This document shows, piece after piece, positions 1-64,000 of a stretch of 64,000 nucleotides of DNA (positions are counted from its first letter, which is position 1; every line of letters starts with the position of its first letter). The DNA lies in NCBI GenBank assembly GCA_017454905.1, contig JAFTCB010000033.1, positions 1 through 64,000 on the forward strand, written 5' to 3'. The notes beneath the pieces were generated by a model. That model did no database searches and had not been told where the DNA came from. It saw only the letters and a program-made list of their open reading frames with translations. Origin of the DNA: Bacteroidales bacterium (GTDB taxonomy: Bacteria > Bacteroidota > Bacteroidia > Bacteroidales > UBA932). The position numbers and the translations under genes are program-made.

Positions 1-152
1 CCAGTTACCTCGGCTTATACTGGTCTTCTTCCCTCTATACAAGCAACCCGAACCTTGCGTGGGACCTCTACTTCGAAGCGACACTTGCCCGCACCACGGA
101 TCATCCCTCCCGTTACTACGGCAACTCAGTCCGTCCCGTCTTCGTAGAATAA
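1..152 (+). CDS. C-terminal end of a FISUMP-like secreted protein (5' end outside window)
   Basis: An open frame with codons starting at base 3 runs to TAA at 150-152 and has no start inside the window. The visible tail reads YWSSS..., then NLAWDLYF, then RYYGNSVRPVF. This matches the ending typical of the Fibrobacter succinogenes major paralogous (FISUMP) fold in Bacteroidetes surface proteins, where a YWSST, an AW.L.F and a final R.G.SVRPV motif recur. Only 49 residues are seen, so the full domain content and role are unknown. The next gene starts 26 nt downstream and has its own -7 box. Confidence 0.6.
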   Translation, partial: SYLGLYWSSSLYTSNPNLAWDLYFEATLARTTDHPSRYYGNSVRPVFVE

Positions 153-165
153 CCTCAGAAAACCT

Positions 166-173
166 TATCTTTG
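166..173 (+). promoter_or_regulatory. Bacteroidetes -7 box (TATCTTTG)
   Basis: TATCTTTG fits TAnnTTTG exactly. It ends 5 nt before the GTG start at 179, so transcription would begin at or next to the start codon. Confidence 0.5.
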
Positions 174-178
174 TAAGT

Positions 179-1765
179 GTGAAGCGCTTGCCCCTCATAC
201 TGCTCACCCTTCTCACCGTCGCGTGCTCGCGGAGCAGCGGCGGCGGGGCGGAGCGGTGGCCGGACTTGCCGCAGCCGCTCTCCACGCCGTATGTGATGGT
301 CTTGAATGGGGAAGTGACGCTTTTCGGCGGGCATACGGACGGCTTTGTGCTGTCGCCGTCGGCCTGGTACCTCAAGGGCGGAGCCTGGCATGAAGTGCCC
401 ATGAAATACCCGCACGACGTTGCTTTTTGCACGCTCCTGCCGGACGGGCGGGTGATGCTGGGCGGGGGCAGTGCGGAAGCCTTCGGCATCGGCCAGAGCT
501 GGGGCGTGGAAATCTATGACCCGGTTACGCACACTTTCTCGGCCGAGGGCATCCTGGACCGCAAGCGCGCCGGGGCATCGGCCCTGGGCTTGCCGGACGG
601 CAAGGTGCTGGTGAGCGGCAACTGGTACGCACCCGACGCGATGGAGGTTTATGAGCCGGGGAAAGGGTTCTCCTTCCTGAAAGAGGTCACTGTGCAGCGC
701 AACACTCCTTACATCCTGGCATCGGCCCCGGACAATGCCGTCGTCTTCTCCGGACTGGACAATTACGGCAAACCCTCCGACGGCACGGTGGACCGGCTGC
801 AAGGAGACCCTTTCCATGAACCCCTGCTGGACGAGTGGGAGCCGTGGGCTGCCCAGCGGGCTAACCTTTCCATCGGCGAGTACGCCTACCTGGTGCTGGC
901 CAGGCACCGGGAAAGCGGGGAATGGGGCATCCTGCGCATCACGGGCGAGCAGTTCTCCCTGCTGGAAACGGACACTGCCCTTCCCGCGCGTTCCGAAGCC
1001 GGCGGTTATATCTGGAGCCAGCTGGCCGTGGACCGCAGCCGCCGGAGCGCCTATACGCTCGGGATTGACACCGAAGGGAATGCCTGCGTGGCCCGCATCT
1101 GCTACGACCCCATCTTCGACGGCGGCCCGGCCGAAGTAACCCTGACAACGTTCCACGGCCCTTTCCCGCTGGCAGACGCCTTTGCCCTGCTCCCCGACGG
1201 GACACTTGTCCGCGCCGGTGGCATCCGCTTTTCGTCTGTCGGGGGATTCCCCTCGGGAGACAATTTCAAAACCGTCCGGGAAGTCTGGGCTTTTCCCACC
1301 GGAGCGCCGTCCAAGGCCGATTTCCCCTGGCTCTGGGTCCTGGTCGGCGGCCTGCTGATCCTCGCAGCGGGCATCTATTTCACCAGCCACAGGCATCCCG
1401 CCCCGCCGGAAGAGGCGGAAGATACGCCTGTCACGCGGCAACTGACCGAGCAACTCTCGCAAATCATCGAGGAAGATGAGCTTTTCAAGCAGCCGGACCT
1501 TCGCGTCACCGACATCGCCGCCCGGCTGGCCACCAACCGCACCTACATCAGCGCCATCATCAAGAGCCTTTCCGGAGATAGTTTCTCCAATTTGATCAAC
1601 GGTTACCGTATCCGTTATGCACAAAAACTGATGACGGAGCACCCGGAAATGAGCATCACGGAAATCGCTGCGGAAAGCGGATTCTCCTCCCGCAGCGCCT
1701 TCTACCGCAATTTCAAGGATATCACCGGCCAAAGCCCGGCCGAGTGGAAAAAGACCGTCGGATGA
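179..1765 (+). CDS. Kelch-sensor / transmembrane / AraC-type one-component transcription regulator
   Basis: Proposed start is GTG 179 because it yields a lipoprotein-type signal peptide ending LLTVAC (Cys about residue 16); an in-frame ATG at 59 lies inside the preceding gene. Residues about 25-375 form a Kelch/galactose-oxidase-like repeat region with recurring LPDGRVMLGGG and LPDGKVLVSG motifs. A single membrane helix follows at about 382-402 (PWLWVLVGGLLILAAGI). Residues about 430-525 are an AraC/XylS DNA-binding domain ending in FSSRSAFYRNFK and GQSPAEW. The likely topology is periplasmic sensor and cytoplasmic DNA binding. It resembles the hybrid regulators of Bacteroides glycan loci but has no kinase or receiver domain. 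It sits head to tail with the esterase and beta-helix group, which may be its target; that is inference. Confidence 0.8.
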   Translation: MKRLPLILLTLLTVACSRSSGGGAERWPDLPQPLSTPYVMVLNGEVTLFGGHTDGFVLSPSAWYLKGGAWHEVPMKYPHDVAFCTLLPDGRVMLGGGSAEAFGIGQSWGVEIYDPVTHTFSAEGILDRKRAGASALGLPDGKVLVSGNWYAPDAMEVYEPGKGFSFLKEVTVQRNTPYILASAPDNAVVFSGLDNYGKPSDGTVDRLQGDPFHEPLLDEWEPWAAQRANLSIGEYAYLVLARHRESGEWGILRITGEQFSLLETDTALPARSEAGGYIWSQLAVDRSRRSAYTLGIDTEGNACVARICYDPIFDGGPAEVTLTTFHGPFPLADAFALLPDGTLVRAGGIRFSSVGGFPSGDNFKTVREVWAFPTGAPSKADFPWLWVLVGGLLILAAGIYFTSHRHPAPPEEAEDTPVTRQLTEQLSQIIEEDELFKQPDLRVTDIAARLATNRTYISAIIKSLSGDSFSNLINGYRIRYAQKLMTEHPEMSITEIAAESGFSSRSAFYRNFKDITGQSPAEWKKTVG

Positions 1766-1810
1766 CCGCACGGTCAGGCAGGCCAGTTAAGCAATTGAAG
1801 GGAGCGACGA

Positions 1811-2431
1811 CTAGAGCGTCTTCACCATCTCGTCGAGAGACTTGCGCTGGGCGTGGCGCTCCGTGGGCTTGCCGCCGTCCGCGGCCGGATGGCCGATGGC
1901 GAGCAGGCCGTAGATACCGTGCTCCCGCATTTCCGGGAAGGTTTCCCGCATCTTGCCGGGATCGAAATCCCAGATCCACATGTTCGCCAAGTCCATGTCC
2001 GTGGCCGTGAGCATCATGTGGGTCAGGACGATGGCGGCATCGGTCTTTCCGGCGTTGATGCCGTCGTACGGGCGGACCCAGGCCTCTTCGTTGCGGCAGC
2101 CGACCACCAGGACGACCGGGGCGCCGTAGCAGTCACATACGGTATTGAGGCGGGCAAGCGCCTCCTCGCTCTTGATGACCCAGACGCGGGTAGGCTGGAA
2201 ATTCTTGGCCGAAGGGGCCAGGCGGCCGGCCTCGAGGATCATGTCCAGTTTCGCTTCCGACACGGCGAGGCGGTTGAAGGCGTGGCAGGAATAACGGCTC
2301 TCCAGGATGCGCATGAATGCATCGGAGCCATATTTGTACTTGGTGATCATCTCCTCGACGTCGGAAAAGGCGGCGCGGGTCATGACCTTGGAAACGTCGC
2401 TGATGCGACTGACGCGATCTTTCTTCTTCAT
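1811..2431 (-). CDS. nitroreductase family protein
   Basis: A 206-residue FMN-dependent nitroreductase-fold protein. The RYSCHAFN stretch near residues 45-52 corresponds to the usual N-terminal R.S.R.F phosphate-binding motif, APSAKNFQPTRVWVI is the typical next block, and YGLLAIGHPA is the C-terminal flavin-binding segment. The start at 2431 lies 13 nt after the CE15 gene stop and gives a 39-residue N-terminal extension; an internal Met at residue 40 would give the canonical family start. The substrate cannot be deduced. It is the last gene of the run that begins with the NlpC/P60 peptidase. Confidence 0.8.
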   Translation of the reverse strand: MKKKDRVSRISDVSKVMTRAAFSDVEEMITKYKYGSDAFMRILESRYSCHAFNRLAVSEAKLDMILEAGRLAPSAKNFQPTRVWVIKSEEALARLNTVCDCYGAPVVLVVGCRNEEAWVRPYDGINAGKTDAAIVLTHMMLTATDMDLANMWIWDFDPGKMRETFPEMREHGIYGLLAIGHPAADGGKPTERHAQRKSLDEMVKTL

Positions 2432-2444
2432 ATTGGTTATCGTT

Positions 2445-3959
2445 TTATTGTTTGTGATTCTTGATCTTACCGCTGGCCCATTCGATGAAATATTTCATGT
2501 TGGGTCCGTCGGTGTGGCCGCCGTCATGCTGACGCCAGGCCAGTTCGCCGTCGAGCAGGCCCGTCAGGACCGGCGGCATCGGCTCTTTGCGGTAGTCGTT
2601 GGACAGGCCGAGATCCTTCGCGCCGAGCAGCTTGAACACCTCGCCTGCGGCCACGGTCGCCTGCCAGCTGCCGTACTGGTCCAGCCACAGGGCGTCACCC
2701 TGCTCGGGGATGCCGTAGCTGATGAACACGAGGCGAGGCGCGCAGAGCGCGATCAGTTCGTGGGAATCCACGGGGAGCATCCCGGCATTCCAGGCACCCG
2801 TCTTCGACTCGACCGCGTCGTATTTGATGTAGTTGCCGGCCATCCAGTGGTATTCTCCGGAGTTGGACAGGTTCTCCAGTCCCTCGCCGAAGATGCGGCG
2901 GTGCAGCGTGGCGCCGCCCTTGCCGGAGGATCCGATCAGGCCCATGTAGAAACGCTCCTCGAAGGCGAGCGTCACCAGGGCCGCCTTGCCGTAGCGCGAG
3001 ACGCCTTCGATGCCGACGTGCTTCGCATCGACGTCCGGGTCGGTCTCCAGATAATCCAGGCCGCGGGCGGCGCCCCAGGCCCAGGCACGCAGGGACCCCC
3101 AGTCGTCCGGTTTGCGCGGCTGGCCCTTGTTCACGAGGCCGATGATACCGCGCGTGAGGCCGGCGCCGTTGTCCGCCTGGATGCTGGACGGATCGATCAT
3201 CGCATAGCCCCAGCCCGCGGCGAGCAGCTGCTGGTTGGACGGCGGATCCTGGCCCGGGGCCTGCTGCGGGCGCATGAACGCCGCGAAAGGATTGGCCGGC
3301 TCGAACGGCTGCCAGGCCGGATATTTCTTCATCAGCTCGGCCGTCTCGGGATCATTCTCCAGCATGCGGCGGATGGCCTTGTTGATCACGGCCATGTCGT
3401 CTCCGCCGGGCTTGACGGGATTCGGGAGATTCGCCGGGCCGAACATCATCAGCAGCGGGACCGGCCCCTTGGCGTCGGCAGGGGTGACGACCACCATCTT
3501 GATATCGACATTGATCGCCGGGCACGCGGAATTGTCCACATGGCCCCGGAGCTGCTTGGCCTTGGCCCGTATCCGGCCGACGAACTCCACTTCCTCTGCC
3601 TCCACGGTCCAGGTCACGCCGGGGACGTTGGCCGGGACGCGGCCGTACACCTCACGCTCGAAATCTTCGACGATCTCCGGCCGGCGGACTTCCCACCACT
3701 GCTTCGCGGTGGTCACCTTTTTCCCGGCTTTCGTCTTGAGGATCTCCGGAAGCACGGGGTACGGGTTGGCCTTGCTTTCGTCATAGTTCGCAGCAAACGG
3801 GCTGTTCTCGTCGGCGTCGAAGCCGCGCCGGATGGATTGGATGCCCAGCTGGTCCAGCATGTTCTGGTGGTCCTGCTCAGCCGTGAAAGTGACCGGCTCC
3901 TGCGCAAAGGATGCTGCGCAAAGCAGGCAACCGGCAAGCAAAAGGAAAAGTTTTTTCAT
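2445..3959 (-). CDS. CE15 glucuronoyl methylesterase-like secreted hydrolase
   Basis: A 504-residue alpha/beta hydrolase with a Sec signal peptide (residues 1-19, ending ASFAQ). The nucleophile motif GVSRYGK (Ser321, Arg322) is the CE15 signature G-x-S-R-x-G-K, and HDGGHTDGPN near 478-487 carries the catalytic His. CE15 enzymes cut the ester linking lignin alcohols to the 4-O-methylglucuronic acid of glucuronoxylan, and bacterial members can also act on glucuronate esters more broadly. It is 24 nt behind the peptidase gene and 13 nt ahead of the nitroreductase. The sugar-active genes at 12-20 kb support a hemicellulose role. The family call is firm; the exact substrate is inferred. Confidence 0.88.
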   Translation of the reverse strand: MKKLFLLLAGCLLCAASFAQEPVTFTAEQDHQNMLDQLGIQSIRRGFDADENSPFAANYDESKANPYPVLPEILKTKAGKKVTTAKQWWEVRRPEIVEDFEREVYGRVPANVPGVTWTVEAEEVEFVGRIRAKAKQLRGHVDNSACPAINVDIKMVVVTPADAKGPVPLLMMFGPANLPNPVKPGGDDMAVINKAIRRMLENDPETAELMKKYPAWQPFEPANPFAAFMRPQQAPGQDPPSNQQLLAAGWGYAMIDPSSIQADNGAGLTRGIIGLVNKGQPRKPDDWGSLRAWAWGAARGLDYLETDPDVDAKHVGIEGVSRYGKAALVTLAFEERFYMGLIGSSGKGGATLHRRIFGEGLENLSNSGEYHWMAGNYIKYDAVESKTGAWNAGMLPVDSHELIALCAPRLVFISYGIPEQGDALWLDQYGSWQATVAAGEVFKLLGAKDLGLSNDYRKEPMPPVLTGLLDGELAWRQHDGGHTDGPNMKYFIEWASGKIKNHKQ

Positions 3960-3983
3960 ATCAAGTAATTTTACGTTAAAAGC

Positions 3984-4940
3984 TTAGTAATACCACGGAT
4001 GCGCGGCGACGCTGCGGATGCCGGAGCCGGGTTCGTCCACATGGCCCAGGATGCGCCGGACGCCGATCGGTTCGCGCTCATAGTAGTCATCCCCGTCCGG
4101 AGTGAGCGAACTGATGCGGATCATCTGCGAGGAGTGGATGATCTTCTTGTCGCCGTAGTACATGGCCACGTGGGAGACAACCCGGGGGCTTCCGTCCGGA
4201 TGGAGCGTACCGTAAAAGAGCAGGTCGCCCGGAAGCATCTTGTCAAAGTCGTACGGGATCACCTCGCCGGTGTAGATCTGCTCCCGCGCATTTCGCGGCA
4301 GCACGATGCCGCACTGGCGATAGACGAACTGGGTGAAGCCGCTGCAGTCGAAGTGCTTGACGCTCGCGCCGCCCCACATGTACGGGGTGCCGACGAAGCG
4401 GCGCGCCGTGGTGACCAGCGCCTCCCGCGTAGCCTCGCGGGTGCGGGTCCATTCCCCGAAATCCGTCACGTCGTAGGCACGCGCCCAGCAGGCCTGCCCG
4501 GAAGGCAGGTACACCTGCACCCAGCCCCGGCGGCTCTCCGTCCCTTTGCGTACCAGGTCGCCCAGGGTGAAATCACAGACGCGCTGCGCCGTCGCAGACG
4601 GCTCCTCGAAGAGGTGGGTGTACTCTGTGGAGCAGATGTATTTCGGGGCGGCGATCCAGGCGTCCTTGCCCGCTTCGTCCATCAGCGCCAGCGACATCCG
4701 GGTGGTCCAGACGTTCTTGTAGTCAGGAGCGTCCACCTGGCGCCAGTAGCGCTCGGCCCCGTGGAGGCGCACCACCGTGCCCATCAGGCACTGGGTCTCA
4801 TTGCCGGACTCGTAGTCCGGCTTCAGGCGCATGAAGCAGGAAGAGACGTTGACCACGCCCCACTCGGGCTCGCCGGGAGCCTGGGCGGAAGCGGCCAGGG
4901 CGCACAAGGCGGCGGCCGCCAGCAGAAGGATTCGTTTCAT
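3984..4940 (-). CDS. NlpC/P60 family murein-peptide endopeptidase (YkfC-like) with SH3 domains
   Basis: Start chosen at ATG 4940 because it begins a clear signal peptide (MKRILLLAAAALCALAASAQ) just behind a -7 box; a longer frame to 4994 only translates a palindromic repeat. About 318 residues. The N-terminal half carries SH3-like bacterial segments (VSSCFMRLKPDYES; ...GWVQVYLPSGQACWA). The C-terminal half is NlpC/P60 with nucleophile Cys in HFDCSGF, catalytic His in SHVAMYYG and a downstream IIHSS. This layout matches gamma-D-glutamyl-diamino acid endopeptidases that trim peptidoglycan peptides in the periplasm. Confidence 0.85.
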   Translation of the reverse strand: MKRILLLAAAALCALAASAQAPGEPEWGVVNVSSCFMRLKPDYESGNETQCLMGTVVRLHGAERYWRQVDAPDYKNVWTTRMSLALMDEAGKDAWIAAPKYICSTEYTHLFEEPSATAQRVCDFTLGDLVRKGTESRRGWVQVYLPSGQACWARAYDVTDFGEWTRTREATREALVTTARRFVGTPYMWGGASVKHFDCSGFTQFVYRQCGIVLPRNAREQIYTGEVIPYDFDKMLPGDLLFYGTLHPDGSPRVVSHVAMYYGDKKIIHSSQMIRISSLTPDGDDYYEREPIGVRRILGHVDEPGSGIRSVAAHPWYY

Positions 4941-4945
4941 ATTGG

Positions 4946-4953
4946 CAAATATA
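4946..4953 (-). promoter_or_regulatory. -7 box TATATTTG, 5 nt from ATG
   Basis: On the minus strand TATATTTG is followed by five bases and the ATG at 4940. This decides the start of the peptidase gene and implies an mRNA with essentially no leader. Confidence 0.6.
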
Positions 4954-4964
4954 CAAAATATGAG

Positions 4965-4985
4965 ATTCCGGGTCAAGCCCGGAAT
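4965..4985. repeat. 21-bp perfect palindromic element (ATTCCGGG-5-CCCGGAAT)
   Basis: ATTCCGGG TCAAG CCCGGAAT has 8-bp arms and lies between two co-oriented genes. Read through, it encodes the IPGLTRNL string often produced by this kind of dispersed intergenic palindrome. It could act as a terminator for the beta-helix gene. One arm with flank (ATTCCGGGCTT) recurs at about 7600 and 8414. Confidence 0.7.
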
Positions 4986-4997
4986 GACGAACACCGG

Positions 4998-7559
4998 CTA
5001 CGGGGTTTCCAGCCGCACCCGGTGCAGCATCACGCAATTGTTGGAGGCGGCGTTGTAGCGGTAGCCGGGGGTGCCGGAGTTGTAGATGCGCAGGGCGCAG
5101 CCGCCGAAAGCGTTGCGGGCAAGGTCCCCGGAAGGATCCGTCCAGGAGACATCCAGGCGCTCCGGGAGCTGCTCCTTGACCTGCAGCGGGGTCTTTTCGG
5201 AGTCCGTGGACGCAGTCAGGTGCAGGGTATTGCCCTCCACGGCGACCTTCAGGGTGCTCTGCGGCATGAAGGTGGCCGCCAGCACACCCTGCGTGAGGGC
5301 CGTTTTCTCCTTTCCCGCGAAGCGGTACAGCGTCCAGAGGGTACCGCTCGTGGTCGCCGGGACGCGCTCGATGCGCACGCCGTAGCCGCTGCGGGTGGCG
5401 GGATCGTATTTGACCAGTACGTCCATGTAGCAGCCGCTGCCGCCGAAGCCCTGTCCTTCCACCTTGCTGGACGAGTAGTCCACAGTCAGCGACATGTCGC
5501 CGCAGCTGTCTTCCCGGGCGAATACCATCAGCGGCGGTTCCGTCCCGCGGATGTAGCTGTTGCACAGGCCCCAGCGGCCGTCGGAGCCATTGGATCCCAC
5601 GCCCCACTGCCACGGGTCGGGCAGGCCCTCCGGGTTGTCGAAGAACCAGCGGCCGGTCGTGGCGGGCGCCTCGGAGGTGATGAAGACGTTCTTGAAATCC
5701 GTCTCCAGCGCCACCCGGACAACATCCTCGGGACGGACGGCCCGGCTGCTGTACACGGTCACGGCAGCGGAAGCGTCGGGGCTGAAAGTGTATTTCGGGG
5801 TGATCACGGCGCGCAGCCAGCAGCCGACGTCGTACTTGCTGAGGGGGTATTCGCGGAAAGGATCATCCTCGAACAGACCCTCTGCGTCATTGCGCGAAGT
5901 CCCCACATGGACGCCGTCCGTACGGCCGGGGCCCGCCTCGCGATACCATTCGACCCGGGAGACATCCCGGAACGCCGGCTTGTCCAGCCGGTAGGACAGC
6001 AGGGCGCTGCCGTCCGCGAAACGGATGGACGGGGCGCGCAGTTTCGGGGCCGCCACGGGCACGGGACGGATGCGCAACGTGACGCCGGCCGGGATGCCGT
6101 TGGGCAGGAAGCAGGTCACCGTTGTCTGCACCAGGGCGCCGCTGCGGTTGGGCTTCGCGTGCAGGGTGAGCGTCCCGGCAGCCGGGTCAGCGGTGCCGTC
6201 CAGCAGGGAGGTGTCGTATTCCCAGCGGAGCGAACGCAGATCGACCGCAGAAGCGGGGACCGGAGCGGCCGTCAGCACGACCGTATTGGCCTCCCCGCTG
6301 GCCGCCGAATCGAGTTCCTTGCCCGTGTAGCCCACCAGGAAGCGGTAGGGCAAATTGGCATACGGCTTCCATTCCGGACGGTACTGCCCCTTGGGATCCC
6401 AGCCGTCATCGCCTTTCAGCAGGTTGTAGACATTGTATTCGTCACCGACCTTGAAGGCCTTGAGGGCCTCGCCGTCGTATTCGACGGACAGTTGCGGGGC
6501 GGCCTCGCTGATCACGAGCGGGCGCCGCGCAGGGCCGATGGTGTTGCCATGGACTGCATAGCGGGCGTCTTCGCGCACGTGGTTTTCCCATTCGACCGAG
6601 GCGATGCGCCCCAGGAACCGGCAGTCGATCACGGCATAGATGGCCGATGCCTGCGCCCCGTTGCCGGGAGCGGCGTTCTTCGCCAGGGAGAGGAACGTCT
6701 CCGTCATGGCGGGCATGCCGATCAGTTTGCAGCCCAGCAGGACATTGATCCCGCCGGCCTGGGCGCCGCTCCAGGTGGGATGGTTCCCGAAATGGTGGAA
6801 GGTGCAGTTCTCATAGACATTGATCCCGCCGCCGAAGATGGAATCGTCGGTGCATTGGAAGAAGCAGTCCTTGAAGTAGGCCCGCTTCGGAGAGAAGCCG
6901 GCCATCATGTTGAGGAAGCCGACGAAGCGGACGTTGCGGAACTCCATCCGGTCGATGTCGCGCGAAGCGCCCTGGAGCACCTCGGCGTGGTTCTTCGAGT
7001 CGATGCGCTTGGAGATGTTCTGCGAAGGATCGGGCAGGTACACGAGGTCTTCCTGCGCATAGTTGGCGATGGTGATATTCTCCGCACGGAAGCCGGTGGA
7101 CACCGCCAGGGTGTACCAGCTGCCGCCGGCGCCCAGGCCCTTGGCGCCTCCCTCGCCGCGGTTGCCGGCGATGCGCACGTCCTCCGGGTCGCCGGACAGG
7201 CCGATGAAGGAGATGTTCTCACCGAGGATCGTCAGACCCACGTTGGGCGGAGCGATCACGAAGCCGCTGTCGTCGAAGGGGAAACCCTGCCGGTACGTCT
7301 CATCGGTCCAATAGACCCCCGGGGCGATATAGACGGTCGTCCCCGCGGGCAAAGTCAGCGTGCGCCGGTCGGCGGAGAGTTCTCCCAGCGTCTGGAGCGT
7401 AGCGGCCACATAGGGACTCGCCAGTTCTTCCGGGGTGGCGTAGGCGTTGAGCAGGAGGTGGGTTTCATCCAGCTTGAGGCCGCTGTAGTCCTGTGCATGA
7501 CAGAGCATTGCGCCCAACAAGGCAGCGAGCGCGGGAAAAAGGCGGAGGTACTGTTTCAT
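4998..7559 (-). CDS. secreted right-handed beta-helix protein, pectinesterase (CE8)-like, with C-terminal lectin-like domain
   Basis: Start at ATG 7559 gives a signal peptide (MKQYLRLFPALAALLGAML...HAQ); the frame open to 7655 adds only repeat-derived residues. About 853 residues. Residues about 50-340 follow the CE8 pattern: LPAGTTVYIAPGVY, LTILGENISFIG, GFRAENITIANYAQ, then YFKDCFFQCTDDSIFGG and YENCTF, the last resembling the pectinesterase VDFIFG block with its nucleophilic Asp. The first acidic Asp (QDT.Y region) is replaced by NMMAGF, so activity is uncertain. The middle holds beta-sandwich segments, and the last 230 residues look like a concanavalin/LamG-type domain. Likely exported and glycan-binding. 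A -7-like TATCTTTC lies near 7591. Confidence 0.68.
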   Translation of the reverse strand: MKQYLRLFPALAALLGAMLCHAQDYSGLKLDETHLLLNAYATPEELASPYVAATLQTLGELSADRRTLTLPAGTTVYIAPGVYWTDETYRQGFPFDDSGFVIAPPNVGLTILGENISFIGLSGDPEDVRIAGNRGEGGAKGLGAGGSWYTLAVSTGFRAENITIANYAQEDLVYLPDPSQNISKRIDSKNHAEVLQGASRDIDRMEFRNVRFVGFLNMMAGFSPKRAYFKDCFFQCTDDSIFGGGINVYENCTFHHFGNHPTWSGAQAGGINVLLGCKLIGMPAMTETFLSLAKNAAPGNGAQASAIYAVIDCRFLGRIASVEWENHVREDARYAVHGNTIGPARRPLVISEAAPQLSVEYDGEALKAFKVGDEYNVYNLLKGDDGWDPKGQYRPEWKPYANLPYRFLVGYTGKELDSAASGEANTVVLTAAPVPASAVDLRSLRWEYDTSLLDGTADPAAGTLTLHAKPNRSGALVQTTVTCFLPNGIPAGVTLRIRPVPVAAPKLRAPSIRFADGSALLSYRLDKPAFRDVSRVEWYREAGPGRTDGVHVGTSRNDAEGLFEDDPFREYPLSKYDVGCWLRAVITPKYTFSPDASAAVTVYSSRAVRPEDVVRVALETDFKNVFITSEAPATTGRWFFDNPEGLPDPWQWGVGSNGSDGRWGLCNSYIRGTEPPLMVFAREDSCGDMSLTVDYSSSKVEGQGFGGSGCYMDVLVKYDPATRSGYGVRIERVPATTSGTLWTLYRFAGKEKTALTQGVLAATFMPQSTLKVAVEGNTLHLTASTDSEKTPLQVKEQLPERLDVSWTDPSGDLARNAFGGCALRIYNSGTPGYRYNAASNNCVMLHRVRLETP

Positions 7560-7565
7560 CTTCGG

Positions 7566-7616
7566 TCGGAAATTGGTTTCTTCCCGAAAGATAGCAATCA
7601 TTCCGGGCTTTTGCAA
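7566..7616. repeat. 51-bp direct repeat, copy 1
   Basis: Identical over 51 bases to 8380-8430, same orientation. It starts TCGGAAATTGG and ends CTTTTGCAA, and it includes the upstream region of the beta-helix gene. The two copies enclose the lipoprotein gene and the MITE-like element. Confidence 0.92.
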
Positions 7617-7655
7617 CGAAAGCCGGGACTTCCCGCCCGGAATCCCGGACGGCAT

Positions 7656-8171
7656 TCATGGATTCCGATCCCACCGGACGATCTCTACCGGTAAATCCGG
7701 GAGCTTGGGATAGAAAGTGGCAAAAATGCGCCGTTCCGGCTTCATCGTTCCTCCGACACTCCGTATATCCGGGTAAAAGAGAAGTTTATTGTCTTTCTTT
7801 TCAATACGTTGACCCGCCAAATATCCACCACCGTCCGGCACGGAAATCAATCCTATGACCAACGAACGGCGGCGAAGATCAACCTCGGGCCAGGAATACG
7901 TTTTGCCCCTGAAGGTGACATCGCCCAGCTGAGCCTTGTCATTGATGACGGCAACTGAATCCCGTAATAAGAAATTACTGTCATTTTCATGATCAGCATA
8001 AAAATAACCGGTGATCAGGGCCCACAGTTCTTCCGATTCGGGCAGACCGCCTCTGGAGGACGGCGATACAATCTCCCCGTCAAGTCCATGGATAAACCTG
8101 TCGAATTTACTGCATCCTGAGAGAATGCACGGAATCATAATAATGAGTGAAAGAATAATCGCTTTTTTCAT
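7656..8171 (-). CDS. hypothetical lipoprotein inside a repeat-bounded segment
   Basis: About 171 residues from ATG 8171 (a codon four residues upstream is also open). The signal peptide ends in lipobox LSGC, so the product is probably a lipidated envelope protein. The mature part has no motif I recognise; it carries EELWALITGYFYADHE and an RRIFATFYP stretch and looks like a small beta-rich domain. Base composition is visibly lower in GC than the flanking genes, and the gene lies exactly between two copies of a 51-bp direct repeat, so it was probably acquired or moved here as a unit. Function unknown. Confidence 0.72.
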   Translation of the reverse strand: MKKAIILSLIIMIPCILSGCSKFDRFIHGLDGEIVSPSSRGGLPESEELWALITGYFYADHENDSNFLLRDSVAVINDKAQLGDVTFRGKTYSWPEVDLRRRSLVIGLISVPDGGGYLAGQRIEKKDNKLLFYPDIRSVGGTMKPERRIFATFYPKLPDLPVEIVRWDRNP

Positions 8172-8256
8172 GACATATAGCATTACGTTTTCATGCTGAA
8201 AAAATTATTGATTCTATCTCCTTAACGAGAAGGAACGAAAAAACTGCCTTGCCGCT

Positions 8257-8349
8257 TTAGAAGCTTTCTAAATTCTGTTCACGAAAAGATTTATGAGGAT
8301 AATTTGAGGGCCATAAAGATTGAAGTCAATAAAACTAGACAGCTTCTAA
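8257..8349. repeat. 93-bp MITE-like element with 14-bp terminal inverted repeats
   Basis: TTAGAAGCTTTCTA at 8257-8270 and TAGACAGCTTCTAA at 8336-8349 are inverted copies matching at 13 of 14 positions. The interior is AT-rich and has no coding potential. The structure fits a miniature inverted-repeat element or the fused ends of a deleted insertion sequence. No transposase is seen in the window. The whole 8184-8379 gap has no other gene. Confidence 0.5.
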
Positions 8350-8379
8350 GTTTTTTCAAGCGTACGGTAAAGGGCCCCC

Positions 8380-8430
8380 TCGGAAATTGGTTTCTTCCCG
8401 AAAGATAGCAATCATTCCGGGCTTTTGCAA
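8380..8430. repeat. 51-bp direct repeat, copy 2
   Basis: Second identical copy of 7566-7616. It ends 18 bp before the -7 box of the L,D-transpeptidase gene, so this copy supplies that gene's upstream promoter region. Confidence 0.92.
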
Positions 8431-8447
8431 ACGGGTAGATTTTTTGC

Positions 8448-8455
8448 TATATTCG
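8448..8455 (+). promoter_or_regulatory. -7-like box TATATTCG, 7 nt from ATG
   Basis: TATATTCG differs from TAnnTTTG by one base and lies 7 nt before the ATG at 8463. This is again too close for a normal leader. Confidence 0.4.
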
Positions 8456-8462
8456 TGCCGTT

Positions 8463-8975
8463 ATGAAGAAACTCACTCTCCTTCTGTTCGCGCTGCTCGC
8501 CGTGCTGTCCGCCGGTGCACAGGCTCCATTTGCGAAATATGCCAGCCAGGCCGAAGGCGCACCCTTCATCGTGATCGACAAGCAGGGCTTCAAGCTCACG
8601 CTCGCCGATGCCCAGGGCCAGCCCGTCAAGCAATATGGCATCTCCTGCGCCGTCAACTACGGACCGAAGAAAGTGCGGGGCGACCACAAGACCCCCGAAG
8701 GGACCTTCAAGATCAACCAGCTCCTCAACGCCAAGGGCCTCACGCACGACTTTAAGGATGGCAAAGGCCCCATCAAGGATGCCTACGGCCCCTGGTTCCT
8801 GCGCCTGGACGTGCCGGGCTTCCGGGACATCGGCATCCACGGCACCCCCTTCCCCGAGAGCATCGGGACCCGCGCGACGGAAGGCTGCATCCGCCTGCGC
8901 AACGAGGACATCCTCGACCTCAAGCAACGCGTGAAAGTCGGCACGGTGGTCATCATCCTGCCGGATCCCGTATAA
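8463..8975 (+). CDS. periplasmic L,D-transpeptidase (YkuD fold)
   Basis: 170 residues with a signal peptide ending VLSAGAQA. The YkuD core is present: APFIVIDKQGFKLTL at the start, DHKTPEGTFKI, then HGTPFPESIG followed by RATEGCIRLRNEDI with the nucleophilic Cys. The usual [S/T]HGC is TEGC here, so the His of the motif is replaced by Glu. Such enzymes make 3-3 peptidoglycan cross-links or attach proteins to the wall. It is transcribed away from the repeat-bounded segment, and a zinc-ribbon protein gene follows 25 nt downstream. Confidence 0.88.
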   Translation: MKKLTLLLFALLAVLSAGAQAPFAKYASQAEGAPFIVIDKQGFKLTLADAQGQPVKQYGISCAVNYGPKKVRGDHKTPEGTFKINQLLNAKGLTHDFKDGKGPIKDAYGPWFLRLDVPGFRDIGIHGTPFPESIGTRATEGCIRLRNEDILDLKQRVKVGTVVIILPDPV

Positions 8976-9000
8976 CACTTGACAATTAACCCGATACGAT

Positions 9001-10128
9001 ATGAAAAAGTTTGTCTTTCTGCTGGTGGCCCTGCTGCTGGGCGCCGGGGCGGCTTCCGCCCAGAGCAATCTGTTGAACGACCTGAAGCGCCAGGCGAGCA
9101 ATGCCGTCCGGAGCGAGGTCAACAAAGCGAAAAACAACGCGCAGCGCAATGCCCGCAATGCCGCGACGAACGCCGTCAAGGGTGCGGTGAACAACGCCAA
9201 GAACGGAGCTTATTCCAACAATAATCGCACGAACCAGCAACTGACCGACGGGCATGTACATGCGGAGGCCGAAGGCTGGACCTGCCCCGAATGCGGCCAT
9301 GCCGGCAACGATGGCAAGTTCTGCAGCAACTGCGGCGCGAAGCGTCCGGCGGAAGAAGTCAAAACCTCCAACGGAAAGAGTGTCTGGACCTGCCCTACCT
9401 GCGGAAAGGCCGACAACGAAGGAAGTTTCTGTGCGAACTGCGGGACCGACCGGCCCGACGGAAAGGTGCATCAGGAAGAGAAGGAAGCCACCGGTGAATC
9501 CGTGGACGAGGAAGTTTTCGTCCCGGGCAAGACCGTGATTTTCGAAGACACGCTCAGCGGAGAGAAGATCGATGCCGATCCTTCCAAATGGGAACTGCTC
9601 GCGGCTTCCATGTATCAGTGCTACGTCACCCGGCAGGCGGGCGACCTGGCCATCTGGCTCAACGGCTTCCACAGCGACATGAAGCCCAAGATGAGAAAGG
9701 AGAATTATCTGCCGGACACCTTCACCGTCGAACTGGATATCTGGTTCGAAGAAAAGGTCGCCAACGCCCAGTCACACGCGCTGGAGCTGAATTTCGGCTC
9801 CGAAGACGCCCTTGAAGAGTTCTCCGCCATCTTCCGCTTCGGCGCCGACGAAGAGGAGTCCGGAGCCGTCGCCCTGCGCTACTACGGAAGACTGCTGGCG
9901 GGCGAGCGGCTGATTGAAGAAAAGGACAAGGTCCGGGCCCTGCTCAAGCCCGGTGCCTGGAACCGCGCCGCCGTCTCCTTTGACAACGGCACGGTGATGC
10001 TCTTCGTCAACGGCAAGTCCGTTCTGAAGGCGACGGGGCAGAAGCAGCCGACCTATGTCCGGGTCGATGCCGTCGGCTCTGACCGGGATCATTTCGTCTT
10101 CAAGAATTTCCGCATCGCCACGAACTAA
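9001..10128 (+). CDS. exported protein with two tandem zinc-ribbon pairs and a LamG-like domain
   Basis: 375 residues. A signal peptide (ending AASAQ) is followed by a low-complexity Asn/Ala/Lys region (about 22-75) likely to be helical. Next come two near-identical double-knuckle ribbons, WTCPECG...FCSNCG (about 94-115) and WTCPTCG...FCANCG (about 130-150), each CxxC-n-CxxC. Residues about 178-375 form a concanavalin-like domain (YQCYVTRQAGDLAIWLNG, TFTVELDIWFEE, GAWNRAAVSFDNGTVMLFVNG). Zinc ribbons are usually cytoplasmic, so their presence behind a signal peptide is odd. It has its own strong terminator. Role unknown; metal binding outside the inner membrane is plausible. Confidence 0.75.
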   Translation: MKKFVFLLVALLLGAGAASAQSNLLNDLKRQASNAVRSEVNKAKNNAQRNARNAATNAVKGAVNNAKNGAYSNNNRTNQQLTDGHVHAEAEGWTCPECGHAGNDGKFCSNCGAKRPAEEVKTSNGKSVWTCPTCGKADNEGSFCANCGTDRPDGKVHQEEKEATGESVDEEVFVPGKTVIFEDTLSGEKIDADPSKWELLAASMYQCYVTRQAGDLAIWLNGFHSDMKPKMRKENYLPDTFTVELDIWFEEKVANAQSHALELNFGSEDALEEFSAIFRFGADEEESGAVALRYYGRLLAGERLIEEKDKVRALLKPGAWNRAAVSFDNGTVMLFVNGKSVLKATGQKQPTYVRVDAVGSDRDHFVFKNFRIATN

Positions 10129-10149
10129 GGTCCTTTCCTGCAGCATGAC

Positions 10150-10188
10150 AACAAGCAAATCCCGCCGGGGTTTGCTTGTTGATTTTTT
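10150..10188 (+). terminator. rho-independent terminator
   Basis: A 14-bp stem (AACAAGCAAATCCC pairing with GGGGTTTGCTTGTT, one G-T pair) with loop GCC is followed by GATTTTTT. It closes the zinc-ribbon protein transcript. Confidence 0.85.
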
Positions 10189-10251
10189 CGAAAAACCCGA
10201 TTAACAATTTCGCGCTTCCGCCGTCTTGATAGCGTATTTGTTGTGAAAAAG

Positions 10252-10758
10252 ATGAAAAAACTCATTCTTCTGCTCCTCCTGCTGCTGCCCCTGGCAGCCA
10301 CGGCCCGCCCCGCCGGCAAGACCATCCGCAAAGCCGACCTGACCTCCATCATATCCGAATTCCGCCGTTACGACGGCGTGGAGGTGGTCAATCTCGGACG
10401 TCTCGGCACGGCGGCGGTCAAGGCCGTGGCGCGTACGGCAGCCCGCAAGGATCCCGAGATGCGAGAAGCGCTGGACCTGGTGCGCGGCGTGCGCAAACTC
10501 ACCGTCCTGGAATACGGCGACTCCGCCTCCGACGTGAAAGAACGCCTGAACAACCGCCTTCGCGCGGCCCTGCAGGGCAGCGACCTGCTGATGGAAGCCA
10601 AGGAAGGCAACAGCGCGATGCGCATTTATGGCGTCGTGGATGATGCAACGGGAGACGTGAGCAATTTCGTGCTCCACGCCCCCAATGACGGAGCCTTGAT
10701 CTTCGTCTCCGGAACCCTGTCCGCGGACATGCTCGGCAAAATGATGTCCGATGACTAG
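10252..10758 (+). CDS. DUF4252 family exported protein (first copy)
   Basis: About 168 residues from ATG 10252; a GTG three codons upstream is also possible. Signal peptide ends PLAATARP. The rest fits DUF4252, a Bacteroidetes family usually encoded with an ECF sigma factor: a YDGVEVVNLGRLG start, a basic middle, then VRGVRKLTVLEYGD and a C-terminal IYGVVDDATGDVSNFVLH sheet. It overlaps the sigma factor start by 8 nt and so belongs to one operon with it. Function unknown; a periplasmic stress or signal-related role is inferred from the context. Confidence 0.8.
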   Translation: MKKLILLLLLLLPLAATARPAGKTIRKADLTSIISEFRRYDGVEVVNLGRLGTAAVKAVARTAARKDPEMREALDLVRGVRKLTVLEYGDSASDVKERLNNRLRAALQGSDLLMEAKEGNSAMRIYGVVDDATGDVSNFVLHAPNDGALIFVSGTLSADMLGKMMSDD

Positions 10759-11230
10759 CGAACGCTTCCAGCAGGAGTACCTTGCGCTCGCCGACAGCCT
10801 CTGGCAGGTGGCCTGGTATATCCTCGAAGATGCAGCCGAGGCAGAAGACGCCGTGCAGGAGCTTTTCCTGCGGCTCTGGCGCGGAAAGGATGCCCTGGAC
10901 GGCATCCGGAGCCCCAAGGGCTACGCCATCCGGGTTCTCCGCAACCTTTGTCTGGACCGCATCCGGCAGAGCCGGAAAATGCTTCCCGCGGAGGATCTGC
11001 CCGAGGCCGCCCAGCCGGCCCGGCAGGACGACGCGGTGGACGAGCGGGAGCGGCTGGCCAAGGTGCTCGACGCAATCAAGTCCCTGCCGGAGCGGCAGCG
11101 GGAAGTGCTCACCCTCCGGACCCTGGACGGGCTCTCCTACGAGGAGATCGCCGAACAGACCGGTATCAATTACCTCACCCTGCGCGTGCTGCTCTCGCAA
11201 GCCCGCAACAAATTGAAACGCATGATATGA
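10751..11230 (+). CDS. ECF RNA polymerase sigma factor
   Basis: 159 residues with region 2 (EDAAEAEDAVQELFLRLW) and region 4 (LPERQREVLTLRTLDGLSYEEIA, then INYLTLRVLLSQARNKLK). No region 3, as expected for an extracytoplasmic-function factor. Overlaps the upstream DUF4252 gene by 8 nt and the next gene by an ATGA overlap of 4 nt, so the operon is probably translationally coupled. Its target promoters are not visible here, but operons of this kind often regulate themselves. Confidence 0.93.
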   Translation: MTSERFQQEYLALADSLWQVAWYILEDAAEAEDAVQELFLRLWRGKDALDGIRSPKGYAIRVLRNLCLDRIRQSRKMLPAEDLPEAAQPARQDDAVDERERLAKVLDAIKSLPERQREVLTLRTLDGLSYEEIAEQTGINYLTLRVLLSQARNKLKRMI

Positions 11231-11622
11231 AGACCCTCGAAGACATCGAAAACCTTTCCCTGGAAGAACTGGAGCAGCAAGCTGCCCGGACGGCGCCTCC
11301 TGCTCCGGAAGGCCTGCAGAAGCGCCTCCGCGTGGCACTCGCCGCGGACAACACGCTCCGGGATGCTGACGCGCGCAAGCGCAGCCCCCGCTGGGTTCCC
11401 TACGCCTCGCTGGCAGCCGCCGCTGCCGCCGCGACGCTGGTCCTGACACTTCCGGAGCGCGGGCTCCGTGACACCTTCGACGACCCCTATCTGGCTTATG
11501 CCGAGGTCGAAAAGGCCTTCCAGACCATCTCCGACAAAATGTCCACCGGCGTCGAGCTGGCCCGTGAGGCCGGGCAGAGCGCCGAGCTACCCCAATATGT
11601 ACTTAACAAGATCCAGAAATGA
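11227..11622 (+). CDS. single-pass membrane protein, probable anti-sigma-like partner
   Basis: 131 residues; the ATG lies inside the sigma gene's end (ATGATATGA), an ATGA overlap that decides the start. The N-terminal about 55 residues are charged (ENLSLEELEQQAAR, APEGLQKRLRVAL), then one helix near 60-78 (VPYASLAAAAAAATLVLTLP), then about 50 residues outside including DPYLAYAEVEKAFQTISDKM. The topology and the position behind an ECF sigma gene fit an anti-sigma factor, but no zinc-binding HxxxCxxC is present, so this is inference. It overlaps the next gene by 4 nt. Confidence 0.75.
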   Translation: MKTLEDIENLSLEELEQQAARTAPPAPEGLQKRLRVALAADNTLRDADARKRSPRWVPYASLAAAAAAATLVLTLPERGLRDTFDDPYLAYAEVEKAFQTISDKMSTGVELAREAGQSAELPQYVLNKIQK

Positions 11623-12107
11623 AACGCATAACCCTCCTGCTTGCAGCCCTGATGCTGCTCTGCCTGTCCGCCCATGCCCAGGACGGCAAGTCCATCTACC
11701 AGAAATACTCCGACGCCGAGGATGTCAGCGCCGTCTATATCTCCCCGGCCATGTTCCGCCTCATCGGCAAGATCCCCGACCTGGAGACCGGTGACAACAA
11801 GGTCAACCTGACCCCGGTCATCCGCTCCCTGACCGGCATGTACATCATCAACAGCGAAAATGCTTCCATCAACGACCAGCTCCGCAACGAAGCCGAACGC
11901 TTCATCAAGGCCGGCAGATACGAACTGCTGATGGAGGTCAAAGACCATGGGGAGGCGGTCCGGATGTACACCGTCGGCTCCGACAAACTCATCAACGGCT
12001 TCGTGATGCTCGCCGCCGAACCGAACGAAGTCACCTTCATCTGCCTGGACGGCCAGATGGCCCGCGACCAGTTCGAGAAACTGGTGGCCGAACAGATGGC
12101 GCAATAG
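11619..12107 (+). CDS. DUF4252 family exported protein (second copy)
   Basis: 162 residues with a signal peptide ending LSAHAQ. A second, divergent DUF4252 member: DVSAVYISPAMFRLIGKIP, SLTGMYIINSENASI and MEVKDHGEAVRMYTVG are the family blocks. The operon therefore carries a DUF4252 gene on each side of the sigma/membrane pair, which suggests that the two exported proteins work together or act as signal inputs. The 4-nt overlap with the previous gene supports the start. Confidence 0.82.
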   Translation: MKRITLLLAALMLLCLSAHAQDGKSIYQKYSDAEDVSAVYISPAMFRLIGKIPDLETGDNKVNLTPVIRSLTGMYIINSENASINDQLRNEAERFIKAGRYELLMEVKDHGEAVRMYTVGSDKLINGFVMLAAEPNEVTFICLDGQMARDQFEKLVAEQMAQ

Positions 12108-12128
12108 ATCCCTCTCATTCCTTTTATG

Positions 12129-12160
12129 ATCTGCGGCCCATGGGGTCGCAGATTTTTGTT
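12129..12160 (+). terminator. rho-independent terminator
   Basis: ATCTGCG...CGCAGAT hairpin (arms 12129-12135 and 12147-12153, with CCC/GGG inside) followed by TTTTGTT. Ends the DUF4252/sigma operon. Confidence 0.8.
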
Positions 12161-12190
12161 ATATTTATACGCTAAAATCCGATAACTGAT

Positions 12191-13843
12191 ATGCGATCCA
12201 GATTCCTTCCCCTGCTGGGATGCTTCCTGCTGGCCGGTCCCCTCTCCGCCCAGGACCGTACGGCCGATCCCAACCCTGTCTTTAAGGTGATCACCGACAC
12301 TTCCCGCGAACCCATCGCCCCCGGCGTCTGGGAGCCGACCGTGGAGAGCCTCTCCGCCTGGGAGTGTCCGGAGTGGTTCCGCGATGCCAAATTCGGCATC
12401 TGGGCCCACTGGGGGCCGCAGTGCCAGCCCGAAGACGGCGACTGGTATGCACGGAACATGTATTTCGAGGACAACCGCCAGTACCAATATAACATCGATG
12501 CGCGGGACCACCCGTCCCGCTTCGGCTTCAAGGACTGGATCCACGAGTGGAAAGCGGAGAACTGGGACCCGGACGCCCTGGTCAAGCTCTACAAGGAGAC
12601 CGGAGCCCGCTACTTCTTCACGCTGGCGAACCACCACGACAATTTCGACCTCTTCGACAGCAAGTACCAGAGCTGGAACTCCGTGGCCCTCGGCCCGCAG
12701 AAGGATATCGTCGGCGGCTGGGCCGCAGCCTGCCGCAAATACGGCTTGCGCCTGGGCGTCAGCGTGCACGCGGCGCACGCCTGGTGCTGGTATGAGCCTT
12801 CGCGCGGCGCCGACACGAAGGGACCGCTCGCAGGAGTCCCTTACGATGGGGTGCTCACCCAAGAAGACGGCAAAGGCACCTGGTGGGAAGGGCTGGATCC
12901 GCAGGAGCTCTATGAGCAGCGCCATCCGCTCAGCAAGAACAACCGGGCCTGGGAGTGGCAGGACGACCAGATCACCCCGCCCGACCAGGCCTTCTGCGAC
13001 AAGATCTACAACCGTACCGTCCAGCTGATCAATGACTACGATCCGGATGTCGTCTATTTCGACGACACCTACCTGCCGCTCTGGCCCGTCAGCGACACAG
13101 GGCTGAAGATCCTCGCCCACGGCTACAACCGCAGCGCAGCCGCGCATGGCGGCAAGAGCGAGATCGTCTTTACCGGCAAGGTGCTCACGGACTGGCAGAA
13201 ACGGACGCTGCTCTGGGACGTGGAACGCGGTGCCCCCGACGCCATCCAGGCTCTGCCCTGGCAGACCTGCACCTGCATCGGCAGCTGGCACTATGACAAG
13301 CACGTCTATTACGCGGACCGCTACAAGACCCCGGCCCAGGTGATCACGATGCTGGTGGACGTGGTCTCCAAGAACGGCAACCTCCTGCTGAACATCCCGC
13401 TCCGCGGCGACGGCACGCCGGATCCTACCGAGCTCGGCATCGTGAAGCAGATCGGTCACTGGATGCAGGTCAACGGCGAGAGTATCTATGACACCCGCCC
13501 GTGGGTCATCTACGGCGAGGGACCGACCGCTGAGGCAGCCAATCCCATCAACGCCCAGGGCTTCAACGAAGGCCGCCAGCAGTATTCCGCGGCCGACATC
13601 CGCTTCAACAAAAAGGGAGACAAGGTCCTCTACGTGACCTTGTTCGGTGTCCCGGAGGCAGACATCACCGTCCGGGCCCTCGGCTCCAGGACCGCGCAGA
13701 ATACCCGCAAAATCAAGTCCGTCACACTGCTGGGCAGCAACGGGAAAGTGGCCTGGAAGCAGGCCGCGGACCGGCTGACGATCGGCAAACCGTCCGAGAT
13801 CCCTTCGCCTGAAGCGATTGTCTATAAGGTCGTCTTCAATTAG
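12191..13843 (+). CDS. GH29 alpha-L-fucosidase, secreted
   Basis: 550 residues with a signal peptide ending GPLSAQ. GH29 blocks are clear: WFRDAKFGIWAHWGPQ, ENWDPDALVKLYKETGARYFFTLANHHDNFDLFDSKYQ cut at the usual conserved His-His-Asp, and YDPDVVYFDD carrying the nucleophilic Asp. NGNLLLNIPLRGDG follows as in other family members, with a small beta-sandwich at the end. It releases terminal alpha-L-fucose from plant xyloglucan, pectin side chains or host glycans. A -7-like TATATTTA lies at 12160-12167. Its stop overlaps, on the opposite strand, the stop of a frameshifted small gene. Confidence 0.93.
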   Translation: MRSRFLPLLGCFLLAGPLSAQDRTADPNPVFKVITDTSREPIAPGVWEPTVESLSAWECPEWFRDAKFGIWAHWGPQCQPEDGDWYARNMYFEDNRQYQYNIDARDHPSRFGFKDWIHEWKAENWDPDALVKLYKETGARYFFTLANHHDNFDLFDSKYQSWNSVALGPQKDIVGGWAAACRKYGLRLGVSVHAAHAWCWYEPSRGADTKGPLAGVPYDGVLTQEDGKGTWWEGLDPQELYEQRHPLSKNNRAWEWQDDQITPPDQAFCDKIYNRTVQLINDYDPDVVYFDDTYLPLWPVSDTGLKILAHGYNRSAAAHGGKSEIVFTGKVLTDWQKRTLLWDVERGAPDAIQALPWQTCTCIGSWHYDKHVYYADRYKTPAQVITMLVDVVSKNGNLLLNIPLRGDGTPDPTELGIVKQIGHWMQVNGESIYDTRPWVIYGEGPTAEAANPINAQGFNEGRQQYSAADIRFNKKGDKVLYVTLFGVPEADITVRALGSRTAQNTRKIKSVTLLGSNGKVAWKQAADRLTIGKPSEIPSPEAIVYKVVFN

Positions 13844-14141
13844 TCAAGGCTGTTCGGCAATCCCGGCGTGGGATGCTCCGACAGGTGGAAGTCCTCGCAG
13901 AGGACATCTGTGTCGGCACCATCCGGGAAGCGGACCAGACTGCGACTGGCAGTCTTGGCCAGTTCGGGATTGCGTGCCAGCAGCCAGGCCGGATCGACCA
14001 GCGCGACGGACCCGGCGCTCGCCGACGGGGCGAGGCGCAGCCACAGCCCTTCTGTCGGCGTCCAGCCCGCGCTCAGCGGCTGCAGGGCGTCCACGGCGGC
14101 CCGGCCGCTGTGGCGGTCAAAGCAAAAAACAGTTTCTTCAT
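13840..14141 (-). pseudogene. frameshifted small exported-protein gene
   Basis: An ATG at 14141, 4 nt after the GH51-fusion stop, opens a good signal peptide (MKKLFFALTATAAG) but that frame stops after 22 codons. A second frame, one base away, stays open from about 14094 to TAA at 13840 and reads ALQPLSAGWTPTEGLWLRL... to HPTPGLPNSLD. Losing one base in the GC run near 14095-14105 would explain this; restoring it would give a secreted protein of about 100 residues. I do not recognise the family. It may be a decayed gene of the glycan operon or a sequencing error. Confidence 0.5.
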
Positions 14142-14145
14142 AGAC

Positions 14146-17100
14146 TCATTGAAGCGGCTTCAGCCGCAGGATCGCGATGGCGTTTTCCGGGAGAATGAAA
14201 TCGAAGGAGCCCTGTACGGCGCCAAGGGATTTGGTATGCGGCACCACGGGCTCAGTATATTTCACCCGCCGACCGAAGCGGAACGCCATCTCGCGCAAAC
14301 CAGGGCGTTCCCCCGCGGCGGGGCCGCCGAAGGACGGCGGCGTGGCGTAGTCGGGATGGCTGGAATAATAGTTCTGGCTGCCTTGGTTCTTGACGGAAGT
14401 GTCGTGCGAGGAGACGAATTCCAGGGTGGCTTCGTAGCACTGGCCGTTGCCGGTCCGGAAGGTAAAGATCTTGTCCACCGCTTCCGCATTGACGAGTTTG
14501 ACGAAGATTTCGCCCGTCTTCGTGTCAAGGGTCGGGGAAGTGTAAACTTTTTCGTCAATCTCCCCGCCCTTCATCGCCGGGGACATCTCCACGGCACGGT
14601 CACCGGCCACGGAGAAGAGCTGCTGGTACCAGTAGTTGCAGGAGCGCCACATGCCCCGGTTGTCGAACCAGATGAGGTTCGAATCCCACTTGTTGAAGCC
14701 TTTCTTGCAGAAAAGCGGAGCGTAGGCCGCCATCACCACCATATCGGAGTTGCGCTCCAGGCTGGTCCAATAGGCCGCCTCGGCCATCGCCGAGGAATAA
14801 GCATTGTTGGCGCGGTTGTTGGCGAATTCCCCGACAAACACGCGGGCAGGCCGGCTGCGGTCGTAGGTATGCCCTTCGCCGCCGCGCACCATGCCCGGCG
14901 CATAGCGGTCGCGGTGCGTATAGAACCATTCGTCGCTCTTGTAATAATGCTCATCCACGATGGTATCGGGATACTTGGCGTCAATTTCCGCCATGTTGGC
15001 GTCGAACTCCCGGCCCGCATCCGCCGCACCTGCCGTGGAGACGATGATGATCTCGGGATGCTGCGCCTTGATGGCTTTGTACATGATATCGAAACGCTCC
15101 CAGAATTCCGGACCCCGGTTCTCGTTGCCGATGCCCAGGTACTTCAGGTTGAACGGAGCCGGGTGGCCCATCTGTGCCCGGCGGGCTCCCCACTCCGTGT
15201 CGGTGCCGCCGTTGCAGAACTCGATAAAGTCGAGCGCATCCTTGACGAAGATGCTGTAGAAGCGGTCCCGGTCGGCCTGCGTATCCAGCGGTGCGATATA
15301 CTGGTGGCCGGCGAACTGGCAGGTGACGCCGTTGTTGAGTACCGGCAGCGGCGTGGCGCCTAGGCCTTCGGCCATCAGAAGATACTCGTAGAAGCCGATA
15401 TACTGGGAAGTCCAATAGGCCCAGTGGTTACGGAAGCCTACCCGCTCCTCGCGCGGGCCGATGGAATTCTTCCAGAACACCTGGCCGAAATAGTTCGTCC
15501 CCTCGGAGGCACAGCCGCCGGGAAAGCGCATGAAGGTCGGATGCAGGGCTTCCAGCGCTTCCAGCAGGTCTTTGCGGAAAGGACCGTATTTGCCACCCTT
15601 CCAAAGCTCGGAGGCCTCCGGCACCAGGGTGACGAAGTCCAGCCAGAAGGTGCCCTTCCTATCCGCAACGATGGCCAGACGGCTGTCCACGGAGCGCTCC
15701 GCTTTCAGCGTGCCGGTGTATTGCCTCCAGTCCTTGCTCAGGCCGGAGATGGTGATGACGTTGGAGTTGGGTTTCCCGGCCGCATCCTCCAGGTACACGG
15801 AGACGGTGCCTTTGTAGTTCTTGCCCTGCAGGTACAGGCCCAGATCGTAGCTTACACCTTCTTTGGCGGGGATGGAGGCTGTCTGCGTGTTGTTGGAATA
15901 CAGCTGGCCGGGGCCGCGCTTGTATTCGGAGATACCGTAGCCGTTGGCGGCGATGCCGAAGCCCGCACCGGGGTTCTCGATATCGAAACGCACGGAATAT
16001 TGCTTGTAGCGCAGCTCGTCGTCGTATTTGTCCGCCGGGTCGAAGTCGTACCAGCGCTTCAGGTTCTTGACCAGCGGCTTGTCATCCACGGCACGGGCAC
16101 TGCCCCGGGCGCCCTCCTTGCAGATGACCGTCCAGCCGAAGAAAGTGGTGTCGCTCCGGGAGAATTCGTTGTCACCGGGGGCGTCCGGAACATTGTAGGC
16201 CTGGAAAGAGTTGTTCTGGATCAATTGGGCGCAGATGCCGCCGTCCACGCTCTGGTTGATGTCTTCGAAGAAAATGCCCGCGAGCGTGGGGCTGATCCGG
16301 ATACCGAGTTTGTCGGGCTCGAGGGTGAGCGTGCGGCGCTCCGCTTCCCTGAAGCCCTGCAGTTCCAGCATCTTGTCCGCCATCCGGTAGCCCATCAGGC
16401 GCATGCCCTCGGTGCTGAAATGGAACTGGTCGCCCGTGCTCTCGCAGCCGAGGGCCGAGATCACATAGGCGTTCGGCATCACTTCCGGCAGGTGCGGCAG
16501 GACCACCTCGTTGAAGGCGGCGCAGACGCCGTCCTGCTCGGCATATTTCAATTCACCGGCCAGCAGGGGGACGGCATCAGGATCCAGACCCAGGTCCGCA
16601 CAGAGATCGTCATGGATCTTCTTGACGCGGCCCGGCCAGGCGGGATCGTCCGGGTTGGACTCGCCCTGGTGCAGAAGCATGCCCTTGATCACGCCGTATT
16701 TCTGCGCCTCGCGCGCCATGTCCAGCAGGCGCTGGTAGGGGTTCATCCCATACTGCTCCGCAATCCTGATCAGCCAGCTGCGCGAAGGGTCGGCGCCTTC
16801 CATCGCGAGGTAGTCCGCACAGGCGTCCTTGTCCCAGAGCTCCAGTTTCGCACCCGCCACGGACACGTTGATCACCCCCACACGGTACTGCTCCGGCAGG
16901 CACTCAATCATCTTGCGGCCGAAGAAATCGACCGGGCCGAGGTTGTTGCCCTCGCGGCAGATGGGCGGCGTGGCGGTGTACCAGTGCCCCATTTCCCGCC
17001 CGTGGCGGGGCATATCGACGGCCGCCATGAACTGGAAGCGGGGGTCGTTGAAATCCTTGTCCTGTTCGGCCGGGCGGGCGCCCGCCTCCATGTTGGACTG

Positions 17101-17202
17101 GCCGAAACAGAGATAGATGAAGAAATTGGGATCCTGCACCTGCGCGGAGGCAGGAAGCAGGGCGAGGACGGCCGCCAGGGCCGAAAGGAAAGCTTTCCGC
17201 AT
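14146..17202 (-). CDS. bifunctional SGNH (CE6-like acetyl) esterase - GH51 alpha-L-arabinofuranosidase
   Basis: Start at ATG 17202 gives a signal peptide (MRKAFLSALAAVLALLPASAQ); about 1018 residues. Residues 24-290 are an SGNH/sialate-O-acetylesterase-type domain: FGQSNMEAG with Ser36, INVSVAGAKLELW, LLHQGESN, and GDQFHF holding the D-x-x-H dyad (Asp258, His261). Residues about 298-1018 are GH51: SPTLAGIFFEDINQSVDGG, FPGGCASEGTNY, LGIGNENRG with acid/base Glu694, DEHYYKS, and FVGEFANN with nucleophile Glu792. The combination would remove acetyl and arabinosyl decorations from arabinoxylan or pectin side chains. It is divergent from the GH54 gene. Confidence 0.9.
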   Translation of the reverse strand: MRKAFLSALAAVLALLPASAQVQDPNFFIYLCFGQSNMEAGARPAEQDKDFNDPRFQFMAAVDMPRHGREMGHWYTATPPICREGNNLGPVDFFGRKMIECLPEQYRVGVINVSVAGAKLELWDKDACADYLAMEGADPSRSWLIRIAEQYGMNPYQRLLDMAREAQKYGVIKGMLLHQGESNPDDPAWPGRVKKIHDDLCADLGLDPDAVPLLAGELKYAEQDGVCAAFNEVVLPHLPEVMPNAYVISALGCESTGDQFHFSTEGMRLMGYRMADKMLELQGFREAERRTLTLEPDKLGIRISPTLAGIFFEDINQSVDGGICAQLIQNNSFQAYNVPDAPGDNEFSRSDTTFFGWTVICKEGARGSARAVDDKPLVKNLKRWYDFDPADKYDDELRYKQYSVRFDIENPGAGFGIAANGYGISEYKRGPGQLYSNNTQTASIPAKEGVSYDLGLYLQGKNYKGTVSVYLEDAAGKPNSNVITISGLSKDWRQYTGTLKAERSVDSRLAIVADRKGTFWLDFVTLVPEASELWKGGKYGPFRKDLLEALEALHPTFMRFPGGCASEGTNYFGQVFWKNSIGPREERVGFRNHWAYWTSQYIGFYEYLLMAEGLGATPLPVLNNGVTCQFAGHQYIAPLDTQADRDRFYSIFVKDALDFIEFCNGGTDTEWGARRAQMGHPAPFNLKYLGIGNENRGPEFWERFDIMYKAIKAQHPEIIIVSTAGAADAGREFDANMAEIDAKYPDTIVDEHYYKSDEWFYTHRDRYAPGMVRGGEGHTYDRSRPARVFVGEFANNRANNAYSSAMAEAAYWTSLERNSDMVVMAAYAPLFCKKGFNKWDSNLIWFDNRGMWRSCNYWYQQLFSVAGDRAVEMSPAMKGGEIDEKVYTSPTLDTKTGEIFVKLVNAEAVDKIFTFRTGNGQCYEATLEFVSSHDTSVKNQGSQNYYSSHPDYATPPSFGGPAAGERPGLREMAFRFGRRVKYTEPVVPHTKSLGAVQGSFDFILPENAIAILRLKPLQ

Positions 17203-17224
17203 AAAAAAGGTGATTGGTCCGAAA

Positions 17225-17232
17225 CAAAAGTA
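17225..17232 (-). promoter_or_regulatory. -7 box TACTTTTG for the GH51 fusion gene
   Basis: Minus-strand TACTTTTG lies 22 nt upstream of the ATG at 17202. The facing GH54 gene has TATCTTTA at 17320-17327, 23 nt before ATG 17351, so the 148-bp gap is a divergent promoter region. Confidence 0.5.
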
Positions 17233-17350
17233 GCAATAAAAAGAACTGCCCCGATAACACAGAACGCACATATTGTTTCAAATTCCGTTCAGACAGGTCG
17301 GGATATCCGGACAAATCCTTATCTTTAACGTGAAAAAACATGCAACCATC

Positions 17351-20300
17351 ATGAAAAAAGCATTATTCGGAGCAGTCGTCTGCCTGGTGCTCGCCGGGGC
17401 GGTGATTGCGTGCAACAACCTATCGGGAGGCAAGGCGCTGCAGCGCCCGGAAGGCCCCTGCGACATTTACGCCCGCGGCGGCGCACCCTGCGTGGCAGCC
17501 CACAGCACGACCCGGGCCCTCTATGCGTCCTACGACGGACCGCTCTACCAGGTGATGCGCCAGTCCGACGGCAAGACCCTCGATATCGGCGTGGTCAAGG
17601 CAACGGCAAATGATCCGGGCGGCTATGCGGATGCCGCCGCCCAGGACGCTTTCTGCAAGGATACCTGGTGCTGGGTCACGGTGCTCTACGACCAGTCCGG
17701 GAAGGGCAACCACCTGTACCAGGCCCCGCGCGGCGGCTTCAGCGGCCCCGCCATGGGCGGCTACAACAATGTCCCGCTCGCCGATTGGGCGCCCGTCAAC
17801 GTGATGGGGCACAAGGTGTACGGCCTGTTCATCGCCCCGGGCATGGGCATGCGTATCAACGACCCGGTCGGCACGGCCGTGGACGACCAGGCCGAGGGCC
17901 AGTATTGGGTTTTCAGCGGCCAGCATTATAATGACGGATGCTGCTTCGACTACGGCAACGCCGAGACCGATAGCCGGGACGACGGAGACGGCACCATGGA
18001 GACCACCTATTTCGGGAACTCCCGCGGCTGGTACTATGGCGAAGATGACGGTCCCTGGATCATGACCGATCAGGAGAACAACCTCGTGGGCTGCGTCAAT
18101 CCCGACCCCAACGACAAGTTCTGCCGGGGCTTGGAGAGCGTCTCCTGGCGCTTCGTCACGGCGACGGCCGACGGCGAACCGCACCACTGGCGCTCCATGG
18201 GCGGCAACGCCCAGGAAGGCGCCCTCAAGGTCTATTATGACGGCGGCCGCATCATCAACGACCGCAGCAGCTACGACCCGATGCGCAAGCAGGGCGCCAT
18301 CCTGCTTGGCAACGGCGGAGACAACAGCAACGGCTCCGCCGGCACGTTCTATGAGGCCGCGATGACCGCGGCCGGCACATTCCCGACTGAAGCGGTCAAC
18401 CAGGAGATCCAGGCCAACGTCGTGGCGGCCCGTTACCGGGTGGCCACGGTCGAAGTCTTCCCTTCGCTCAAGGACAATCGTCCGTCCAACGTCCAGACCT
18501 TCACCCCGGGCGGCAGCGCCAAGACCGTGGTGCGCTTCGTCAACACGAGCGACCAGCCCATCGAGGGCCTGACCCTTGCGTTGGAGGTACCTCGGGGGTG
18601 GAAAGCCTCCATCAACGGCAGCAAGCAGATGCGTGTCCCCTATGCCGTCGCCCCCGGACAGACGGTCGTGGCCGAATTTGACGTGACCGCGGGACCGGCA
18701 GCCTTCAATGGAGACCTGACCGGCATCGCTGCCTGGAAGGGGACCGCAGGCGCCTTCCGTGAAAGCGGCCGCCTCAAGGTCCGGAGCACACCGGCTGTCA
18801 AGATCAATGAATTCAGCATTACCGACGCTTTCATCGAGCTCTACAACGCCTCCGACAAGGCCGTTGACCTGTCCGGCTGGACCATCCGCCATCATGCGGC
18901 CAACATCCCGTATTTCTCAGATATCCAGATTCCGTCCGGCACGCAGCTCGCCCCGAAAGCCTGGTACCTGCTCGGCATGGCCGGTTCCGGACTTGCCGTG
19001 GATGCTGCCAAGGGCGACGCCACGATCTATGTCCGTAGCGTAGAAGGTATCCGTCCCGGCGATGAGATCCTCGTGGGAGGGGAGAAAAAGACCGTCAAGG
19101 CCGTGAACGCCCCGGCTCCTGCGCCGGCAGGCGTCCCGATGGGCCGCGGCATGCTGCCAGCAGGCGCTCCCACGACTGTCTGGCAGCCGCTTCCGGGTGG
19201 CCATGGCATCGAAATCCCCGTCGGATCGACCAACATTCCCGTCACCTCCGCCGCGCATTTCCAGGTCGGGCAGAAGATGGCCATCGGCTACGGCACCGAC
19301 CGCCCCGCCGTCTCCAATTCGACCGAGAAATACGAGGTCGTGACCGTCACGGCCGTCGGCAAGGCCGGTACGCAGGGCTGGCTGTCCATGGATGCCAAGC
19401 CGGGTGACACCAATATCAAGGTCTCCTCGGTCGAGAACATTTCCGTGGGCGACAAGATCCGGCTGGACATCGCCAGCGAGGGCCACGGCATCGAAACCGT
19501 GACCGTCACGAAGGTCGGCACCGCATCCGCACGCAATACTTTCGCGGGCCCGCTGAAACCGGGAGAAGACCCTGGCACGGGCCTGGATATCGCAGAACCG
19601 CTGAAATATGCCCATGCCTCCAACATGCCATACAGCGTGAACGGCACGGGGATCAGTTTTGAGCCCGCCACGAAGCATGCCCACTACAGCAACGAGCCGG
19701 TACTGGCGCTCTGCTTCTCGATCGAGCTCGACAGCCCGCTCGCTTCAGCCCACCCGATTAACGAAGCGGTCATCGCCGGCACGGGCGGCTACCGGGGAAC
19801 TGTCCCGGCAGACCTGACCTTCGGCGGCCCGGCCCTGAGCGAAGCCGGCGGCAACATCACCCTGCGCGACGCCCGGGGCAACATCGCCGACGCCCTCAAC
19901 TATGGCCTGGTGGTGGATCCCTGGCTCTCCGAGGGATACCAGGCCGATTCCGGGGCGCATGAGCCCGGTAATTTCGCGCCCACCCCGTATCCCGGCCGCC
20001 GTTTCGGTGCCGCTGGCACACCGCTGGTGGCGGCGCTGAGTTCCGGACGCTTCCCGGACGGGGCCGACCTGGATGACAACAAGAACGACTTCCAGACCCA
20101 GCAGTCGCTCAACCTGGCCCGGGAGGCCAAGCCCGGCGACACCAACATCAAGGTCTCTTCCGTGCAGGGTCTCCTGGAGGACGGCCCGGTCGTCATCGGA
20201 CGCGGGCCTGACGCACAGGTCCTGACCGTAACCCGCCTCGGCTCCGCCGGCGCGACCACGCTCACGAGTCCCGCAGGATCGGGTCTGAAGACCCTGCTCG

Positions 20301-20578
20301 TGGACAGCGCCCAGGGCTTCTCTGTCGGCCAGGAAGTGCTGGTCGGCGAAGAAAAGGCCGTCGTAGCCGAAGTCATCCTGCCCCGCCGCTGGTGGGTGCA
20401 GACCGGACCGCAGGACAACCGGATCATCCTTTCCGCTCCACTGCGCAAGACCCACCGGACCGGGGAGGCCGTCACCGGTACCGGAGTGACACTCTCCGCT
20501 CCGGTCAGCGCTGCCCGTGCGGCCGGGACGCCTGTCGCCACGGGCCACCCGACACCGGGTGCAGCCAACCGGTATTGA
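17351..20578 (+). CDS. GH54 alpha-L-arabinofuranosidase lipoprotein, fungal AbfB-like, with NEW3, lamin-tail and repeat modules
   Basis: 1075 residues from ATG 17351; signal ends VIAC, a lipobox. Residues about 35-362 match the catalytic domain of fungal AbfB: PCDIYARGGAPCVAAHSTTRALYASY, CCFDYGNAETDSRD, YFGNSRGWYYG, GGDNSNG..GTFYE (strings trimmed here). By position Glu242 (in DQEN) corresponds to the known nucleophile and Asp324 (in GGDNSN) to the acid/base. Cys37/47, 102/107 and the vicinal pair 197/198 match the three disulfides of the A. kawachii enzyme; Cys248/258 are extra. The fungal CBM42 is absent. Instead there is a NEW3-like domain (about 375-475), lamin-tail-like segments, and five repeats of the form G.T.I.V.SV.G...GD. 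Divergent from GH51; followed after 7 nt by a disulfide-forming enzyme. Confidence 0.92.
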   Translation: MKKALFGAVVCLVLAGAVIACNNLSGGKALQRPEGPCDIYARGGAPCVAAHSTTRALYASYDGPLYQVMRQSDGKTLDIGVVKATANDPGGYADAAAQDAFCKDTWCWVTVLYDQSGKGNHLYQAPRGGFSGPAMGGYNNVPLADWAPVNVMGHKVYGLFIAPGMGMRINDPVGTAVDDQAEGQYWVFSGQHYNDGCCFDYGNAETDSRDDGDGTMETTYFGNSRGWYYGEDDGPWIMTDQENNLVGCVNPDPNDKFCRGLESVSWRFVTATADGEPHHWRSMGGNAQEGALKVYYDGGRIINDRSSYDPMRKQGAILLGNGGDNSNGSAGTFYEAAMTAAGTFPTEAVNQEIQANVVAARYRVATVEVFPSLKDNRPSNVQTFTPGGSAKTVVRFVNTSDQPIEGLTLALEVPRGWKASINGSKQMRVPYAVAPGQTVVAEFDVTAGPAAFNGDLTGIAAWKGTAGAFRESGRLKVRSTPAVKINEFSITDAFIELYNASDKAVDLSGWTIRHHAANIPYFSDIQIPSGTQLAPKAWYLLGMAGSGLAVDAAKGDATIYVRSVEGIRPGDEILVGGEKKTVKAVNAPAPAPAGVPMGRGMLPAGAPTTVWQPLPGGHGIEIPVGSTNIPVTSAAHFQVGQKMAIGYGTDRPAVSNSTEKYEVVTVTAVGKAGTQGWLSMDAKPGDTNIKVSSVENISVGDKIRLDIASEGHGIETVTVTKVGTASARNTFAGPLKPGEDPGTGLDIAEPLKYAHASNMPYSVNGTGISFEPATKHAHYSNEPVLALCFSIELDSPLASAHPINEAVIAGTGGYRGTVPADLTFGGPALSEAGGNITLRDARGNIADALNYGLVVDPWLSEGYQADSGAHEPGNFAPTPYPGRRFGAAGTPLVAALSSGRFPDGADLDDNKNDFQTQQSLNLAREAKPGDTNIKVSSVQGLLEDGPVVIGRGPDAQVLTVTRLGSAGATTLTSPAGSGLKTLLVDSAQGFSVGQEVLVGEEKAVVAEVILPRRWWVQTGPQDNRIILSAPLRKTHRTGEAVTGTGVTLSAPVSAARAAGTPVATGHPTPGAANRY

Positions 20579-20585
20579 TGCGGAC

Positions 20586-21707
20586 GTGACCCTGCGCAGG
20601 TTCAAAGCCTGGATGCTGCCGCTGTGTGCGGCCGCCCTGTTGCTCGCCGGATGGATGTTGTATCATTCCCTGTCCGGCGGGCAATTGGCAGGCTGCGGTG
20701 CCGGCAGCGGCTGCGATGAGGTGATGAGCAGTCCCTGGGCCTATGTGCTCGGCGGGGTGCCGGTCAGCCTGCCTGCCGTGCCGGTCTATCTCCTGATCCT
20801 CGTCTGCCTGCTGTTCCTCGGCGGCGAAAGCGCCGAGTCCCGGTCGCTCGACCGCCTGATCTGGCGGCTGCTGCCGCTGCTGGGCGGCTGCCTCGTCGGC
20901 GTGGCGCTGTGGTTCAGCGGATTGCAGCTCTTTGTGCTGCACAGTTTCTGCAAGTACTGCACGCTGCTGCACGTCATCGGCTGCGCCATGGCTGTGGTCA
21001 TCCTGACCGCTGCCCGGGACCGGGAAGGAGCTTCCGGACGACGGTTCATAGGGTTCGCCGCCGGGGTGCTCGCGGCGGCGGTATTCGCTTTCGTCCAGGC
21101 ACGCACCCTGCCCGATGCCGCCTACGACAGCGGAAGTACCGGCGCGGAACTGCCGGCATTCTCCGAAGGAGAGATCCCGGTACTGGGAGAGGGAGAAGAG
21201 ACGCTTACCCTGCTGTTCGACTTCCAATGCGTCCACTGCCGCCGCATGCACCGCATCCTGCCGGAACTGCAGGAGAAGGGAGGGTTCCGCATCTTCCTGT
21301 GCCCGGTGCCGCTCAGCAGTGCCTGCAATCCCTATATCCCCGCCGGCGGAGTGGACCGTTTCGCGGGCTCCTGCCCGCTCACGCGGCTCGCCCTGGCCGT
21401 CTGGTACGCCCGTCCGGAGCTGTACGCCGGATACTGGGAGCGGCTGCTGGGTGCCGGGGACGAGCACGCAGCCATCACGCCCGAGGAAGCGGAAAAACAG
21501 GCCCGGACGCTGCTGGGAGACGGATTTGAAGCGGCCCTGGCGGACCCGCGAATCGATGCCTGCCTGCGCAAGGCGGAAGATCTCTTCGGACGCACGTCCG
21601 CCCAGGGGAAGGGCGGTGTCCCCCGGCTCATCCACGGACAGCGCTGGCTCGTCCCGGAAACGGACGATGCGGACGAGCTGCTGGATCTTATCCGGACAGA
21701 ACTGTAA
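20586..21707 (+). CDS. VKOR - DsbA-like thioredoxin fusion, disulfide bond formation
   Basis: The GTG at 20586 is chosen because it lies 7 nt after the GH54 stop and places the first helix correctly; upstream codons would overlap GH54. About 373 residues. Several membrane helices span residues about 8-180 and hold the vitamin K epoxide reductase pattern: loop cysteines 37 and 43 (CGAGSGCDEV), a GGVPVSLPAVPVY block, and active CxxC 122/125 (FCKYC). The periplasmic C-terminal domain is thioredoxin/DsbA-like with CVHC (Cys215/218). VKOR passes electrons to quinones and the Dsb domain oxidises client cysteines. The operon position suggests that the Cys-rich GH54 is a client; this is inference. 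Confidence 0.88.
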   Translation: MTLRRFKAWMLPLCAAALLLAGWMLYHSLSGGQLAGCGAGSGCDEVMSSPWAYVLGGVPVSLPAVPVYLLILVCLLFLGGESAESRSLDRLIWRLLPLLGGCLVGVALWFSGLQLFVLHSFCKYCTLLHVIGCAMAVVILTAARDREGASGRRFIGFAAGVLAAAVFAFVQARTLPDAAYDSGSTGAELPAFSEGEIPVLGEGEETLTLLFDFQCVHCRRMHRILPELQEKGGFRIFLCPVPLSSACNPYIPAGGVDRFAGSCPLTRLALAVWYARPELYAGYWERLLGAGDEHAAITPEEAEKQARTLLGDGFEAALADPRIDACLRKAEDLFGRTSAQGKGGVPRLIHGQRWLVPETDDADELLDLIRTEL

Positions 21708-21726
21708 CCTGCTCCCCAAAACGACG

Positions 21727-21753
21727 CTGAGGGTCCATGCCTTGGACCCTCAG
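21727..21753. terminator. bidirectional hairpin between convergent genes
   Basis: Perfect 11-bp stem CTGAGGGTCCA / TGGACCCTCAG with a 5-nt loop, placed between the convergent stops at 21707 and 21760. A short T run follows on the minus strand; none on plus. Confidence 0.7.
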
Positions 21754-21759
21754 TGCCAT

Positions 21760-23478
21760 TTATCTGCTTCCGCCGCCGAAACTGCCTCCGAAGGAGCCGC
21801 CACCGCCGCCGGAAGAGAAACTTCCTCCACCGCCGCTCCAGCCGCCTCCGCCACTGGACGAATGGGCGGCTTTCTCAGCAACGGCATTGCGCATCGCCGT
21901 CGCGGAAATGTTATCAGAGACCCGCATCATATTGTAGATCGAGGTCGAATCCAGGCCGAAGCCCTGCGCGAATTCGGTGAACTGGGCCGGATAGAGCCGC
22001 TGGAACTCCTTCGCCACCTTGTCGGCGATGCCGAACAGGGCCGCGAATACCAGATAATCTCGCCAGACACCCACTTCAATCGCCCCGCGCTCCCGGTTGA
22101 GCGTGAAATCGTCCATGAAATTCCTGAACTGGATCAGGCGGCGGGCCTCCTCCTGTCCCTGCGGATTGCAATGCCCGTCGCGAAGCATCAGATGATGGTC
22201 CTGCAGCCATTTGAGCCCGCGCGTCTGCTCCCGGCCCGGGAGATTGGAGACCTTATTGAAGGACTTTTTGGACCATTTCTCGAACTCGCCCTCCTCCAGG
22301 ATGAGGTTGTCGCCGCTGGCTTCCCGCACCATCTTGTAGAGGTCGTTCTCGACAGGCTCGCTGAAATGCGCCTCCCTCTCGAAGGAGAGGTTGACCCGGG
22401 TCGCCTTCTTGGGATCGGGCAGCACCGTCACATGGCGGTCGAGCACCCATTTGAGGAAATAGGCTCCGATCAGATTGTTGGAAATGTTTTTCGATTCCAT
22501 CCGGTCGCCTTTGGACAGGATGTAATAGGCGGCGGGGATACTGCCTCCCAGCGGCACGTCCCGCGCCCAGCCCGAAATCTTGGTGCTCTGGCCGTAGATG
22601 CTTTTTTTGTATTTCATCCCCAGCACATAATAGGTGAAGAACAGGTAGATGAAATACAGGACGCCCAGCAAGAACATGCCCGTAGGCGAGAAAAGGAAGA
22701 TGATCACGAACAGGATGAATGAGCCGATGTCCCCCAGGGTATCCACGAAACGGTTCTTCTTGTAATCGCTTCCCTTGAAAGCTCGTTTCTGTACTTTCTC
22801 AAAGTCCTGGCTGTAGGTGACGGCCGGGGCAAGCAGGCCGCTGTCGAAGCGGACCAGCACCGTCATGGCGCTGTTGGAGCCGAACGGGGACTTGGATTCC
22901 GCGCGGATGGCCCCGTCCTCCACGAAGATCTCGCTGTCGGAACGGAAACCCCACACCTTGACATTGTCCGAAGTCCAAGCCGGCCCGCCGCTCTCGTTGA
23001 GGATCATGACCTTGACATGCTGCGGCGGTGCGGACAGGCCCGGATTCACGAAGGAGAAGTAGAGACCGTCATAATCTCCCATCTTCATCACCAGGCCCTT
23101 GACGGTATAGGAGACCGTCCAGACATGGTCTCCGTAGGATCCCTGGCCCCAGCAAAGCTCTACGCCATTGCTCTTGCGCACGATGCCGCAATGGCCGGAT
23201 TTTTCCTCCAGCGTCCGGTCGGTATCCCAACCGTCGCCCTCGGAGACGAACAGGCGGCCGTGCTCACTCACGGAAAGGTCGTAGATGTCCATCGGGCCGA
23301 GGTTGTCGAAAGGCAGGTAGAATTCCGTTCCCGAGACGACGCTGACATCCCACACCTGCGTGATGCGGGCGCTGCCGTCTTCGCGGATCACCACGGTCTC
23401 GTCGATGTCGCGGATCCGCTGGGCGAATCCCGAAGCAGCAAGGCACAAGGCCAGCAAGGACAGCAGCAGTTTCCTCAT
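21760..23478 (-). CDS. DUF2207-family membrane protein with Gly/Ser-rich tail
   Basis: 572 residues. Signal peptide (ending ASGFAQ), then a beta-rich extracytoplasmic domain (about 20-235) starting RIRDIDETVVIREDGSARITQVWDV in the DUF2207 manner (string shown is the domain start only). Two adjacent membrane helices occur near 250-290 (IGSFILFVIIFLFSPTGMF and neighbours), then a cytoplasmic part of about 240 residues. The C-terminus is low complexity, built of SGGGG and SFGG units. The family is widespread and of unknown function, with the glycine tail typical. It is convergent with the VKOR gene; a small lipoprotein gene lies 12 nt upstream in the same direction, so the two may be co-transcribed. 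Confidence 0.82.
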   Translation of the reverse strand: MRKLLLSLLALCLAASGFAQRIRDIDETVVIREDGSARITQVWDVSVVSGTEFYLPFDNLGPMDIYDLSVSEHGRLFVSEGDGWDTDRTLEEKSGHCGIVRKSNGVELCWGQGSYGDHVWTVSYTVKGLVMKMGDYDGLYFSFVNPGLSAPPQHVKVMILNESGGPAWTSDNVKVWGFRSDSEIFVEDGAIRAESKSPFGSNSAMTVLVRFDSGLLAPAVTYSQDFEKVQKRAFKGSDYKKNRFVDTLGDIGSFILFVIIFLFSPTGMFLLGVLYFIYLFFTYYVLGMKYKKSIYGQSTKISGWARDVPLGGSIPAAYYILSKGDRMESKNISNNLIGAYFLKWVLDRHVTVLPDPKKATRVNLSFEREAHFSEPVENDLYKMVREASGDNLILEEGEFEKWSKKSFNKVSNLPGREQTRGLKWLQDHHLMLRDGHCNPQGQEEARRLIQFRNFMDDFTLNRERGAIEVGVWRDYLVFAALFGIADKVAKEFQRLYPAQFTEFAQGFGLDSTSIYNMMRVSDNISATAMRNAVAEKAAHSSSGGGGWSGGGGSFSSGGGGGSFGGSFGGGSR

Positions 23479-23490
23479 CGTAAAAGTATT

Positions 23491-23952
23491 TTACTGCGTA
23501 ATGAACACCCGGAAGTGCATGTCACCGGGAAGGTCGCCCGTGTACAGGTCGGAGGTGGTGACATAGATGCTCACCGTCCGCTCGGTCCATTCATAATCGA
23601 TGAAGGTCGTGTAGTAATAGACCTCTTCATCACCAGGCCCGTCCGTGTAAGCATAGGGAGAATAAGCCTCGGTGCGGATGCAGGGCAGCGGGGTCCAGAT
23701 GTCTATCCCGTTGTTCTCGCCGGGATAGCAGCGGGAGACCTCGACCTTGCCGTTGGTCACCACGTAGCGGGTGATATCGGGTACATCCAGGACGGCCCGG
23801 TAGGAGTCGCCCCATAGCTGCCACTGGCTGGAATAGACGTCATAGTCGTAGTAAACCACATCGGTCCCCGGCGCGAGCACCTGCTCCGTACAGGCCGTCA
23901 GGAGCAAGCCGGCGGAGAACAGGAAGAGAAGAATTTTCTTCATTTTCATCAT
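23491..23952 (-). CDS. hypothetical lipoprotein
   Basis: 153 residues with a lipobox LLTAC. The mature protein is rich in Tyr and acidic residues (DVVYYDYDVYSSQW, GDEEVYYYTTFIDYEW) and looks all-beta. No known motif. A -7 box TATATTTG on the minus strand at 23973-23980 is 20 nt upstream of the first ATG; ATGs at residues 2 and 4 are also possible starts. It ends 12 nt before the DUF2207 gene and may be co-transcribed with it. Confidence 0.72.
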   Translation of the reverse strand: MMKMKKILLFLFSAGLLLTACTEQVLAPGTDVVYYDYDVYSSQWQLWGDSYRAVLDVPDITRYVVTNGKVEVSRCYPGENNGIDIWTPLPCIRTEAYSPYAYTDGPGDEEVYYYTTFIDYEWTERTVSIYVTTSDLYTGDLPGDMHFRVFITQ

Positions 23953-24067
23953 TCAAAAAGTATTAGGGTGTTCAAATATACATAAAATAACAGAAAACGC
24001 CATCCGGGTTTCTTTCCGAATTGGAGAAATATAAGCTATATTTGCTTGTTATCAAATCCTGAAAGTC

Positions 24068-24523
24068 ATGCCGAACAACAGAATCAAGCTGGTTTTCGTA
24101 CTCAGTATCGTTTTATTTTTAGTTTCTTCCTGCTCTATCATGTGTAAGAATCCTGTATTGAAGGGCACCAAATGGACGGCGGTCCAGGAGATGTTCGTCG
24201 CCGACGCCGGGACCCTGACCATCCACCACTCGCTGGAGTTCACTTCTGACAAGGACGTCCTGGTCGGCTTTTCGAGTTACATGCCGGCGCATCCCGCGAT
24301 GTATATGAATCCCGACGGAAGTGTCGACACCCTGCCCGCGCATTCTTCCGAGGACATCCGTCCTGCCACGTATGAATACAAAAACGGAAAGCTGACCATC
24401 ACAGTGGAGGATGGAAGCACCACGGAGTATGTCTACCAGGAGGAGGACGGGACGTTCGTACACGAAGAGTCCTGGGGCGAGAAGGTCGTGTTCTCCCGCA
24501 GCAAAGAGAAGCGGCTGCAATAA
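24068..24523 (+). CDS. hypothetical small lipoprotein
   Basis: 151 residues. Signal ends LVSSC (lipobox). The mature part begins NPVLKGTKWTA and alternates short beta strands (THHSLEFTS-like HHSLEFTSDKDVLVG, YEYKNGKLTITVEDG, KVVFSRSK), the pattern of a small lipocalin/META-like beta barrel that is common in Bacteroidetes lipoproteins. A -7 box TATATTTG at 24037-24044 is 23 nt before the ATG. Function unknown. Confidence 0.75.
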   Translation: MPNNRIKLVFVLSIVLFLVSSCSIMCKNPVLKGTKWTAVQEMFVADAGTLTIHHSLEFTSDKDVLVGFSSYMPAHPAMYMNPDGSVDTLPAHSSEDIRPATYEYKNGKLTITVEDGSTTEYVYQEEDGTFVHEESWGEKVVFSRSKEKRLQ

Positions 24524-24583
24524 AAAAACCGCCGCAAGTATGCGCCGGTCCGTACTATATGATACTATTCCTTGGTTGCAGAG

Positions 24584-24657
24584 TAGCGGGAGTGGGTCAC
24601 GATCCCACGACCTCCGGATTATGAATCCGACGCTCTAACCAGCTGAGCTACCCCGCC
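24584..24657 (-). tRNA. tRNA-Met (CAT)
   Basis: Cloverleaf on the minus strand: acceptor GGCGGGG pairs with TCCCGCT (two G-T pairs), D arm with AGCTGGTTA, anticodon stem TCGGA/TCCGG around loop TTCATAA, T stem GTGGG/CCCAC. CCA is not encoded. The anticodon stem lacks the three G-C pairs of an initiator, so this is elongator Met, or Ile2 if modified to lysidine. The T loop ATCGTGA has A54 and T58, the reverse of the usual T54/A58. Confidence 0.9.
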
Positions 24658-24717
24658 GCAGATCCGCTACGGCGGAAAAGCTGGTTTCTTATCTCCGGCC
24701 CTGCCGTATTGGAAAAG

Positions 24718-24788
24718 TTGAGATAGAAGGATTCGAACCCTCACTGACAGAGCCAGAATCTGTAGTGCTACCATTACACCATATCTCA
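24718..24788 (-). tRNA. tRNA-Gln (CTG)
   Basis: Minus-strand cloverleaf: acceptor TGAGATA/TATCTCA, anticodon stem ACAGA/TCTGT with loop TTCTGGC, T arm GAGGG-TTCGAAT-CCTTC. CCA is not encoded. It lies 60 nt upstream of tRNA-Met in the direction of transcription and is probably made from the same transcript. Confidence 0.92.
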
Positions 24789-24860
24789 ATAGTTGTCAAT
24801 TCCCCTGCGCCTCGCGGTTTTGGGACTGCAAATGTACAACACTTTTGCCAATTTGCAAAA

Positions 24861-25340
24861 TTATTTTCGCTCTATCAGCACGATTGCCCAAACTTCGCAG
24901 CCCTCGCGGCGTCCGACAAAGCCCAGATGTTCCGTGGTGGTGGCCTTGACGCTGACCCGGTCCGGACTGATCCCCATCACGCGGGCGAGCGTGTCGCGCA
25001 TGGCAAGGATATGAGGGGCCAGTTTGGGTGCCTGGAGTGCGATGGTGATGTCGGCGTTGACGACGCTCCAGCCGCGCATTTCCGGCAGGCCGAGCACGGC
25101 AGTGAGCAGTTCTTTGCTGTCCACCCCCTTCCAGCGGTCGTCCGTGTCGGGGAAAAGATGGCCGATGTCGCCCAGGGCGAGGGCGCCGAGCAACGCGTCG
25201 CACAACGCGTGGATCGCCACGTCGCCGTCTGAATGGGCTACAAAGCCCGTCTGCGAGGGAATCTGTATGCCGCCCAGCCACATCGGCAGCCCGTCTGCGA
25301 GGGCGTGCACGTCATATCCTTGTCCAATCCTGAATTCCAT
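24861..25340 (-). CDS. ispF: 2-C-methyl-D-erythritol 2,4-cyclodiphosphate synthase
   Basis: 159 residues, normal length. GQGYDVHAL at the N-terminus supplies the zinc-binding Asp and His, HSDGDVAIHALCDALLGA the family signature, LFPDTD the flexible loop, and KATTTEHLGFVGRREG the C-terminal CTP-site block. It converts CDP-ME-2-phosphate to the cyclodiphosphate in the MEP isoprenoid pathway; ispE of the same pathway is at 51694. The start at 25340 is fixed by the -7 box 5 nt upstream and by family alignment. Confidence 0.96.
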   Translation of the reverse strand: MEFRIGQGYDVHALADGLPMWLGGIQIPSQTGFVAHSDGDVAIHALCDALLGALALGDIGHLFPDTDDRWKGVDSKELLTAVLGLPEMRGWSVVNADITIALQAPKLAPHILAMRDTLARVMGISPDRVSVKATTTEHLGFVGRREGCEVWAIVLIERK

Positions 25341-25345
25341 AATCG

Positions 25346-25373
25346 CAAAAATAAAGAAAAATGGTTACATTTG
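25346..25373. promoter_or_regulatory. overlapping divergent -7 boxes in a 39-bp gap
   Basis: Minus-strand TATTTTTG (25346-25353) lies 5 nt from the ispF ATG. Plus-strand TACATTTG (25366-25373) lies 6 nt from the ATG at 25380. Each promoter's -33 region must overlap the other promoter or the other gene's start. Confidence 0.6.
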
Positions 25374-25379
25374 TAAGTT

Positions 25380-25676
25380 ATGGGACTTTTTAATTTTTTC
25401 GGTGAAAACGAACACCGGGTTTTCAACTATAAACCGATCTACTACAACCCCGAAGAAGAGGAGCGGAAACGCCGCTTCGGCGCCGTGGACGGCTCCCTGG
25501 AAAAGGAAAAGAAAGACGGGACCTACGTCCCCGGCTCCTACATCAAGGGGGCTTTCCGGGACGGACCGCGTACGCGCACCCCGATGAAACGGGTGCAGAC
25601 CATCATCGGCATCGTTTCGCTGCTGCTGGTCGTCGTGGTGCTCTGGTACATCGCCAAGTTCTATTCTCTGCTCTAG
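25380..25676 (+). CDS. small C-terminally anchored membrane protein ahead of mutL
   Basis: 98 residues: a charged cytoplasmic part (FNYKPIYYNPEEEERKRRFG) and a single C-terminal helix (TIIGIVSLLLVVVVLWYIAKF). No enzymatic motif. Small proteins of this form occur next to mutL or rhomboid genes in other Bacteroidetes. It is 4 nt from mutL and leads the mutL-rhomboid-Sua5 run. Confidence 0.78.
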   Translation: MGLFNFFGENEHRVFNYKPIYYNPEEEERKRRFGAVDGSLEKEKKDGTYVPGSYIKGAFRDGPRTRTPMKRVQTIIGIVSLLLVVVVLWYIAKFYSLL

Positions 25677-25680
25677 CGGG

Positions 25681-27528
25681 ATGGGCAAGCTCAAGGTCCT
25701 GCCGGCGCAGATCGCCAACATGATCGCCGCGGGCGAAGTCGTCCAGCGGCCAGCCTCCGTCGTGAAGGAACTGATGGAGAATGCCGTGGATGCCGGCGCC
25801 ACCCAGGTGTCCGTGGTCATCACGGATGCCGGGCGCACGCTCATCCAGGTCATCGACAACGGCTGCGGCATGAGCCCGGTCGACGCCGTCCTGTGTTTCG
25901 AACGCCACGCCACCTCCAAGATCGCCACGGCCGAAGATCTGGAGCAGATCCTCACCTACGGTTTCCGCGGGGAGGCGCTCGCCAGCATTGCCGCCGTCGC
26001 GGAAATTACGCTCCGCACCCGGCGGGCCCAGGACGAGACGGGCACGGAAGTGCGTGTCGGCGCCTTCGGCGAGACGAAAACCGCCTCCGTCGCGGCCCCC
26101 GCCGGTTCCAATTTCGCGGTGCGCAACCTCTTCTACAACACCCCCGCCCGCCGCAAGTTCCTCAAGTCCGACAACGTCGAATTCAAGCATATCCTGGAGG
26201 AGTTCACCCGGGTGGCCCTCACGCGCCCGGGCATCTCGTTCTCCATCACGCACAACGGCCGCGAGATCTATGTGCTCAAAAAGGCCAAGTCCCTGAAGTT
26301 CCGCGTCATGGACCTGCTGGGCAGCCATGTGGCCGGGGACATCGTGGACCTGGCCGCCGAGACGTCCATCGTGCGCATCAGCGGCTTCGTAGGCCGTCCC
26401 GACTCCGCCCGCAAGACCACCGGCAACCAGTACTTCTTCGTCAACGGACGCTTCTTCCGCAGCGCCTATCTGCACAAAGCGGTGATGAAGGCCTACGAGG
26501 AAATGATGCCCGACGGGCTTACCCCTTCCTACTTCATCTTCCTGGAGACGGACCCGCACGCCATCGACGTCAACATCCATCCGACCAAGACGGAAATCAA
26601 GTTCGAGGACGACGCCGTCATCTTCCAGATCCTGTACGCCTGCGTCAAGGAGACGCTCGGCCGCAACAGCTTCGGCGCCAGCATCGACTTCAATACTGAA
26701 GGAGCCGTGGAACTGCCCCAGCTCGGGCGCAGCTTCGACCAGTACAAGGGCATCACGATGCCCGTCGTCGAGACGGATCCCAACTACAACCCCTTCAGTG
26801 GCATTCCCGTCTCCAACGAGCCCCGGCCGGACGCCGGCAACGCTTTCCCGTATGCGGAGGATGCGACCCAGGGGCCGGCCCGGGATTTCCCCTCCGGAGG
26901 CTACAGCCACCATGTGGACCGCAGCGAGGATTACGGCCGCCTCTTCGAGGAGAAAACGATTCCGAACGGGCGCGTGCTCATCCTCCAGGGCAAGTATATC
27001 CTGACCCCGGCCGCCTCCGGACTGATGGTCATCCACATCGGCCGTGCCCGCGAGCGCATCCTCTACGAACAGACCCTCCGTGCCCTGGGGCAGGAGGCGC
27101 ACGTCACGCAGACGGCCCTCTTCCCCGTGCAGGTGAAGGTCGGCGCGCAACAGTGCCTGCTGTTCGAGGAGCACGCTCCCCTGCTGGCCCGCCTGGGCTT
27201 CGACATCACCCCGTTCGGCACGGACACCGTAGTCGTGGGCGGCGTTCCCGAAGGCTACAGCTGCGAGAGCGGCAAAGTCGAACAGCTCGTCGGCGACCTG
27301 GTGTACATCCTTTCCGAGGACAGCCAGGCCCTGCCGGAAATGATGCAGCAACGGATGGCGGAGAAATTCGCCACCCTGGGCGCTTCCCACGCGGATCCGC
27401 TCACCTCGCCGCAGGAAGCGCAGCGCCTGATCGACGCGCTCTTTGACAGCGGCAACGCAGAACTCACCCCGGGAGGCCGGCGCATCGTGCAGCTCGTCTC
27501 CCTCACAGACCTGGACAAAAAATTCTGA
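25681..27528 (+). CDS. mutL: DNA mismatch repair protein MutL
   Basis: 615 residues. N-terminal GHKL ATPase: IAAGEVVQRPASVVKELMENAVDAGA is the classic opening, then DNGCGM, FERHATSKI and YGFRGEAL, which bind ATP. The transducer domain contains NQYFFVNGRFFRS and VNIHPTKTEIKF. A linker (about 385-420) leads to the C-terminal dimerisation domain. I see no clear DQHAxxERxxYE endonuclease motif; GLMVIHIGRARERILYE occupies its position, so nicking activity may be lost. MutL couples MutS recognition to excision. Confidence 0.96.
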   Translation: MGKLKVLPAQIANMIAAGEVVQRPASVVKELMENAVDAGATQVSVVITDAGRTLIQVIDNGCGMSPVDAVLCFERHATSKIATAEDLEQILTYGFRGEALASIAAVAEITLRTRRAQDETGTEVRVGAFGETKTASVAAPAGSNFAVRNLFYNTPARRKFLKSDNVEFKHILEEFTRVALTRPGISFSITHNGREIYVLKKAKSLKFRVMDLLGSHVAGDIVDLAAETSIVRISGFVGRPDSARKTTGNQYFFVNGRFFRSAYLHKAVMKAYEEMMPDGLTPSYFIFLETDPHAIDVNIHPTKTEIKFEDDAVIFQILYACVKETLGRNSFGASIDFNTEGAVELPQLGRSFDQYKGITMPVVETDPNYNPFSGIPVSNEPRPDAGNAFPYAEDATQGPARDFPSGGYSHHVDRSEDYGRLFEEKTIPNGRVLILQGKYILTPAASGLMVIHIGRARERILYEQTLRALGQEAHVTQTALFPVQVKVGAQQCLLFEEHAPLLARLGFDITPFGTDTVVVGGVPEGYSCESGKVEQLVGDLVYILSEDSQALPEMMQQRMAEKFATLGASHADPLTSPQEAQRLIDALFDSGNAELTPGGRRIVQLVSLTDLDKKF

Positions 27529-27529
27529 C

Positions 27530-28240
27530 ATGTCATTCAACTACTACTCGGGCGGCAGCGGACGCGGGGGATTCCTCTCCTCGCTCCCGCCCGTGACCAA
27601 AAACCTGATCATCATCAACGTGATCATCTTTCTGGCAAGCCTGATCAACGAGGACTTCATGATCAGCACCTTCGCCCTGTTCTACCCCACTTCGCCCTTC
27701 TTCCGCTGGTGGCAGGTCGTCACGCACATGTTCATGCACGGCGGCTTCTGGCACATCTTCTTCAACATGTACACGCTGCTGATCTTCGGCTGCGTGGTGG
27801 AGCGGATCATCGGCAGCCGGAAGTTCCTGCTCTTCTACTTCATCTGCGGGTTCGGTGCCGTGGCGCTGCACCTCGGGGTGGAGTACCTCCAGATGCAGTC
27901 CTTCATGAGCAAGGCGGCGGAGGGGAGCACCTCCGCCATCCAGCAGATCGAAGCCCTCAAATACACCCCGACCGTGGGTGCCTCCGGCGCCATCTACGGC
28001 GTGCTGATGGGCTACGCCATGCTCTTCCCGGAGTCCAAGATGACCTTGCTTTTCCCGCCCGTGACGCTCAGCGCCAAATGGATGGTCGTCGTGTTCGCCG
28101 CCATCGAACTTTTCACCGGCGTGACCGGCCTGGCCGGAAGCATCGCCCATTTCGCCCACCTGGGCGGCATGCTCATCGGCTGGCTGATGATCCTGTGGTG
28201 GCGCAAGCGGGGCGTTTTGTTTGATCAGAACAGATTATAG
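27530..28240 (+). CDS. rhomboid-family intramembrane serine protease
   Basis: 236 residues from ATG 27530, 1 nt after mutL. Six or so membrane helices. WWQVVTHMFMHGGFWHIFFNMY is the L1/H2 block with the conserved His and Asn, GASGAIYGVLMG carries the catalytic Ser, and HFAHLGGMLIGW carries the catalytic His. It cleaves transmembrane segments of unknown substrates. The Gly/Ser-rich N-terminus (YYSGGSGRGGF) is cytoplasmic. Confidence 0.92.
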   Translation: MSFNYYSGGSGRGGFLSSLPPVTKNLIIINVIIFLASLINEDFMISTFALFYPTSPFFRWWQVVTHMFMHGGFWHIFFNMYTLLIFGCVVERIIGSRKFLLFYFICGFGAVALHLGVEYLQMQSFMSKAAEGSTSAIQQIEALKYTPTVGASGAIYGVLMGYAMLFPESKMTLLFPPVTLSAKWMVVVFAAIELFTGVTGLAGSIAHFAHLGGMLIGWLMILWWRKRGVLFDQNRL

Positions 28241-28242
28241 CC

Positions 28243-28878
28243 ATGGACAGCACACCCATCATCCAGGAAGCCGTGCAGGTGCTCCGCGAAGGCGGCGTGA
28301 TCCTCTACCCCACCGACACCGTCTGGGGCATCGGCTGCGACGCCACCAACGAGAAGGCAGTCGCGCGCGTCTTCGAAATCAAGCGCCGCTCCGAGGCCAA
28401 GTCCCTCGTGCTGCTGGCCTGCGACCTCGACATGGTCGCCAAATACATCAAGCAGATCCCGTCCATCGCCATCGACCTCGTAGAGGTCAACGATGCCCCG
28501 ATGACGATCATCTACCCGGGAGCGCAGTACCTGGCCCCCAACGCGGTGGCCGCCGACGGCTCCGTGGGCATCCGCATCCCGCTGGCCGGGGAGGAGGAAG
28601 AGGACGCGGCCGCGCCGCGGAAGAGTGCCCCGAAAACCACGCTGACCGGCGGCGCCTTCTGCCACGAACTGGTCCGGCGCCTGCGCCGCCCGCTCGTCAG
28701 CACCTCCGCCAACATCTCCGGAGAACCTACGCCCGCCTCCTTTGCCGAGATCTCCGAGGAGATCAAAGGCGCCGTGGACTACGTCGTCCCGAAGGCCTTC
28801 GGCGCCGGCGCCACGGGCCGCTCCTCCCAGATCATCAAGCTCGGTCTGGGCGGCGAAGTGGAGATCCTCAGACCGTAG
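28243..28878 (+). CDS. Sua5/YciO/YrdC-type threonylcarbamoyl-AMP synthase
   Basis: 211 residues, 2 nt behind the rhomboid gene. ILYPTDTVWGIGCDA near the start, KRRSEAKSLVLL (the KRRxxxKxL phosphate-binding block) and RPLVSTSANISGEP are the family signatures for ATP and threonine binding. The enzyme makes the activated carbamoyl-threonine used for t6A37 in tRNAs. An acidic/basic insert of about 20 residues (GEEEEDAAAPRKSAPK) interrupts the core after GSVGIRIPLA. The 3' end overlaps the convergent rsmE by 11 nt. Confidence 0.92.
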   Translation: MDSTPIIQEAVQVLREGGVILYPTDTVWGIGCDATNEKAVARVFEIKRRSEAKSLVLLACDLDMVAKYIKQIPSIAIDLVEVNDAPMTIIYPGAQYLAPNAVAADGSVGIRIPLAGEEEEDAAAPRKSAPKTTLTGGAFCHELVRRLRRPLVSTSANISGEPTPASFAEISEEIKGAVDYVVPKAFGAGATGRSSQIIKLGLGGEVEILRP

Positions 28879-29581
28879 ACAGATATACGGCCGTGACGGC
28901 GGTGAGGGCGGCGGTTTCCGTACGCAGCCGACTGGGTCCGAGCTGCACCGGAATCCATCCGTTCGCGCGCGCCAGCGCCGCTTCCTCCGGAGAAAAATCC
29001 CCCTCCGGACCGATCAGGATACAGACCGGCCGTCCGGATCCCGGCTGCAATGCTGCCGTGACGGGGGTGCGTTCGACGTCGTCGAAGCAATAACAGATCA
29101 GTTTGAGCGCTTCGGCGGGGGCACCCGCAATGAAGTCGCGCACGGACTGCGGTTCTGCGACCTGCGGCACGGTGCCCTTGAGCGACTGCTTCGCCGCGGA
29201 CAGCGTGAGCCGGCGCAACCGGTCGGTCTTGAGGACCTTGCGCTCGGAGCGCTCTCCGATCACCGGTGAGATCACATCCACGCCAATTTCCGTAGCTTTC
29301 TCCACGAACCACTCGAAACGGTCGATGTTCTTGGTGGGGCAGACCGCCATCGTGAGATGATAGGGATGCGCCCCGAAGCCGGGCGTCATCGCGGTCACAC
29401 GGCCCTCGGCGCCCTTGGCGTCAGCGAGGTCCAGTTCGCAGCGATACAGGTTCCCGCGCCCGTCGATCACCGAGATCTCATCGCCCGGCCGGTGCCGCAG
29501 CACACGGATGCAATGCGCAGACTCCTCCGGATCCAGCCGGATCCGGCCGTCGTGGATATCTTGCGAGAAAAACAATTCCAT
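28868..29581 (-). CDS. rsmE: 16S rRNA (uracil1498-N3)-methyltransferase
   Basis: 237 residues. N-terminal PUA-like part (EESAHCIRVLRHRPGDEISVIDG cut to its first motif HCIRVLR), then a SPOUT knot: AVCPTKNIDRFEWFVEKATEIGV and ILIGPEGDFSPEEA with LGPSRLRTETAAL, which bind SAM at the knot. Methylates U1498 of 16S rRNA. It lies 3 nt behind radA, last in the run. Confidence 0.94.
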   Translation of the reverse strand: MELFFSQDIHDGRIRLDPEESAHCIRVLRHRPGDEISVIDGRGNLYRCELDLADAKGAEGRVTAMTPGFGAHPYHLTMAVCPTKNIDRFEWFVEKATEIGVDVISPVIGERSERKVLKTDRLRRLTLSAAKQSLKGTVPQVAEPQSVRDFIAGAPAEALKLICYCFDDVERTPVTAALQPGSGRPVCILIGPEGDFSPEEAALARANGWIPVQLGPSRLRTETAALTAVTAVYLSTV

Positions 29582-29584
29582 ACG

Positions 29585-30958
29585 CTATTTGAACAGGGCC
29601 TTGACCAGCGCCGGCACATCGGCCACCTTGAGGACACGCAGCCCTTCCGGCTTGACCTCCACCTTGGCGAAGGAGGAGACAAAGATCTTCTTGAATCCCA
29701 GGCGGGCGGCTTCCTGCACGCGGCGATCGATCTGCCCGACGGGACGGATCTCCCCGCTCAGGCCCACCTCCCCAGCGAAACACACGTCAGCGGGGATGGC
29801 GAAATCGAAATTCGAAGACAGCACGGCGCAGATTACCGCCAGGTCTACGGCCGGGTCGCTGACCCGCAGGCCGCCGGCCATGTTGAGGAAGACATCCTTG
29901 GCACTGAGGTGGAACCCGGCCCGTTTCTCCAGGACGGCCAGCAGCATGTTGAGCCGCCGGGCGTCGAAGCCCGTGGCGCTGCGCTGCGCCGTACCGTAGA
30001 CGGCGGAACTGACCAGCGCCTGCACCTCGAAGAGCAGCGGGCGCGTCCCATCGAGCATTGCCGCGATGGCCGTGCCGCTGAGCCCCTGCTCGTGCATCGG
30101 GATCAGCATCTCGGACGGATTGGCGACTTCCCGCAGGCCCGTCCCCGTCATCTCGAAGACGGCCAGTTCGGAGGTGGAGCCGAAACGGTTCTTGATGCTC
30201 CGCAGGATGCGGTAGGAGCCGCGGTTTTCTCCCTCGAATTGCAGGACCACATCCACGATGTGCTCCAGGATCTTCGGACCGGCAATGTAACCGTCCTTGG
30301 TGATGTGGCCGATCAGGATCACCGGCACGCCGCTCTCCTTGGCGAAGCGCAGCAGCGCGGCGGCGACTTCCTTGATCTGGCTCACGGACCCGGGAGCAGA
30401 CTCCACCGTATCGGTATACATCGTCTGCACGGAATCCACGATCATCAGGTCCGGCATCATCGCCCGGGCCTCCTCGATCACGGTGCCGATCAGCGTTTCG
30501 CAGAAAATGGAGCAGTTGCCGTCGTCGCCCCCGAGCCGGCGGGCGCGCATGCCTACCTGTTTGGCGCTCTCCTCTCCGGTCACGTAGAGCGTGCGCAAAT
30601 CCTTGCAGCAGAGCGGGATCTGCAGGCTCAGCGTGGATTTGCCGATGCCCGGCTCGCCGCCGATCAGCACCAGCGAGCCCGGCACCATGCCTCCGCCGAG
30701 GATCCGGTCCACCTCCCCCATGCCGAGGGAAATGCGGGATTCCTGCGAATAATCGATTTCGCGGAGCGGCTGTGGCCGGCGGTCAGAGCGGACTGCACCG
30801 GTGCGTCCGGAGGAACTGCCTGCCGGACCCTTTTTGGGCTCCGCGGGCGCCTCGACCATGGTGTTCCATTCCCCGCATGCGGGGCAGCGTCCCATCCATT
30901 TGGGACTCTCGTTGCCGCACGAAGTGCAGTAGAATATGCTTTTCGCTTTGGTCGCCAT
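29585..30958 (-). CDS. radA: DNA repair protein RadA
   Basis: 457 residues from ATG 30958; the upstream open frame lacks family similarity. Starts with a C4 zinc finger (YCTSCGNESPKWMGRCPACGEW), then the RecA-like core with Walker A GEPGIGKST and the RadA-specific KNRFG motif (IKNRFGST), and ends in a Lon-like domain (DVFLNMAGGLRVSDPAVDLAV). RadA helps branch migration in recombination. It sits 52 nt behind the phosphodiesterase gene and is followed by rsmE. Confidence 0.96.
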   Translation of the reverse strand: MATKAKSIFYCTSCGNESPKWMGRCPACGEWNTMVEAPAEPKKGPAGSSSGRTGAVRSDRRPQPLREIDYSQESRISLGMGEVDRILGGGMVPGSLVLIGGEPGIGKSTLSLQIPLCCKDLRTLYVTGEESAKQVGMRARRLGGDDGNCSIFCETLIGTVIEEARAMMPDLMIVDSVQTMYTDTVESAPGSVSQIKEVAAALLRFAKESGVPVILIGHITKDGYIAGPKILEHIVDVVLQFEGENRGSYRILRSIKNRFGSTSELAVFEMTGTGLREVANPSEMLIPMHEQGLSGTAIAAMLDGTRPLLFEVQALVSSAVYGTAQRSATGFDARRLNMLLAVLEKRAGFHLSAKDVFLNMAGGLRVSDPAVDLAVICAVLSSNFDFAIPADVCFAGEVGLSGEIRPVGQIDRRVQEAARLGFKKIFVSSFAKVEVKPEGLRVLKVADVPALVKALFK

Positions 30959-31010
30959 AAGAGAATCAAACAGTACAAAATAAGAAAAAACCGGTGGCCG
31001 ACAACCCGGT

Positions 31011-31505
31011 CTAGCTGCGGGGCAGCTCGTAGACTTCCATCTCTTTGACTTCGCCCGCCTCGATCTTGAAGCGAAGGGCGGTGCGGACAATGTGCCAGCC
31101 CTGGATCCCGGCGGCACCGGGATTGATGTAGAGCAGATTGTTGCGCGGGTCCTGCATCACCTTGAGGATGTGGGAGTGGCCGCAGATGAAGATGTCGGGC
31201 CGGTAGCGGTCGATCAGCGCCTGCGCCCGGAAATCATAGTGGCCCGGCGTGCCCCCGATGTGGGTCATGAGGACCTTCTGGCCTTCCACCTCCAGATACT
31301 GGTAGGCAGGATATTCGCGGCGGATGTCCTGCCCGTCGCAGTTGCCGTGCACGCCGACGAGCGGCTTGAACGCCGCGATTTCATCCGTGAACGAGACCGT
31401 GCCGCCGAAGTCTCCGGCGTGCCAGATCACGTCCACCGGGCGGAGGAAATCCCGGAAGCCTTCGCTGAAGACTCCGTGGGTATCGCTGAGCAGACCGATG
31501 TACAT
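31011..31505 (-). CDS. YfcE/MJ0936-type metallophosphoesterase
   Basis: 164 residues. Metal ligands of the calcineurin-like fold: LLSDTHG, HAGDFGG, VHGNCDG, THIGGTPG and ICGHSH, followed by INPGAAG. Single-domain phosphodiesterases of this type hydrolyse small phosphodiesters; the natural substrate is unknown. The start abuts the galE stop with no gap. Confidence 0.92.
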   Translation of the reverse strand: MYIGLLSDTHGVFSEGFRDFLRPVDVIWHAGDFGGTVSFTDEIAAFKPLVGVHGNCDGQDIRREYPAYQYLEVEGQKVLMTHIGGTPGHYDFRAQALIDRYRPDIFICGHSHILKVMQDPRNNLLYINPGAAGIQGWHIVRTALRFKIEAGEVKEMEVYELPRS

Positions 31506-32528
31506 CTAGATTCCGGCAAGGTGTTTTTCCCATTCCCAGGCAGCCTTGAGCGTCTCGTCGAGACCGCGTTCGGCATGCCAGCCCAGTTCCTTTCCGGCCA
31601 GCGTCGGATCGGCCCAGATGGACACCACGTCACCGGCACGCCGCGGGGCGAACTTCCAGTTCAGCTTCACGCCGTTGACGCGTTCGAAGGTATTGATCAG
31701 CTCGAGCACGGACACGGGCCGGCCGGTGCCGATGTTGAAGATTTCGTACTCCTCTTTCATCCGCTCGGCGCACATCCGGGTGACAGCGCTCACATGCGCC
31801 TTGGCGAGGTCCACGATGTCGATAAAGTCGCGCAGGCAGGTCCCGTCCGGCGTCGGATAATCGTTGCCGAAGACGTACAGGCACGCGCGCTTGCCGATAG
31901 CGGTCTGGGTGATGAACGGCACGAGGTTGTTGGGCACGCCGCGGGGCAGCTCGCCGATCAGCGCGGAAGGATGGGCTCCGATCGGGTTGAAATAGCGCAG
32001 GGCGATGCCCTTGATGCCCGGATAGGCCTGCACGCTGTCGCGCAGGATATCCTCGCACATGGTCTTGGTATTGCCGTAAGGCGACTTGGCCGGCTGGCGG
32101 GGGCTCTGCTCCGTGACCGGGAGGTCCTCCGTCTCACCGTAGACCGTCGCCGACGAAGAGAAGAGCACATTGCAGCCCCCGTTGTGCTTCGCGGCGTCCA
32201 GGATATTGAGGAAGGAAAGGAGGTTGTTGCGGTAGTACTTCAGCGGCTCCGCCACGGACTCGCCCACGGCCTTGAAGGCCGCGAAGTGGATGACCGCGTC
32301 GATGGGATATTTCTCGAAGAGCGAATAGACGGACGCCTTCTCGCAGAAGTCCATCGGGACCATCGGCAGTTCTTTGCCGAGGATCTTGCATACACCCCTG
32401 TAGTTGGTCTCGTCGCAGTTGGAAAAGTTGTCCGCGATCACCACGTCATATCCGGCCTGGGCCAGCTCGACAGTCACGTGGCTTCCGATAAATCCGGCAC
32501 CGCCGGAGACAAGTACGGTTTTGCTCAT
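31506..32528 (-). CDS. galE: UDP-glucose 4-epimerase
   Basis: 340 residues. GGAGFIGSH is the NAD-binding Rossmann motif, FSSSATVYG holds the catalytic Ser/Thr, and SPYGNTK the Tyr-x-x-x-Lys pair. RPVSVLELINTFERVNG and the WADPTLAGKELGW ending are typical GalE. Interconverts UDP-glucose and UDP-galactose for surface glycans. The gene is between the CYTH gene (16 nt) and the phosphodiesterase. Confidence 0.95.
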   Translation of the reverse strand: MSKTVLVSGGAGFIGSHVTVELAQAGYDVVIADNFSNCDETNYRGVCKILGKELPMVPMDFCEKASVYSLFEKYPIDAVIHFAAFKAVGESVAEPLKYYRNNLLSFLNILDAAKHNGGCNVLFSSSATVYGETEDLPVTEQSPRQPAKSPYGNTKTMCEDILRDSVQAYPGIKGIALRYFNPIGAHPSALIGELPRGVPNNLVPFITQTAIGKRACLYVFGNDYPTPDGTCLRDFIDIVDLAKAHVSAVTRMCAERMKEEYEIFNIGTGRPVSVLELINTFERVNGVKLNWKFAPRRAGDVVSIWADPTLAGKELGWHAERGLDETLKAAWEWEKHLAGI

Positions 32529-32544
32529 ATCTGTAGAATTGCGT

Positions 32545-33018
32545 TTATTTCCAATCTTTATACGGGTTCTTCGTCAGGCAGGAGTTGTAATAGCGCCGGT
32601 CCCCCGTGACTTCCGCGCCCAGCCAGTCCGGCCGCGGGAAAGACTCATCTTCCGCGCCGAGTTCGATCTCGGCCACCACCAGCCCCTCATTGTCGCCGTG
32701 GAATTCATCCACCTCCCAGACATGCACGCCGTCCGCGGAGGGGACGAGGTGGCGGGTCTTGTCGATCATCCCCGGCTCGCAGAGGCCGAGCAGCAGTTCC
32801 GCCTCTGCGGCGGGAATCTCCTTTTCCCACTCGAAGCGGGTCAGACCCTGCGCCGGACCCTTGACGGTGATATATCCCCGGTCGTCGCGGATCCGGACCC
32901 GGACCGTGCGCCCGGGCGTACTGTTCAGGAAGCCCTGCCTGATACGGCTGGCGCCGGAGACCTCCCCACGGAAGTCTCCGGCGACCAGGAATTTGCGTTC
33001 TGTCTCCCGATAAGCCAT
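32545..33018 (-). CDS. CYTH-domain triphosphate tunnel protein
   Basis: 157 residues from ATG 33018, 1 nt after the barrel gene. ETERKFLV is the ExExK signature at the N-terminus; RIRQGFL, TVRVRIRDDRGYITVKGP and EVDEFHGDNEGLVVAEIEL supply the basic and acidic tunnel residues. Bacterial relatives hydrolyse inorganic triphosphate or act on other triphosphates. The substrate here is unknown. Confidence 0.92.
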   Translation of the reverse strand: MAYRETERKFLVAGDFRGEVSGASRIRQGFLNSTPGRTVRVRIRDDRGYITVKGPAQGLTRFEWEKEIPAAEAELLLGLCEPGMIDKTRHLVPSADGVHVWEVDEFHGDNEGLVVAEIELGAEDESFPRPDWLGAEVTGDRRYYNSCLTKNPYKDWK

Positions 33019-33019
33019 G

Positions 33020-33796
33020 CTACCTGCCGAGGACGATGCCGAACGTAAGGGTACGTGCGTCACTCAGGCTGTCCGGGAACAGGGTCGTCAGGCCGTAGTT
33101 GGCGTAGAAACCGAGGATGCCGTACTGAACCCCCGCCTCGACCGTGGCCCGGAAGCGGTTGAACATCGGCGTGGCATCCTGCCGGTATTTCGGGAATTTG
33201 TATTTGGTATAGCCGCTGATGAGATACTCCGCACTCGCACCGGCGAACACCTTGACCTTGCCGCAGTCCAGCGTCAGGCGGAGCGGAATGCCGAGGTAGT
33301 TGGCGTGGATCTTGGACTTGCGGCCGTCATAGTTGGCCGCTTCCGCCTTGATGGGATACGGCATGAACTCTTTTGCGTTCCCGTTGTAACTCGTCGGGGT
33401 CTGGTTGCGGAATGTCAGTGCCGAATTGGCCAGGGTGAAATCCATGAAAGTCCAGCGCAGGCCGAGGCTCACGTCCAGCATCCCGCCGGGTTTGGAGAAG
33501 TGCAGGGCGGCCATCTCGAGGCCATAGACGAAATTCTTGCCCGTCCGCGTGTCCAGGAACGGACTGCTGTTCACCGTAGCGGGAGCAGCTATCGAATAGT
33601 TCCAGGCGCCCTTGTAATTCAGGTTGGTCAGCGTGGACCAGCCGAAATACATCGGGAACGCGACATGCAGGTGCGTCTCGATCCGCGCGTCATCCTTGGA
33701 GAGGGAGAAGTCATTGAGATCGATGGCTTTGTCCTGTGCGTTGGCCAGTCCGGCAAGTCCTGCCAGGACGGCGAAGAAAGTCAGAATCCGTTTCAT
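33020..33796 (-). CDS. outer membrane beta-barrel protein (PorT-like)
   Basis: 258 residues from ATG 33796, with a signal peptide ending LANAQ. Alternating aromatic strands (FPMYFGWSTLTNLNY, MLDVSLGLRWTFMDF, ANYLGIPLRLTL, VKVFAGASAEYLISG, GVQYGILGFYANYGL) end in FGIVLGR, as in Bacteroidetes barrel proteins of the PorT/OMP_b-brl type. It heads a long operon: barrel, CYTH, galE, phosphodiesterase and perhaps radA-rsmE. Confidence 0.78.
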   Translation of the reverse strand: MKRILTFFAVLAGLAGLANAQDKAIDLNDFSLSKDDARIETHLHVAFPMYFGWSTLTNLNYKGAWNYSIAAPATVNSSPFLDTRTGKNFVYGLEMAALHFSKPGGMLDVSLGLRWTFMDFTLANSALTFRNQTPTSYNGNAKEFMPYPIKAEAANYDGRKSKIHANYLGIPLRLTLDCGKVKVFAGASAEYLISGYTKYKFPKYRQDATPMFNRFRATVEAGVQYGILGFYANYGLTTLFPDSLSDARTLTFGIVLGR

Positions 33797-33800
33797 ATCA

Positions 33801-33808
33801 CAAATATA
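33801..33808 (-). promoter_or_regulatory. -7 box TATATTTG, 4 nt from ATG
   Basis: Minus-strand TATATTTG, then TGAT, then ATG at 33796. This is the tightest box-to-start spacing in the window. Confidence 0.6.
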
Positions 33809-33816
33809 AGCAAAAA

Positions 33817-35142
33817 TCAGAACTGCAAGTCCCGGCCCCGGTAGAAATCCAGCAGCTTGGTCTGGTAGAGACACTGAAAACGGGCCTGGATGTGTTCTGA
33901 CTCGGCCTTGAGCCAATTGTTGCGGGCGTCATTGTAGTCTGCCACGCCGGCCATGCCGACCTTGTACTTCTCTTCAGTCAGTTCGTAATGCTGCTTGGCG
34001 CTTGCGGCAGACTCGCGGCTTCCCGCATAGCGTGCCTGGGCCGTGACGGCGTTGTAGTACGCCTGCTGGATCTCCTTGTAGAGGTTCTTCTTGACCGTCT
34101 CGAACTGGATCTGCCGGCCCTTGAAGGTGAGCTCGGCGGCGCGGACATTGTTGCGGACCGAGAAGCGCTGGAAAATCGGGATGCGCATCGACAGGCCGAC
34201 ATACTGGCTGAAATTATTCTTCAACTGCCGGCCGAAAGGATCTGAAGGAAATTTGGAATTTGTGTAGTAATTGGTCCCCAGACCGCCCGAAAGGGACAGT
34301 GTCGGGAGGTAGGCGCCCTTGGCACGGGCGATCCCGACCTCGGCGTAGTCCATGCCCAGACGTGCGGATTCTACCGCAGGCTTGATCTGTACGGCCTCTT
34401 CATAGATAGCCTCCGGGCGCATCAGCAGCATCTTCGAAGGATCATCCACATCCGGCGTCACGATGGAGAATCCCTCCGGGGAAGGAAGCTCCAGCAGTTG
34501 CGTGAGGTTCAGCAGCGCAATGCGCAGGTTGCCCTCCGCCTGGATCTCGGACTGCCGGCTCTGCGCCAGGGTGGCCTGCTGGGCGGAGACTTCCGCCGCA
34601 CTGACCTTGCCTGCATTGAGCCGCTCGCGCACCTGCTCCAGCAGCTGTGCGTCATGCTCCGCCTGCTCGTGCGCCACGCGCAGCAGTTCCTGATCGTAGA
34701 GGATCTGCACATACGCCTGGGCCACGGCTACGCGGATGTCATCCCGGGCCTTCTCCAGGTCGGCGGTCGCTGCGGACAAGTTCAACTCGCTCTGCCTGAT
34801 GCCGTTGTTGATATCGAAACCCTGGAAGATCGGCAGGTCGCCGCTGAGGTTGAAGGAGGTCGAAGTCGTATTCGAATTGGAATAGGTATTGTCCGCCGTG
34901 AGGCCGCGGCCGAACGACAGGTTTTCCGAAGCGGAAGCGCTGACACCGGGAAGACGGCGGCCTTTGGCCGTGCTCAGTTCCACCTCCCGCTGCTCGACGG
35001 TAAGGGCGCTCTGCCTCACGGTGAGGTTGTGCTCCAGGGCATGGTTGATGCAGTCCGCGAGGCTCCAGGGGCCGTTCTGCCCCCGGGCGGCCGTGCCGGC
35101 GAGCAGCGCGGCGGCCAGGATCAGGATTCTACTTGTTCTCAT
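33817..35142 (-). CDS. TolC-type outer membrane efflux protein
   Basis: 441 residues from ATG 35142, which overlaps the adaptor gene end by 14 nt. Signal peptide ends GTAARGQ. The two-fold repeated TolC helical hairpins show as LADCINHALEHNLTV..., ELNLSAATADLEKARDDIRVAVAQAYV and the matching second half LTFKGRQIQFETVKKNLYKEIQQAYYN (strings abbreviated). YLPTLSLSGGLG marks the second barrel strand pair. It forms the outer exit channel for the ABC exporter upstream. Last gene of the efflux operon. Confidence 0.92.
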   Translation of the reverse strand: MRTSRILILAAALLAGTAARGQNGPWSLADCINHALEHNLTVRQSALTVEQREVELSTAKGRRLPGVSASASENLSFGRGLTADNTYSNSNTTSTSFNLSGDLPIFQGFDINNGIRQSELNLSAATADLEKARDDIRVAVAQAYVQILYDQELLRVAHEQAEHDAQLLEQVRERLNAGKVSAAEVSAQQATLAQSRQSEIQAEGNLRIALLNLTQLLELPSPEGFSIVTPDVDDPSKMLLMRPEAIYEEAVQIKPAVESARLGMDYAEVGIARAKGAYLPTLSLSGGLGTNYYTNSKFPSDPFGRQLKNNFSQYVGLSMRIPIFQRFSVRNNVRAAELTFKGRQIQFETVKKNLYKEIQQAYYNAVTAQARYAGSRESAASAKQHYELTEEKYKVGMAGVADYNDARNNWLKAESEHIQARFQCLYQTKLLDFYRGRDLQF

Positions 35143-36238
35143 CTTCGTCGGTTTTGATGATCCGCGGTCCGCGCAGGACATCGCCCACCTGCAGGCCGCT
35201 CTTGATTTCGATATCCACCCCGTCGCTCAGGCCGGTGGTGACCTGGACGCGCTCGAAGGTGCCGGCGGCGCCTTTGCGCCAGACATAGGTGTCGTCCCCG
35301 TCGAATTCCAGCGTGCTCTCCGGGATGGAAAGGACCTGGCTTGCCGTCTCCAGCACGATCTCCGCATTGGCGCTGTAGCCGGAGCGGATCATGTGGCCGG
35401 AACCCGTCTTCAGAGCCGCCTTGATCTCGAACTGGTTGGCGCCGTTGTTCTCCGTCGCCTTCGGGGAAATGTATTCCAGCGCAGCCTCGGAGCTGTAGTC
35501 CGGCAGGGCGCCGATACTGATGCGCATCGGCATCCCCTCCACGAGGGAGCCCACCTCGGTCTCGTCGATGTTGCCGTCGAAGATCAGGTCGGACATGTTG
35601 GCGACCGTGGCCACCGTGGTACCGTCGTTCATCGTGTTGGCCTGGATCACGGAGTTGCCCACCTTGACGGGGATGTCCAGGATCAGGCCGGTGATGGTGG
35701 AGCGGACCAGGGTCGAGCTGCCGGTGGTGTTGCGCGAGGACACGCCGTCGCGGATAACCTCCAGGGACTCCTGGGCGGCTGCTTTTTCCTCGATGGCCTG
35801 GTTGTAGGCCTGGAGCACCTTATCGTATTCCTCGTCGCTGACGAGTTTCTTGTCATAGAGGGCTTTCTCGCGCTCGTAGTTGGTCTTGGCCTGCTTGAGA
35901 TTGATGTCCGCCAGGCGCACGCGGGACTGGGCGCTGCTCAGGGAGTTCATGTCGGGAATCACGCGCAGTTTGGCGATCACCTCTCCCTCCTTGACCTGCT
36001 GGCCGGCCTCTTTGTAGAGTTCGGCAATGATGCCGTTGATCTGCGGCTTGACGTTCACCTCGTTGCGGGGTTCGACCTTGCCGGTCACGACCGTCGTGCG
36101 GTGGATGTCCTTGACGGCTGCTTCCAGTTCCTGGTACTCGATCTTGTCGGGGCGGGAATTCTTGAACAGGAACACGAAGGTCCCGATGAAGATCACCGCG
36201 ATCAAGGCGAAAATGATGTACTTGATGACTCGTTTCAT
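35129..36238 (-). CDS. periplasmic adaptor (MacA/HlyD type)
   Basis: 369 residues. One N-terminal membrane anchor (IIFALIAVIFIGTFVFLF), then a lipoyl-like domain (TGKVEPRNEVNVKPQINGII, AGQQVKEGEVIAKL), a coiled-coil hairpin (about 95-165), the second lipoyl half (TITGLILDIPVKVGNSV), a beta-barrel and a membrane-proximal domain ending in TGLSDGVDIEIKSGLQVGD. Links the MacB-like permeases to TolC. It follows the second permease by 18 nt. Confidence 0.92.
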   Translation of the reverse strand: MKRVIKYIIFALIAVIFIGTFVFLFKNSRPDKIEYQELEAAVKDIHRTTVVTGKVEPRNEVNVKPQINGIIAELYKEAGQQVKEGEVIAKLRVIPDMNSLSSAQSRVRLADINLKQAKTNYEREKALYDKKLVSDEEYDKVLQAYNQAIEEKAAAQESLEVIRDGVSSRNTTGSSTLVRSTITGLILDIPVKVGNSVIQANTMNDGTTVATVANMSDLIFDGNIDETEVGSLVEGMPMRISIGALPDYSSEAALEYISPKATENNGANQFEIKAALKTGSGHMIRSGYSANAEIVLETASQVLSIPESTLEFDGDDTYVWRKGAAGTFERVQVTTGLSDGVDIEIKSGLQVGDVLRGPRIIKTDEDENK

Positions 36239-36256
36239 ATCTGTGTTTTGTTTTTG

Positions 36257-37504
36257 TTATTCATCTCTCATGGCATCCACGGGCTTGATGGCCATTGCGC
36301 GGGACGCCGGGGCCAGGCCCGCGACCACCCCCAGCGCCGTCAGCAGAAGGGCTGCGACGATCGCCGTCCAGAAGCCGATCTGGAAGCTGGCGGCAGGGTT
36401 GTCCGGGTTCATCTTGACGATGGTCTCCAGCAGGCGCAGCAGCTGAACGGCGAACACGATGCCGAAGGAGCCGGCCACCAGGGTCAGGGAAATGCTCTCC
36501 AGGATGATCTGGGAGAGGATGTCGCGCGGCGTGGCGCCGATGGCGCGGCGGATGCCGATCTCGGTGGTGCGCTCCCGGACCGTGACCATCATGATGTTGC
36601 TCACGCCGATCACGCCGGCGAGGATGGTGCCCAGGCCCACCAGCCAGATCAGGAAGTTCACGCCCCGGAAGAGGTTGTCCACCAGGGAGAACATCTGTTC
36701 GGTATTGATGAGCACGAGCGCCTGCTTGTCCTGAGGGTCGAACTGGTGCTGCCGGGCGATCAGCTGGCGCATCCGGGGCTCCAGCTCGGACATCCGGATG
36801 CCGGATTTGGCGGCCGTACAGATGAGGTCCACGTTGCCGCCCCGGTTGTAGATCTTCTGGGCCAGGGGCAGGGGGATGAACACGGTCTGGTCCGCCCGGC
36901 CGCCAATGCTGATGTTGCCGCTGCTGAAGTCCACGCCCACGATCTGGTAGAAGACCGGACCGACCCGGATGAATTCCCCGCAGGGATCGCCCCCGTCCGG
37001 GAACAAGTCGTTGTAGATCCGCTTGCCGATCACGCAGACCTTGCGCTCCTGCAGGATGTCGGTCTCGTTGAGGTAGCGCCCGTATCGGATGCGGGGCTCC
37101 TCGATCCGGTCGTAGTCGGCATAGATGCCCCGTACGCTGACGGAGGAAGTGTTGGTGCCGAAGACGGCCTCGCGCCCGCCGGTATTGATGACCGGGGTCA
37201 CCGTCTCCAGTTCCGGCATCATCTGCCTGAGCCGCTCCACATCCCCGTAGCTGAGCCGCCAGTACCGGCCCTCTTTGAAGCCCTTGTAAGGCAGGGACGT
37301 CTGCGAGGAGACCAGGATGTCCGTATTGGTGGCGAAACCTTCGAAATTACTGAATATCAGTTGCTTGAGACCCTGTCCGCCACCCATCAGGAAGAGCAGC
37401 ATGAAGATGCCCCAGAACACGCCGAAGCCGGTGAGCAGGCTCCTGCTCTTGTTGCGGACCAGCGAGTCCACAATCTCCCGGAAACTGTCAACATCGAATC
37501 TCAT
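36257..37504 (-). CDS. MacB-like ABC transporter permease (second)
   Basis: 415 residues. First helix (FGVFWGIFMLLFLMGGG), a periplasmic MacB core domain of about 230 residues, then three helices with the FtsX signature VGVSNIMMVTVRERTTEIGIRRAIGAT. Its start overlaps the upstream permease stop by 4 nt. Two different permease genes with one ATPase imply a heterodimer. This kind of system exports peptides, lipoproteins or antimicrobials; the substrate is not visible. Confidence 0.92.
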   Translation of the reverse strand: MRFDVDSFREIVDSLVRNKSRSLLTGFGVFWGIFMLLFLMGGGQGLKQLIFSNFEGFATNTDILVSSQTSLPYKGFKEGRYWRLSYGDVERLRQMMPELETVTPVINTGGREAVFGTNTSSVSVRGIYADYDRIEEPRIRYGRYLNETDILQERKVCVIGKRIYNDLFPDGGDPCGEFIRVGPVFYQIVGVDFSSGNISIGGRADQTVFIPLPLAQKIYNRGGNVDLICTAAKSGIRMSELEPRMRQLIARQHQFDPQDKQALVLINTEQMFSLVDNLFRGVNFLIWLVGLGTILAGVIGVSNIMMVTVRERTTEIGIRRAIGATPRDILSQIILESISLTLVAGSFGIVFAVQLLRLLETIVKMNPDNPAASFQIGFWTAIVAALLLTALGVVAGLAPASRAMAIKPVDAMRDE

Positions 37505-38822
37505 TCTGCACGGAGGGCTTCTATGGGTCTGACTTGGGCCGCCTTGCGGGCCGGGAACAGGCCGGCGAAGGTGCCGGCGACGATCAGCACGACCGTAGCT
37601 CCGACGGCCACGTCAAGTCCTACGGTCGGGTTGACGAGCATCGCAATCTGCTCATCCATCACGGACACGGTGGACTGCCCCACCGTCTTGTCCAGGACCA
37701 GGCAGGCGACCATTCCGAGCAGCATTCCTACATAGCCGAAGAAGGCCGTGATGGACACGCTCTCCGCCAGGATCAGTTTCATGATGCCCCAGGGACTGGC
37801 GCCGATGGCCTTGCGTATCCCGAACTCGTGCGTGCGCTCCTTGACGGTGATCAGCATGATGTTGCTCACGCCGACGATACCGCCCAGCAGGGTGAGCAGT
37901 CCGATGATCCAGAGCGCAGTGCTGAGGATCCGGCGGCCTTTGTTCATCTGGAGGTTCTGCGTGAAGCGGTTCCAGATCCAGATGGCCCGCCGGTCGTCCG
38001 GCGCGGCGCGGTGCCGCAGGTTGACCGCCGCCCGGTACCGGTCCTCGAAGGCCTCATTGTCCGCTTCGGAATCGAGGCCGTGGAAGGTGAAGGTCAGGTC
38101 ATCGATCTCCTTGCCTTTGCCGTAGATGACCTTGACGGTCGAGTAGGGCGCGTAGAAGAGGTTGCTGTCGCTCATGCGGTCGGACTTGGTGATGCCGACC
38201 ACGCGGAAGGAGAAAGCCCCGATCCGGACATACTGGCCGAGCAGGGCGGTCACATCCACCTTGTTCTGCCCCTTGCTGTCGAACGACAGCGTGGCGAAAC
38301 GGGCACCGCTGTCGCGGGATCCGCCGCCCAGCAGGGATTCGGCCTGGTTCTCCGACAGGACCACCACCTTGCGGCTGTCCCGGATGTCCTTTTCGTTGAT
38401 GAAGCGGCCGTAGCGGACTTCGATCTTGTCCATCTCCTGACGGGCAGGATAGTTGCCCTCGATGTAACCCGCGAAATGCTTCTTGCCATAGTTGACGGTC
38501 ACGTTCGTGCCCACGGTAGAGACCACCCGGTCCACGTGGTCGGCGAACAGCTCGCCCGCGGTCAGCGACACGTCGCCGTCCTCCAGCGAAATGCGGCGGC
38601 CCTCCTTGAGGCCGTCGTAGGGCTTGGAGGTGCGGCCGCCGCCGACCTGCATCGTGTTGGTGGCAATGTCCTCGCTGCCCGTCATGAAGGCGTTCATCAG
38701 ACCGTTGCCTGCGCCCAGCAGCACGATGAGCATGAAGATGCCCCACGACACCGCGAAGCCGGTGAGGCAGGTGCGGAGCTTGTTGCGGCGGATGCTTTCC
38801 CAGATTTCGATGAAAACGTCTC

Positions 38823-38826
<4 letters not shown>
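37501..38826 (-). CDS. MacB-like ABC transporter permease (first)
   Basis: 441 residues from ATG 38826, overlapping the ATPase stop by an ATGA. Same layout as the next gene: RTCLTGFAVSWGIFMLIVLLG helix, periplasmic domain, and VGVSNIMLITVKERTHEFGIRKAIGAS in the FtsX domain, ending in PARKAAQVRPIEALR. The periplasmic domains of the two permeases differ clearly, so they are paralogues and not a recent duplication. Confidence 0.93.
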
Positions 38827-39545
<719 letters not shown>

Positions 39546-39570
39546 AGTGTCTTATTGAACTATTACACTG

Positions 39571-39654
39571 CAAAGGTACATATCTTTTTCATATATGCAA
39601 GAACAATTCCATCTTTTTTTCTTTGCAGCAGTTATTTACAGTTTCGCAAAGATA
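39571..39654 (-). promoter_or_regulatory. tandem -7 boxes of the efflux operon in an AT-rich gap
   Basis: Minus-strand TACCTTTG at 39571-39578 (25 nt from the ATG) and TATCTTTG at 39647-39654. The 39546-39762 gap has no gene. It also contains an AT-only inverted repeat TTTATTG-ATAAA-CAATAAA at 39662-39680 beside the distal box, a possible operator. Confidence 0.45.
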
Positions 39655-39762
39655 GTATATGTTTATTGATAAACAATAAAATTATATTGTTTTTACTATA
39701 GATTTTATTCCATTTCGCGATTATTCATCCCAAAGACGCCGGCGGCGGGTATTTGTTAACAG

Positions 39763-39804
39763 GGAATCGGGGTGCAGAACCCCCGGTCCTGCACCCCGAT
39801 TCCC
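39763..39804 (-). terminator. strong GC-rich hairpin after the queH operon
   Basis: A 16-bp perfect stem, GGGAATCGGGGTGCAG (39763-39778) with its complement at 39789-39804, loop of 10 nt. It sits just after the small PLDc_N gene on the minus strand; the following bases TTAACAAAT are only weakly T-rich. Confidence 0.75.
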
Positions 39805-39821
39805 GTTGAAATGCGTTTTGC

Positions 39822-39998
39822 CTAGATCTTGTTACGGATCAGGAAATAGTACACAGCCAGGCCCACCCAGCTGAAGGCCAGGACGCCGATGGAGAGGAGC
39901 ACTTTGTAAAGGGGCTCCAGTTTGTTGTGTTTGAAGATGTCGAGCACGCACCACACGGCGGCGACGATACCCAGAATGTAAATGACAGTACTTAACAT
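39822..39998 (-). CDS. small PLDc_N-type membrane protein
   Basis: 58 residues from ATG 39998 (MLSTVIYILGIVAAVW...). Two helices with a short charged loop, VLDIFKHNKLEPLYK between them and YYFLIRNK at the end, matching the stand-alone phospholipase D nuclease N-terminal (PLDc_N) membrane proteins. Longer upstream codons overlap queH. It lies 11 nt after the queH stop, so it shares its operon. Function unknown. Confidence 0.72.
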   Translation of the reverse strand: MLSTVIYILGIVAAVWCVLDIFKHNKLEPLYKVLLSIGVLAFSWVGLAVYYFLIRNKI

Positions 39999-40009
39999 AT
40001 TAATAAGGA

Positions 40010-40762
40010 TTAAAGGTTTTGGTTTCTTGAAAACTCGCAGCCACACCAGGTCTGGTTATAGAAGCATTGCTCCCGGATGATCTCATTCCGCCTCGGCTGC
40101 AATCCGCCTTTCCGCCAGTTCTGTGACCAAAAGGTCACAGAACTGGCATTGAAAGGGGCTCCGCCCCCTGCAACCCCCTGCGGCCTCAAGGCCCATTCCG
40201 ACTTTGTCTCCGCCAATGTCCCGGGCCCGGCCGGTCCGCTGATGCGGACATCGCTGCACTCAACCTGCCCCGGGGCAGCATCAACCGGAAGAGCGAAGCC
40301 GGAAATCTGGCCAAGCTGGCTGTCGCGGAGCGAGGTAACGGCAAGCCCGGCGGCATTGACCTGATCCAGGTCCTTCCAGCGGGAAGAGGCGAGCGTCGTG
40401 GCAAGAACGGGCAGGTCGCGGCTCTCGGCGAAACGTGCCGCCCGCGCCAGCCGGAAGCGGAAACATGCCTCGCAGCGGCGGCCACGCTCCGGCTCCCGCT
40501 CCAGCCCGCGCACGGCCTCCAGCCAGGCTTCGTGATCATACGCATCCTCGACGACCTCTACCCCCATCACGTCCCCGTAGCGCCGGAGCTCCGCCAGACG
40601 GTGGTCGTACTCCTCCTTCGGGAAAATGTTGGAATTGCTGAAAAACACCACCGGACGGATCCCGTTGTCCCGGAGGCACTCGAGAACGGCCCCGGAACAA
40701 GGCGCACAGCAAGCGTGCAGCAGGATTTCCTTCGCGCCGAGCGGCGCCTCAACTTTCAGCAT
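40010..40762 (-). CDS. queH: epoxyqueuosine reductase QueH with an in-frame insertion
   Basis: 250 residues, longer than the usual about 190-200. Family motifs: LLHACCAPCSG and CEACFRFRL (cluster/metal cysteines), FFSNSNIFPKEEYDHRL, LATTLASSRWKDLDQVN, then FWSQNWRKGGLQPRRNEIIRE and FYNQTWCGCEFS. It reduces epoxyqueuosine to queuosine in tRNA. Residues about 140-207 (DNA about 40144-40345) have no counterpart in the family apart from roughly a dozen residues. They start at AVTSLRDSQ and end GGAPFNAS, and the DNA ends in a perfect 15-bp palindrome. The frame and all essential motifs are kept. It lies 9 nt behind the hemerythrin-LuxR gene. Confidence 0.9.
   Translation of the reverse strand: MLKVEAPLGAKEILLHACCAPCSGAVLECLRDNGIRPVVFFSNSNIFPKEEYDHRLAELRRYGDVMGVEVVEDAYDHEAWLEAVRGLEREPERGRRCEACFRFRLARAARFAESRDLPVLATTLASSRWKDLDQVNAAGLAVTSLRDSQLGQISGFALPVDAAPGQVECSDVRISGPAGPGTLAETKSEWALRPQGVAGGGAPFNASSVTFWSQNWRKGGLQPRRNEIIREQCFYNQTWCGCEFSRNQNL
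40114..40147. repeat. perfect 15-bp inverted repeat inside queH
   Basis: GCCAGTTCTGTGACC at 40114-40128 and its exact complement at 40133-40147, with loop AAAA. The arm at 40114 encodes conserved QueH residues; the other arm belongs to the inserted segment. A GGGGCTCCGCCCC hairpin follows at about 40156. Confidence 0.92.
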
Positions 40763-40771
40763 GGCCGTGGA

Positions 40772-41710
40772 TTACTCGATGGAATTGATATCGATCAGGT
40801 TATTGAGGATTGCATACACCGTCAGACCCGGCACCGTCTTGATACCGGTCTTGCGGGTGATGTTCTTGCGGTGCGTGATCACCGTATTGATGGAAATATG
40901 ATGCTTGTCGGCAATCTCCTTGTTGAGCAGCCCCTGCGCCACGCTGACCAGGATTTCCTTCTCGCGGTCGGAAAGCTCCAGCCGCTCGGAGGGCTCCTCC
41001 TCCTGCGCATGTACCCGGTCGTGGGAGCGTTGCGGATTCTCCAGCAGGCGCACCATCGGCACCAGGATGTTGTCTTCGATATAAGTATGGCACTTCAAGT
41101 CCTCCTGCAGGGCATAAATCCGGATCAGCAGCTCCAGGCGCGCACTGCGGTCGCACTCGGCCGGAAGCGACTTCATCACCAGGTTCTTGAAGTCGGAGAG
41201 TTTCTCGTCGATGTTGGAATGGTTCTCCTCGAAACGGTCGATCGAAAAGCCCGGGCGGATCTGGCCGATGATCAGCCCCTGCACATAGGGGATAACCTCT
41301 TCCTCCTCGAAGCCGAAATGGTTCTTGAGTTCGGTCTTGTAGCCCCGGAAGAAATTCCAGACCACATCCTGCTGCCGCTTCGGGCAGGGCTCCAGGAGCC
41401 AGGAAATAGACTCTTCCATATCCACCAAGGCGCGCTTGAGATAATAATCATGGGACTGGTGCAGGTAGCGGAGGACGTCCCCCACATGGCTGCGGCGCAG
41501 CACCTCCATCGCCGGCCGGAAATCCGGAGAAGTATAGACCTCACACAAGAGGATGACCGTATCCGCATCCAGTCCGCACTGGCTGCAAACCTCGGCCACG
41601 GTCTTCTCGCCGAAACTGCCGTTGATCCCCAGGCGGGACAACACGCCGAGCAGCCGGTAATTGGCTTCGACGAGGTCCGCGACTTTCATATTGCCTGAAA
41701 ACTTGTCCAT
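40772..41710 (-). CDS. hemerythrin-domain LuxR-type transcription regulator with ScdA-like N-terminus
   Basis: 312 residues. Residues 8-58 resemble the DUF542/ScdA N-terminal domain (VLSRLGINGSFGEKTVAEVC). Residues about 80-225 are a hemerythrin-like bundle with metal ligands in order: SHDYYLKR, NHFGFEEEE, NHSNIDEKL and CHTYIEDN. Residues about 243-305 are a LuxR/GerE helix-turn-helix (LSDREKEILVSVAQGLLNKEIA, INTVITHRKNI). This suggests a di-iron sensor of oxygen, NO or iron state. -7 box TAATTTTG (minus, 41718-41725) is 7 nt from the ATG. It precedes queH, an Fe-S enzyme. Confidence 0.87.
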   Translation of the reverse strand: MDKFSGNMKVADLVEANYRLLGVLSRLGINGSFGEKTVAEVCSQCGLDADTVILLCEVYTSPDFRPAMEVLRRSHVGDVLRYLHQSHDYYLKRALVDMEESISWLLEPCPKRQQDVVWNFFRGYKTELKNHFGFEEEEVIPYVQGLIIGQIRPGFSIDRFEENHSNIDEKLSDFKNLVMKSLPAECDRSARLELLIRIYALQEDLKCHTYIEDNILVPMVRLLENPQRSHDRVHAQEEEPSERLELSDREKEILVSVAQGLLNKEIADKHHISINTVITHRKNITRKTGIKTVPGLTVYAILNNLIDINSIE

Positions 41711-41717
41711 ATCAAGA

Positions 41718-41765
41718 CAAAATTAAGAAAAATTTTTGCGATTTTCAGAATTATCCCTAATTTTG
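41718..41765. promoter_or_regulatory. divergent -7 boxes between the regulator gene and tRNA-Leu
   Basis: TAATTTTG on the minus strand at 41718-41725 (7 nt from ATG 41710) and TAATTTTG on the plus strand at 41758-41765, which would start about 12 nt before mature tRNA-Leu. Confidence 0.5.
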
Positions 41766-41783
41766 CAGTCCCAAAGTAGAACT

Positions 41784-41866
41784 GCGGCAGTGGTGAAATG
41801 GTAGACACGCTACTTTGAGGGGGTAGTGGGCGTTGGCCTGTGTGAGTTCGAGTCTCACCTGCCGCA
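41784..41866 (+). tRNA. tRNA-Leu (GAG)
   Basis: 83-nt class II tRNA: acceptor GCGGCAG/CTGCCGC, anticodon stem CTACT/GGTAG with loop TTGAGGG, long variable arm, T arm GTGAG-TTCGAGT-CTCAC. Discriminator A; CCA is not encoded. Confidence 0.94.
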
Positions 41867-41867
41867 C

Positions 41868-41905
41868 AAAGAGACAGCATCCGAAGATGCTGCCTCTTTT
41901 TTATT
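41868..41905 (+). terminator. rho-independent terminator after tRNA-Leu
   Basis: AAAGAGACAGCATC pairs with GATGCTGCCTCTTT around loop CGAA (one A-C mismatch), followed by a T run. Confidence 0.88.
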
Positions 41906-41918
41906 TCCGCAAGTCACT

Positions 41919-42005
41919 GCTCCTACCGTCCCCGACGCTTGGACGGTAGGAGCGAAAAACCAGGGTTATTGCGCCTGTCGTCCAAGACTTTGGGACGGTA
42001 GGAGC
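41919..42005. repeat. two tandem hairpins sharing a 13-bp arm
   Basis: GCTCCTACCGTCC (41919-41931) pairs exactly with GGACGGTAGGAGC at 41941-41953, and the second arm is repeated at 41993-42005, where a degenerate left arm (GCGCCTGTCGTCC) pairs with it. Period is 52 bp. The first left arm can also pair with the distal right arm. REP-like; no coding sequence. Confidence 0.75.
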
Positions 42006-42310
42006 ACTGATATATCATTTGAAGCCGGGAGGAACCGGGAGCAGTCACGGTAAACGGCAGGAAACCACGACGAGCCGCGGCAAAAAAGCCCGGATACCTG
42101 CAGCGGACCGGGCGACAAAGGAAAAGAGGATGACCGCAAAGTTTGTAGACTTATCAGTCATCCTTTTCCATTATTCGTAACGGAATGCCCGGTAGGAATG
42201 GGCCGGGAGCATCAGCAGAAGCAGCAGCGCGAGGGCTGCCTGCCGCAGGGTCATGTGGTTTTTCATCTTTCGGTACAATTGGAATACCGAAAGATACGAA
42301 AAAGAATCGA
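42006..42310. other. gene-poor gap with two further hairpins and a doubtful 31-codon frame
   Basis: Between the tandem hairpins and the FeoB-associated gene. A hairpin GGAAAA..GGATGAC / GTCATCCTTTTCC (42120-42169, 2-nt bulge) has a T-rich minus-strand side and could end the feo transcript. A perfect 11-bp inverted repeat ATCTTTCGGTA / TACCGAAAGAT lies at 42265-42295. A minus-strand frame 42266-42171 encodes MKNHMTLRQAALALLLLLM and 12 more residues; it has no support beyond hydrophobicity. Confidence 0.4.
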
Positions 42311-42490
42311 TTATGCCCGCTTCCCTTTTCCCGAATTGCAATACGGGCAGTCCGGCCCACCCGTACAGCCGCTGCAGCCCGAAGAACCGCAGCTGCAACC
42401 TCCCCTGCGCCCGGAACGCACATAGGAGCGGACCGCGAAAAAAAGCGCCGCGGCCACGATCAAAAGGACAATGAAGGTCGGCAGGTTCAT
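42311..42490 (-). CDS. FeoB-associated Cys-rich membrane protein
   Basis: 59 residues, from ATG 42490, 4 nt after the feoAB stop. One helix (FIVLLIVAAALFFAVRSYV), then a Gly/Cys tail with CSCGSSGCSGC and DCPYCNSGK. This matches the small Cys-rich proteins found directly after FeoB in many bacteria (PF12669). They may assist or gate ferrous iron uptake, but the mechanism is unsettled. It is too short to be caught by length-limited gene calling. Confidence 0.9.
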   Translation of the reverse strand: MNLPTFIVLLIVAAALFFAVRSYVRSGRRGGCSCGSSGCSGCTGGPDCPYCNSGKGKRA

Positions 42491-42494
42491 GGCA

Positions 42495-44840
42495 CTAGAA
42501 AAACAATCCCGCCACCAGAAAGGCCAGCCAGGCGACCACCCAGGCCACCACGCACTGGAACACCACTACGAAGAAAGCCCACTTGCCGCCGAGTTCCCGC
42601 TTGACCGCGGCGATGGCAGCCACGCACGGCGTATACAAGAGGCAGAAGGCCAGCATCGGGATGGCCGTCAGCGCCGTCATCGATGCCGTCACGTTCAGCA
42701 CGCCCAGCGTCGCGACCACGCTCTCCTTCGCCAGGAACCCGGTCACGAGCGCCGTCACGATCCGCCAGTCTCCCAGGCCGAGCGGCGCGAAAACCGGAGC
42801 GATCACGCCGGCCACCGCAGCCAGCATGCTCTGCTCCGCATCCACGAGCTGCAGGCGCCAGTCGAAGCTCTGCAGCACCCAGATCACGATCGAGGCCACG
42901 AAAATCACGGTAAACGCCCGCTGCAGGAAGTCCTTGGTCTTGTCCCAGAGCAGATGCCCCACGTTCTTGGCTCCCGGCAGACGGTAATTCGGCAGCTCCA
43001 TCACGAACGGCGTCGGCTCGCCCTTGCGCTGCAGGTCCTTGCACACCAGCGCGATCAGGATACCCACCAGGATGGCGGACAGGTAGAGGATCACGAGCAC
43101 CAGTCCCCCGTGTCCGGGGAAAAACGCATCCGTGAAGAAGGCGTAGATCGGAATCTTCGCCGAGCAGCTCATGTACGGGGTCAGCAGGATGGTCATCCGG
43201 CGGTCGCGCGACGAAGGCAGCGTACGCGTGGCCATCACGGCCGGCACGCTGCAGCCGAAGCCGATCAGCAGCGGCACGATGCTCCGCCCCGAAAGGCCCA
43301 GGCGCCGCAGCAGCTTGTCGGTCACGAACGCAACGCGCGCCATGTAGCCACTGTCTTCCAGCATGGAAAGGAAGAAGAACAGGATAATGATGATCGGCAC
43401 GAAACTGACCACCGTCCCCACGCCGCCGAACACGCCGTCCACCACCAGGGAACGGACGGCATCGCTTACTCCCCAGTTCTGCATGCCGGCGTCCACGACG
43501 CCCGCCAGCCACTGGATACCCTGGTCCAGCAGGTCCTGGAGCGGCGCGCCGAGCACGTCGATGGACAGCCAGATCACCAGCGACATCACGACCACGAAGA
43601 TCGGAATCGCCGTCCAGCGCCCCGTCAGCACCTTGTCGATCCGGCGGCTGCGGCGATATTCCTTGCTCTCGTGCGGCTTCACGACGGTCTGCGCCGTGAG
43701 TTTGTGGATGAAGGCAAAACGCATGTCGGCCATCGCCGCATTGCGGTCCAGCCCACGCTCCCGCTCCATCTGGACGATGATGTGCTCCACCATCTCCTTC
43801 TCGTTCTGCTGCAGGCCCAGCGCCCGCTCGATGGCGGTATCGCCTTCGACCAGACGGCTCGCCGCGAAACGGACCGGGATCCCCGCACGCTCGGCATGGT
43901 CCTCGATCAGGTGCATGATGCCGTGCAGGCAGCGGTGTACGGCGCCGCCGTGATCGTCCTTGTCGCAGAAGTCCTGGCGGGCCGGGCGCTCCTGGAAGCG
44001 GGCCACATGCACCGCATGCTCGACGAGTTCCTCGATACCTTCGTTCTTCGACGCGGAGATCGGCACGACCGGCAGGCCGAGGATCTCCTCCATCTCGTTG
44101 ACACGGATGGAGCCGCCGTTGTTGCGCACTTCATCCATCATATTGAGCGCCAGCACCATCGGGACGTTCAGTTCCATCAACTGCATGGTCAGGTAGAGAT
44201 TGCGCTCGATATTGCCCGCGTCCACGATGTTGATGATGCCGCGCGGCTTCTCCTGCAGGATGAAGTCGCGGGAGACGATTTCTTCGGAAGTATAGGGAGA
44301 CAGCGAATAGATGCCCGGCAGGTCGGTGACCAGCGTCTCGGCATGGCCGCGGATCACGCCGTCCTTGCGGTCCACCGTCACGCCCGGGAAATTGCCGACA
44401 TGCTGATTGGCCCCCGTCAGCTGATTGAAGAGCGTGGTCTTGCCGCAGTTCTGGTTGCCCGCGAGGGCAAAGGTCAGCGTCGTCCCGTCAGGAAGCGGAT
44501 TCTCATGCGTCTTGTCATGGTATTTGCCGGCCTCGCCGTAGCCCGGATGGATGTCGGGATCCACGGAATGCACGGAAGTGTCGTCCGCCAGGCCGCCGGG
44601 AGTTTCCGGCAGTTCTTCCGCCGGTTCGACGGTGATCTGCGCCGCTTCGGCACGGCGGAGCGTCAGGGCATATCCGCTGACGCGCAGTTCCATCGGGTCG
44701 CCGAGCGGAGCATATTTGATGAGTTTGACGTGTGCGCCGGGAATCAGGCCCATGTCCAGGAAATGCTGGCGCAGGGACCCTTCGCCCCCTACTTGAAGAA
44801 TGACGGCGCTGCCGCCGACCGGAAGATCTCGAAGTGTCAT
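42495..44840 (-). CDS. feoB: FeoA-FeoB fusion, ferrous iron transporter
   Basis: 781 residues. Residues 1-75 are a FeoA/SH3-like domain (LRQHFLDMGLIPGAHVKLI), then a linker and the FeoB G domain: GNQNCGKTTLF (G1), FPGVTVDRK (G2), DLPGIYSL (G3), NMMDE (G4), ISASKNEG (G5). The membrane part contains two Gate-type regions (SFVPIIIILFFFLSMLEDSGYMAR with LLIGFGCSVPAVMATRT as the conserved cysteine block, strings cut to motifs). Fe2+ uptake across the inner membrane, GTP-dependent. FeoA-FeoB fusions are common in Bacteroidetes. A CATCTTTG -7-like box lies 21 nt upstream. Confidence 0.96.
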   Translation of the reverse strand: MTLRDLPVGGSAVILQVGGEGSLRQHFLDMGLIPGAHVKLIKYAPLGDPMELRVSGYALTLRRAEAAQITVEPAEELPETPGGLADDTSVHSVDPDIHPGYGEAGKYHDKTHENPLPDGTTLTFALAGNQNCGKTTLFNQLTGANQHVGNFPGVTVDRKDGVIRGHAETLVTDLPGIYSLSPYTSEEIVSRDFILQEKPRGIINIVDAGNIERNLYLTMQLMELNVPMVLALNMMDEVRNNGGSIRVNEMEEILGLPVVPISASKNEGIEELVEHAVHVARFQERPARQDFCDKDDHGGAVHRCLHGIMHLIEDHAERAGIPVRFAASRLVEGDTAIERALGLQQNEKEMVEHIIVQMERERGLDRNAAMADMRFAFIHKLTAQTVVKPHESKEYRRSRRIDKVLTGRWTAIPIFVVVMSLVIWLSIDVLGAPLQDLLDQGIQWLAGVVDAGMQNWGVSDAVRSLVVDGVFGGVGTVVSFVPIIIILFFFLSMLEDSGYMARVAFVTDKLLRRLGLSGRSIVPLLIGFGCSVPAVMATRTLPSSRDRRMTILLTPYMSCSAKIPIYAFFTDAFFPGHGGLVLVILYLSAILVGILIALVCKDLQRKGEPTPFVMELPNYRLPGAKNVGHLLWDKTKDFLQRAFTVIFVASIVIWVLQSFDWRLQLVDAEQSMLAAVAGVIAPVFAPLGLGDWRIVTALVTGFLAKESVVATLGVLNVTASMTALTAIPMLAFCLLYTPCVAAIAAVKRELGGKWAFFVVVFQCVVAWVVAWLAFLVAGLFF

Positions 44841-44895
44841 TGCTGCTTGTTATGCAAGGTACAAAGATGGCACTTTGACGCGTTTATTCCAATCC

Positions 44896-45783
44896 TCATT
44901 TATTGGGATTCGCCGGCAGGAAGGCTCCCTTCTGCCGGGATTGCTCCCGATACTCCTGCAGCTCCGGGAAACGGGCGCGCAACTCCGGGATGAAACGCCA
45001 CGGGACGGCGGAAAGATTCTTGATGCCCATCCCGGCCAGTTCCAGCACCTCGCGGATCCGCATCCAGTCCCAGTTGCGGTTCGGATCGCTCACCTTGACC
45101 ACGGTGGCGATGCACTTGAGGCGCATCCGTTTCTCCCGGCTGAGCCGGCGGTCGGAGCGGTCGTGCACCGCGGACGCGGCCGGCACCACCCCGCAATACA
45201 TCCCGTGGAAATGCAGGCGGTGGATCCAGTTGTCGTCTTCGCCATACTGCCTGAAGGCGGGCGAGAAGCCGCCTACGGTCTCGATGGCCTTGCGGCTCAC
45301 CAGCCAGTGGGCCGCCATCACGAAGGGCACTTCCACCACCAGTTTGTCGTTGTGGTAGCCGCGCAGGGCGGCATCCAGCATCTTTCCGCAGCGCTTGTCG
45401 AACCGCTTGTCCCGGCGCCCGTGCGCGGTCAACTGCATGGGGCTGAGGATCCCCCATTCCGGTTTATGGGCGGCGACAAGCCGTTCCAGCGTGTCCTTCT
45501 CCAGCCAGGCATCCTGATTGAGCAGGTAGGCGAACTGGTAGCCCTCATCCAGGGCGATGCGCAGTCCGATGTTGTTGGCGGCGCCGAAACCCAGGTTCTC
45601 TCCCGTCTCGATGATGCGCGTGTGCGGGAAATCCGTACGCACCAGCGGCAACGTGCCGTCCGTAGAGCCGTTGTCAATCAGCACGACATCTGCCGGAAGC
45701 GAGGATTTCTCCACGCTCCGCAGGCATCGCTGCACCCATTTCAGGGCGTTGTAGGTCACGATGATGACGAGGATGTTAGCCAT
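44896..45783 (-). CDS. GT2 family glycosyltransferase, rhamnosyltransferase-like
   Basis: 295 residues. GT-A fold: ILVIIVTYNALKWVQRCLRS, VLIDNGSTDGT, ENLGFGAANNIGL, LNQDAWLE (the DxD-like site), FVMAAHWLVSRKAIETVGGF and YGEDDNW. This subgroup includes WbbL-type rhamnosyl- and other deoxyhexose transferases of O-antigens. The gene overlaps the preceding GT2 by 8 nt, so they form a two-gene unit. Confidence 0.88.
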   Translation of the reverse strand: MANILVIIVTYNALKWVQRCLRSVEKSSLPADVVLIDNGSTDGTLPLVRTDFPHTRIIETGENLGFGAANNIGLRIALDEGYQFAYLLNQDAWLEKDTLERLVAAHKPEWGILSPMQLTAHGRRDKRFDKRCGKMLDAALRGYHNDKLVVEVPFVMAAHWLVSRKAIETVGGFSPAFRQYGEDDNWIHRLHFHGMYCGVVPAASAVHDRSDRRLSREKRMRLKCIATVVKVSDPNRNWDWMRIREVLELAGMGIKNLSAVPWRFIPELRARFPELQEYREQSRQKGAFLPANPNK

Positions 45784-46693
45784 GGGAACAACGGATGAAG
45801 ATTTCTTTGGGGCTGAGGCCGGAAAAGACCGTATGCATGACGTTCACGGCGGTCTGCCGCATCAGGGTATTGCGGTCCGTGCGGGGCAGGAAGGCGTATT
45901 TGCACACCCGGAGCGCTTCGTAGCACCAGATCAGCAGTTTCAGCGGCAGCGGCTCTCCGTAGAAGACCAGGGACCCGCGCACGCGCGCCGGCTTGATGGC
46001 CGCCTCCATGGCCGAGACCGACCCGCCTGCGACGTGGGTGATGGACACGTCCGCATCCACCCAGACCGTGTAGCCCCGGCGGTTGAGCAGGTCTCCCAGG
46101 GCGATGTCCTCCGGGGTGAAGAAGAAGCGCTCGTCAAACCAGCCGGCCTCCCGGAACACGTCGGTCCGGATCAGGAAACAGGCCCCGTTGAGCGTATAAG
46201 TCTGGAAGAGTCCTTCCCGCATCGACCAGCGGCCGGGGCGGGTCTCATCGACCCCGTGCAGGTAGTGCCGGGCGTAGCGCCACGCATTCCACGGGCCGCG
46301 CCCGCAGGTCTGGATGCGCCCGTCCGGGAAACGGATGCAGGGAGACAGCGCCGCGGCGCTGTCAGGCAAACGCCCGAAATCCTCCACCAGACGGTCAATG
46401 ACCGGCATGTCCATGAGGGTGTCGTCGTTGACGATGAAGCAATAGCGGCCGCGGGCCTGCCGGAGGGCCAGGTTGTTGTTCTCCGAGAACCCGTGGACCT
46501 CCCGGCTCTCGATCCAGGTCACCCACGGGAAATCGGCCTGCGCCCGGGCCAGGTTCTCCGGAGAGAAACGATAGGCCACCACGAAAGTCTCGCAAGGCAC
46601 GCCGGTGTAGTCCCGCACCCCCTCCAGACAGGGGTACAGGTTTTCCATGCGGTTCATGCACACGATGACGATACTGACCAGCGGCGCTTCCAT
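45776..46693 (-). CDS. GT2 family glycosyltransferase
   Basis: 305 residues from ATG 46693 (MEAPLVSIVIVCMNR), chosen because a -7 box ends 5 nt upstream; the longer frame would start inside the promoter and terminator. Motifs: SIVIVCMNRMENLYPCL, EVHGFSENNNLAL, FIVNDDTLM, LNGACFLIRTDVFREAGWFDE and FFTPEDIALGDLLNRRG. Makes a surface polysaccharide linkage of unknown type. The C-terminus has a hydrophobic patch (LKLLIWCYEALRVC). Confidence 0.88.
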   Translation of the reverse strand: MEAPLVSIVIVCMNRMENLYPCLEGVRDYTGVPCETFVVAYRFSPENLARAQADFPWVTWIESREVHGFSENNNLALRQARGRYCFIVNDDTLMDMPVIDRLVEDFGRLPDSAAALSPCIRFPDGRIQTCGRGPWNAWRYARHYLHGVDETRPGRWSMREGLFQTYTLNGACFLIRTDVFREAGWFDERFFFTPEDIALGDLLNRRGYTVWVDADVSITHVAGGSVSAMEAAIKPARVRGSLVFYGEPLPLKLLIWCYEALRVCKYAFLPRTDRNTLMRQTAVNVMHTVFSGLSPKEIFIRCSHG

Positions 46694-46698
46694 CAAGG

Positions 46699-46706
46699 CA
46701 AATATA
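46699..46706 (-). promoter_or_regulatory. -7 box TATATTTG, 5 nt from ATG
   Basis: Minus-strand TATATTTG followed by CCTTG and the ATG at 46693. It fixes the start of the GT2 gene. Confidence 0.6.
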
Positions 46707-46767
46707 CGGATTTTCTGCTGCTTTTCATCCAGATCGGCATCGTTGATTATCAACTGATTACAAAACA

Positions 46768-46791
46768 ACCTTCGGACAAAACGCCGAAGGT
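46768..46791 (-). terminator. terminator of the rpsP-rimM transcript
   Basis: ACCTTCGG / CCGAAGGT 8-bp stem; on the minus strand it is followed by TTGTTTTG. Flanked by an inverted pair TTGATTATCAA (46743) and TTGATAATCAA (about 46805). Confidence 0.7.
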
Positions 46792-46816
46792 GAAATCATA
46801 ACGCATTGATAATCAA

Positions 46817-47281
46817 TCAAAGCAATCCGGCAGGCAGATCGAGGTCGATCGTGCGGGATCCAGGATCAGCCGACAGGATGAGATCTTCGTGGAGCGGGAT
46901 CATCGCCTCACCGACATACAGGCAGAGATTCCCGGGGATGGGCTCCATGCCCGTGACGGTACCCACCAGCTCGCCGCGGTTGAGCAGCGTCCAGCCGGTG
47001 AAATCCAGTTCTTCCTCCTCTTCCCACTCCCCTTCGATGCTCAGCGCACGGCCCACGACTTCCTCCGCATCCTGCAGGGAGTCGATGTCGTTGAGATGGA
47101 TGATGGCCTTGGCCGTGCCGCGGGGCTGGAGATCACGGATAAAAAAGGGAACCGGCAGTCCATCGAATTCGATGAACACCGGTTCCTGAAGGTCGATCTC
47201 CCGGACGTCGATGTCGCGCACTCCGATCAGGAGGCCGCCATCGGTGCCGTTGGATTTGAGGATCTTGGCGATCTGGAGCAT
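46817..47281 (-). CDS. rimM: 16S rRNA processing protein RimM
   Basis: 154 residues, short for the family (about 170-180). LLIGVRDID, EPVFIEFDGLPVPFFI, GTAKAIIHLNDIDSLQDAEEVVGRAL form the N-terminal barrel; LDFTGWTLLN, GTVTGMEPIPGNLCLYV and EAMIPLHEDLI the PRC-barrel half. The usual GK..G..G.. opening is reduced (ILKSNGTDGGLLIG). Assists 30S head assembly and binds S19. Overlaps rpsP by 1 nt. Confidence 0.88.
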   Translation of the reverse strand: MLQIAKILKSNGTDGGLLIGVRDIDVREIDLQEPVFIEFDGLPVPFFIRDLQPRGTAKAIIHLNDIDSLQDAEEVVGRALSIEGEWEEEEELDFTGWTLLNRGELVGTVTGMEPIPGNLCLYVGEAMIPLHEDLILSADPGSRTIDLDLPAGLL

Positions 47282-47820
47282 TACGCCTCGGCAGGAGCCT
47301 CTGCAGCTTCCTCGGCCGGAGCCTCGGCAGCAGCGGCCTCGGCGGCCTTCTGGGCGGCAAGCTCTGCAGCCTTCTTGGCAAGCGCCTCGGCGCGGGCCTC
47401 GTTGACCTTGGTCTCCTCAGCCTTGGCAGCCTTGCGGGCCTCGATGGCGGCATTCTTGATGCCGGTCTTCTTGGCCTCGACCTTGGCGTCACGCTGAGCC
47501 TTCCAGTCGTTCCACTTCTTGTCGGCCTCTGCCTGGGTCAGGGCACCCTTGGCGACACCGCCGTCCAGGTGGTGGCGCAGCATCACGCCCTCATAGGAGA
47601 GGATGCGGCGGGCGGTGAGGGTCGGTTCGGCACCCACCTTCAGCCAAGCCAGGGCACGCTCGGAGTTGAGAATGATCGTAGCCGGGTTGGTGTTGGGGTT
47701 GTAGGAGCCGAGCTGCTCGATGAAACGACCATCGCGCGGGGAGCGCGAATCTGCCACAACAATGTGGAAGAATGCGAAATTCTTCTTACCGTGGCGCTGT
47801 AAACGGATTTTAACAGCCAT
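47281..47820 (-). CDS. rpsP: 30S ribosomal protein S16 with Ala/Glu-rich extension
   Basis: 179 residues; the S16 core is residues 1-80 ([25 protein letters not shown] cut to [31 protein letters not shown]). A long lysine-then-alanine/glutamate tail ([28 protein letters not shown]) follows, as in many Bacteroidetes. TATCTTTG at 47879-47886 gives a 58-nt leader, longer than for other genes here, which would suit post-transcriptional control of a ribosomal protein. Confidence 0.95.
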
Positions 47821-47878
47821 TGTGAATCTGTTGTTTTAAAAATTTAACCTGAATTGCCCCTTCTCGAGGAGCGGACGG

Positions 47879-47886
47879 CAAAGATA
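47879..47886 (-). promoter_or_regulatory. -7 box TATCTTTG of rpsP-rimM
   Basis: Exact TAnnTTTG on the minus strand, 58 nt before the rpsP ATG. Confidence 0.5.
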
Positions 47887-47923
47887 GGTCAAAAGTCCGG
47901 AACACACAAGACTTTACGCGAAA

Positions 47924-48607
47924 TTATTTGTGCAGCAGGTAGCGGAATCCGGGATGGTTGCGGGAATTCTGCCCGGGAGGCAGGAGATAATCCCGCGGAA
48001 TGCCGCAGCGGCGCAGGCACCACATCAGCGAGAGCTGGTCGCGGCGGCACAGATGCAGCACCCGGTCCCACCACAGCTCGTCCAGGGCGACGATGTCGGG
48101 GTCATTGTGCCGGCGGAAGATGATATTGTTCTCGTTGAGGCCGGCATGGCGGGGCAGTCCGTGCAGCCACAGCCAGATCCAGACACGCAGCAGGCCGAAA
48201 GCCGTCAGGTATTTCATGTCGAAGCACTTGCGCGCCTCTTCATAGCTGCAGTCCCGGTCGGGATGCGTCACCCCGCTGTATTTCACCCCGGCCGTCCGTT
48301 TCGTGCGCGCGGCACGGTAGAGCGTGCCGTCCAGCAGGGCGATGTTGCCGTCGATCCACACGCTGCACTCGTATTCCGGGAGCACCCGGTGCGGGTGCAT
48401 CTTGGGCCAGCGGGAATCCAGCCCCGGATCGCCCAGGCTCTCCGGCAGTTCGCGGATCTCCCACACGCCGATACGTTCCGCCGTCTTCTCTCCCCGGCCC
48501 ACGAAGCAGATGAAATCGAACCCCTCTTCCAGGACGCGCGGCTGCTGCAGTTCGTCATAGCCGCCGATGATGCAGGTGTATATCGCTATCTTATCCATTA
48601 TATTCAT
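47924..48607 (-). CDS. DUF616 (TOD1/MUCI70-type) glycosyltransferase-like protein
   Basis: 227 residues from ATG 48607, an ATGA overlap with the flippase gene. KIAIYTCIIGGYDELQQP, FDFICFVGR, HRVLPEYECSVWIDGNIALLD and DRDCSYEEARKCF are the DUF616 blocks; WIDGN is the DxD-like position. The family is linked to polysaccharide or rhamnogalacturonan biosynthesis in plants and bacteria. Probably adds or processes sugar in the surface glycan made with the neighbouring flippase. Confidence 0.82.
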   Translation of the reverse strand: MNIMDKIAIYTCIIGGYDELQQPRVLEEGFDFICFVGRGEKTAERIGVWEIRELPESLGDPGLDSRWPKMHPHRVLPEYECSVWIDGNIALLDGTLYRAARTKRTAGVKYSGVTHPDRDCSYEEARKCFDMKYLTAFGLLRVWIWLWLHGLPRHAGLNENNIIFRRHNDPDIVALDELWWDRVLHLCRRDQLSLMWCLRRCGIPRDYLLPPGQNSRNHPGFRYLLHK

Positions 48608-50958
48608 TTTGCAGGCCGGCGGAGGACGAAATACCGTCCCAGATATTCGTCCATCGCGTCGGGATCGAAGGGCACGAAGCCGCTCCAGTGATAGAAGGTA
48701 TACTCGCCGAAGTACACCTGGCCGTCCGGCGTCTCGTAAAAATCGATGCGCACCTGCGGGAAATCTTCCGCGAGCGTGCGAGCCAGCTGGAGCATCTGCT
48801 CGAAATGGGCAGGCCGGGCCGGCGGCACGGCGGCGTTCGGATGCCCGTTGCGGATATCCAGATGCTGCCAGGATGTATCGAAGAAGTCGAATTTGGTCTC
48901 CTCGGCGGGGTTGTCGCGGTCGGTCGCCACGAACAGGAACCCCGGCTGTCCGCCGAAGCAGAAAATCTTGTAGTCCGCCAGGCCGGCGCCCAGGTATTCT
49001 TCCGCGAGGATGCGCGGCTGCAGCCCCTTGTAGGCCCACTCGCGGTCGCGGTGCCAGTAGTCGGAAGCGAGCGCGGCCGAAAGTTTCGCACAGGCGGCCT
49101 CCCGGTCGAACGCGGACTTATCCGCACACACGACCGTGCTGCCGCTGTCATGCGTACACTTCAGCACGAAGCGGTCCGGAAGGGCATCCCAGTCGATCTG
49201 TTCCGGATGCTCCCAGACGCCGAGCGTCGGGACGACATGCTGTGCACCGATGCGCTCCGCCACATAGGGCTTCACCGCCGCCTTGTCCACCAGGGTATGG
49301 TAGAGCGGGTTGCGGTCGTGGATCTTCTGCCACTGGATTTTCTCGTTGAACGTGGAAGGCGCGTTCAGGGGCAGTCCCCGGTCGAAGACGGCCCGGTACT
49401 TCGCCCGCAGGAAAAGCCCGTCAGGCAGCCATCTCCCGACCTTGCGGAGCAGGAAGCCCCGCTCGCCAGAAGTCAGCAGGTAGTACCAGGTGTAGTGCGC
49501 GGTCATCGCCCAGCCCAGCAGCGTGCCGGCCAGCAGGCGCCAGAAAGGCGCGAGCTGCGTCCCGCGCAGCAGGATCGGGAAAACCAGCGAGAAGCAGGTG
49601 GTCATCACCAGCAGCAGGATGAGCCGCAGGAACGGCTTGACCGGGAAACCGGTCAGCCTGTGGGCGATCACCACACGCTGCACGAAGACGACCAGGTACA
49701 CGGCGATGAAGATGATATAGGCCCAGAGCGGGCCGCCGCCCGCCTTGAAGACCAGCCAGACCAGCGGGAGGCACAGGTAGGAAGTCAGGCCCGTGACCAG
49801 ATAGTAACGCTTGACCCGCCCGGTCGCCTGCACAAGGGTAAGCAGCGAGTTGCCGGCCAGGTCCACCAGCAGGCCCGCCAGCGTCAGGCGCAGGAAGCCC
49901 GCCGCGTGGGGCGGCACCTTGTCGGGGCCCAGCCACAGGTCCAGCAGCCATTCCGCCTCCCCCAGCACGGGCACCAGGAAGACGAGGATCACCAGCCAGG
50001 AGTATTTGGCGCCTTTGCGCACCAGTTCGAAACAGTATTCCTTGTCGCCGGCCGCCCAGGACTTGGTGATCTGCGGGTTGATGGCGGTCAGGAAGTTGGA
50101 GACGAACTGCTTGACGATGTTCTCCACCTGCAGCGCCACGCCCCGGGCGGCATTGACCGCCACGCCGAAGAAGAGGTTCACCACCTGGTTGACGCCCTGC
50201 GTGTTGAACACATAGGCGCTCGAGCCGAAGAAACTCCAGCCCGCGAAGGCAGTCATTTCGCGCACGAGGGCGCTGTCCCAGCGGAGCGGGCCGCGCGCTT
50301 CCGCGAAATGGCGGCGGCAATACACGCCATAAGCCACCCGCACCAGCACGGCCACGGCCAGCATCAGCACCGCATACGTGACCAGTTTGTCGAAAGCGGA
50401 CACATACAGCAGCAGGGCCACGGCCAGCTTGAGCACCGCCTCGCCGAGACTGATCACCGCGAAAGCGGACATTCGCTCATGGGCGATGATCGTAGCGTTG
50501 AACGGGACGGAAAGCAGGCTCACCACCAGCACGCCCAGTGAGCAATGGAGCACCCAGTGCGCGGCATCCAGACGCCCGTCGGGGATGTCCAGCCGGTGGT
50601 TCAGCCACCACATGCCGGCCGTCTCCACCAGCACGCCCAGCAGCAACGCCAGGCCCAGCAGGATGACGATACCGGTCGAGAAAATGCTCCGCAGGCGCAC
50701 GGGATCCCCTTCGGAAAGGTGGGCCGCCAGGTAGCGGCTGATCGCCGCCGAAAGGGAGGTCGTGAGGAAGGTGAATACGGTCACCACCCCGCCCACGACA
50801 TTGTAGACACCGTAGTCGTCGATACCCAGCGTCCTGACCACCACGCGCGAGGTGAACAGGCCGATGAGCATCAGCAGGAACATACGGAAATACAGCAGGA
50901 GGGTATTGCGTGCAATCCTCCTGCTGTTTTCCGAAAGCTGTCCTGCAGCCTGCGGCAT
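48604..50958 (-). CDS. polysaccharide flippase fused to a TupA-type ATP-grasp domain
   Basis: 784 residues. Residues about 10-497 are a Wzx/MATE-type flippase with about 14 helices (LGIDDYGVYNVVGGVVTVFTFL cut to LGIDDYGVYNVVGG, NTQGVNQVVNLFFG, NAARGVALQVENIVKQF). Residues about 515-784 are an ATP-grasp TupA-like domain: STFNEKIQWQKIHDRNPLY, LVDKAAVKPYVAER, FVLKCTHDSGSTVVC, ILAEEYLG, DYKIFCFGG, VRIDFYE and YFGEYTFYHWSGF. TupA domains normally form separate proteins that act on glycan or peptide ends. No break or frame change separates the two parts. It is 4 nt behind the DUF975 gene and overlaps DUF616. Confidence 0.88.
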   Translation of the reverse strand: MPQAAGQLSENSRRIARNTLLLYFRMFLLMLIGLFTSRVVVRTLGIDDYGVYNVVGGVVTVFTFLTTSLSAAISRYLAAHLSEGDPVRLRSIFSTGIVILLGLALLLGVLVETAGMWWLNHRLDIPDGRLDAAHWVLHCSLGVLVVSLLSVPFNATIIAHERMSAFAVISLGEAVLKLAVALLLYVSAFDKLVTYAVLMLAVAVLVRVAYGVYCRRHFAEARGPLRWDSALVREMTAFAGWSFFGSSAYVFNTQGVNQVVNLFFGVAVNAARGVALQVENIVKQFVSNFLTAINPQITKSWAAGDKEYCFELVRKGAKYSWLVILVFLVPVLGEAEWLLDLWLGPDKVPPHAAGFLRLTLAGLLVDLAGNSLLTLVQATGRVKRYYLVTGLTSYLCLPLVWLVFKAGGGPLWAYIIFIAVYLVVFVQRVVIAHRLTGFPVKPFLRLILLLVMTTCFSLVFPILLRGTQLAPFWRLLAGTLLGWAMTAHYTWYYLLTSGERGFLLRKVGRWLPDGLFLRAKYRAVFDRGLPLNAPSTFNEKIQWQKIHDRNPLYHTLVDKAAVKPYVAERIGAQHVVPTLGVWEHPEQIDWDALPDRFVLKCTHDSGSTVVCADKSAFDREAACAKLSAALASDYWHRDREWAYKGLQPRILAEEYLGAGLADYKIFCFGGQPGFLFVATDRDNPAEETKFDFFDTSWQHLDIRNGHPNAAVPPARPAHFEQMLQLARTLAEDFPQVRIDFYETPDGQVYFGEYTFYHWSGFVPFDPDAMDEYLGRYFVLRRPAK

Positions 50959-50962
50959 AAGA

Positions 50963-51643
50963 TTAAGCGGTTACGGCTTCTTCGCCCCGCTCCGCCTTGA
51001 GGTCATTGTAGAAACCTGCCACGGCGCCCTGCATGTACGGCTCCAGCCAGAGCAGGCCGATTCCCAAGGTCATGATTGCGAGCAGGATCCAGCCGATGAA
51101 GCTGAGATACAGCCAGAAGAGGTCGAACTTGTGGCCTTTCATCATTTCGCGGCTGCGGGTGCTTGCCTCCCAGGCGCCGATCTCGGGGTGCTCCTCGAGG
51201 ATGTACGGGGTCATGGCATAGGCAAAGGACATGACGATGCCCGGGATGATGAACAGGAAGGTCCACAGCGCGATCTTGAGTTCCATCAGAAAAATACCCA
51301 GCACCTTGTGCAGGTAGTTGGACATGGAGATGTCCGTCATGTTGCGGGTCACATTGTAGTCCCGGCGCTCATAGAGCAGTTTGTTGGCGTTGGCGAAGCC
51401 GACGGTCAGCGGGAAAAGGACGAAAAGACACAACAGGAAGCTCGCACTTCCGCAGCCGAGCGCCAGCCCTACGTTGAAGTCGGCATGGGGGACGGCCTGG
51501 CCCTGGAGAAGCGTGGGGACCTGCACCGATCCGGTACAGACGACGGCCAGGACCGCATAGATCAGCGTTGCAATCACGGCCGGCGACCAGTTGCCGCGCA
51601 GGCGGTCCAGCGCAGCATTTTTGTATTCCTGATTGGTTTTCAT
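50963..51643 (-). CDS. DUF975 family membrane protein
   Basis: 226 residues with about five helices; the opening NQEYKNAALDRLRGNWSPAV and the VGFANANKLLYERRDYN loop fit DUF975, as does the IPGIVMSFAYAMTPYILEEHP block. Function unknown. TATCTTTG at 51676-51683 (minus) gives a 32-nt leader. It starts the transcript that continues into the flippase. Confidence 0.82.
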   Translation of the reverse strand: MKTNQEYKNAALDRLRGNWSPAVIATLIYAVLAVVCTGSVQVPTLLQGQAVPHADFNVGLALGCGSASFLLCLFVLFPLTVGFANANKLLYERRDYNVTRNMTDISMSNYLHKVLGIFLMELKIALWTFLFIIPGIVMSFAYAMTPYILEEHPEIGAWEASTRSREMMKGHKFDLFWLYLSFIGWILLAIMTLGIGLLWLEPYMQGAVAGFYNDLKAERGEEAVTA

Positions 51644-51693
51644 CTTGAAAAAGTTTTATAATTGCTTAGTACTTGCAAAGATAGTATTTTTCT

Positions 51694-52449
51694 TTACTTC
51701 CTGAACAAGCCGAATACGGCGGAGCCGGAACCGGACATGGAAGCATAGACGGCGCCCTCGGCGTAGAAACGCCGCTTGAGCCGCTCCACCTCCGGATGGA
51801 TCGGGAAGACGGACGCTTCGAAATCATTGAACAGCACGTCCGGCCACATCTCCACCGGGTAGCGGAGCGCTTCGCGCAGCGGCGGCAGGGCGAGCCGCTC
51901 GCGCGGGATCACGCGGGAATAGGCCTCGCTCGTGCTGACCCGCACGCCCTCGGGCACCTCCACCCGAAGTTCGTAAGGCGACAGGTCCACGTCGTAGTCC
52001 GAAAGGACGTCTCCGCGCCCTTCGCCGAACATCGGCCGGTTGTAGATGAAGAAGGAGCAGTCCGAACCCAGGCAGGCGGCATAGTCCGCCAGCTGCCAGT
52101 CCTCCAGGCCGAGATGGAACATCTCCGTCAGGGTCATCAGGGTGAACGCGGCGTCCGCGGATCCCCCGCCCAGGCCCGCGCCCACGGCGGAGCGTTTCTC
52201 CAGGCGGATCTCCACCGGCGGCAGGTCGAAATCCGACTTGAGCAGGTGGTAGGCGCGCAAGGTCAGGTCGTCATCCCAGGTCACGTTGTCCGAAGCCACG
52301 AAGCGCAGCTTGTCCGAAGGATTGATCTCCAGGACGTCCGTCATCCCGAAGTATGGGATGAACAGGGTTTCGATGTCGTGGTACCCGTCCGGGCGGCGCC
52401 TCAGAACGCTGAGTCCAAGGTTGATCTTGACGTTAGGGAAGACTTGCAT
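51694..52449 (-). CDS. ispE: 4-diphosphocytidyl-2-C-methyl-D-erythritol kinase
   Basis: 251 residues. KINLGLSVLRRRPDGYHDIETLF is the family opening (cut: NVKINLGL, RPDGYHDIETL); GAGLGGGSADAAFTLM is the GHMP ATP loop and SMSGSGSAVFGLF the third motif. Phosphorylates CDP-ME in the MEP pathway. Starts 17 nt inside the sufD end and ends the suf operon. Supplies the precursor step two before IspF, whose gene is at 24861. Confidence 0.94.
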   Translation of the reverse strand: MQVFPNVKINLGLSVLRRRPDGYHDIETLFIPYFGMTDVLEINPSDKLRFVASDNVTWDDDLTLRAYHLLKSDFDLPPVEIRLEKRSAVGAGLGGGSADAAFTLMTLTEMFHLGLEDWQLADYAACLGSDCSFFIYNRPMFGEGRGDVLSDYDVDLSPYELRVEVPEGVRVSTSEAYSRVIPRERLALPPLREALRYPVEMWPDVLFNDFEASVFPIHPEVERLKRRFYAEGAVYASMSGSGSAVFGLFRK

Positions 52450-53029
52450 AGATTTCTTCAGCTAGTGCGTCGGGCAGGCGGCGGGCCACCGGGGCCAGGA
52501 AAGCCTGCATCTGGAGATGCCGGGCTTCCGCCTCGGGGATGCCGCGCGAACGCAGATAGAACAATTCGTCAGGGTTGAGGTAGCCGGTCGTGGCGCCGTG
52601 GGAGCATTTCACGTCGTCGGCATAGATTTCCAGCTGCGGCCGGGACTCGACCCGGGCCGTATCGCTGAGCAGCAGGGAATGATTCTCCTGGTACGCCTCC
52701 GTCTTCTGGGCGTCCGGAGCCACGTAGATGAGTCCGTCGAAGGTCGCACGCGCCGACCCGCCGACAATCCCCTTGAAGAGCTGGCGGGAGAAACTGCCGC
52801 CGGATGCATGGCGGACCAGCACCTGCAGGTCCACCCGCTCGCTGCCGGGACACAGATACAGGCCGGCCAGGTCCAGGCGCGCGCCGGGGCCGACCAGGTC
52901 CACCTCCATGGACAGCTGCGCGTCCCTGCCGGGCAGGAAGACCAGGGTCATGGACACCTCTTCTCCGGCGTCCAGCCGGAGAAACTGGGGCGCGTAGTCG
53001 CGTCCGATGACATAGATCCTGTTATCCAT
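52433..53029 (-). CDS. sufD: short SufD-like Fe-S assembly protein
   Basis: 198 residues, about half the usual length of SufD (about 420-450). The C-terminal half of the family is present: LFKGIVGGSARATFDGLIYVA, AYQENHSLLLS, IYADDVKCSHGATTGYLNPDELFYLRSRGI (cut in motifs), and EAEARHLQMQAFL. The N-terminal domain is missing and replaced by about 30 residues. The beta-helix that binds SufB seems kept in part. Overlaps sufC by 8 nt and ispE by 17 nt. Confidence 0.85.
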   Translation of the reverse strand: MDNRIYVIGRDYAPQFLRLDAGEEVSMTLVFLPGRDAQLSMEVDLVGPGARLDLAGLYLCPGSERVDLQVLVRHASGGSFSRQLFKGIVGGSARATFDGLIYVAPDAQKTEAYQENHSLLLSDTARVESRPQLEIYADDVKCSHGATTGYLNPDELFYLRSRGIPEAEARHLQMQAFLAPVARRLPDALAEEIYASLP

Positions 53030-53774
53030 GGATGCTCTCGTATCCTTCCTTTTCTATCAGGTCCACCAGTTCGCGTCCGCCCGTGCGGACGATGCGGCCG
53101 TCCTTGAGCACGTGGACGACATCGGGGACGATGTATTCCAGCAGGCGCTGGTAATGGGTGATCACGATGGCGGAAGTCTCCGGGGTGCGGAGTTTCTGCA
53201 CGCCCTCGGCCACGATCCGCAGCGCATCCACGTCCAGGCCGGAATCCGTCTCGTCGAGAATGCTGAGCGTCGGCTCGAGCATCGCCATCTGGAAGACCTC
53301 GTTGCGCTTCTTCTCGCCGCCGGAGAAGCCCACGTTGACCTCGCGCCGGGCGAATTCGCCCTTCATCTGCACGAGCGCCATCTTCTCCTTGAGCAGCTTG
53401 AGGTATTCGCCCGGGGTCAGCTCCGGCAGGCCCTGTGCCTTGCGGCGGGCCGCCACGGCCGATTTCATGAAATTGGTGATGCTGACGCCGGGGATCTCCA
53501 CCGGGTACTGGAAGCTCAGGAACAATCCCGCCCAGGAGCGCTCTTCCGGGCTCATGGCGAGCAGGTCGCGGCCGTCATAAAGGACGCTGCCGGCGGTGAC
53601 TTCGAAAGTCGGACGACCCGCCAGGACCGCACCCAGCGTGCTCTTGCCGGCTCCGTTGGGCCCCATCACGGCATGTACCTCGCCGCGGCCGATGGTCAGG
53701 TCCACCCCCTTGAGGATTTCCTTTCCCTCCACGGAGGCGCGCAGACCCTTGATTTCCAGTAAGACTTTATTCAT
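53022..53774 (-). CDS. sufC: Fe-S cluster assembly ATPase SufC
   Basis: 250 residues. ABC-type ATPase: Walker A GPNGAGKST, FLSFQYPVEIPGVSITNFM (Suf-specific), FSGGEKKRNEVFQMA signature, SILDETDSGLD Walker B, VITHYQ switch. Works with SufB and SufD on the scaffold. Overlaps pnuC by 8 nt. Confidence 0.96.
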   Translation of the reverse strand: MNKVLLEIKGLRASVEGKEILKGVDLTIGRGEVHAVMGPNGAGKSTLGAVLAGRPTFEVTAGSVLYDGRDLLAMSPEERSWAGLFLSFQYPVEIPGVSITNFMKSAVAARRKAQGLPELTPGEYLKLLKEKMALVQMKGEFARREVNVGFSGGEKKRNEVFQMAMLEPTLSILDETDSGLDVDALRIVAEGVQKLRTPETSAIVITHYQRLLEYIVPDVVHVLKDGRIVRTGGRELVDLIEKEGYESIHG

Positions 53775-54372
53775 GCTTGTTGTACAGTTTTTTCCATGAG
53801 ATGAGGGACCAGATGCCGTTGGCCAGGTAAAGCAGGCTCACGACCGGCATCAGATAGAGTCCGGAGATGATGTAGAGGACGATGTTGGCCAGGTTGACGA
53901 CCAGCCACACGATCCAGCACTCCCAGCATTTCTGGGCGCTGAGATACTGCGCCAGCAGCGTGAGCATCAGCAGGTAGGAATCCAGCCAGGGCGAGGGGTC
54001 CGCCTGGAACACGTCCGGCCACTTGACGGGCAGCCAGTCCAGGCACATCGCCCAGACGGCACCGAACACGCAGACAATCAGGATGAGTCCCGGCCACTGC
54101 TCTTTCGTGATGCGGCCGACCTTGAGGCGGCTGTCGTCGGCAGCGCTGCGCTCCTCCTCGCGGGGGTGCGTCCAGCGCCAGTGCCCGAAAGCGTTGATGG
54201 CAAATGAAACAGGCTGCAGCAGCATCGCGCTGTAGAGGTGCTGCCGCCAGAAGAGGACGAAGAGGAATATGTTGTACACATATCCCACCCAGAAGTTGTA
54301 CTTCGAGTTGCGGCCCGCGAGGAACACGCAGGACAGGCCCAGCAGCGCCGATATGATCTCCACCCAGCTCAT
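53767..54372 (-). CDS. pnuC: PnuC-type vitamin (nicotinamide riboside) transporter inside the suf operon
   Basis: 202 residues from ATG 54372, an ATGA overlap with the sufB end. Seven or so helices; [24 protein letters not shown] (cut: [11 protein letters not shown]) and the C-terminal [21 protein letters not shown] and [16 protein letters not shown] are PnuC family blocks. PnuC carriers take up nicotinamide riboside; sister members carry thiamine or riboflavin, so the substrate is a guess. It sits between sufB and sufC, which is not the usual suf order. Confidence 0.85.
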
Positions 54373-55820
54373 CCTACGGCACCTTCTAGGGAAACGGACA
54401 GGAGTTTCTGCGCCTCCACGGCGAATTCCATCGGGAGGCGGGAGAGGACTTCGCGGGCATAGCCCCCGACGATGAGCGCCACGGCATCTTCGGGCGAGAT
54501 GCCACGCTGGGTACAGTAGAACAGCTGGTCTTCGCTGATCTTGGAGGTCGTGGCTTCGTGCTCCACGATCGCATGCGGGTTCTGGCTGCGGATCACCGGG
54601 AAGGTGTGCGCCCCGCAGGTGCTGCCGATCAGCAGGGAGTCGCACTGCGAATAATTGCGCGCCCCTTCGGCCGCCGGGCCCATCTGCACGAGGCCGCGGT
54701 AGCTGTTTTCGCTGTGTCCGGCGGAAATGCCCTTGGAGACCACCCGGCTGCGGGTACGGCGCCCCAGATGGATCATCTTGGTGCCCGTGTCGGCCTGCTG
54801 GTAGTTGTTGGTCATGGCGACGCTGTAGAACTCGGAGGAGGAGTCATCCCCCTTGAGGATGGTGCTGGGGTATTTCCAGGTGATGGCGGAGCCGGTCTCC
54901 ACCTGGGTCCAGCTCAGGTGGGAGCCGCTGCCCTTGCAGATGCCGCGCTTGGTCACAAGGTTCAGGATGCCGCCGCGGCCCTGCGCGTCGCCGGGATACC
55001 AGTTCTGGACGGTGCTGTATTTGACGTCCGCGTCTTTCTCCACGATGATCTCCACCACGGCTGCATGGAGCTGGTTTTCGTCGCGCATCGGGGCCGTGCA
55101 GCCTTCCATGTAGCTGACGGAAGCGCCTTCGTCCGCGATGATCAGCGTACGCTCGAACTGCCCGGTACCGGAAGCATTGATCCGGAAGTAGCTGGACAGC
55201 TCCATCGGACATTTCACCCCCTTGGGGATGTAGCAGAAGGATCCGTCCGAGAAGACCGCCGAATTGAGGGCCGCGTAGAAGTTGTCCCCCGCCGGAACGA
55301 CCGTGGCGAGATACTTGCGCACCAGGTCGGGATGCTCGCGCACCGCTTCGGAGAAGGAGCAGAAGATGATGCCCTGCTCCGCAAGGGTCTTGCGGAAGGT
55401 CGTGGTCACGCTCACGGAGTCGAAAACCGCATCCACCGCCACTTCCCCCTTGGGCTTCACGCCGGCGAGCACTTCCCGCTCGTGCAGGGGGATGCCCAGC
55501 TTGTCGAAGGTCTCCATCAGGGCGGGATCGATCTCATCCGGACGGTCTTCGTCGCGTTTGGGCGCCGCCCAATAGATAATATCCTGGAAATCAATGCGCG
55601 GCAACTTGAGATGGCCCCACTGCGGCGGGGTCATGCGCTGCCATTTGCGGAATGCATCCAGGCGGAACTCCAACAGCCAGTCCGGTTCCTGCTTCTTGGC
55701 GGAAATCATCCGGATGATGTCTTCGTTGAGGCCTTTCGGCACGTATTCCTGGTCGACTTCTGTCACGAAGCCTTCCTTGTACTCCGTAGCGGAGGAGAGA
55801 TCTTTGATCAGTTCGTCCAT
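54369..55820 (-). CDS. sufB: Fe-S cluster scaffold protein SufB
   Basis: 483 residues, full length. [64 protein letters not shown]-type block ([17 protein letters not shown]), [31 protein letters not shown] and [15 protein letters not shown] are SufB motifs. Head of the sufB-pnuC-sufC-sufD-ispE operon. Promoter box is 8 nt before the ATG. Confidence 0.96.
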
Positions 55821-55828
55821 TGAAGTGT

Positions 55829-55836
55829 CAAAGATA
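55829..55836 (-). promoter_or_regulatory. -7 box TATCTTTG of the suf operon
   Basis: Minus-strand TATCTTTG, 8 nt before the sufB ATG at 55820. Confidence 0.55.
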
Positions 55837-55917
55837 AGGATTCTATCCTAAATCCGCAAGCGATGCACTTTGGCAGGGGATTTGTTATATCTTTGCACCA
55901 AAATCAACCACAGCGAT

Positions 55918-56898
55918 ATGAAAAGTTTCCGATTCTGGTCCGTGGCTGCGGCGGTCCTCCTGCTGATGCCGGCTGCCGTCCGCGCCCAGTCCATCTGCTT
56001 CTGGACAGATGATGCGGATGTCGTTCCGGTCCGGATCTACGTTGACCGTGAATACATAGGCGATGTGACCGCCGCGTTCTCCAACCAGCCCCTGCTGGAT
56101 ACCGAAGGCACCTTGAGCGTGGATACTACGCCCGCGCGCCACGAACTTACCGCCGTGGACAAATACGGCCGCGTCTACAAGGGCTGGCAGGGCTACATCA
56201 ACGCCCGCGAAGGCGAGGTCCACTACCTGCGCATCCGGGGCCGCCAGTTCCGCGAAGTAAACCATGAGGACTACGGCTACGTCTTCCTGGACTGGGCCCC
56301 GCTCTTCATCTATGCCCCGCGACCGTATTACCATTTCTCCGTCGAGGACCTGAGTCCGCTGGAAGACAGCGGCCTGCTGGCCGGCATGGCGGTGACGGCG
56401 GTAGGCGCCACCGCCGCGATGGGCGTGGCCGCCGCCCGGAACTGGGGGCTGGAGGACAGCCGCTTCCCCTACTTCGCCCTGGGCCTGGGGACGGAGTATT
56501 TCTCCACCCTGGGACTCTGGCGCAACGTGGCGCAGATGAAGGCCCGCTTCGGGGGCAAAGGCGGGATCTCCCTGCTGGCCGACGCCGGCGTCTCCGTCCT
56601 CCCGTATTATTCCTACACGGGCTACGGCCGCACCTACCGCAATTTCCACTCCGAATTCACCTGGAGCGTGGGGGCCTCCCTGGACTACGGCGGACTCAGT
56701 TTCGGCGTGCGCTACAAGCCGGCCTTCAATGACTTTTCCGAAACCTTCCTCACCGCCCGCGTCGCCTATGACTGGTGGATCACCGGACATTTCGGCCTCA
56801 ACTTCCACGGCGGCTTCGGCGTCGGCGGCTTCGGAGCGCAAGGCATGATGGATTATTACGATTTCCCGTTCGGGTTCGGATTCCTCGTCAGGCTGTAA
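55918..56898 (+). CDS. hypothetical exported barrel-like protein
   Basis: 326 residues from ATG 55918, with a signal peptide ending AAVRAQ. First part (about 25-120) looks beta-sandwich-like (VRIYVDREYIGDV, RHELTAVDKYGRVYKGW); then a hydrophobic stretch (GLLAGMAVTAVGATAAMGVAAAR) and a C-terminal run of amphipathic strands (GISLLADAGVSVLPYYSYTGYG, LSFGVRYKPAFNDFSETFLTARVAY in short motifs) ending FGFGFLVRL, as in outer membrane barrels. TATCTTTG at 55888-55895 is 22 nt upstream, with a TTTG at 55869-55872 in the -33 zone. Role unknown. Confidence 0.75.
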   Translation: MKSFRFWSVAAAVLLLMPAAVRAQSICFWTDDADVVPVRIYVDREYIGDVTAAFSNQPLLDTEGTLSVDTTPARHELTAVDKYGRVYKGWQGYINAREGEVHYLRIRGRQFREVNHEDYGYVFLDWAPLFIYAPRPYYHFSVEDLSPLEDSGLLAGMAVTAVGATAAMGVAAARNWGLEDSRFPYFALGLGTEYFSTLGLWRNVAQMKARFGGKGGISLLADAGVSVLPYYSYTGYGRTYRNFHSEFTWSVGASLDYGGLSFGVRYKPAFNDFSETFLTARVAYDWWITGHFGLNFHGGFGVGGFGAQGMMDYYDFPFGFGFLVRL

Positions 56899-56901
56899 TC
56901 C

Positions 56902-58404
56902 ATGTCCCCGTCGCTCCTGCTCACTGCCGTCGCGCTCTACCTTGCCGTGGTGATCGGCATCGGCTGGCGGATTTCCCGCCGCGCGCAGGAAAGCACGGAC
57001 TTTTTCCGTGGCGGACGGAAGTCCCCCTGGTGGGCGGTAGCCGTGGCGATGGTCAGCACCTCCATCTCCGGGATCACCTTCGTGTCCGTGCCCGGGATGG
57101 TGGAGGCTTCGCAATGGTCCTACCTGCAGATGGCCGTGGGCTTCGTGGCAGGCTATGCCGTGATCGCCTACGTGCTGCTGCCGCTCTACTACCGGCTCAA
57201 CCTCAGCAGCCTCTACACCTGGCTGGAGCAGCGCTTCGGCCGGTGGAGCCACCGTTCTGGGGCAGCCTTTTTCCTGCTGTCGAAGCTCCTCATCTGCGGC
57301 GTGCGGATGTACCTGACCGCCATCGTGCTGCAGCTGGTCATCTTCGACCCGCTGGGCATTCCCTTCGCGGTCAACGTGGCCGCCACGATGCTCTGCGTGT
57401 GGCTCTACACCTTCCGCGGAGGCGTGCGCACCCTCGTCTGGACGGACATGATCCAGACCCTCGCGCTGCTCACGGTGGTCGTCCTCTGCCTGATGCAGAT
57501 GGGCCGCGCCCTGGGACTGGACTTCGGGGCGATGTACGGCAGCATCCGGGACAACGGGATGAGCCGCATCTGGTTCTTCGACGACTGGCGGGACACGCGC
57601 TTCTTCTGGAAGCAGTTCCTCGCCGGCATGTTCACCACCATCGCGATGACCGGCCTGGACCAAGACATGATGCAGAAAAACCTCTCCTGCAAGACCTTGC
57701 GCGAGAGCCAGCGCAACATGATGAGCTACGGGGCGGCATTCATCCCGGTCAACCTGCTCTTCCTCGCCCTCGGCGTACTGCTGTACCGTTTCGCCGCGGT
57801 GCGCGGCATCGGTGTCGCCCGGCCGGACGACCTGTTCCCGGCGATCGCCTGCGGTACGGATGCCGCCGGCACCGCCTGGATGCCGCCGGTGGTCAGCCTG
57901 CTGTTCGTGCTGGGGCTTACCGCCTCGGCGTTCAGCAGTTCCGGCTCCGCCCTCACCGCCCTGACCACCACGTTCACCCTGGATTTCCTGCATGCAGACC
58001 GGCGGCAGGACGAAGCCGGCCTGCTGCGCACCCGCCGCATCGTGCACACCGGAGCCGCACTGGTGCTCGGACTCGTGATCCTGGGGTTCGGGGCCATCCA
58101 GGACGACAGCGTGATCAACACCATCTACACGGTCGCCGGCTACACCTACGGCCCGCTGCTCGGTCTGTTCTTCTTCGGGCTGCTGAGCCGCCGGCGCGTC
58201 CGGGACCGCTGGGTACCGGTGATCTGCGTCCTGGCGCCACTTCTCTGCTTTGTGCTCTCCACCCACAGCGAAGCCTGGCTGGGCGGTTACCGGATCGGAT
58301 TCGAGCTGCTGCTCATCAATGCGGCGCTGACCTGGACCGGACTGTGGCTGAGCGGCATCGGGCTGCCCCGCCCGGACCCTGCCGGCCCGGAGAGAAAAGG
58401 CTAG
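56902..58404 (+). CDS. sodium:solute symporter family protein
   Basis: 500 residues, about 13 helices. The SSS family pattern: STDFFRGGRKSPWWAVAVAM, SGITFVSVPGM, and GLDQDMMQKNLSCKTLRESQRNMM (cut: TGLDQDMMQ). Uses the sodium gradient to import a small solute; related Bacteroidetes members take up sialic acid, sugars or amino acids, and the sequence does not decide. 3 nt after the barrel gene, so co-transcribed. Confidence 0.88.
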   Translation: MSPSLLLTAVALYLAVVIGIGWRISRRAQESTDFFRGGRKSPWWAVAVAMVSTSISGITFVSVPGMVEASQWSYLQMAVGFVAGYAVIAYVLLPLYYRLNLSSLYTWLEQRFGRWSHRSGAAFFLLSKLLICGVRMYLTAIVLQLVIFDPLGIPFAVNVAATMLCVWLYTFRGGVRTLVWTDMIQTLALLTVVVLCLMQMGRALGLDFGAMYGSIRDNGMSRIWFFDDWRDTRFFWKQFLAGMFTTIAMTGLDQDMMQKNLSCKTLRESQRNMMSYGAAFIPVNLLFLALGVLLYRFAAVRGIGVARPDDLFPAIACGTDAAGTAWMPPVVSLLFVLGLTASAFSSSGSALTALTTTFTLDFLHADRRQDEAGLLRTRRIVHTGAALVLGLVILGFGAIQDDSVINTIYTVAGYTYGPLLGLFFFGLLSRRRVRDRWVPVICVLAPLLCFVLSTHSEAWLGGYRIGFELLLINAALTWTGLWLSGIGLPRPDPAGPERKG

Positions 58405-58464
58405 CGCGGCTCTCGCTTTTTTCACCCTGATTCCTTATATTTGTCCGAACCAATTGTTACAAGC

Positions 58465-60138
58465 ATGAGAACTGCCACCTTTTGCGTCGCGCTCGCTGCG
58501 GCTGCCCTGCTCGCGGCAACGCCTGCCGATGCCTGCACCAACCTCATCGTCGGGAAAAAAGCTTCCGCGGACGGAAGCGTGATGGTTACCTACAATTGCG
58601 ACGGTTTCGGATTCGCTTCCCCGCTGTCCTATTCGGCACCCGGACGCCATGCCTCCGGCGAGATGATCGCCATCCGGGGCTGGGGCCAGCAGGCAGAGCC
58701 GCATTATGTCGCACAGGCGCCCTATACCTATGGCGTGGTGGGTCTGATGAATGAGAACCAGGTCACCATCGTCGAGACCACCTGGGACGGCCGCGAGGAG
58801 CTCCGCAACCCGGAAGGCTACCTGGATTATTTCACCCTGATGGACCTCGCCCTGCAGCGCAGCACGACGGCCCGCGAAGCCATCGCCGTCATTGATGCCC
58901 TCGTGCAGGAATACGGCTACAACAGCACCGGCGAGAATTTCGTCGTCTGCGACAAGGACGAGGCCTGGATCATGGAAATCATCGGCAAGGGACCGGGGCG
59001 CAAAGGTGCCGTCTGGGTGGCCCTGCGCGTGCCGGACGACGCCATCTGCGCCTATGCCAACGCCAGCCGCATCCGCCAGTTCCCGCAGGCCAGGAAAGCA
59101 GACAAGAAGCTCGGTTTCTGCGTCGTAGAGGGCGAATGCATGTACTCCGCCGACGTAATCTCCTTCGCCCGCGAGATGGGCTATTTCTCCGGCAAGGATG
59201 CGGACTTCAGCTTCCGCGAAGCCTACGGTCCGCTGGACTGGAGCGCCATCCGCTACTGCGAGGCCCGCGTGTGGAGTTTCTTCCGCCACCACACCGACAC
59301 GGCCGTCATGGACGGGTATCTGCCTTTCCTGAACGGGAATCTGGAGGTCTGCGACCACCTGCCCCTCTGGATCAGGCCGGACGAGCCGCTGTCCGTGCGC
59401 GACTTGATGAACGACATGCGCGACCACTATGAGGGCACCGCCTTGGACATGACCGCGGACCTGAGCGCCGGACCCTGGGCATCGCCCTACCGCAACCAGC
59501 CCGTCAATTTCAAGGCTTCCGACGGCACGGACATGTTCCGCGAGCGGCCCATCGGCTGCCAGCAGAGCGGCATGACCATGGTCTGCCAGATGCGTTCCTG
59601 GCTGCCGGATGCCCTGGGCGGCGTGACCTATTTCAATATGGATGATGCCTCGATGGTGGCCTATGTGCCCGTGTACTGCGGCATCGACCGCGTGCCGGAT
59701 CCCTTCCGCCGCGAGAACAACAACATCCGCGAATTCAGCACCGAAAGCGCCTTCTGGATGTGCAATTTCGTGGCCAACATGGTCTATCCGCGCTACAGCG
59801 CCATGATCGGGGACCTGCGCGAGGCGCAGACCGAGCTGGAAGACTTCTACGCCGCCGACCAAAAAGAGGTGGAAGAAAAGGCCGCGGCCATGACGCCCGG
59901 CGAGCGGACGCAGTACCTCACCGGCAAGACCCTCGACTATACCGACCGCATGATGAAGCGCTGGGACAAACTGGCCCGGCTGCTGATCGTCAAGCACAAC
60001 GACCAGATCGCGCAACCCAGCGAGAACGGGGTCGTGGTGAGCGGACGCCGCACTTCCCCGGCTTATGCCCCGGCCTTCATCGACGCCGTCAAGGAGCAGA
60101 CCGGGAACCGCTACATCCGACCTTCCGCTATCCAATGA
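58465..60138 (+). CDS. C69 family dipeptidase, secreted
   Basis: 557 residues from ATG 58465. Signal ends ATPADA and the mature enzyme would begin with Cys (CTNLIVGKKASADGSVM), the N-terminal nucleophile of C69/PepD hydrolases. YTYGVVGLMNENQVTIVETT and NFVVCDKDEAWIMEIIG are further family blocks. Cleaves di- and small peptides, probably in the periplasm. TATATTTG at 58436-58443 is 21 nt upstream. Followed by DUF4421 with an ATGA overlap. Confidence 0.93.
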   Translation: MRTATFCVALAAAALLAATPADACTNLIVGKKASADGSVMVTYNCDGFGFASPLSYSAPGRHASGEMIAIRGWGQQAEPHYVAQAPYTYGVVGLMNENQVTIVETTWDGREELRNPEGYLDYFTLMDLALQRSTTAREAIAVIDALVQEYGYNSTGENFVVCDKDEAWIMEIIGKGPGRKGAVWVALRVPDDAICAYANASRIRQFPQARKADKKLGFCVVEGECMYSADVISFAREMGYFSGKDADFSFREAYGPLDWSAIRYCEARVWSFFRHHTDTAVMDGYLPFLNGNLEVCDHLPLWIRPDEPLSVRDLMNDMRDHYEGTALDMTADLSAGPWASPYRNQPVNFKASDGTDMFRERPIGCQQSGMTMVCQMRSWLPDALGGVTYFNMDDASMVAYVPVYCGIDRVPDPFRRENNNIREFSTESAFWMCNFVANMVYPRYSAMIGDLREAQTELEDFYAADQKEVEEKAAAMTPGERTQYLTGKTLDYTDRMMKRWDKLARLLIVKHNDQIAQPSENGVVVSGRRTSPAYAPAFIDAVKEQTGNRYIRPSAIQ

Positions 60139-61373
60139 GAAAAATACTACTGATTCTCGTCGCCGTGTGCGCCATTCCGGCCGGGCTGGACGCACAGCAG
60201 ACCGGTTGGATTGCCCGGACGTTCCGGCAAGTCACGAAAAGCCTGACTACGCCGAACCGCATCCTGGACACCAACTATGTTTACCAGCTCGAGACCCCCT
60301 GGGTGGTATCGGCCAATGCAGACCTGATCTGGACGGGCATCCACCTGAACCGGGACATCACCCTGGCGGACAGCCCGGAGAAGACGGACTTTGTCCACAT
60401 CGACAACCACCTCCACCGGGAGTTGTTCAAGAAAGTCGGCGGAGGCTTTTCGTACGGATCCCTATCCGTCAACTACACGACAGAGGTGGACCGGCACGGG
60501 ACAAAACGCAACAAATACCTCAACCTCGGTTTCTTCCGGCCGCGATTCGGAATCAACGTCCAATACTATTCCGTCGATGAGTTCCTGGACGGCGTGATAC
60601 GGATGGACTGGTTACCGGATTTCACCATCGAAACCCAGAGCGACGCCCCCGGCCTGATGCGCCAGCTCGTGGTTGACGCTTTCTATTTCTTCAATCCCGA
60701 ACGATTCTCCTATTCGACCGTGTCCAGCCGGAATTTCGTCCAGAGCCGGTCCGCCGGCAGCTGGGTTGCTTCCGCAAGCTATTCCCAAGGGGAATACAAA
60801 TACATGCTGGAAGACGGCGTCGTACTTGAGTTCTACGACCACGTAGGACGGATCCGGACGGGAATCTTCTCTGTCGGAGGAGGCTACTCCTTCAACTGGG
60901 TGCTCTTCCACAGCGCACCCGGCGGAAGGTCCGTCAAAGGCTTGCGCAACCTGACCCTCAACCTGACGGCCACCCCCCGTGTCTCTCTCTACGACCACCT
61001 TTTCACCACCGTGTACAACTATCCGGATCCGGAGCCTTTTATCCAGAAGTACAAGGAGGAGCACGGCGAAGACGTAGATGAGAAGGAACTGGATGCAGCC
61101 GTCTTCAAATATCAGCTCGACGGCGTCCGGGAAGGCGAGCAAAGCCAACGGCACGAATTCTTCCGGCCCTCGCTGGACATCGCCGCCCGTGCCGCCCTCA
61201 GTTTCTCCTGGGATCGCTTCCAGCTCTGCGCAAATGCGACGCTCAACCGTTTTTCCTTCAGGGATATCAAGACCGTCAACAAGGACCCGCTTCATCCGCA
61301 GGACATCCAATCCATCTCCCGCGGCTCTTTTTATGACATCTCCACCCGGATCCAGTTCAGCATGCGATTCTGA
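60135..61373 (+). CDS. DUF4421 family outer membrane protein
   Basis: 412 residues from ATG 60135 (ATGA overlap with the peptidase). Signal ends GLDAQ. DUF4421 features: LDTNYVYQLETPWVVSAN near residue 46, GGGFSYGSLSVNY, many amphipathic strands, a charged loop (YKEEHGEDVDEKELDA) and a C-terminal TRIQFSMRF that fits an outer membrane barrel end. Bacteroidetes-specific, function unknown. Confidence 0.83.
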   Translation: MRKILLILVAVCAIPAGLDAQQTGWIARTFRQVTKSLTTPNRILDTNYVYQLETPWVVSANADLIWTGIHLNRDITLADSPEKTDFVHIDNHLHRELFKKVGGGFSYGSLSVNYTTEVDRHGTKRNKYLNLGFFRPRFGINVQYYSVDEFLDGVIRMDWLPDFTIETQSDAPGLMRQLVVDAFYFFNPERFSYSTVSSRNFVQSRSAGSWVASASYSQGEYKYMLEDGVVLEFYDHVGRIRTGIFSVGGGYSFNWVLFHSAPGGRSVKGLRNLTLNLTATPRVSLYDHLFTTVYNYPDPEPFIQKYKEEHGEDVDEKELDAAVFKYQLDGVREGEQSQRHEFFRPSLDIAARAALSFSWDRFQLCANATLNRFSFRDIKTVNKDPLHPQDIQSISRGSFYDISTRIQFSMRF

Positions 61374-61418
61374 CGCGACAGGTATCTTTTTTGCACGAAC
61401 CTTTCTAAAAGTATTTGT

Positions 61419-62186
61419 ATGATAAAAACTGACTTTGTTCTGACCGCTCTGGCCGCGCTCCTGCTGACGGCGGCCGGAGTTTTTGCGCGCGACCTGCCGG
61501 ACAAGGCGTTGGGAACCGTCGAATATGAGGTACACTATCAATGGGGAGGTCTCAACGCCAAGGTGGCCACCGCCACCATCTCCATGGAACCCGGCAGCAG
61601 GGACCGGCAGCAAGCCTACCACTCCCGTGCGCTCATCCAGGCTTCCTCGATCTTCCGTCTCTTCATCAGCCACGACTACATCGCCGACACCTGGCTCAGA
61701 CGTTCCGACCTGCAGCCGCTCTTTTTCTCTAATCCGTATAAGAAAAACAACAAGGACTGCACGTACGAATACACTTACGACCAAGCTTCCCGGAAGATCC
61801 TGTCCCGGGCCGTCAAGCCGGATTCGGACGAACCGGAGGAGACCACTTTCCGCTTGGACGGCAAGACGATGGACCTGCTGTCCCTGCTCCATTTCATCCG
61901 TTTCTATGATGTGAAGCCTTCGGGAAAGCCACTCGCAGTACAGATCCTGATGGCCGGGAAAGCCTTCCCGGGCCTGCTCACCTTCGAAGGCGTGGACAAG
62001 GACCACGTACCGGGCCGGGAGACCGAGCGCTTCCTGCTGAAACTGACCGAACATGGCCTGATGGAGAACGGAAGCGGCAATGAGATCCATCTCTGGCGCT
62101 CCCCGGATGCGGACCGGCAGCTGCTGGGGCTTGAAGTGCCCCTCAGCACCGGCTTCATGTCCGTGACCGCCAAGGAGTCCGATTAA
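61419..62186 (+). CDS. DUF3108 family exported protein
   Basis: 255 residues with a signal peptide ending AGVFARD. LGTVEYEVHYQWGGLNAKVATATI, HSRALIQASSIFRLFISHDYI and TTFRLDGKTMDLLSLLHFIR mark DUF3108 (motifs shortened). Such proteins are exported, all-beta and of unknown role. A run of four similar envelope genes starts here. The GTATTTG just 1 nt before ATG is not a clear box. Confidence 0.82.
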   Translation: MIKTDFVLTALAALLLTAAGVFARDLPDKALGTVEYEVHYQWGGLNAKVATATISMEPGSRDRQQAYHSRALIQASSIFRLFISHDYIADTWLRRSDLQPLFFSNPYKKNNKDCTYEYTYDQASRKILSRAVKPDSDEPEETTFRLDGKTMDLLSLLHFIRFYDVKPSGKPLAVQILMAGKAFPGLLTFEGVDKDHVPGRETERFLLKLTEHGLMENGSGNEIHLWRSPDADRQLLGLEVPLSTGFMSVTAKESD

Positions 62187-62235
62187 TCACCTACTATATT
62201 TGCAAGCAAACGGGCTTGACTGCCCATCAATCGCC

Positions 62236-62862
62236 ATGAAAAGAATCCTTTCACTTCTGCTTCCCGGCCTGCTGGCCGCGGTAACGCTTTTTGCCCAGAC
62301 ACCTGAAGAAATCCTGGCCAGGATGGATCAGGAGACCCAACGTTTCGACCCGGAGGGCTTTTCCATGGTCATGGAAATCCGGGTACCTCTGCTCGGAGCC
62401 ATCGCCACAACCATTTACACCCGGGGAGACAAATACAAGATGATCACCAGCAAGGACGGCGACATCGAGATCGACTGGTCGGACGGGCAGACCGACTGGA
62501 AGTATGAATCCAAAAAGAACGAAGTCACTATCGAGACCAAAGCACCCGGCGCGACGTCGGATGCGGAGAACAACACGAAAATGCTGGACAGCGTCACCGA
62601 AGGCTACGATGTGCGTCTAAGGAAAGAGACCGCGGACACCTGGCAGTTCCGTTGCACCAAATCGAAGACCAATCCGAACAAGGATGACCCCAAGACCATG
62701 GACCTGGAAATCTCCAAGGCGACTTATCTGCCTGTATGCCTCAAAGCCAGTGCCGGAGGCGTGACCGTCTCCCTGCGAGACTTCAGCGTCGGTGTCAGCG
62801 AGCAGGAGGTCACCTTCGATGCCTCCCAATACGCCAGTGCACATATCAATGACAAGCGTTAG
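62236..62862 (+). CDS. LolA-like exported protein
   Basis: 208 residues from ATG 62236; signal ends TLFAQ. TPEEILARMDQETQRF then FSMVMEIRVPLLGAIATTIYTRGDKYKM, IDWSDGQTDWKYESKKNEV (strings cut), and a C-terminal strand pair DFSVGVSEQEVTFD. This is the half-barrel pattern of LolA/LolB-type outer membrane lipoprotein carriers. Whether it carries lipoproteins is not shown. TATATTTG at 62195-62202 is 33 nt upstream. Confidence 0.72.
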   Translation: MKRILSLLLPGLLAAVTLFAQTPEEILARMDQETQRFDPEGFSMVMEIRVPLLGAIATTIYTRGDKYKMITSKDGDIEIDWSDGQTDWKYESKKNEVTIETKAPGATSDAENNTKMLDSVTEGYDVRLRKETADTWQFRCTKSKTNPNKDDPKTMDLEISKATYLPVCLKASAGGVTVSLRDFSVGVSEQEVTFDASQYASAHINDKR

Positions 62863-62867
62863 CCTGT

Positions 62868-63263
62868 ATGAAAAAAATCCTTCCCTTCATCTCCGTCATC
62901 CTGCTGCTGTGCGGGTGTTCCCCCAAATTGGCCGGGAACCTGCCGGCAATCCCCGATCAACACCCTGACTATGCCGTAATCTATTTCTTCCGGCCCGGCG
63001 GGTTCGTACAGACGCCCTACGACGTCCATCTGGGGGACGAAGTCGTATTCCGTTCCAAAAACAAGAACAAGGCCATCGTGAAAGTGGAGAAAGCCGGCAC
63101 CTACGAAATCTGGGGACAGACTGAAACCCGTGAAGGCATCACGTTGAAGATCGAGCCCGGCAAAGACTACTACATACGGACATCCACCCAGTTCGGCGTG
63201 GCCATTTGGCGCCCCTTGATCGAACTGGTCCCGGCCGAAGCCGGCAAGGCTGCGTGGAGATGA
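62868..63263 (+). CDS. small lipoprotein, DUF2846-like
   Basis: 131 residues, lipobox LLCGC. The mature part YAVIYFFRPGGFVQTPYDVHLGDEVVFRSKNK (cut: IYFFRP, VHLGDEVV) and TLKIEPGKDYYIRTST are the pattern of DUF2846-type lipoproteins. It starts 5 nt after the LolA-like gene stop and ends abutting the convergent gene. Function unknown. Confidence 0.75.
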   Translation: MKKILPFISVILLLCGCSPKLAGNLPAIPDQHPDYAVIYFFRPGGFVQTPYDVHLGDEVVFRSKNKNKAIVKVEKAGTYEIWGQTETREGITLKIEPGKDYYIRTSTQFGVAIWRPLIELVPAEAGKAAWR

Positions 63264-63839
63264 TTATTCGTTCGGGTGGAAAGTTCTGTAGAACTTCACG
63301 CCGCTGGCCAGGGAATTCAGCTCGGACCGGCGGACGCTGGTGGCGCGGATATAACCTTCACGCTGGACGCTGAATTCGAGATAGCGGCTCAGGAACGGCT
63401 TCTTGAGGGTCACCTTCACCGCTTCCCGGTCTTCGTTCGGGACGCCGAACGCGAGGCAGCCGGAGAGTTCGAGTGAAGTGCCGGGAGATTCCTTGAACAG
63501 ATTCTGCAACTGCTGGAGGCCGTCCAGGGCCTCCTGCAACGAATTGCCCAGCGGGATGAACAACTCAAAGATCGGATCGAAAAGGACCTGGACGACTTCG
63601 TCGCCCATCCCGAGGTGACCGACGGACAGGAAATACTGTTTGCCGTCGTCCTCCGCCGGTACGCTGAACACCTCAAAGACTTCGGGGATCTTGAAGATGC
63701 TGTCATCCTCGGGGTTGACCTCGATGGTTACAATCTCATTTCTCTGAGGGAATTTTGTATCCTGTGCAGATGCGGTTGCCGGCGTGGCCGCAAGAAGCAT
63801 GAAGACGAAAAGCGTCGGAAGGAAATTCTGGGGTTTCAT
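63264..63839 (-). CDS. hypothetical exported protein
   Basis: 191 residues from ATG 63839, with a signal peptide ending ATASAQ; the frame is open to 63884 but the -7 box lies inside that stretch. Mature part: FKIPEVFEVFSVPAEDDGKQYFLSVG, DPIFELFIPLGNSLQEALDGLQQL (cut), LKKPFLSRYLEFSVQREGYIRA. No known motif. Convergent with the previous lipoprotein gene; stops are adjacent. Confidence 0.72.
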   Translation of the reverse strand: MKPQNFLPTLFVFMLLAATPATASAQDTKFPQRNEIVTIEVNPEDDSIFKIPEVFEVFSVPAEDDGKQYFLSVGHLGMGDEVVQVLFDPIFELFIPLGNSLQEALDGLQQLQNLFKESPGTSLELSGCLAFGVPNEDREAVKVTLKKPFLSRYLEFSVQREGYIRATSVRRSELNSLASGVKFYRTFHPNE

Positions 63840-63863
63840 GGGCTGACGTTTTTTACTTATTTG

Positions 63864-63871
63864 CAAATATA
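63864..63871 (-). promoter_or_regulatory. -7 box TATATTTG
   Basis: Minus-strand TATATTTG, 24 nt before the ATG at 63839. The remaining 63872-64000 shows no gene. Confidence 0.5.
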
Positions 63872-64000
63872 CCTTTTTTTTCAAAACAAGTTGCGTGCCG
63901 CACCGGGGCTCCCGGTCTCAGGAAAGTTCTTTTTTGATCTCGTAACATTGGTGTTTTTTTGCCATATTACAGCGACTTACACGGCTTTTACCAACCGAGA

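Follow-up and report, generated by a model that had tools for sequence, protein, structure and literature searches.

A GH54 arabinofuranosidase gene and a VKOR–DsbA gene recur as a pair in Bacteroidota and other bacteria: a putative oxidase–client cassette

The genes for DsbL/DsbI and ASST are linked. DsbL/DsbI is described as an oxidase pair that perhaps serves only a particular set of substrates, and ASST as its native substrate, which needs a disulfide (PMC6067686). A fusion of VKOR to DsbA can stand in for DsbA/DsbB of E. coli and acts there as an oxidase (PMC12453122). A first-pass annotation of the DNA considered here proposed that a GH54 arabinofuranosidase and a neighboring VKOR–DsbA protein form a unit of a kind not described before. 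The principle of a dedicated oxidase and its client is already on record for DsbL/DsbI and ASST (PMC6067686). In the literature searched, no paper combined vitamin K epoxide reductase with glycoside hydrolase and polysaccharide utilization, and no GH54–VKOR pair appeared in the titles or abstract openings listed; the term GH54 also catches GH5_4 (PMC4466528).

The window, i.e. the whole stretch of 64,000 nt that was analysed, comes from a Bacteroidales bacterium. Its first gene of interest (17351..20578, forward strand, as are all features below unless stated) is an open frame for a predicted lipoprotein of 1075 aa that belongs to the type A GH54 α-L-arabinofuranosidases. PF09206 covers aa 36–362 (E 2.8e-117; 391.7 bits against a cut-off of 25) and Aspergillus AbfB of known structure (1wd3, 6sxt) matches at E about 1e-108; arabinofuranosidase activity is predicted. 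In the alignment, the catalytic domain (17456..18436) holds eight conserved cysteines in pairs at 37/47, 102/107, 197/198 (vicinal) and 248/258, the first three of which align with C21/C31, C81/C86 and C176/C177 in the fungal numbering, while pair 248/258 has no equivalent in the fungal protein. E242 and D324 fall at the positions of E221 and D297 of the A. kawachii enzyme, its catalytic Glu and Asp, and E and D occupy these positions in 121 of 121 aligned GH54 rows. Pair 102/107 is intact in all 88 type A rows but is damaged in 12 of the 32 rows of type B, all of which have the vicinal pair. Pfam matches place an NPCBM_assoc (NEW3) domain at aa 385–455 (18503..18715) and a Lamin Tail Domain (LTD) at aa 479–545 (18785..18985), and a Pfam search gave no match to a CBM42-type (AbfB) domain. 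The lipobox cysteine C21 (codon 17411..17413) is present in 17 of the 62 GH54 rows aligned at that position.

After a gap of 7 nt (20579..20585) follows an open frame with a GTG start (20586..21707) for a VKOR–DsbA fusion of 373 aa, identified by profile match and alignment. PF07884 (VKOR) scores 61.8 bits (E 9.9e-17; cut-off 27.5) and the VKOR membrane domain (20610..21002) carries the loop cysteines C37/C43 and the CXXC cysteines C122/C125. Over the region of the CVHC motif (C215/C218; 21228..21239) the Pfam DSBA profile reaches 19.6 bits, below its cut-off of 25.6, and we therefore call the fused domain DsbA-like only. All expected redox cysteines are in place: eight cysteines, among them C37, C43, C122, C125, C215, C218 and an additional pair of the DsbA-like domain, C247/C263, are invariant in 12/12 and 25/25 rows of two alignments. 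H217 of the CxHC motif and P346, presumably the cis-Pro of the DsbA-like domain, are invariant as well. Against a subfamily profile all 20 members from the genus score 410–529 bits and 30 VKOR loci drawn from across the phylum at most 62.6, with intermediate values for the second VKOR of an Aeoliella genome (L218, 179 bits) and for a 211-aa fragment in a GH54-bearing genome (L124, 172 bits); by these scores the GH54-linked VKOR–DsbA proteins are a separate subfamily. Directly 3′ of the VKOR gene lies a terminator-like hairpin of 13 pairs (21725..21755), from a scan that gave 6 such sites in 5 kb against 3.4 expected by shuffling, and then a convergent gene. On the other side, a divergent gene on the reverse strand (14146..17271) has Pfam matches to a SASA esterase and to arabinofuranosidase domains (ASD1_dom, Alpha-L-AF_C), the latter part being GH51-like. 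Coordinates, open frames and cysteine positions all agree with what the first-pass annotation had given for the two genes.

The two genes are associated far beyond chance. In a survey of 200 genomes of the genus, the VKOR–DsbA subfamily was found in 20, every one with a type A GH54; it is present in 20/21 genomes with type A and in 0/179 without (Fisher p 1.3e-26, ignoring kinship), and in the lone type A genome lacking it the gene runs off the contig end. Among the best 80 of 199 GH54 loci, which are the nearest relatives and come from related, not independent, genomes, a VKOR–DsbA frame lies directly downstream in 60, and a contig end cuts 7 more. No other neighbor is as constant, the next commonest family within 7 kb reaching 14 of 60 loci. 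A reverse search of 228 genomes of the order, made with VKOR instead of GH54 as the query, returned three subfamily members, all directly after a type A GH54 with all eight cysteines; one is the window itself, one (G876) is the same record as a locus already in the set (L186), and one (G977) is new to it. In 64 genomes chosen for a VKOR match without a full GH54 the highest score was 58.5 bits versus 468–488 for members, and the subfamily was found in no GH54-free genome among those examined. The pair thus recurs as the unit that had been proposed, and its conserved linkage is of the kind seen in the DsbL/DsbI–ASST type of oxidase–client pair. Adjacency is seen in Bacteroidota, Planctomycetota and Verrucomicrobiota. 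A restriction of the pair to anaerobes is not supported, given the habitats of Aeoliella, Mucilaginibacter and Oleiharenicola, whose records carry it.

There are exceptions. Of six Acidobacterial GH54 genomes, five have no VKOR match and the sixth only a VKOR of 162 aa; all six lack DsbB, and their GH54 keeps all eight cysteines. These genomes show type A GH54 in the absence of VKOR and argue against a need for it everywhere. No VKOR was found in the GH54 genomes G785 (KSB1), G784 and G800 either. The arrangement that had been named as speaking against the pair, a GH54 lacking the VKOR neighbor in a genome that carries VKOR at another place, was indeed seen in 3/21 genus genomes (G035, G068, G148) and in G787 and G788. 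In four of these five, VKOR instead adjoins carboxylesterases with extra conserved cysteines, and we have therefore widened the idea rather than abandoned it. Altogether five genomes have a VKOR of the subfamily beside carboxylesterases, one of them as a second VKOR copy. The VKOR-adjoining carboxylesterases (L063, L079, L083, L267, L268) have three cysteines in common in 7/7 rows, and a second esterase type next to the same VKOR lacks them in 3/3 rows. Moreover, VKOR has partners other than type A: in 6 loci from 5 genomes it is directly followed by a type B GH54. Type B is also present in G063 and G139, genomes without VKOR of the subfamily; because its rows, including those from such genomes, all show the vicinal pair, we rejected the vicinal disulfide as the reason for VKOR.

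The GH54 tree does not support a recent transfer from fungi. Type A forms a bacterial clade that spans records titled Bacteroidota, Planctomycetota, Verrucomicrobiota, Acidobacteria, Gemmatimonadetes and KSB1 and includes the window protein, with one fungal sequence outside it on a long branch, and a recent fungal origin is rejected on this single sequence. Across 62 linked pairs, GH54 and VKOR protein distances are correlated (Mantel r 0.66; 0/999 permutations), a pattern that joint inheritance of both genes would give, and transfer of the two as a unit is likely. We do not claim cross-phylum transfer as proven, since in both 32-row trees, which take in 32 of the 62 pairs, the six non-Bacteroidota rows form one side of a branch and the rooted order is not fixed.

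The redox setting of the carrier cells was approached through sampled exported proteins. These show no bias to even cysteine numbers (53/103; expected 0.50), as compared with 8/10 in an E. coli K-12 control, and no marked cysteine depletion (1.04 per 100 aa versus 1.27 in cytosolic proteins), and so give no sign of general oxidative folding. DsbB exceeds the cut-off in 1/56 genomes and was not found in the window genome. MenA exceeds it in 20/21 genus GH54 genomes tested and in 0/8 g185 genomes, has no match in G786, G789, G801 and G876, and is present in the VKOR-free genomes G012 and G072; with so mixed a picture, quinone supply was dropped as a clean correlate of the pair.

The model that we consider fairly probable rests on the co-occurrence and order of the genes, on redox cysteines conserved in the two partners and on the absence of the subfamily from the GH54-free genomes examined. 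In it, the two genes would make up a portable cassette: the exported product of the first, a GH54 arabinofuranosidase with its four pairs of cysteines, would be the main client of the product of the second, a VKOR in the inner membrane that carries a fused DsbA-like domain. Electrons from GH54 thiols would pass via CxHC to the VKOR loop cysteines, on to CXXC and finally to quinone, their removal closing the GH54 disulfides during folding; cysteine-rich carboxylesterases may be alternative clients. In simple terms, a membrane protein encoded beside a cysteine-rich sugar-cutting enzyme in some plant-fibre degraders probably makes that enzyme's disulfides. More tentatively, and with somewhat less than even confidence, we suggest that the cassette lets bacteria otherwise without envelope disulfide formation, many of which live in guts or digesters, make use of eukaryote-like hydrolases that depend on disulfides, and that this VKOR–DsbA subfamily has been re-paired with cholinesterase-fold carboxylesterases as another type of client.

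Alternatively, VKOR–DsbA might be a general oxidase of exported proteins that is kept with GH54 by joint acquisition or because GH54 is the neediest of many clients. We regard this as unlikely, although it would fit the fusion being the sole VKOR match found in the window genome (82% complete) where DsbB was not found, the copies beside carboxylesterases and before type B GH54, and the replacement of E. coli DsbA/DsbB by such a fusion (PMC12453122); it sits poorly with the majority of genus genomes, which do without VKOR (21/200 have any over the cut-off), with the unremarkable cysteine content of the sampled exported proteins, and with the confinement of the subfamily to GH54-bearing genomes among those examined. 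That GH54 is a bystander in a shared regulon, and that the fusion works chiefly for other cysteine-rich hydrolases, carboxylesterases for example, appears improbable: the three cysteines that separate the VKOR-adjoining esterases from the second type point that way, but 5 genomes showed the esterase pairing, against 60/80 best loci for GH54 (loci mostly fetched via GH54, which favors the GH54 count), and every genus genome with the subfamily also has type A GH54. CxHC is a motif typical of DsbA oxidases, and this, together with the oxidase activity of a VKOR–DsbA fusion in E. coli (PMC12453122), makes it very improbable that the protein reduces, isomerises or senses redox state instead, even if direction cannot be read from sequence and the DsbA-like domain has the additional C247/C263 pair.

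If the cassette model is true, oxidative folding need not be all-or-none for a cell and can be an accessory of a single enzyme that moves with it; the clients of orphan VKOR–DsbA proteins would be predictable from gene order, the cassette would be a simple system in which to test client specificity, and VKOR–DsbA could be co-expressed with the GH54 enzymes that are applied to arabinoxylan.

Compared with known proteins, the window GH54 resembles fungal AbfB (1wd3, 6sxt) in the catalytic domain with its catalytic residues and in three of the cysteine pairs. From AbfB, bacterial type A differs by the fourth pair and the tail of NPCBM_assoc and LTD. Known VKOR–DsbA fusions (the VKORC1/thioredoxin protein of 3kp9/4nv6 and Clostridium CsVKOR-DsbA) have domain order, loop cysteines, CXXC and a thioredoxin-like CxxC in common with the window protein, which is nevertheless remote from 4nv6 (E 5e-5, VKOR part only). 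As in the DsbL/DsbI–ASST system, a putative oxidase would be coupled to a client of its own. However, DsbL/DsbI is a pair of the DsbA/DsbB type that exists alongside a general Dsb system, while here the oxidase would be a VKOR–DsbA fusion, no DsbB was found, the client would be a glycoside hydrolase and the sampled exported proteins bear no sign of a general system. GH54 with VKOR–DsbA is thus best read as a putative new variant of the dedicated oxidase–client principle represented by DsbL/DsbI and ASST.

The product of the GH54 gene (17351-20578, plus strand) is 1075 aa long and has a signal sequence and a lipobox; its domains are a catalytic one of the GH54 type (PF09206, 391.7 bits), NPCBM_assoc and a Lamin Tail Domain. 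Its match to Aspergillus AbfB, a protein of solved structure, spans 364 residues. The eight cysteines that the first-pass annotation had read in this protein as the pairs 37/47, 102/107, 197/198 (vicinal) and 248/258 are all present at these positions, and E242 and D324 align with fungal E221 and D297, the catalytic residues. The tail of the protein (aa 554-999) carries a motif of ~23 aa, roughly GDTxIxVxSxxGxxVGDxIxIG, five times (at aa 554, 624, 684, 928 and 977). Seven nt past the GH54 gene, a gene with a GTG start (20586-21707, plus strand) codes for VKOR fused to a DsbA-like domain, which has a CVHC motif and a Pfam DSBA score under the cut-off. A terminator-like hairpin (21725-21755) lies past the VKOR gene, between it and a convergent DUF2207 gene, while the divergent upstream neighbour of the GH54 gene encodes SASA esterase and arabinofuranosidase domains.

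We scanned 200 genomes of the window's genus, its own among them, and found GH54 over the cut-off in 23 and VKOR in 21. GH54 was split by the pair 248/258 into type A, which has it, and type B, which lacks it. Type A occurs in 21 genomes, 20 of which also carry the VKOR-DsbA subfamily of the window (410-529 bits on the subfamily profile; Fisher p 1.3e-26, kinship ignored), and in the sole exception, genome G014, the contig ends inside GH54 at the side where VKOR is expected. The subfamily is found in none of the remaining 179 genomes, the VKOR of G158 failing the subfamily profile. VKOR lies directly downstream of type A GH54 in 15 of the 21 genomes; in three a contig ends at or near the junction (G014, G176 and G169, whose GH54 frame is itself shortened to 423 aa), and in three VKOR is present away from GH54 (G035, G068 and G148). 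In the family scan (199 genomes), all eight GH54 genomes of genus g185 have VKOR; judging from the coordinates, it follows the GH54 domain by ~2.2 kb on the same strand in seven, and the eighth has contig ends. On the subfamily profile, the VKORs of eight further family-scan genomes, which have VKOR over the cut-off and no GH54, score at most 20.2 bits.

A scan of named genomes gave 199 related GH54 loci, and among the best 80, a set weighted to near relatives in which some genomes supply two loci and some overlap the genus scan, 60 have a VKOR-DsbA frame directly downstream on the same strand. These 60 include records titled as Planctomycetota groups (L190, L194, L196, L204 and L210, of which L190 is the named strain Aeoliella straminimaris) and one titled as Verrucomicrobiota (L200). 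Of the other 20 loci, seven are at a contig end and 13 have no VKOR-DsbA in the locus. No other neighbour within 7 kb of the 60 linked loci is nearly so constant, the next commonest family being multi-domain esterases that contain BD-FAE (14/60). Phylum-wide, full GH54 was found in one of 395 genomes, the window's own, with short partial matches in five more, and VKOR of any kind passed the cut-off in 93.

The reverse search used a VKOR-DsbA profile built from 12 proteins. Three of 228 genomes of the order scored strongly (468-488 bits; next score 32 bits): the window's genome, G876 (the same record as L186) and G977 (a new locus). The latter two are from a family other than the window's, and in both the frame directly upstream of VKOR is a GH54 with the eight cysteines and both catalytic residues. 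In a set of 64 genomes selected by VKOR hit (G158, G015, whose hit is below the cut-off, and 62 of the 93 phylum-wide genomes), no score exceeded 58.5 bits; the other 30 phylum-wide genomes, scored by one locus each even where a genome has a second VKOR, reached at most 62.6 bits on a tighter profile and 152 on a looser one. All 72 subfamily rows of a 74-row VKOR tree come from GH54 genomes, most rows having been fetched via GH54.

The vicinal cysteine pair and both catalytic residues do not vary across the 121 aligned GH54 rows, of which 119 are from loci, one is the window's and one is fungal. All 88 type A rows have 102/107 whole, but in 12 of the 32 bacterial type B rows this pair is damaged or missing; within type A, four rows lack 37/47 and two are unaligned there. 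Loss of 102/107 in type B (L066, L067, L151, L140, L082 and others) extends to VKOR-bearing genomes, and four rows keep just one of the two cysteines. In the 62 linked GH54s and the window, the sole widely conserved cysteines are the eight of the catalytic domain; C788 is found in 22/63 rows and the lipobox cysteine in 17/62. VKOR-DsbA has eight invariant cysteines (C37, C43, C122, C125, C215, C218, C247 and C263).

Carboxylesterases are likely a second type of client of the subfamily. They adjoin subfamily VKOR in five GH54 genomes (L063, L079, L083, L267 and L268), one of which, G087, also holds a GH54-linked VKOR, and PF00135 was confirmed in six of ten esterase frames beside VKOR. One esterase type has three common cysteines in 7/7 rows and two further ones in 5/7 and 6/7; a second type has none of these in 3/3. 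The esterases beside VKOR in the five loci include lipoproteins with extra conserved cysteines. The frame downstream of VKOR in G035 matched no Pfam family. Type B GH54 lies directly 3' of VKOR in six loci (five genomes), of which L082 has no 102/107 pair. A further arrangement (L167, 4459-9319, and L270) has a short type A frame of 519 aa after a type B frame of 662 aa; VKOR does not adjoin the type A frame but sits at the end of another contig.

No VKOR match was found in five of six Acidobacterial GH54 genomes, the sixth having only a short one, nor in KSB1 genome G785, G784 or G800, the GH54 of the last sitting at a contig end. Acidobacterial and KSB1 GH54 genes retain all eight cysteines, and therefore type A GH54 in these genomes either folds with another oxidant or needs none, which speaks against a strict dependence of GH54 on VKOR.

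General oxidative folding was gauged from exported proteins in sampled stretches (window, L057-L094, L291-L308 and L311-L330; near copies removed), with genes and signal peptides called crudely; most stretches of the GH54 set had been selected for the GH54 or VKOR they hold, and a few came from type B-only genomes. Cys content in the GH54-bearing genomes of the genus is 1.04 per 100 aa for exported proteins versus 1.27 for cytosolic ones. Of 103 exported proteins having 1-8 Cys, 53 have an even number (expected 0.50); the count is 10/28 in genus genomes that lack VKOR. A run on fewer stretches gave 28/61 and 10/32. In an E. coli K-12 control (350 kb, same script), exported proteins have 0.38 Cys per 100 aa, and 8/10 of this small set are even versus an expected 0.38 (p 0.009). 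The sampled exported proteins of the genus, with almost cytosol-level cysteine content and no even-number bias seen, fit a client-specific oxidase without proving one. DsbB passed the cut-off in one of 56 genomes, 50 of them GH54-bearing, and was not found in the tested genus genomes. Of the genus GH54 genomes tested for MenA, 20/21 have it over the cut-off, as do two of three VKOR-free genomes of the genus; in g185 (G607, G672, G723, G733, G748, G767, G772 and G778), VKOR being present throughout, 0/8 have it over the cut-off.

In a GH54 tree of 99 rows, types A and B form two bacterial clades with the fungal sequence outside (branch 0.79). Distances of GH54 and its VKOR-DsbA partner are correlated, and trees of both partners from 32 of the 62 linked pairs (hand-chosen representatives, root not fixed) have the same main split of 17 versus 15 rows, with the six non-Bacteroidota rows forming one side of a branch in each. 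The patchy distribution suggests, the trees being unrooted, that the pair may have been transferred.

We propose a model whereby the GH54 protein would be exported and its thiols oxidised by the CxHC motif of the DsbA-like domain, which would in turn be re-oxidised by VKOR, with electrons passing on to menaquinone. What appears to be new is a VKOR-DsbA subfamily that is confined to GH54 genomes among those searched, in several phyla, and that likely has a second type of client; literature searches over titles and the starts of abstracts found no paper on it. VKOR fused to thioredoxin-like domains is well known (PMC4555120), and a VKOR-DsbA fusion with the domain order of the protein studied here works as an oxidase in E. 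coli (PMC12453122). Finally, DsbL/DsbI and ASST are described as an oxidase pair and its own client (PMC6067686), a precedent for the relation proposed here between VKOR-DsbA and GH54.
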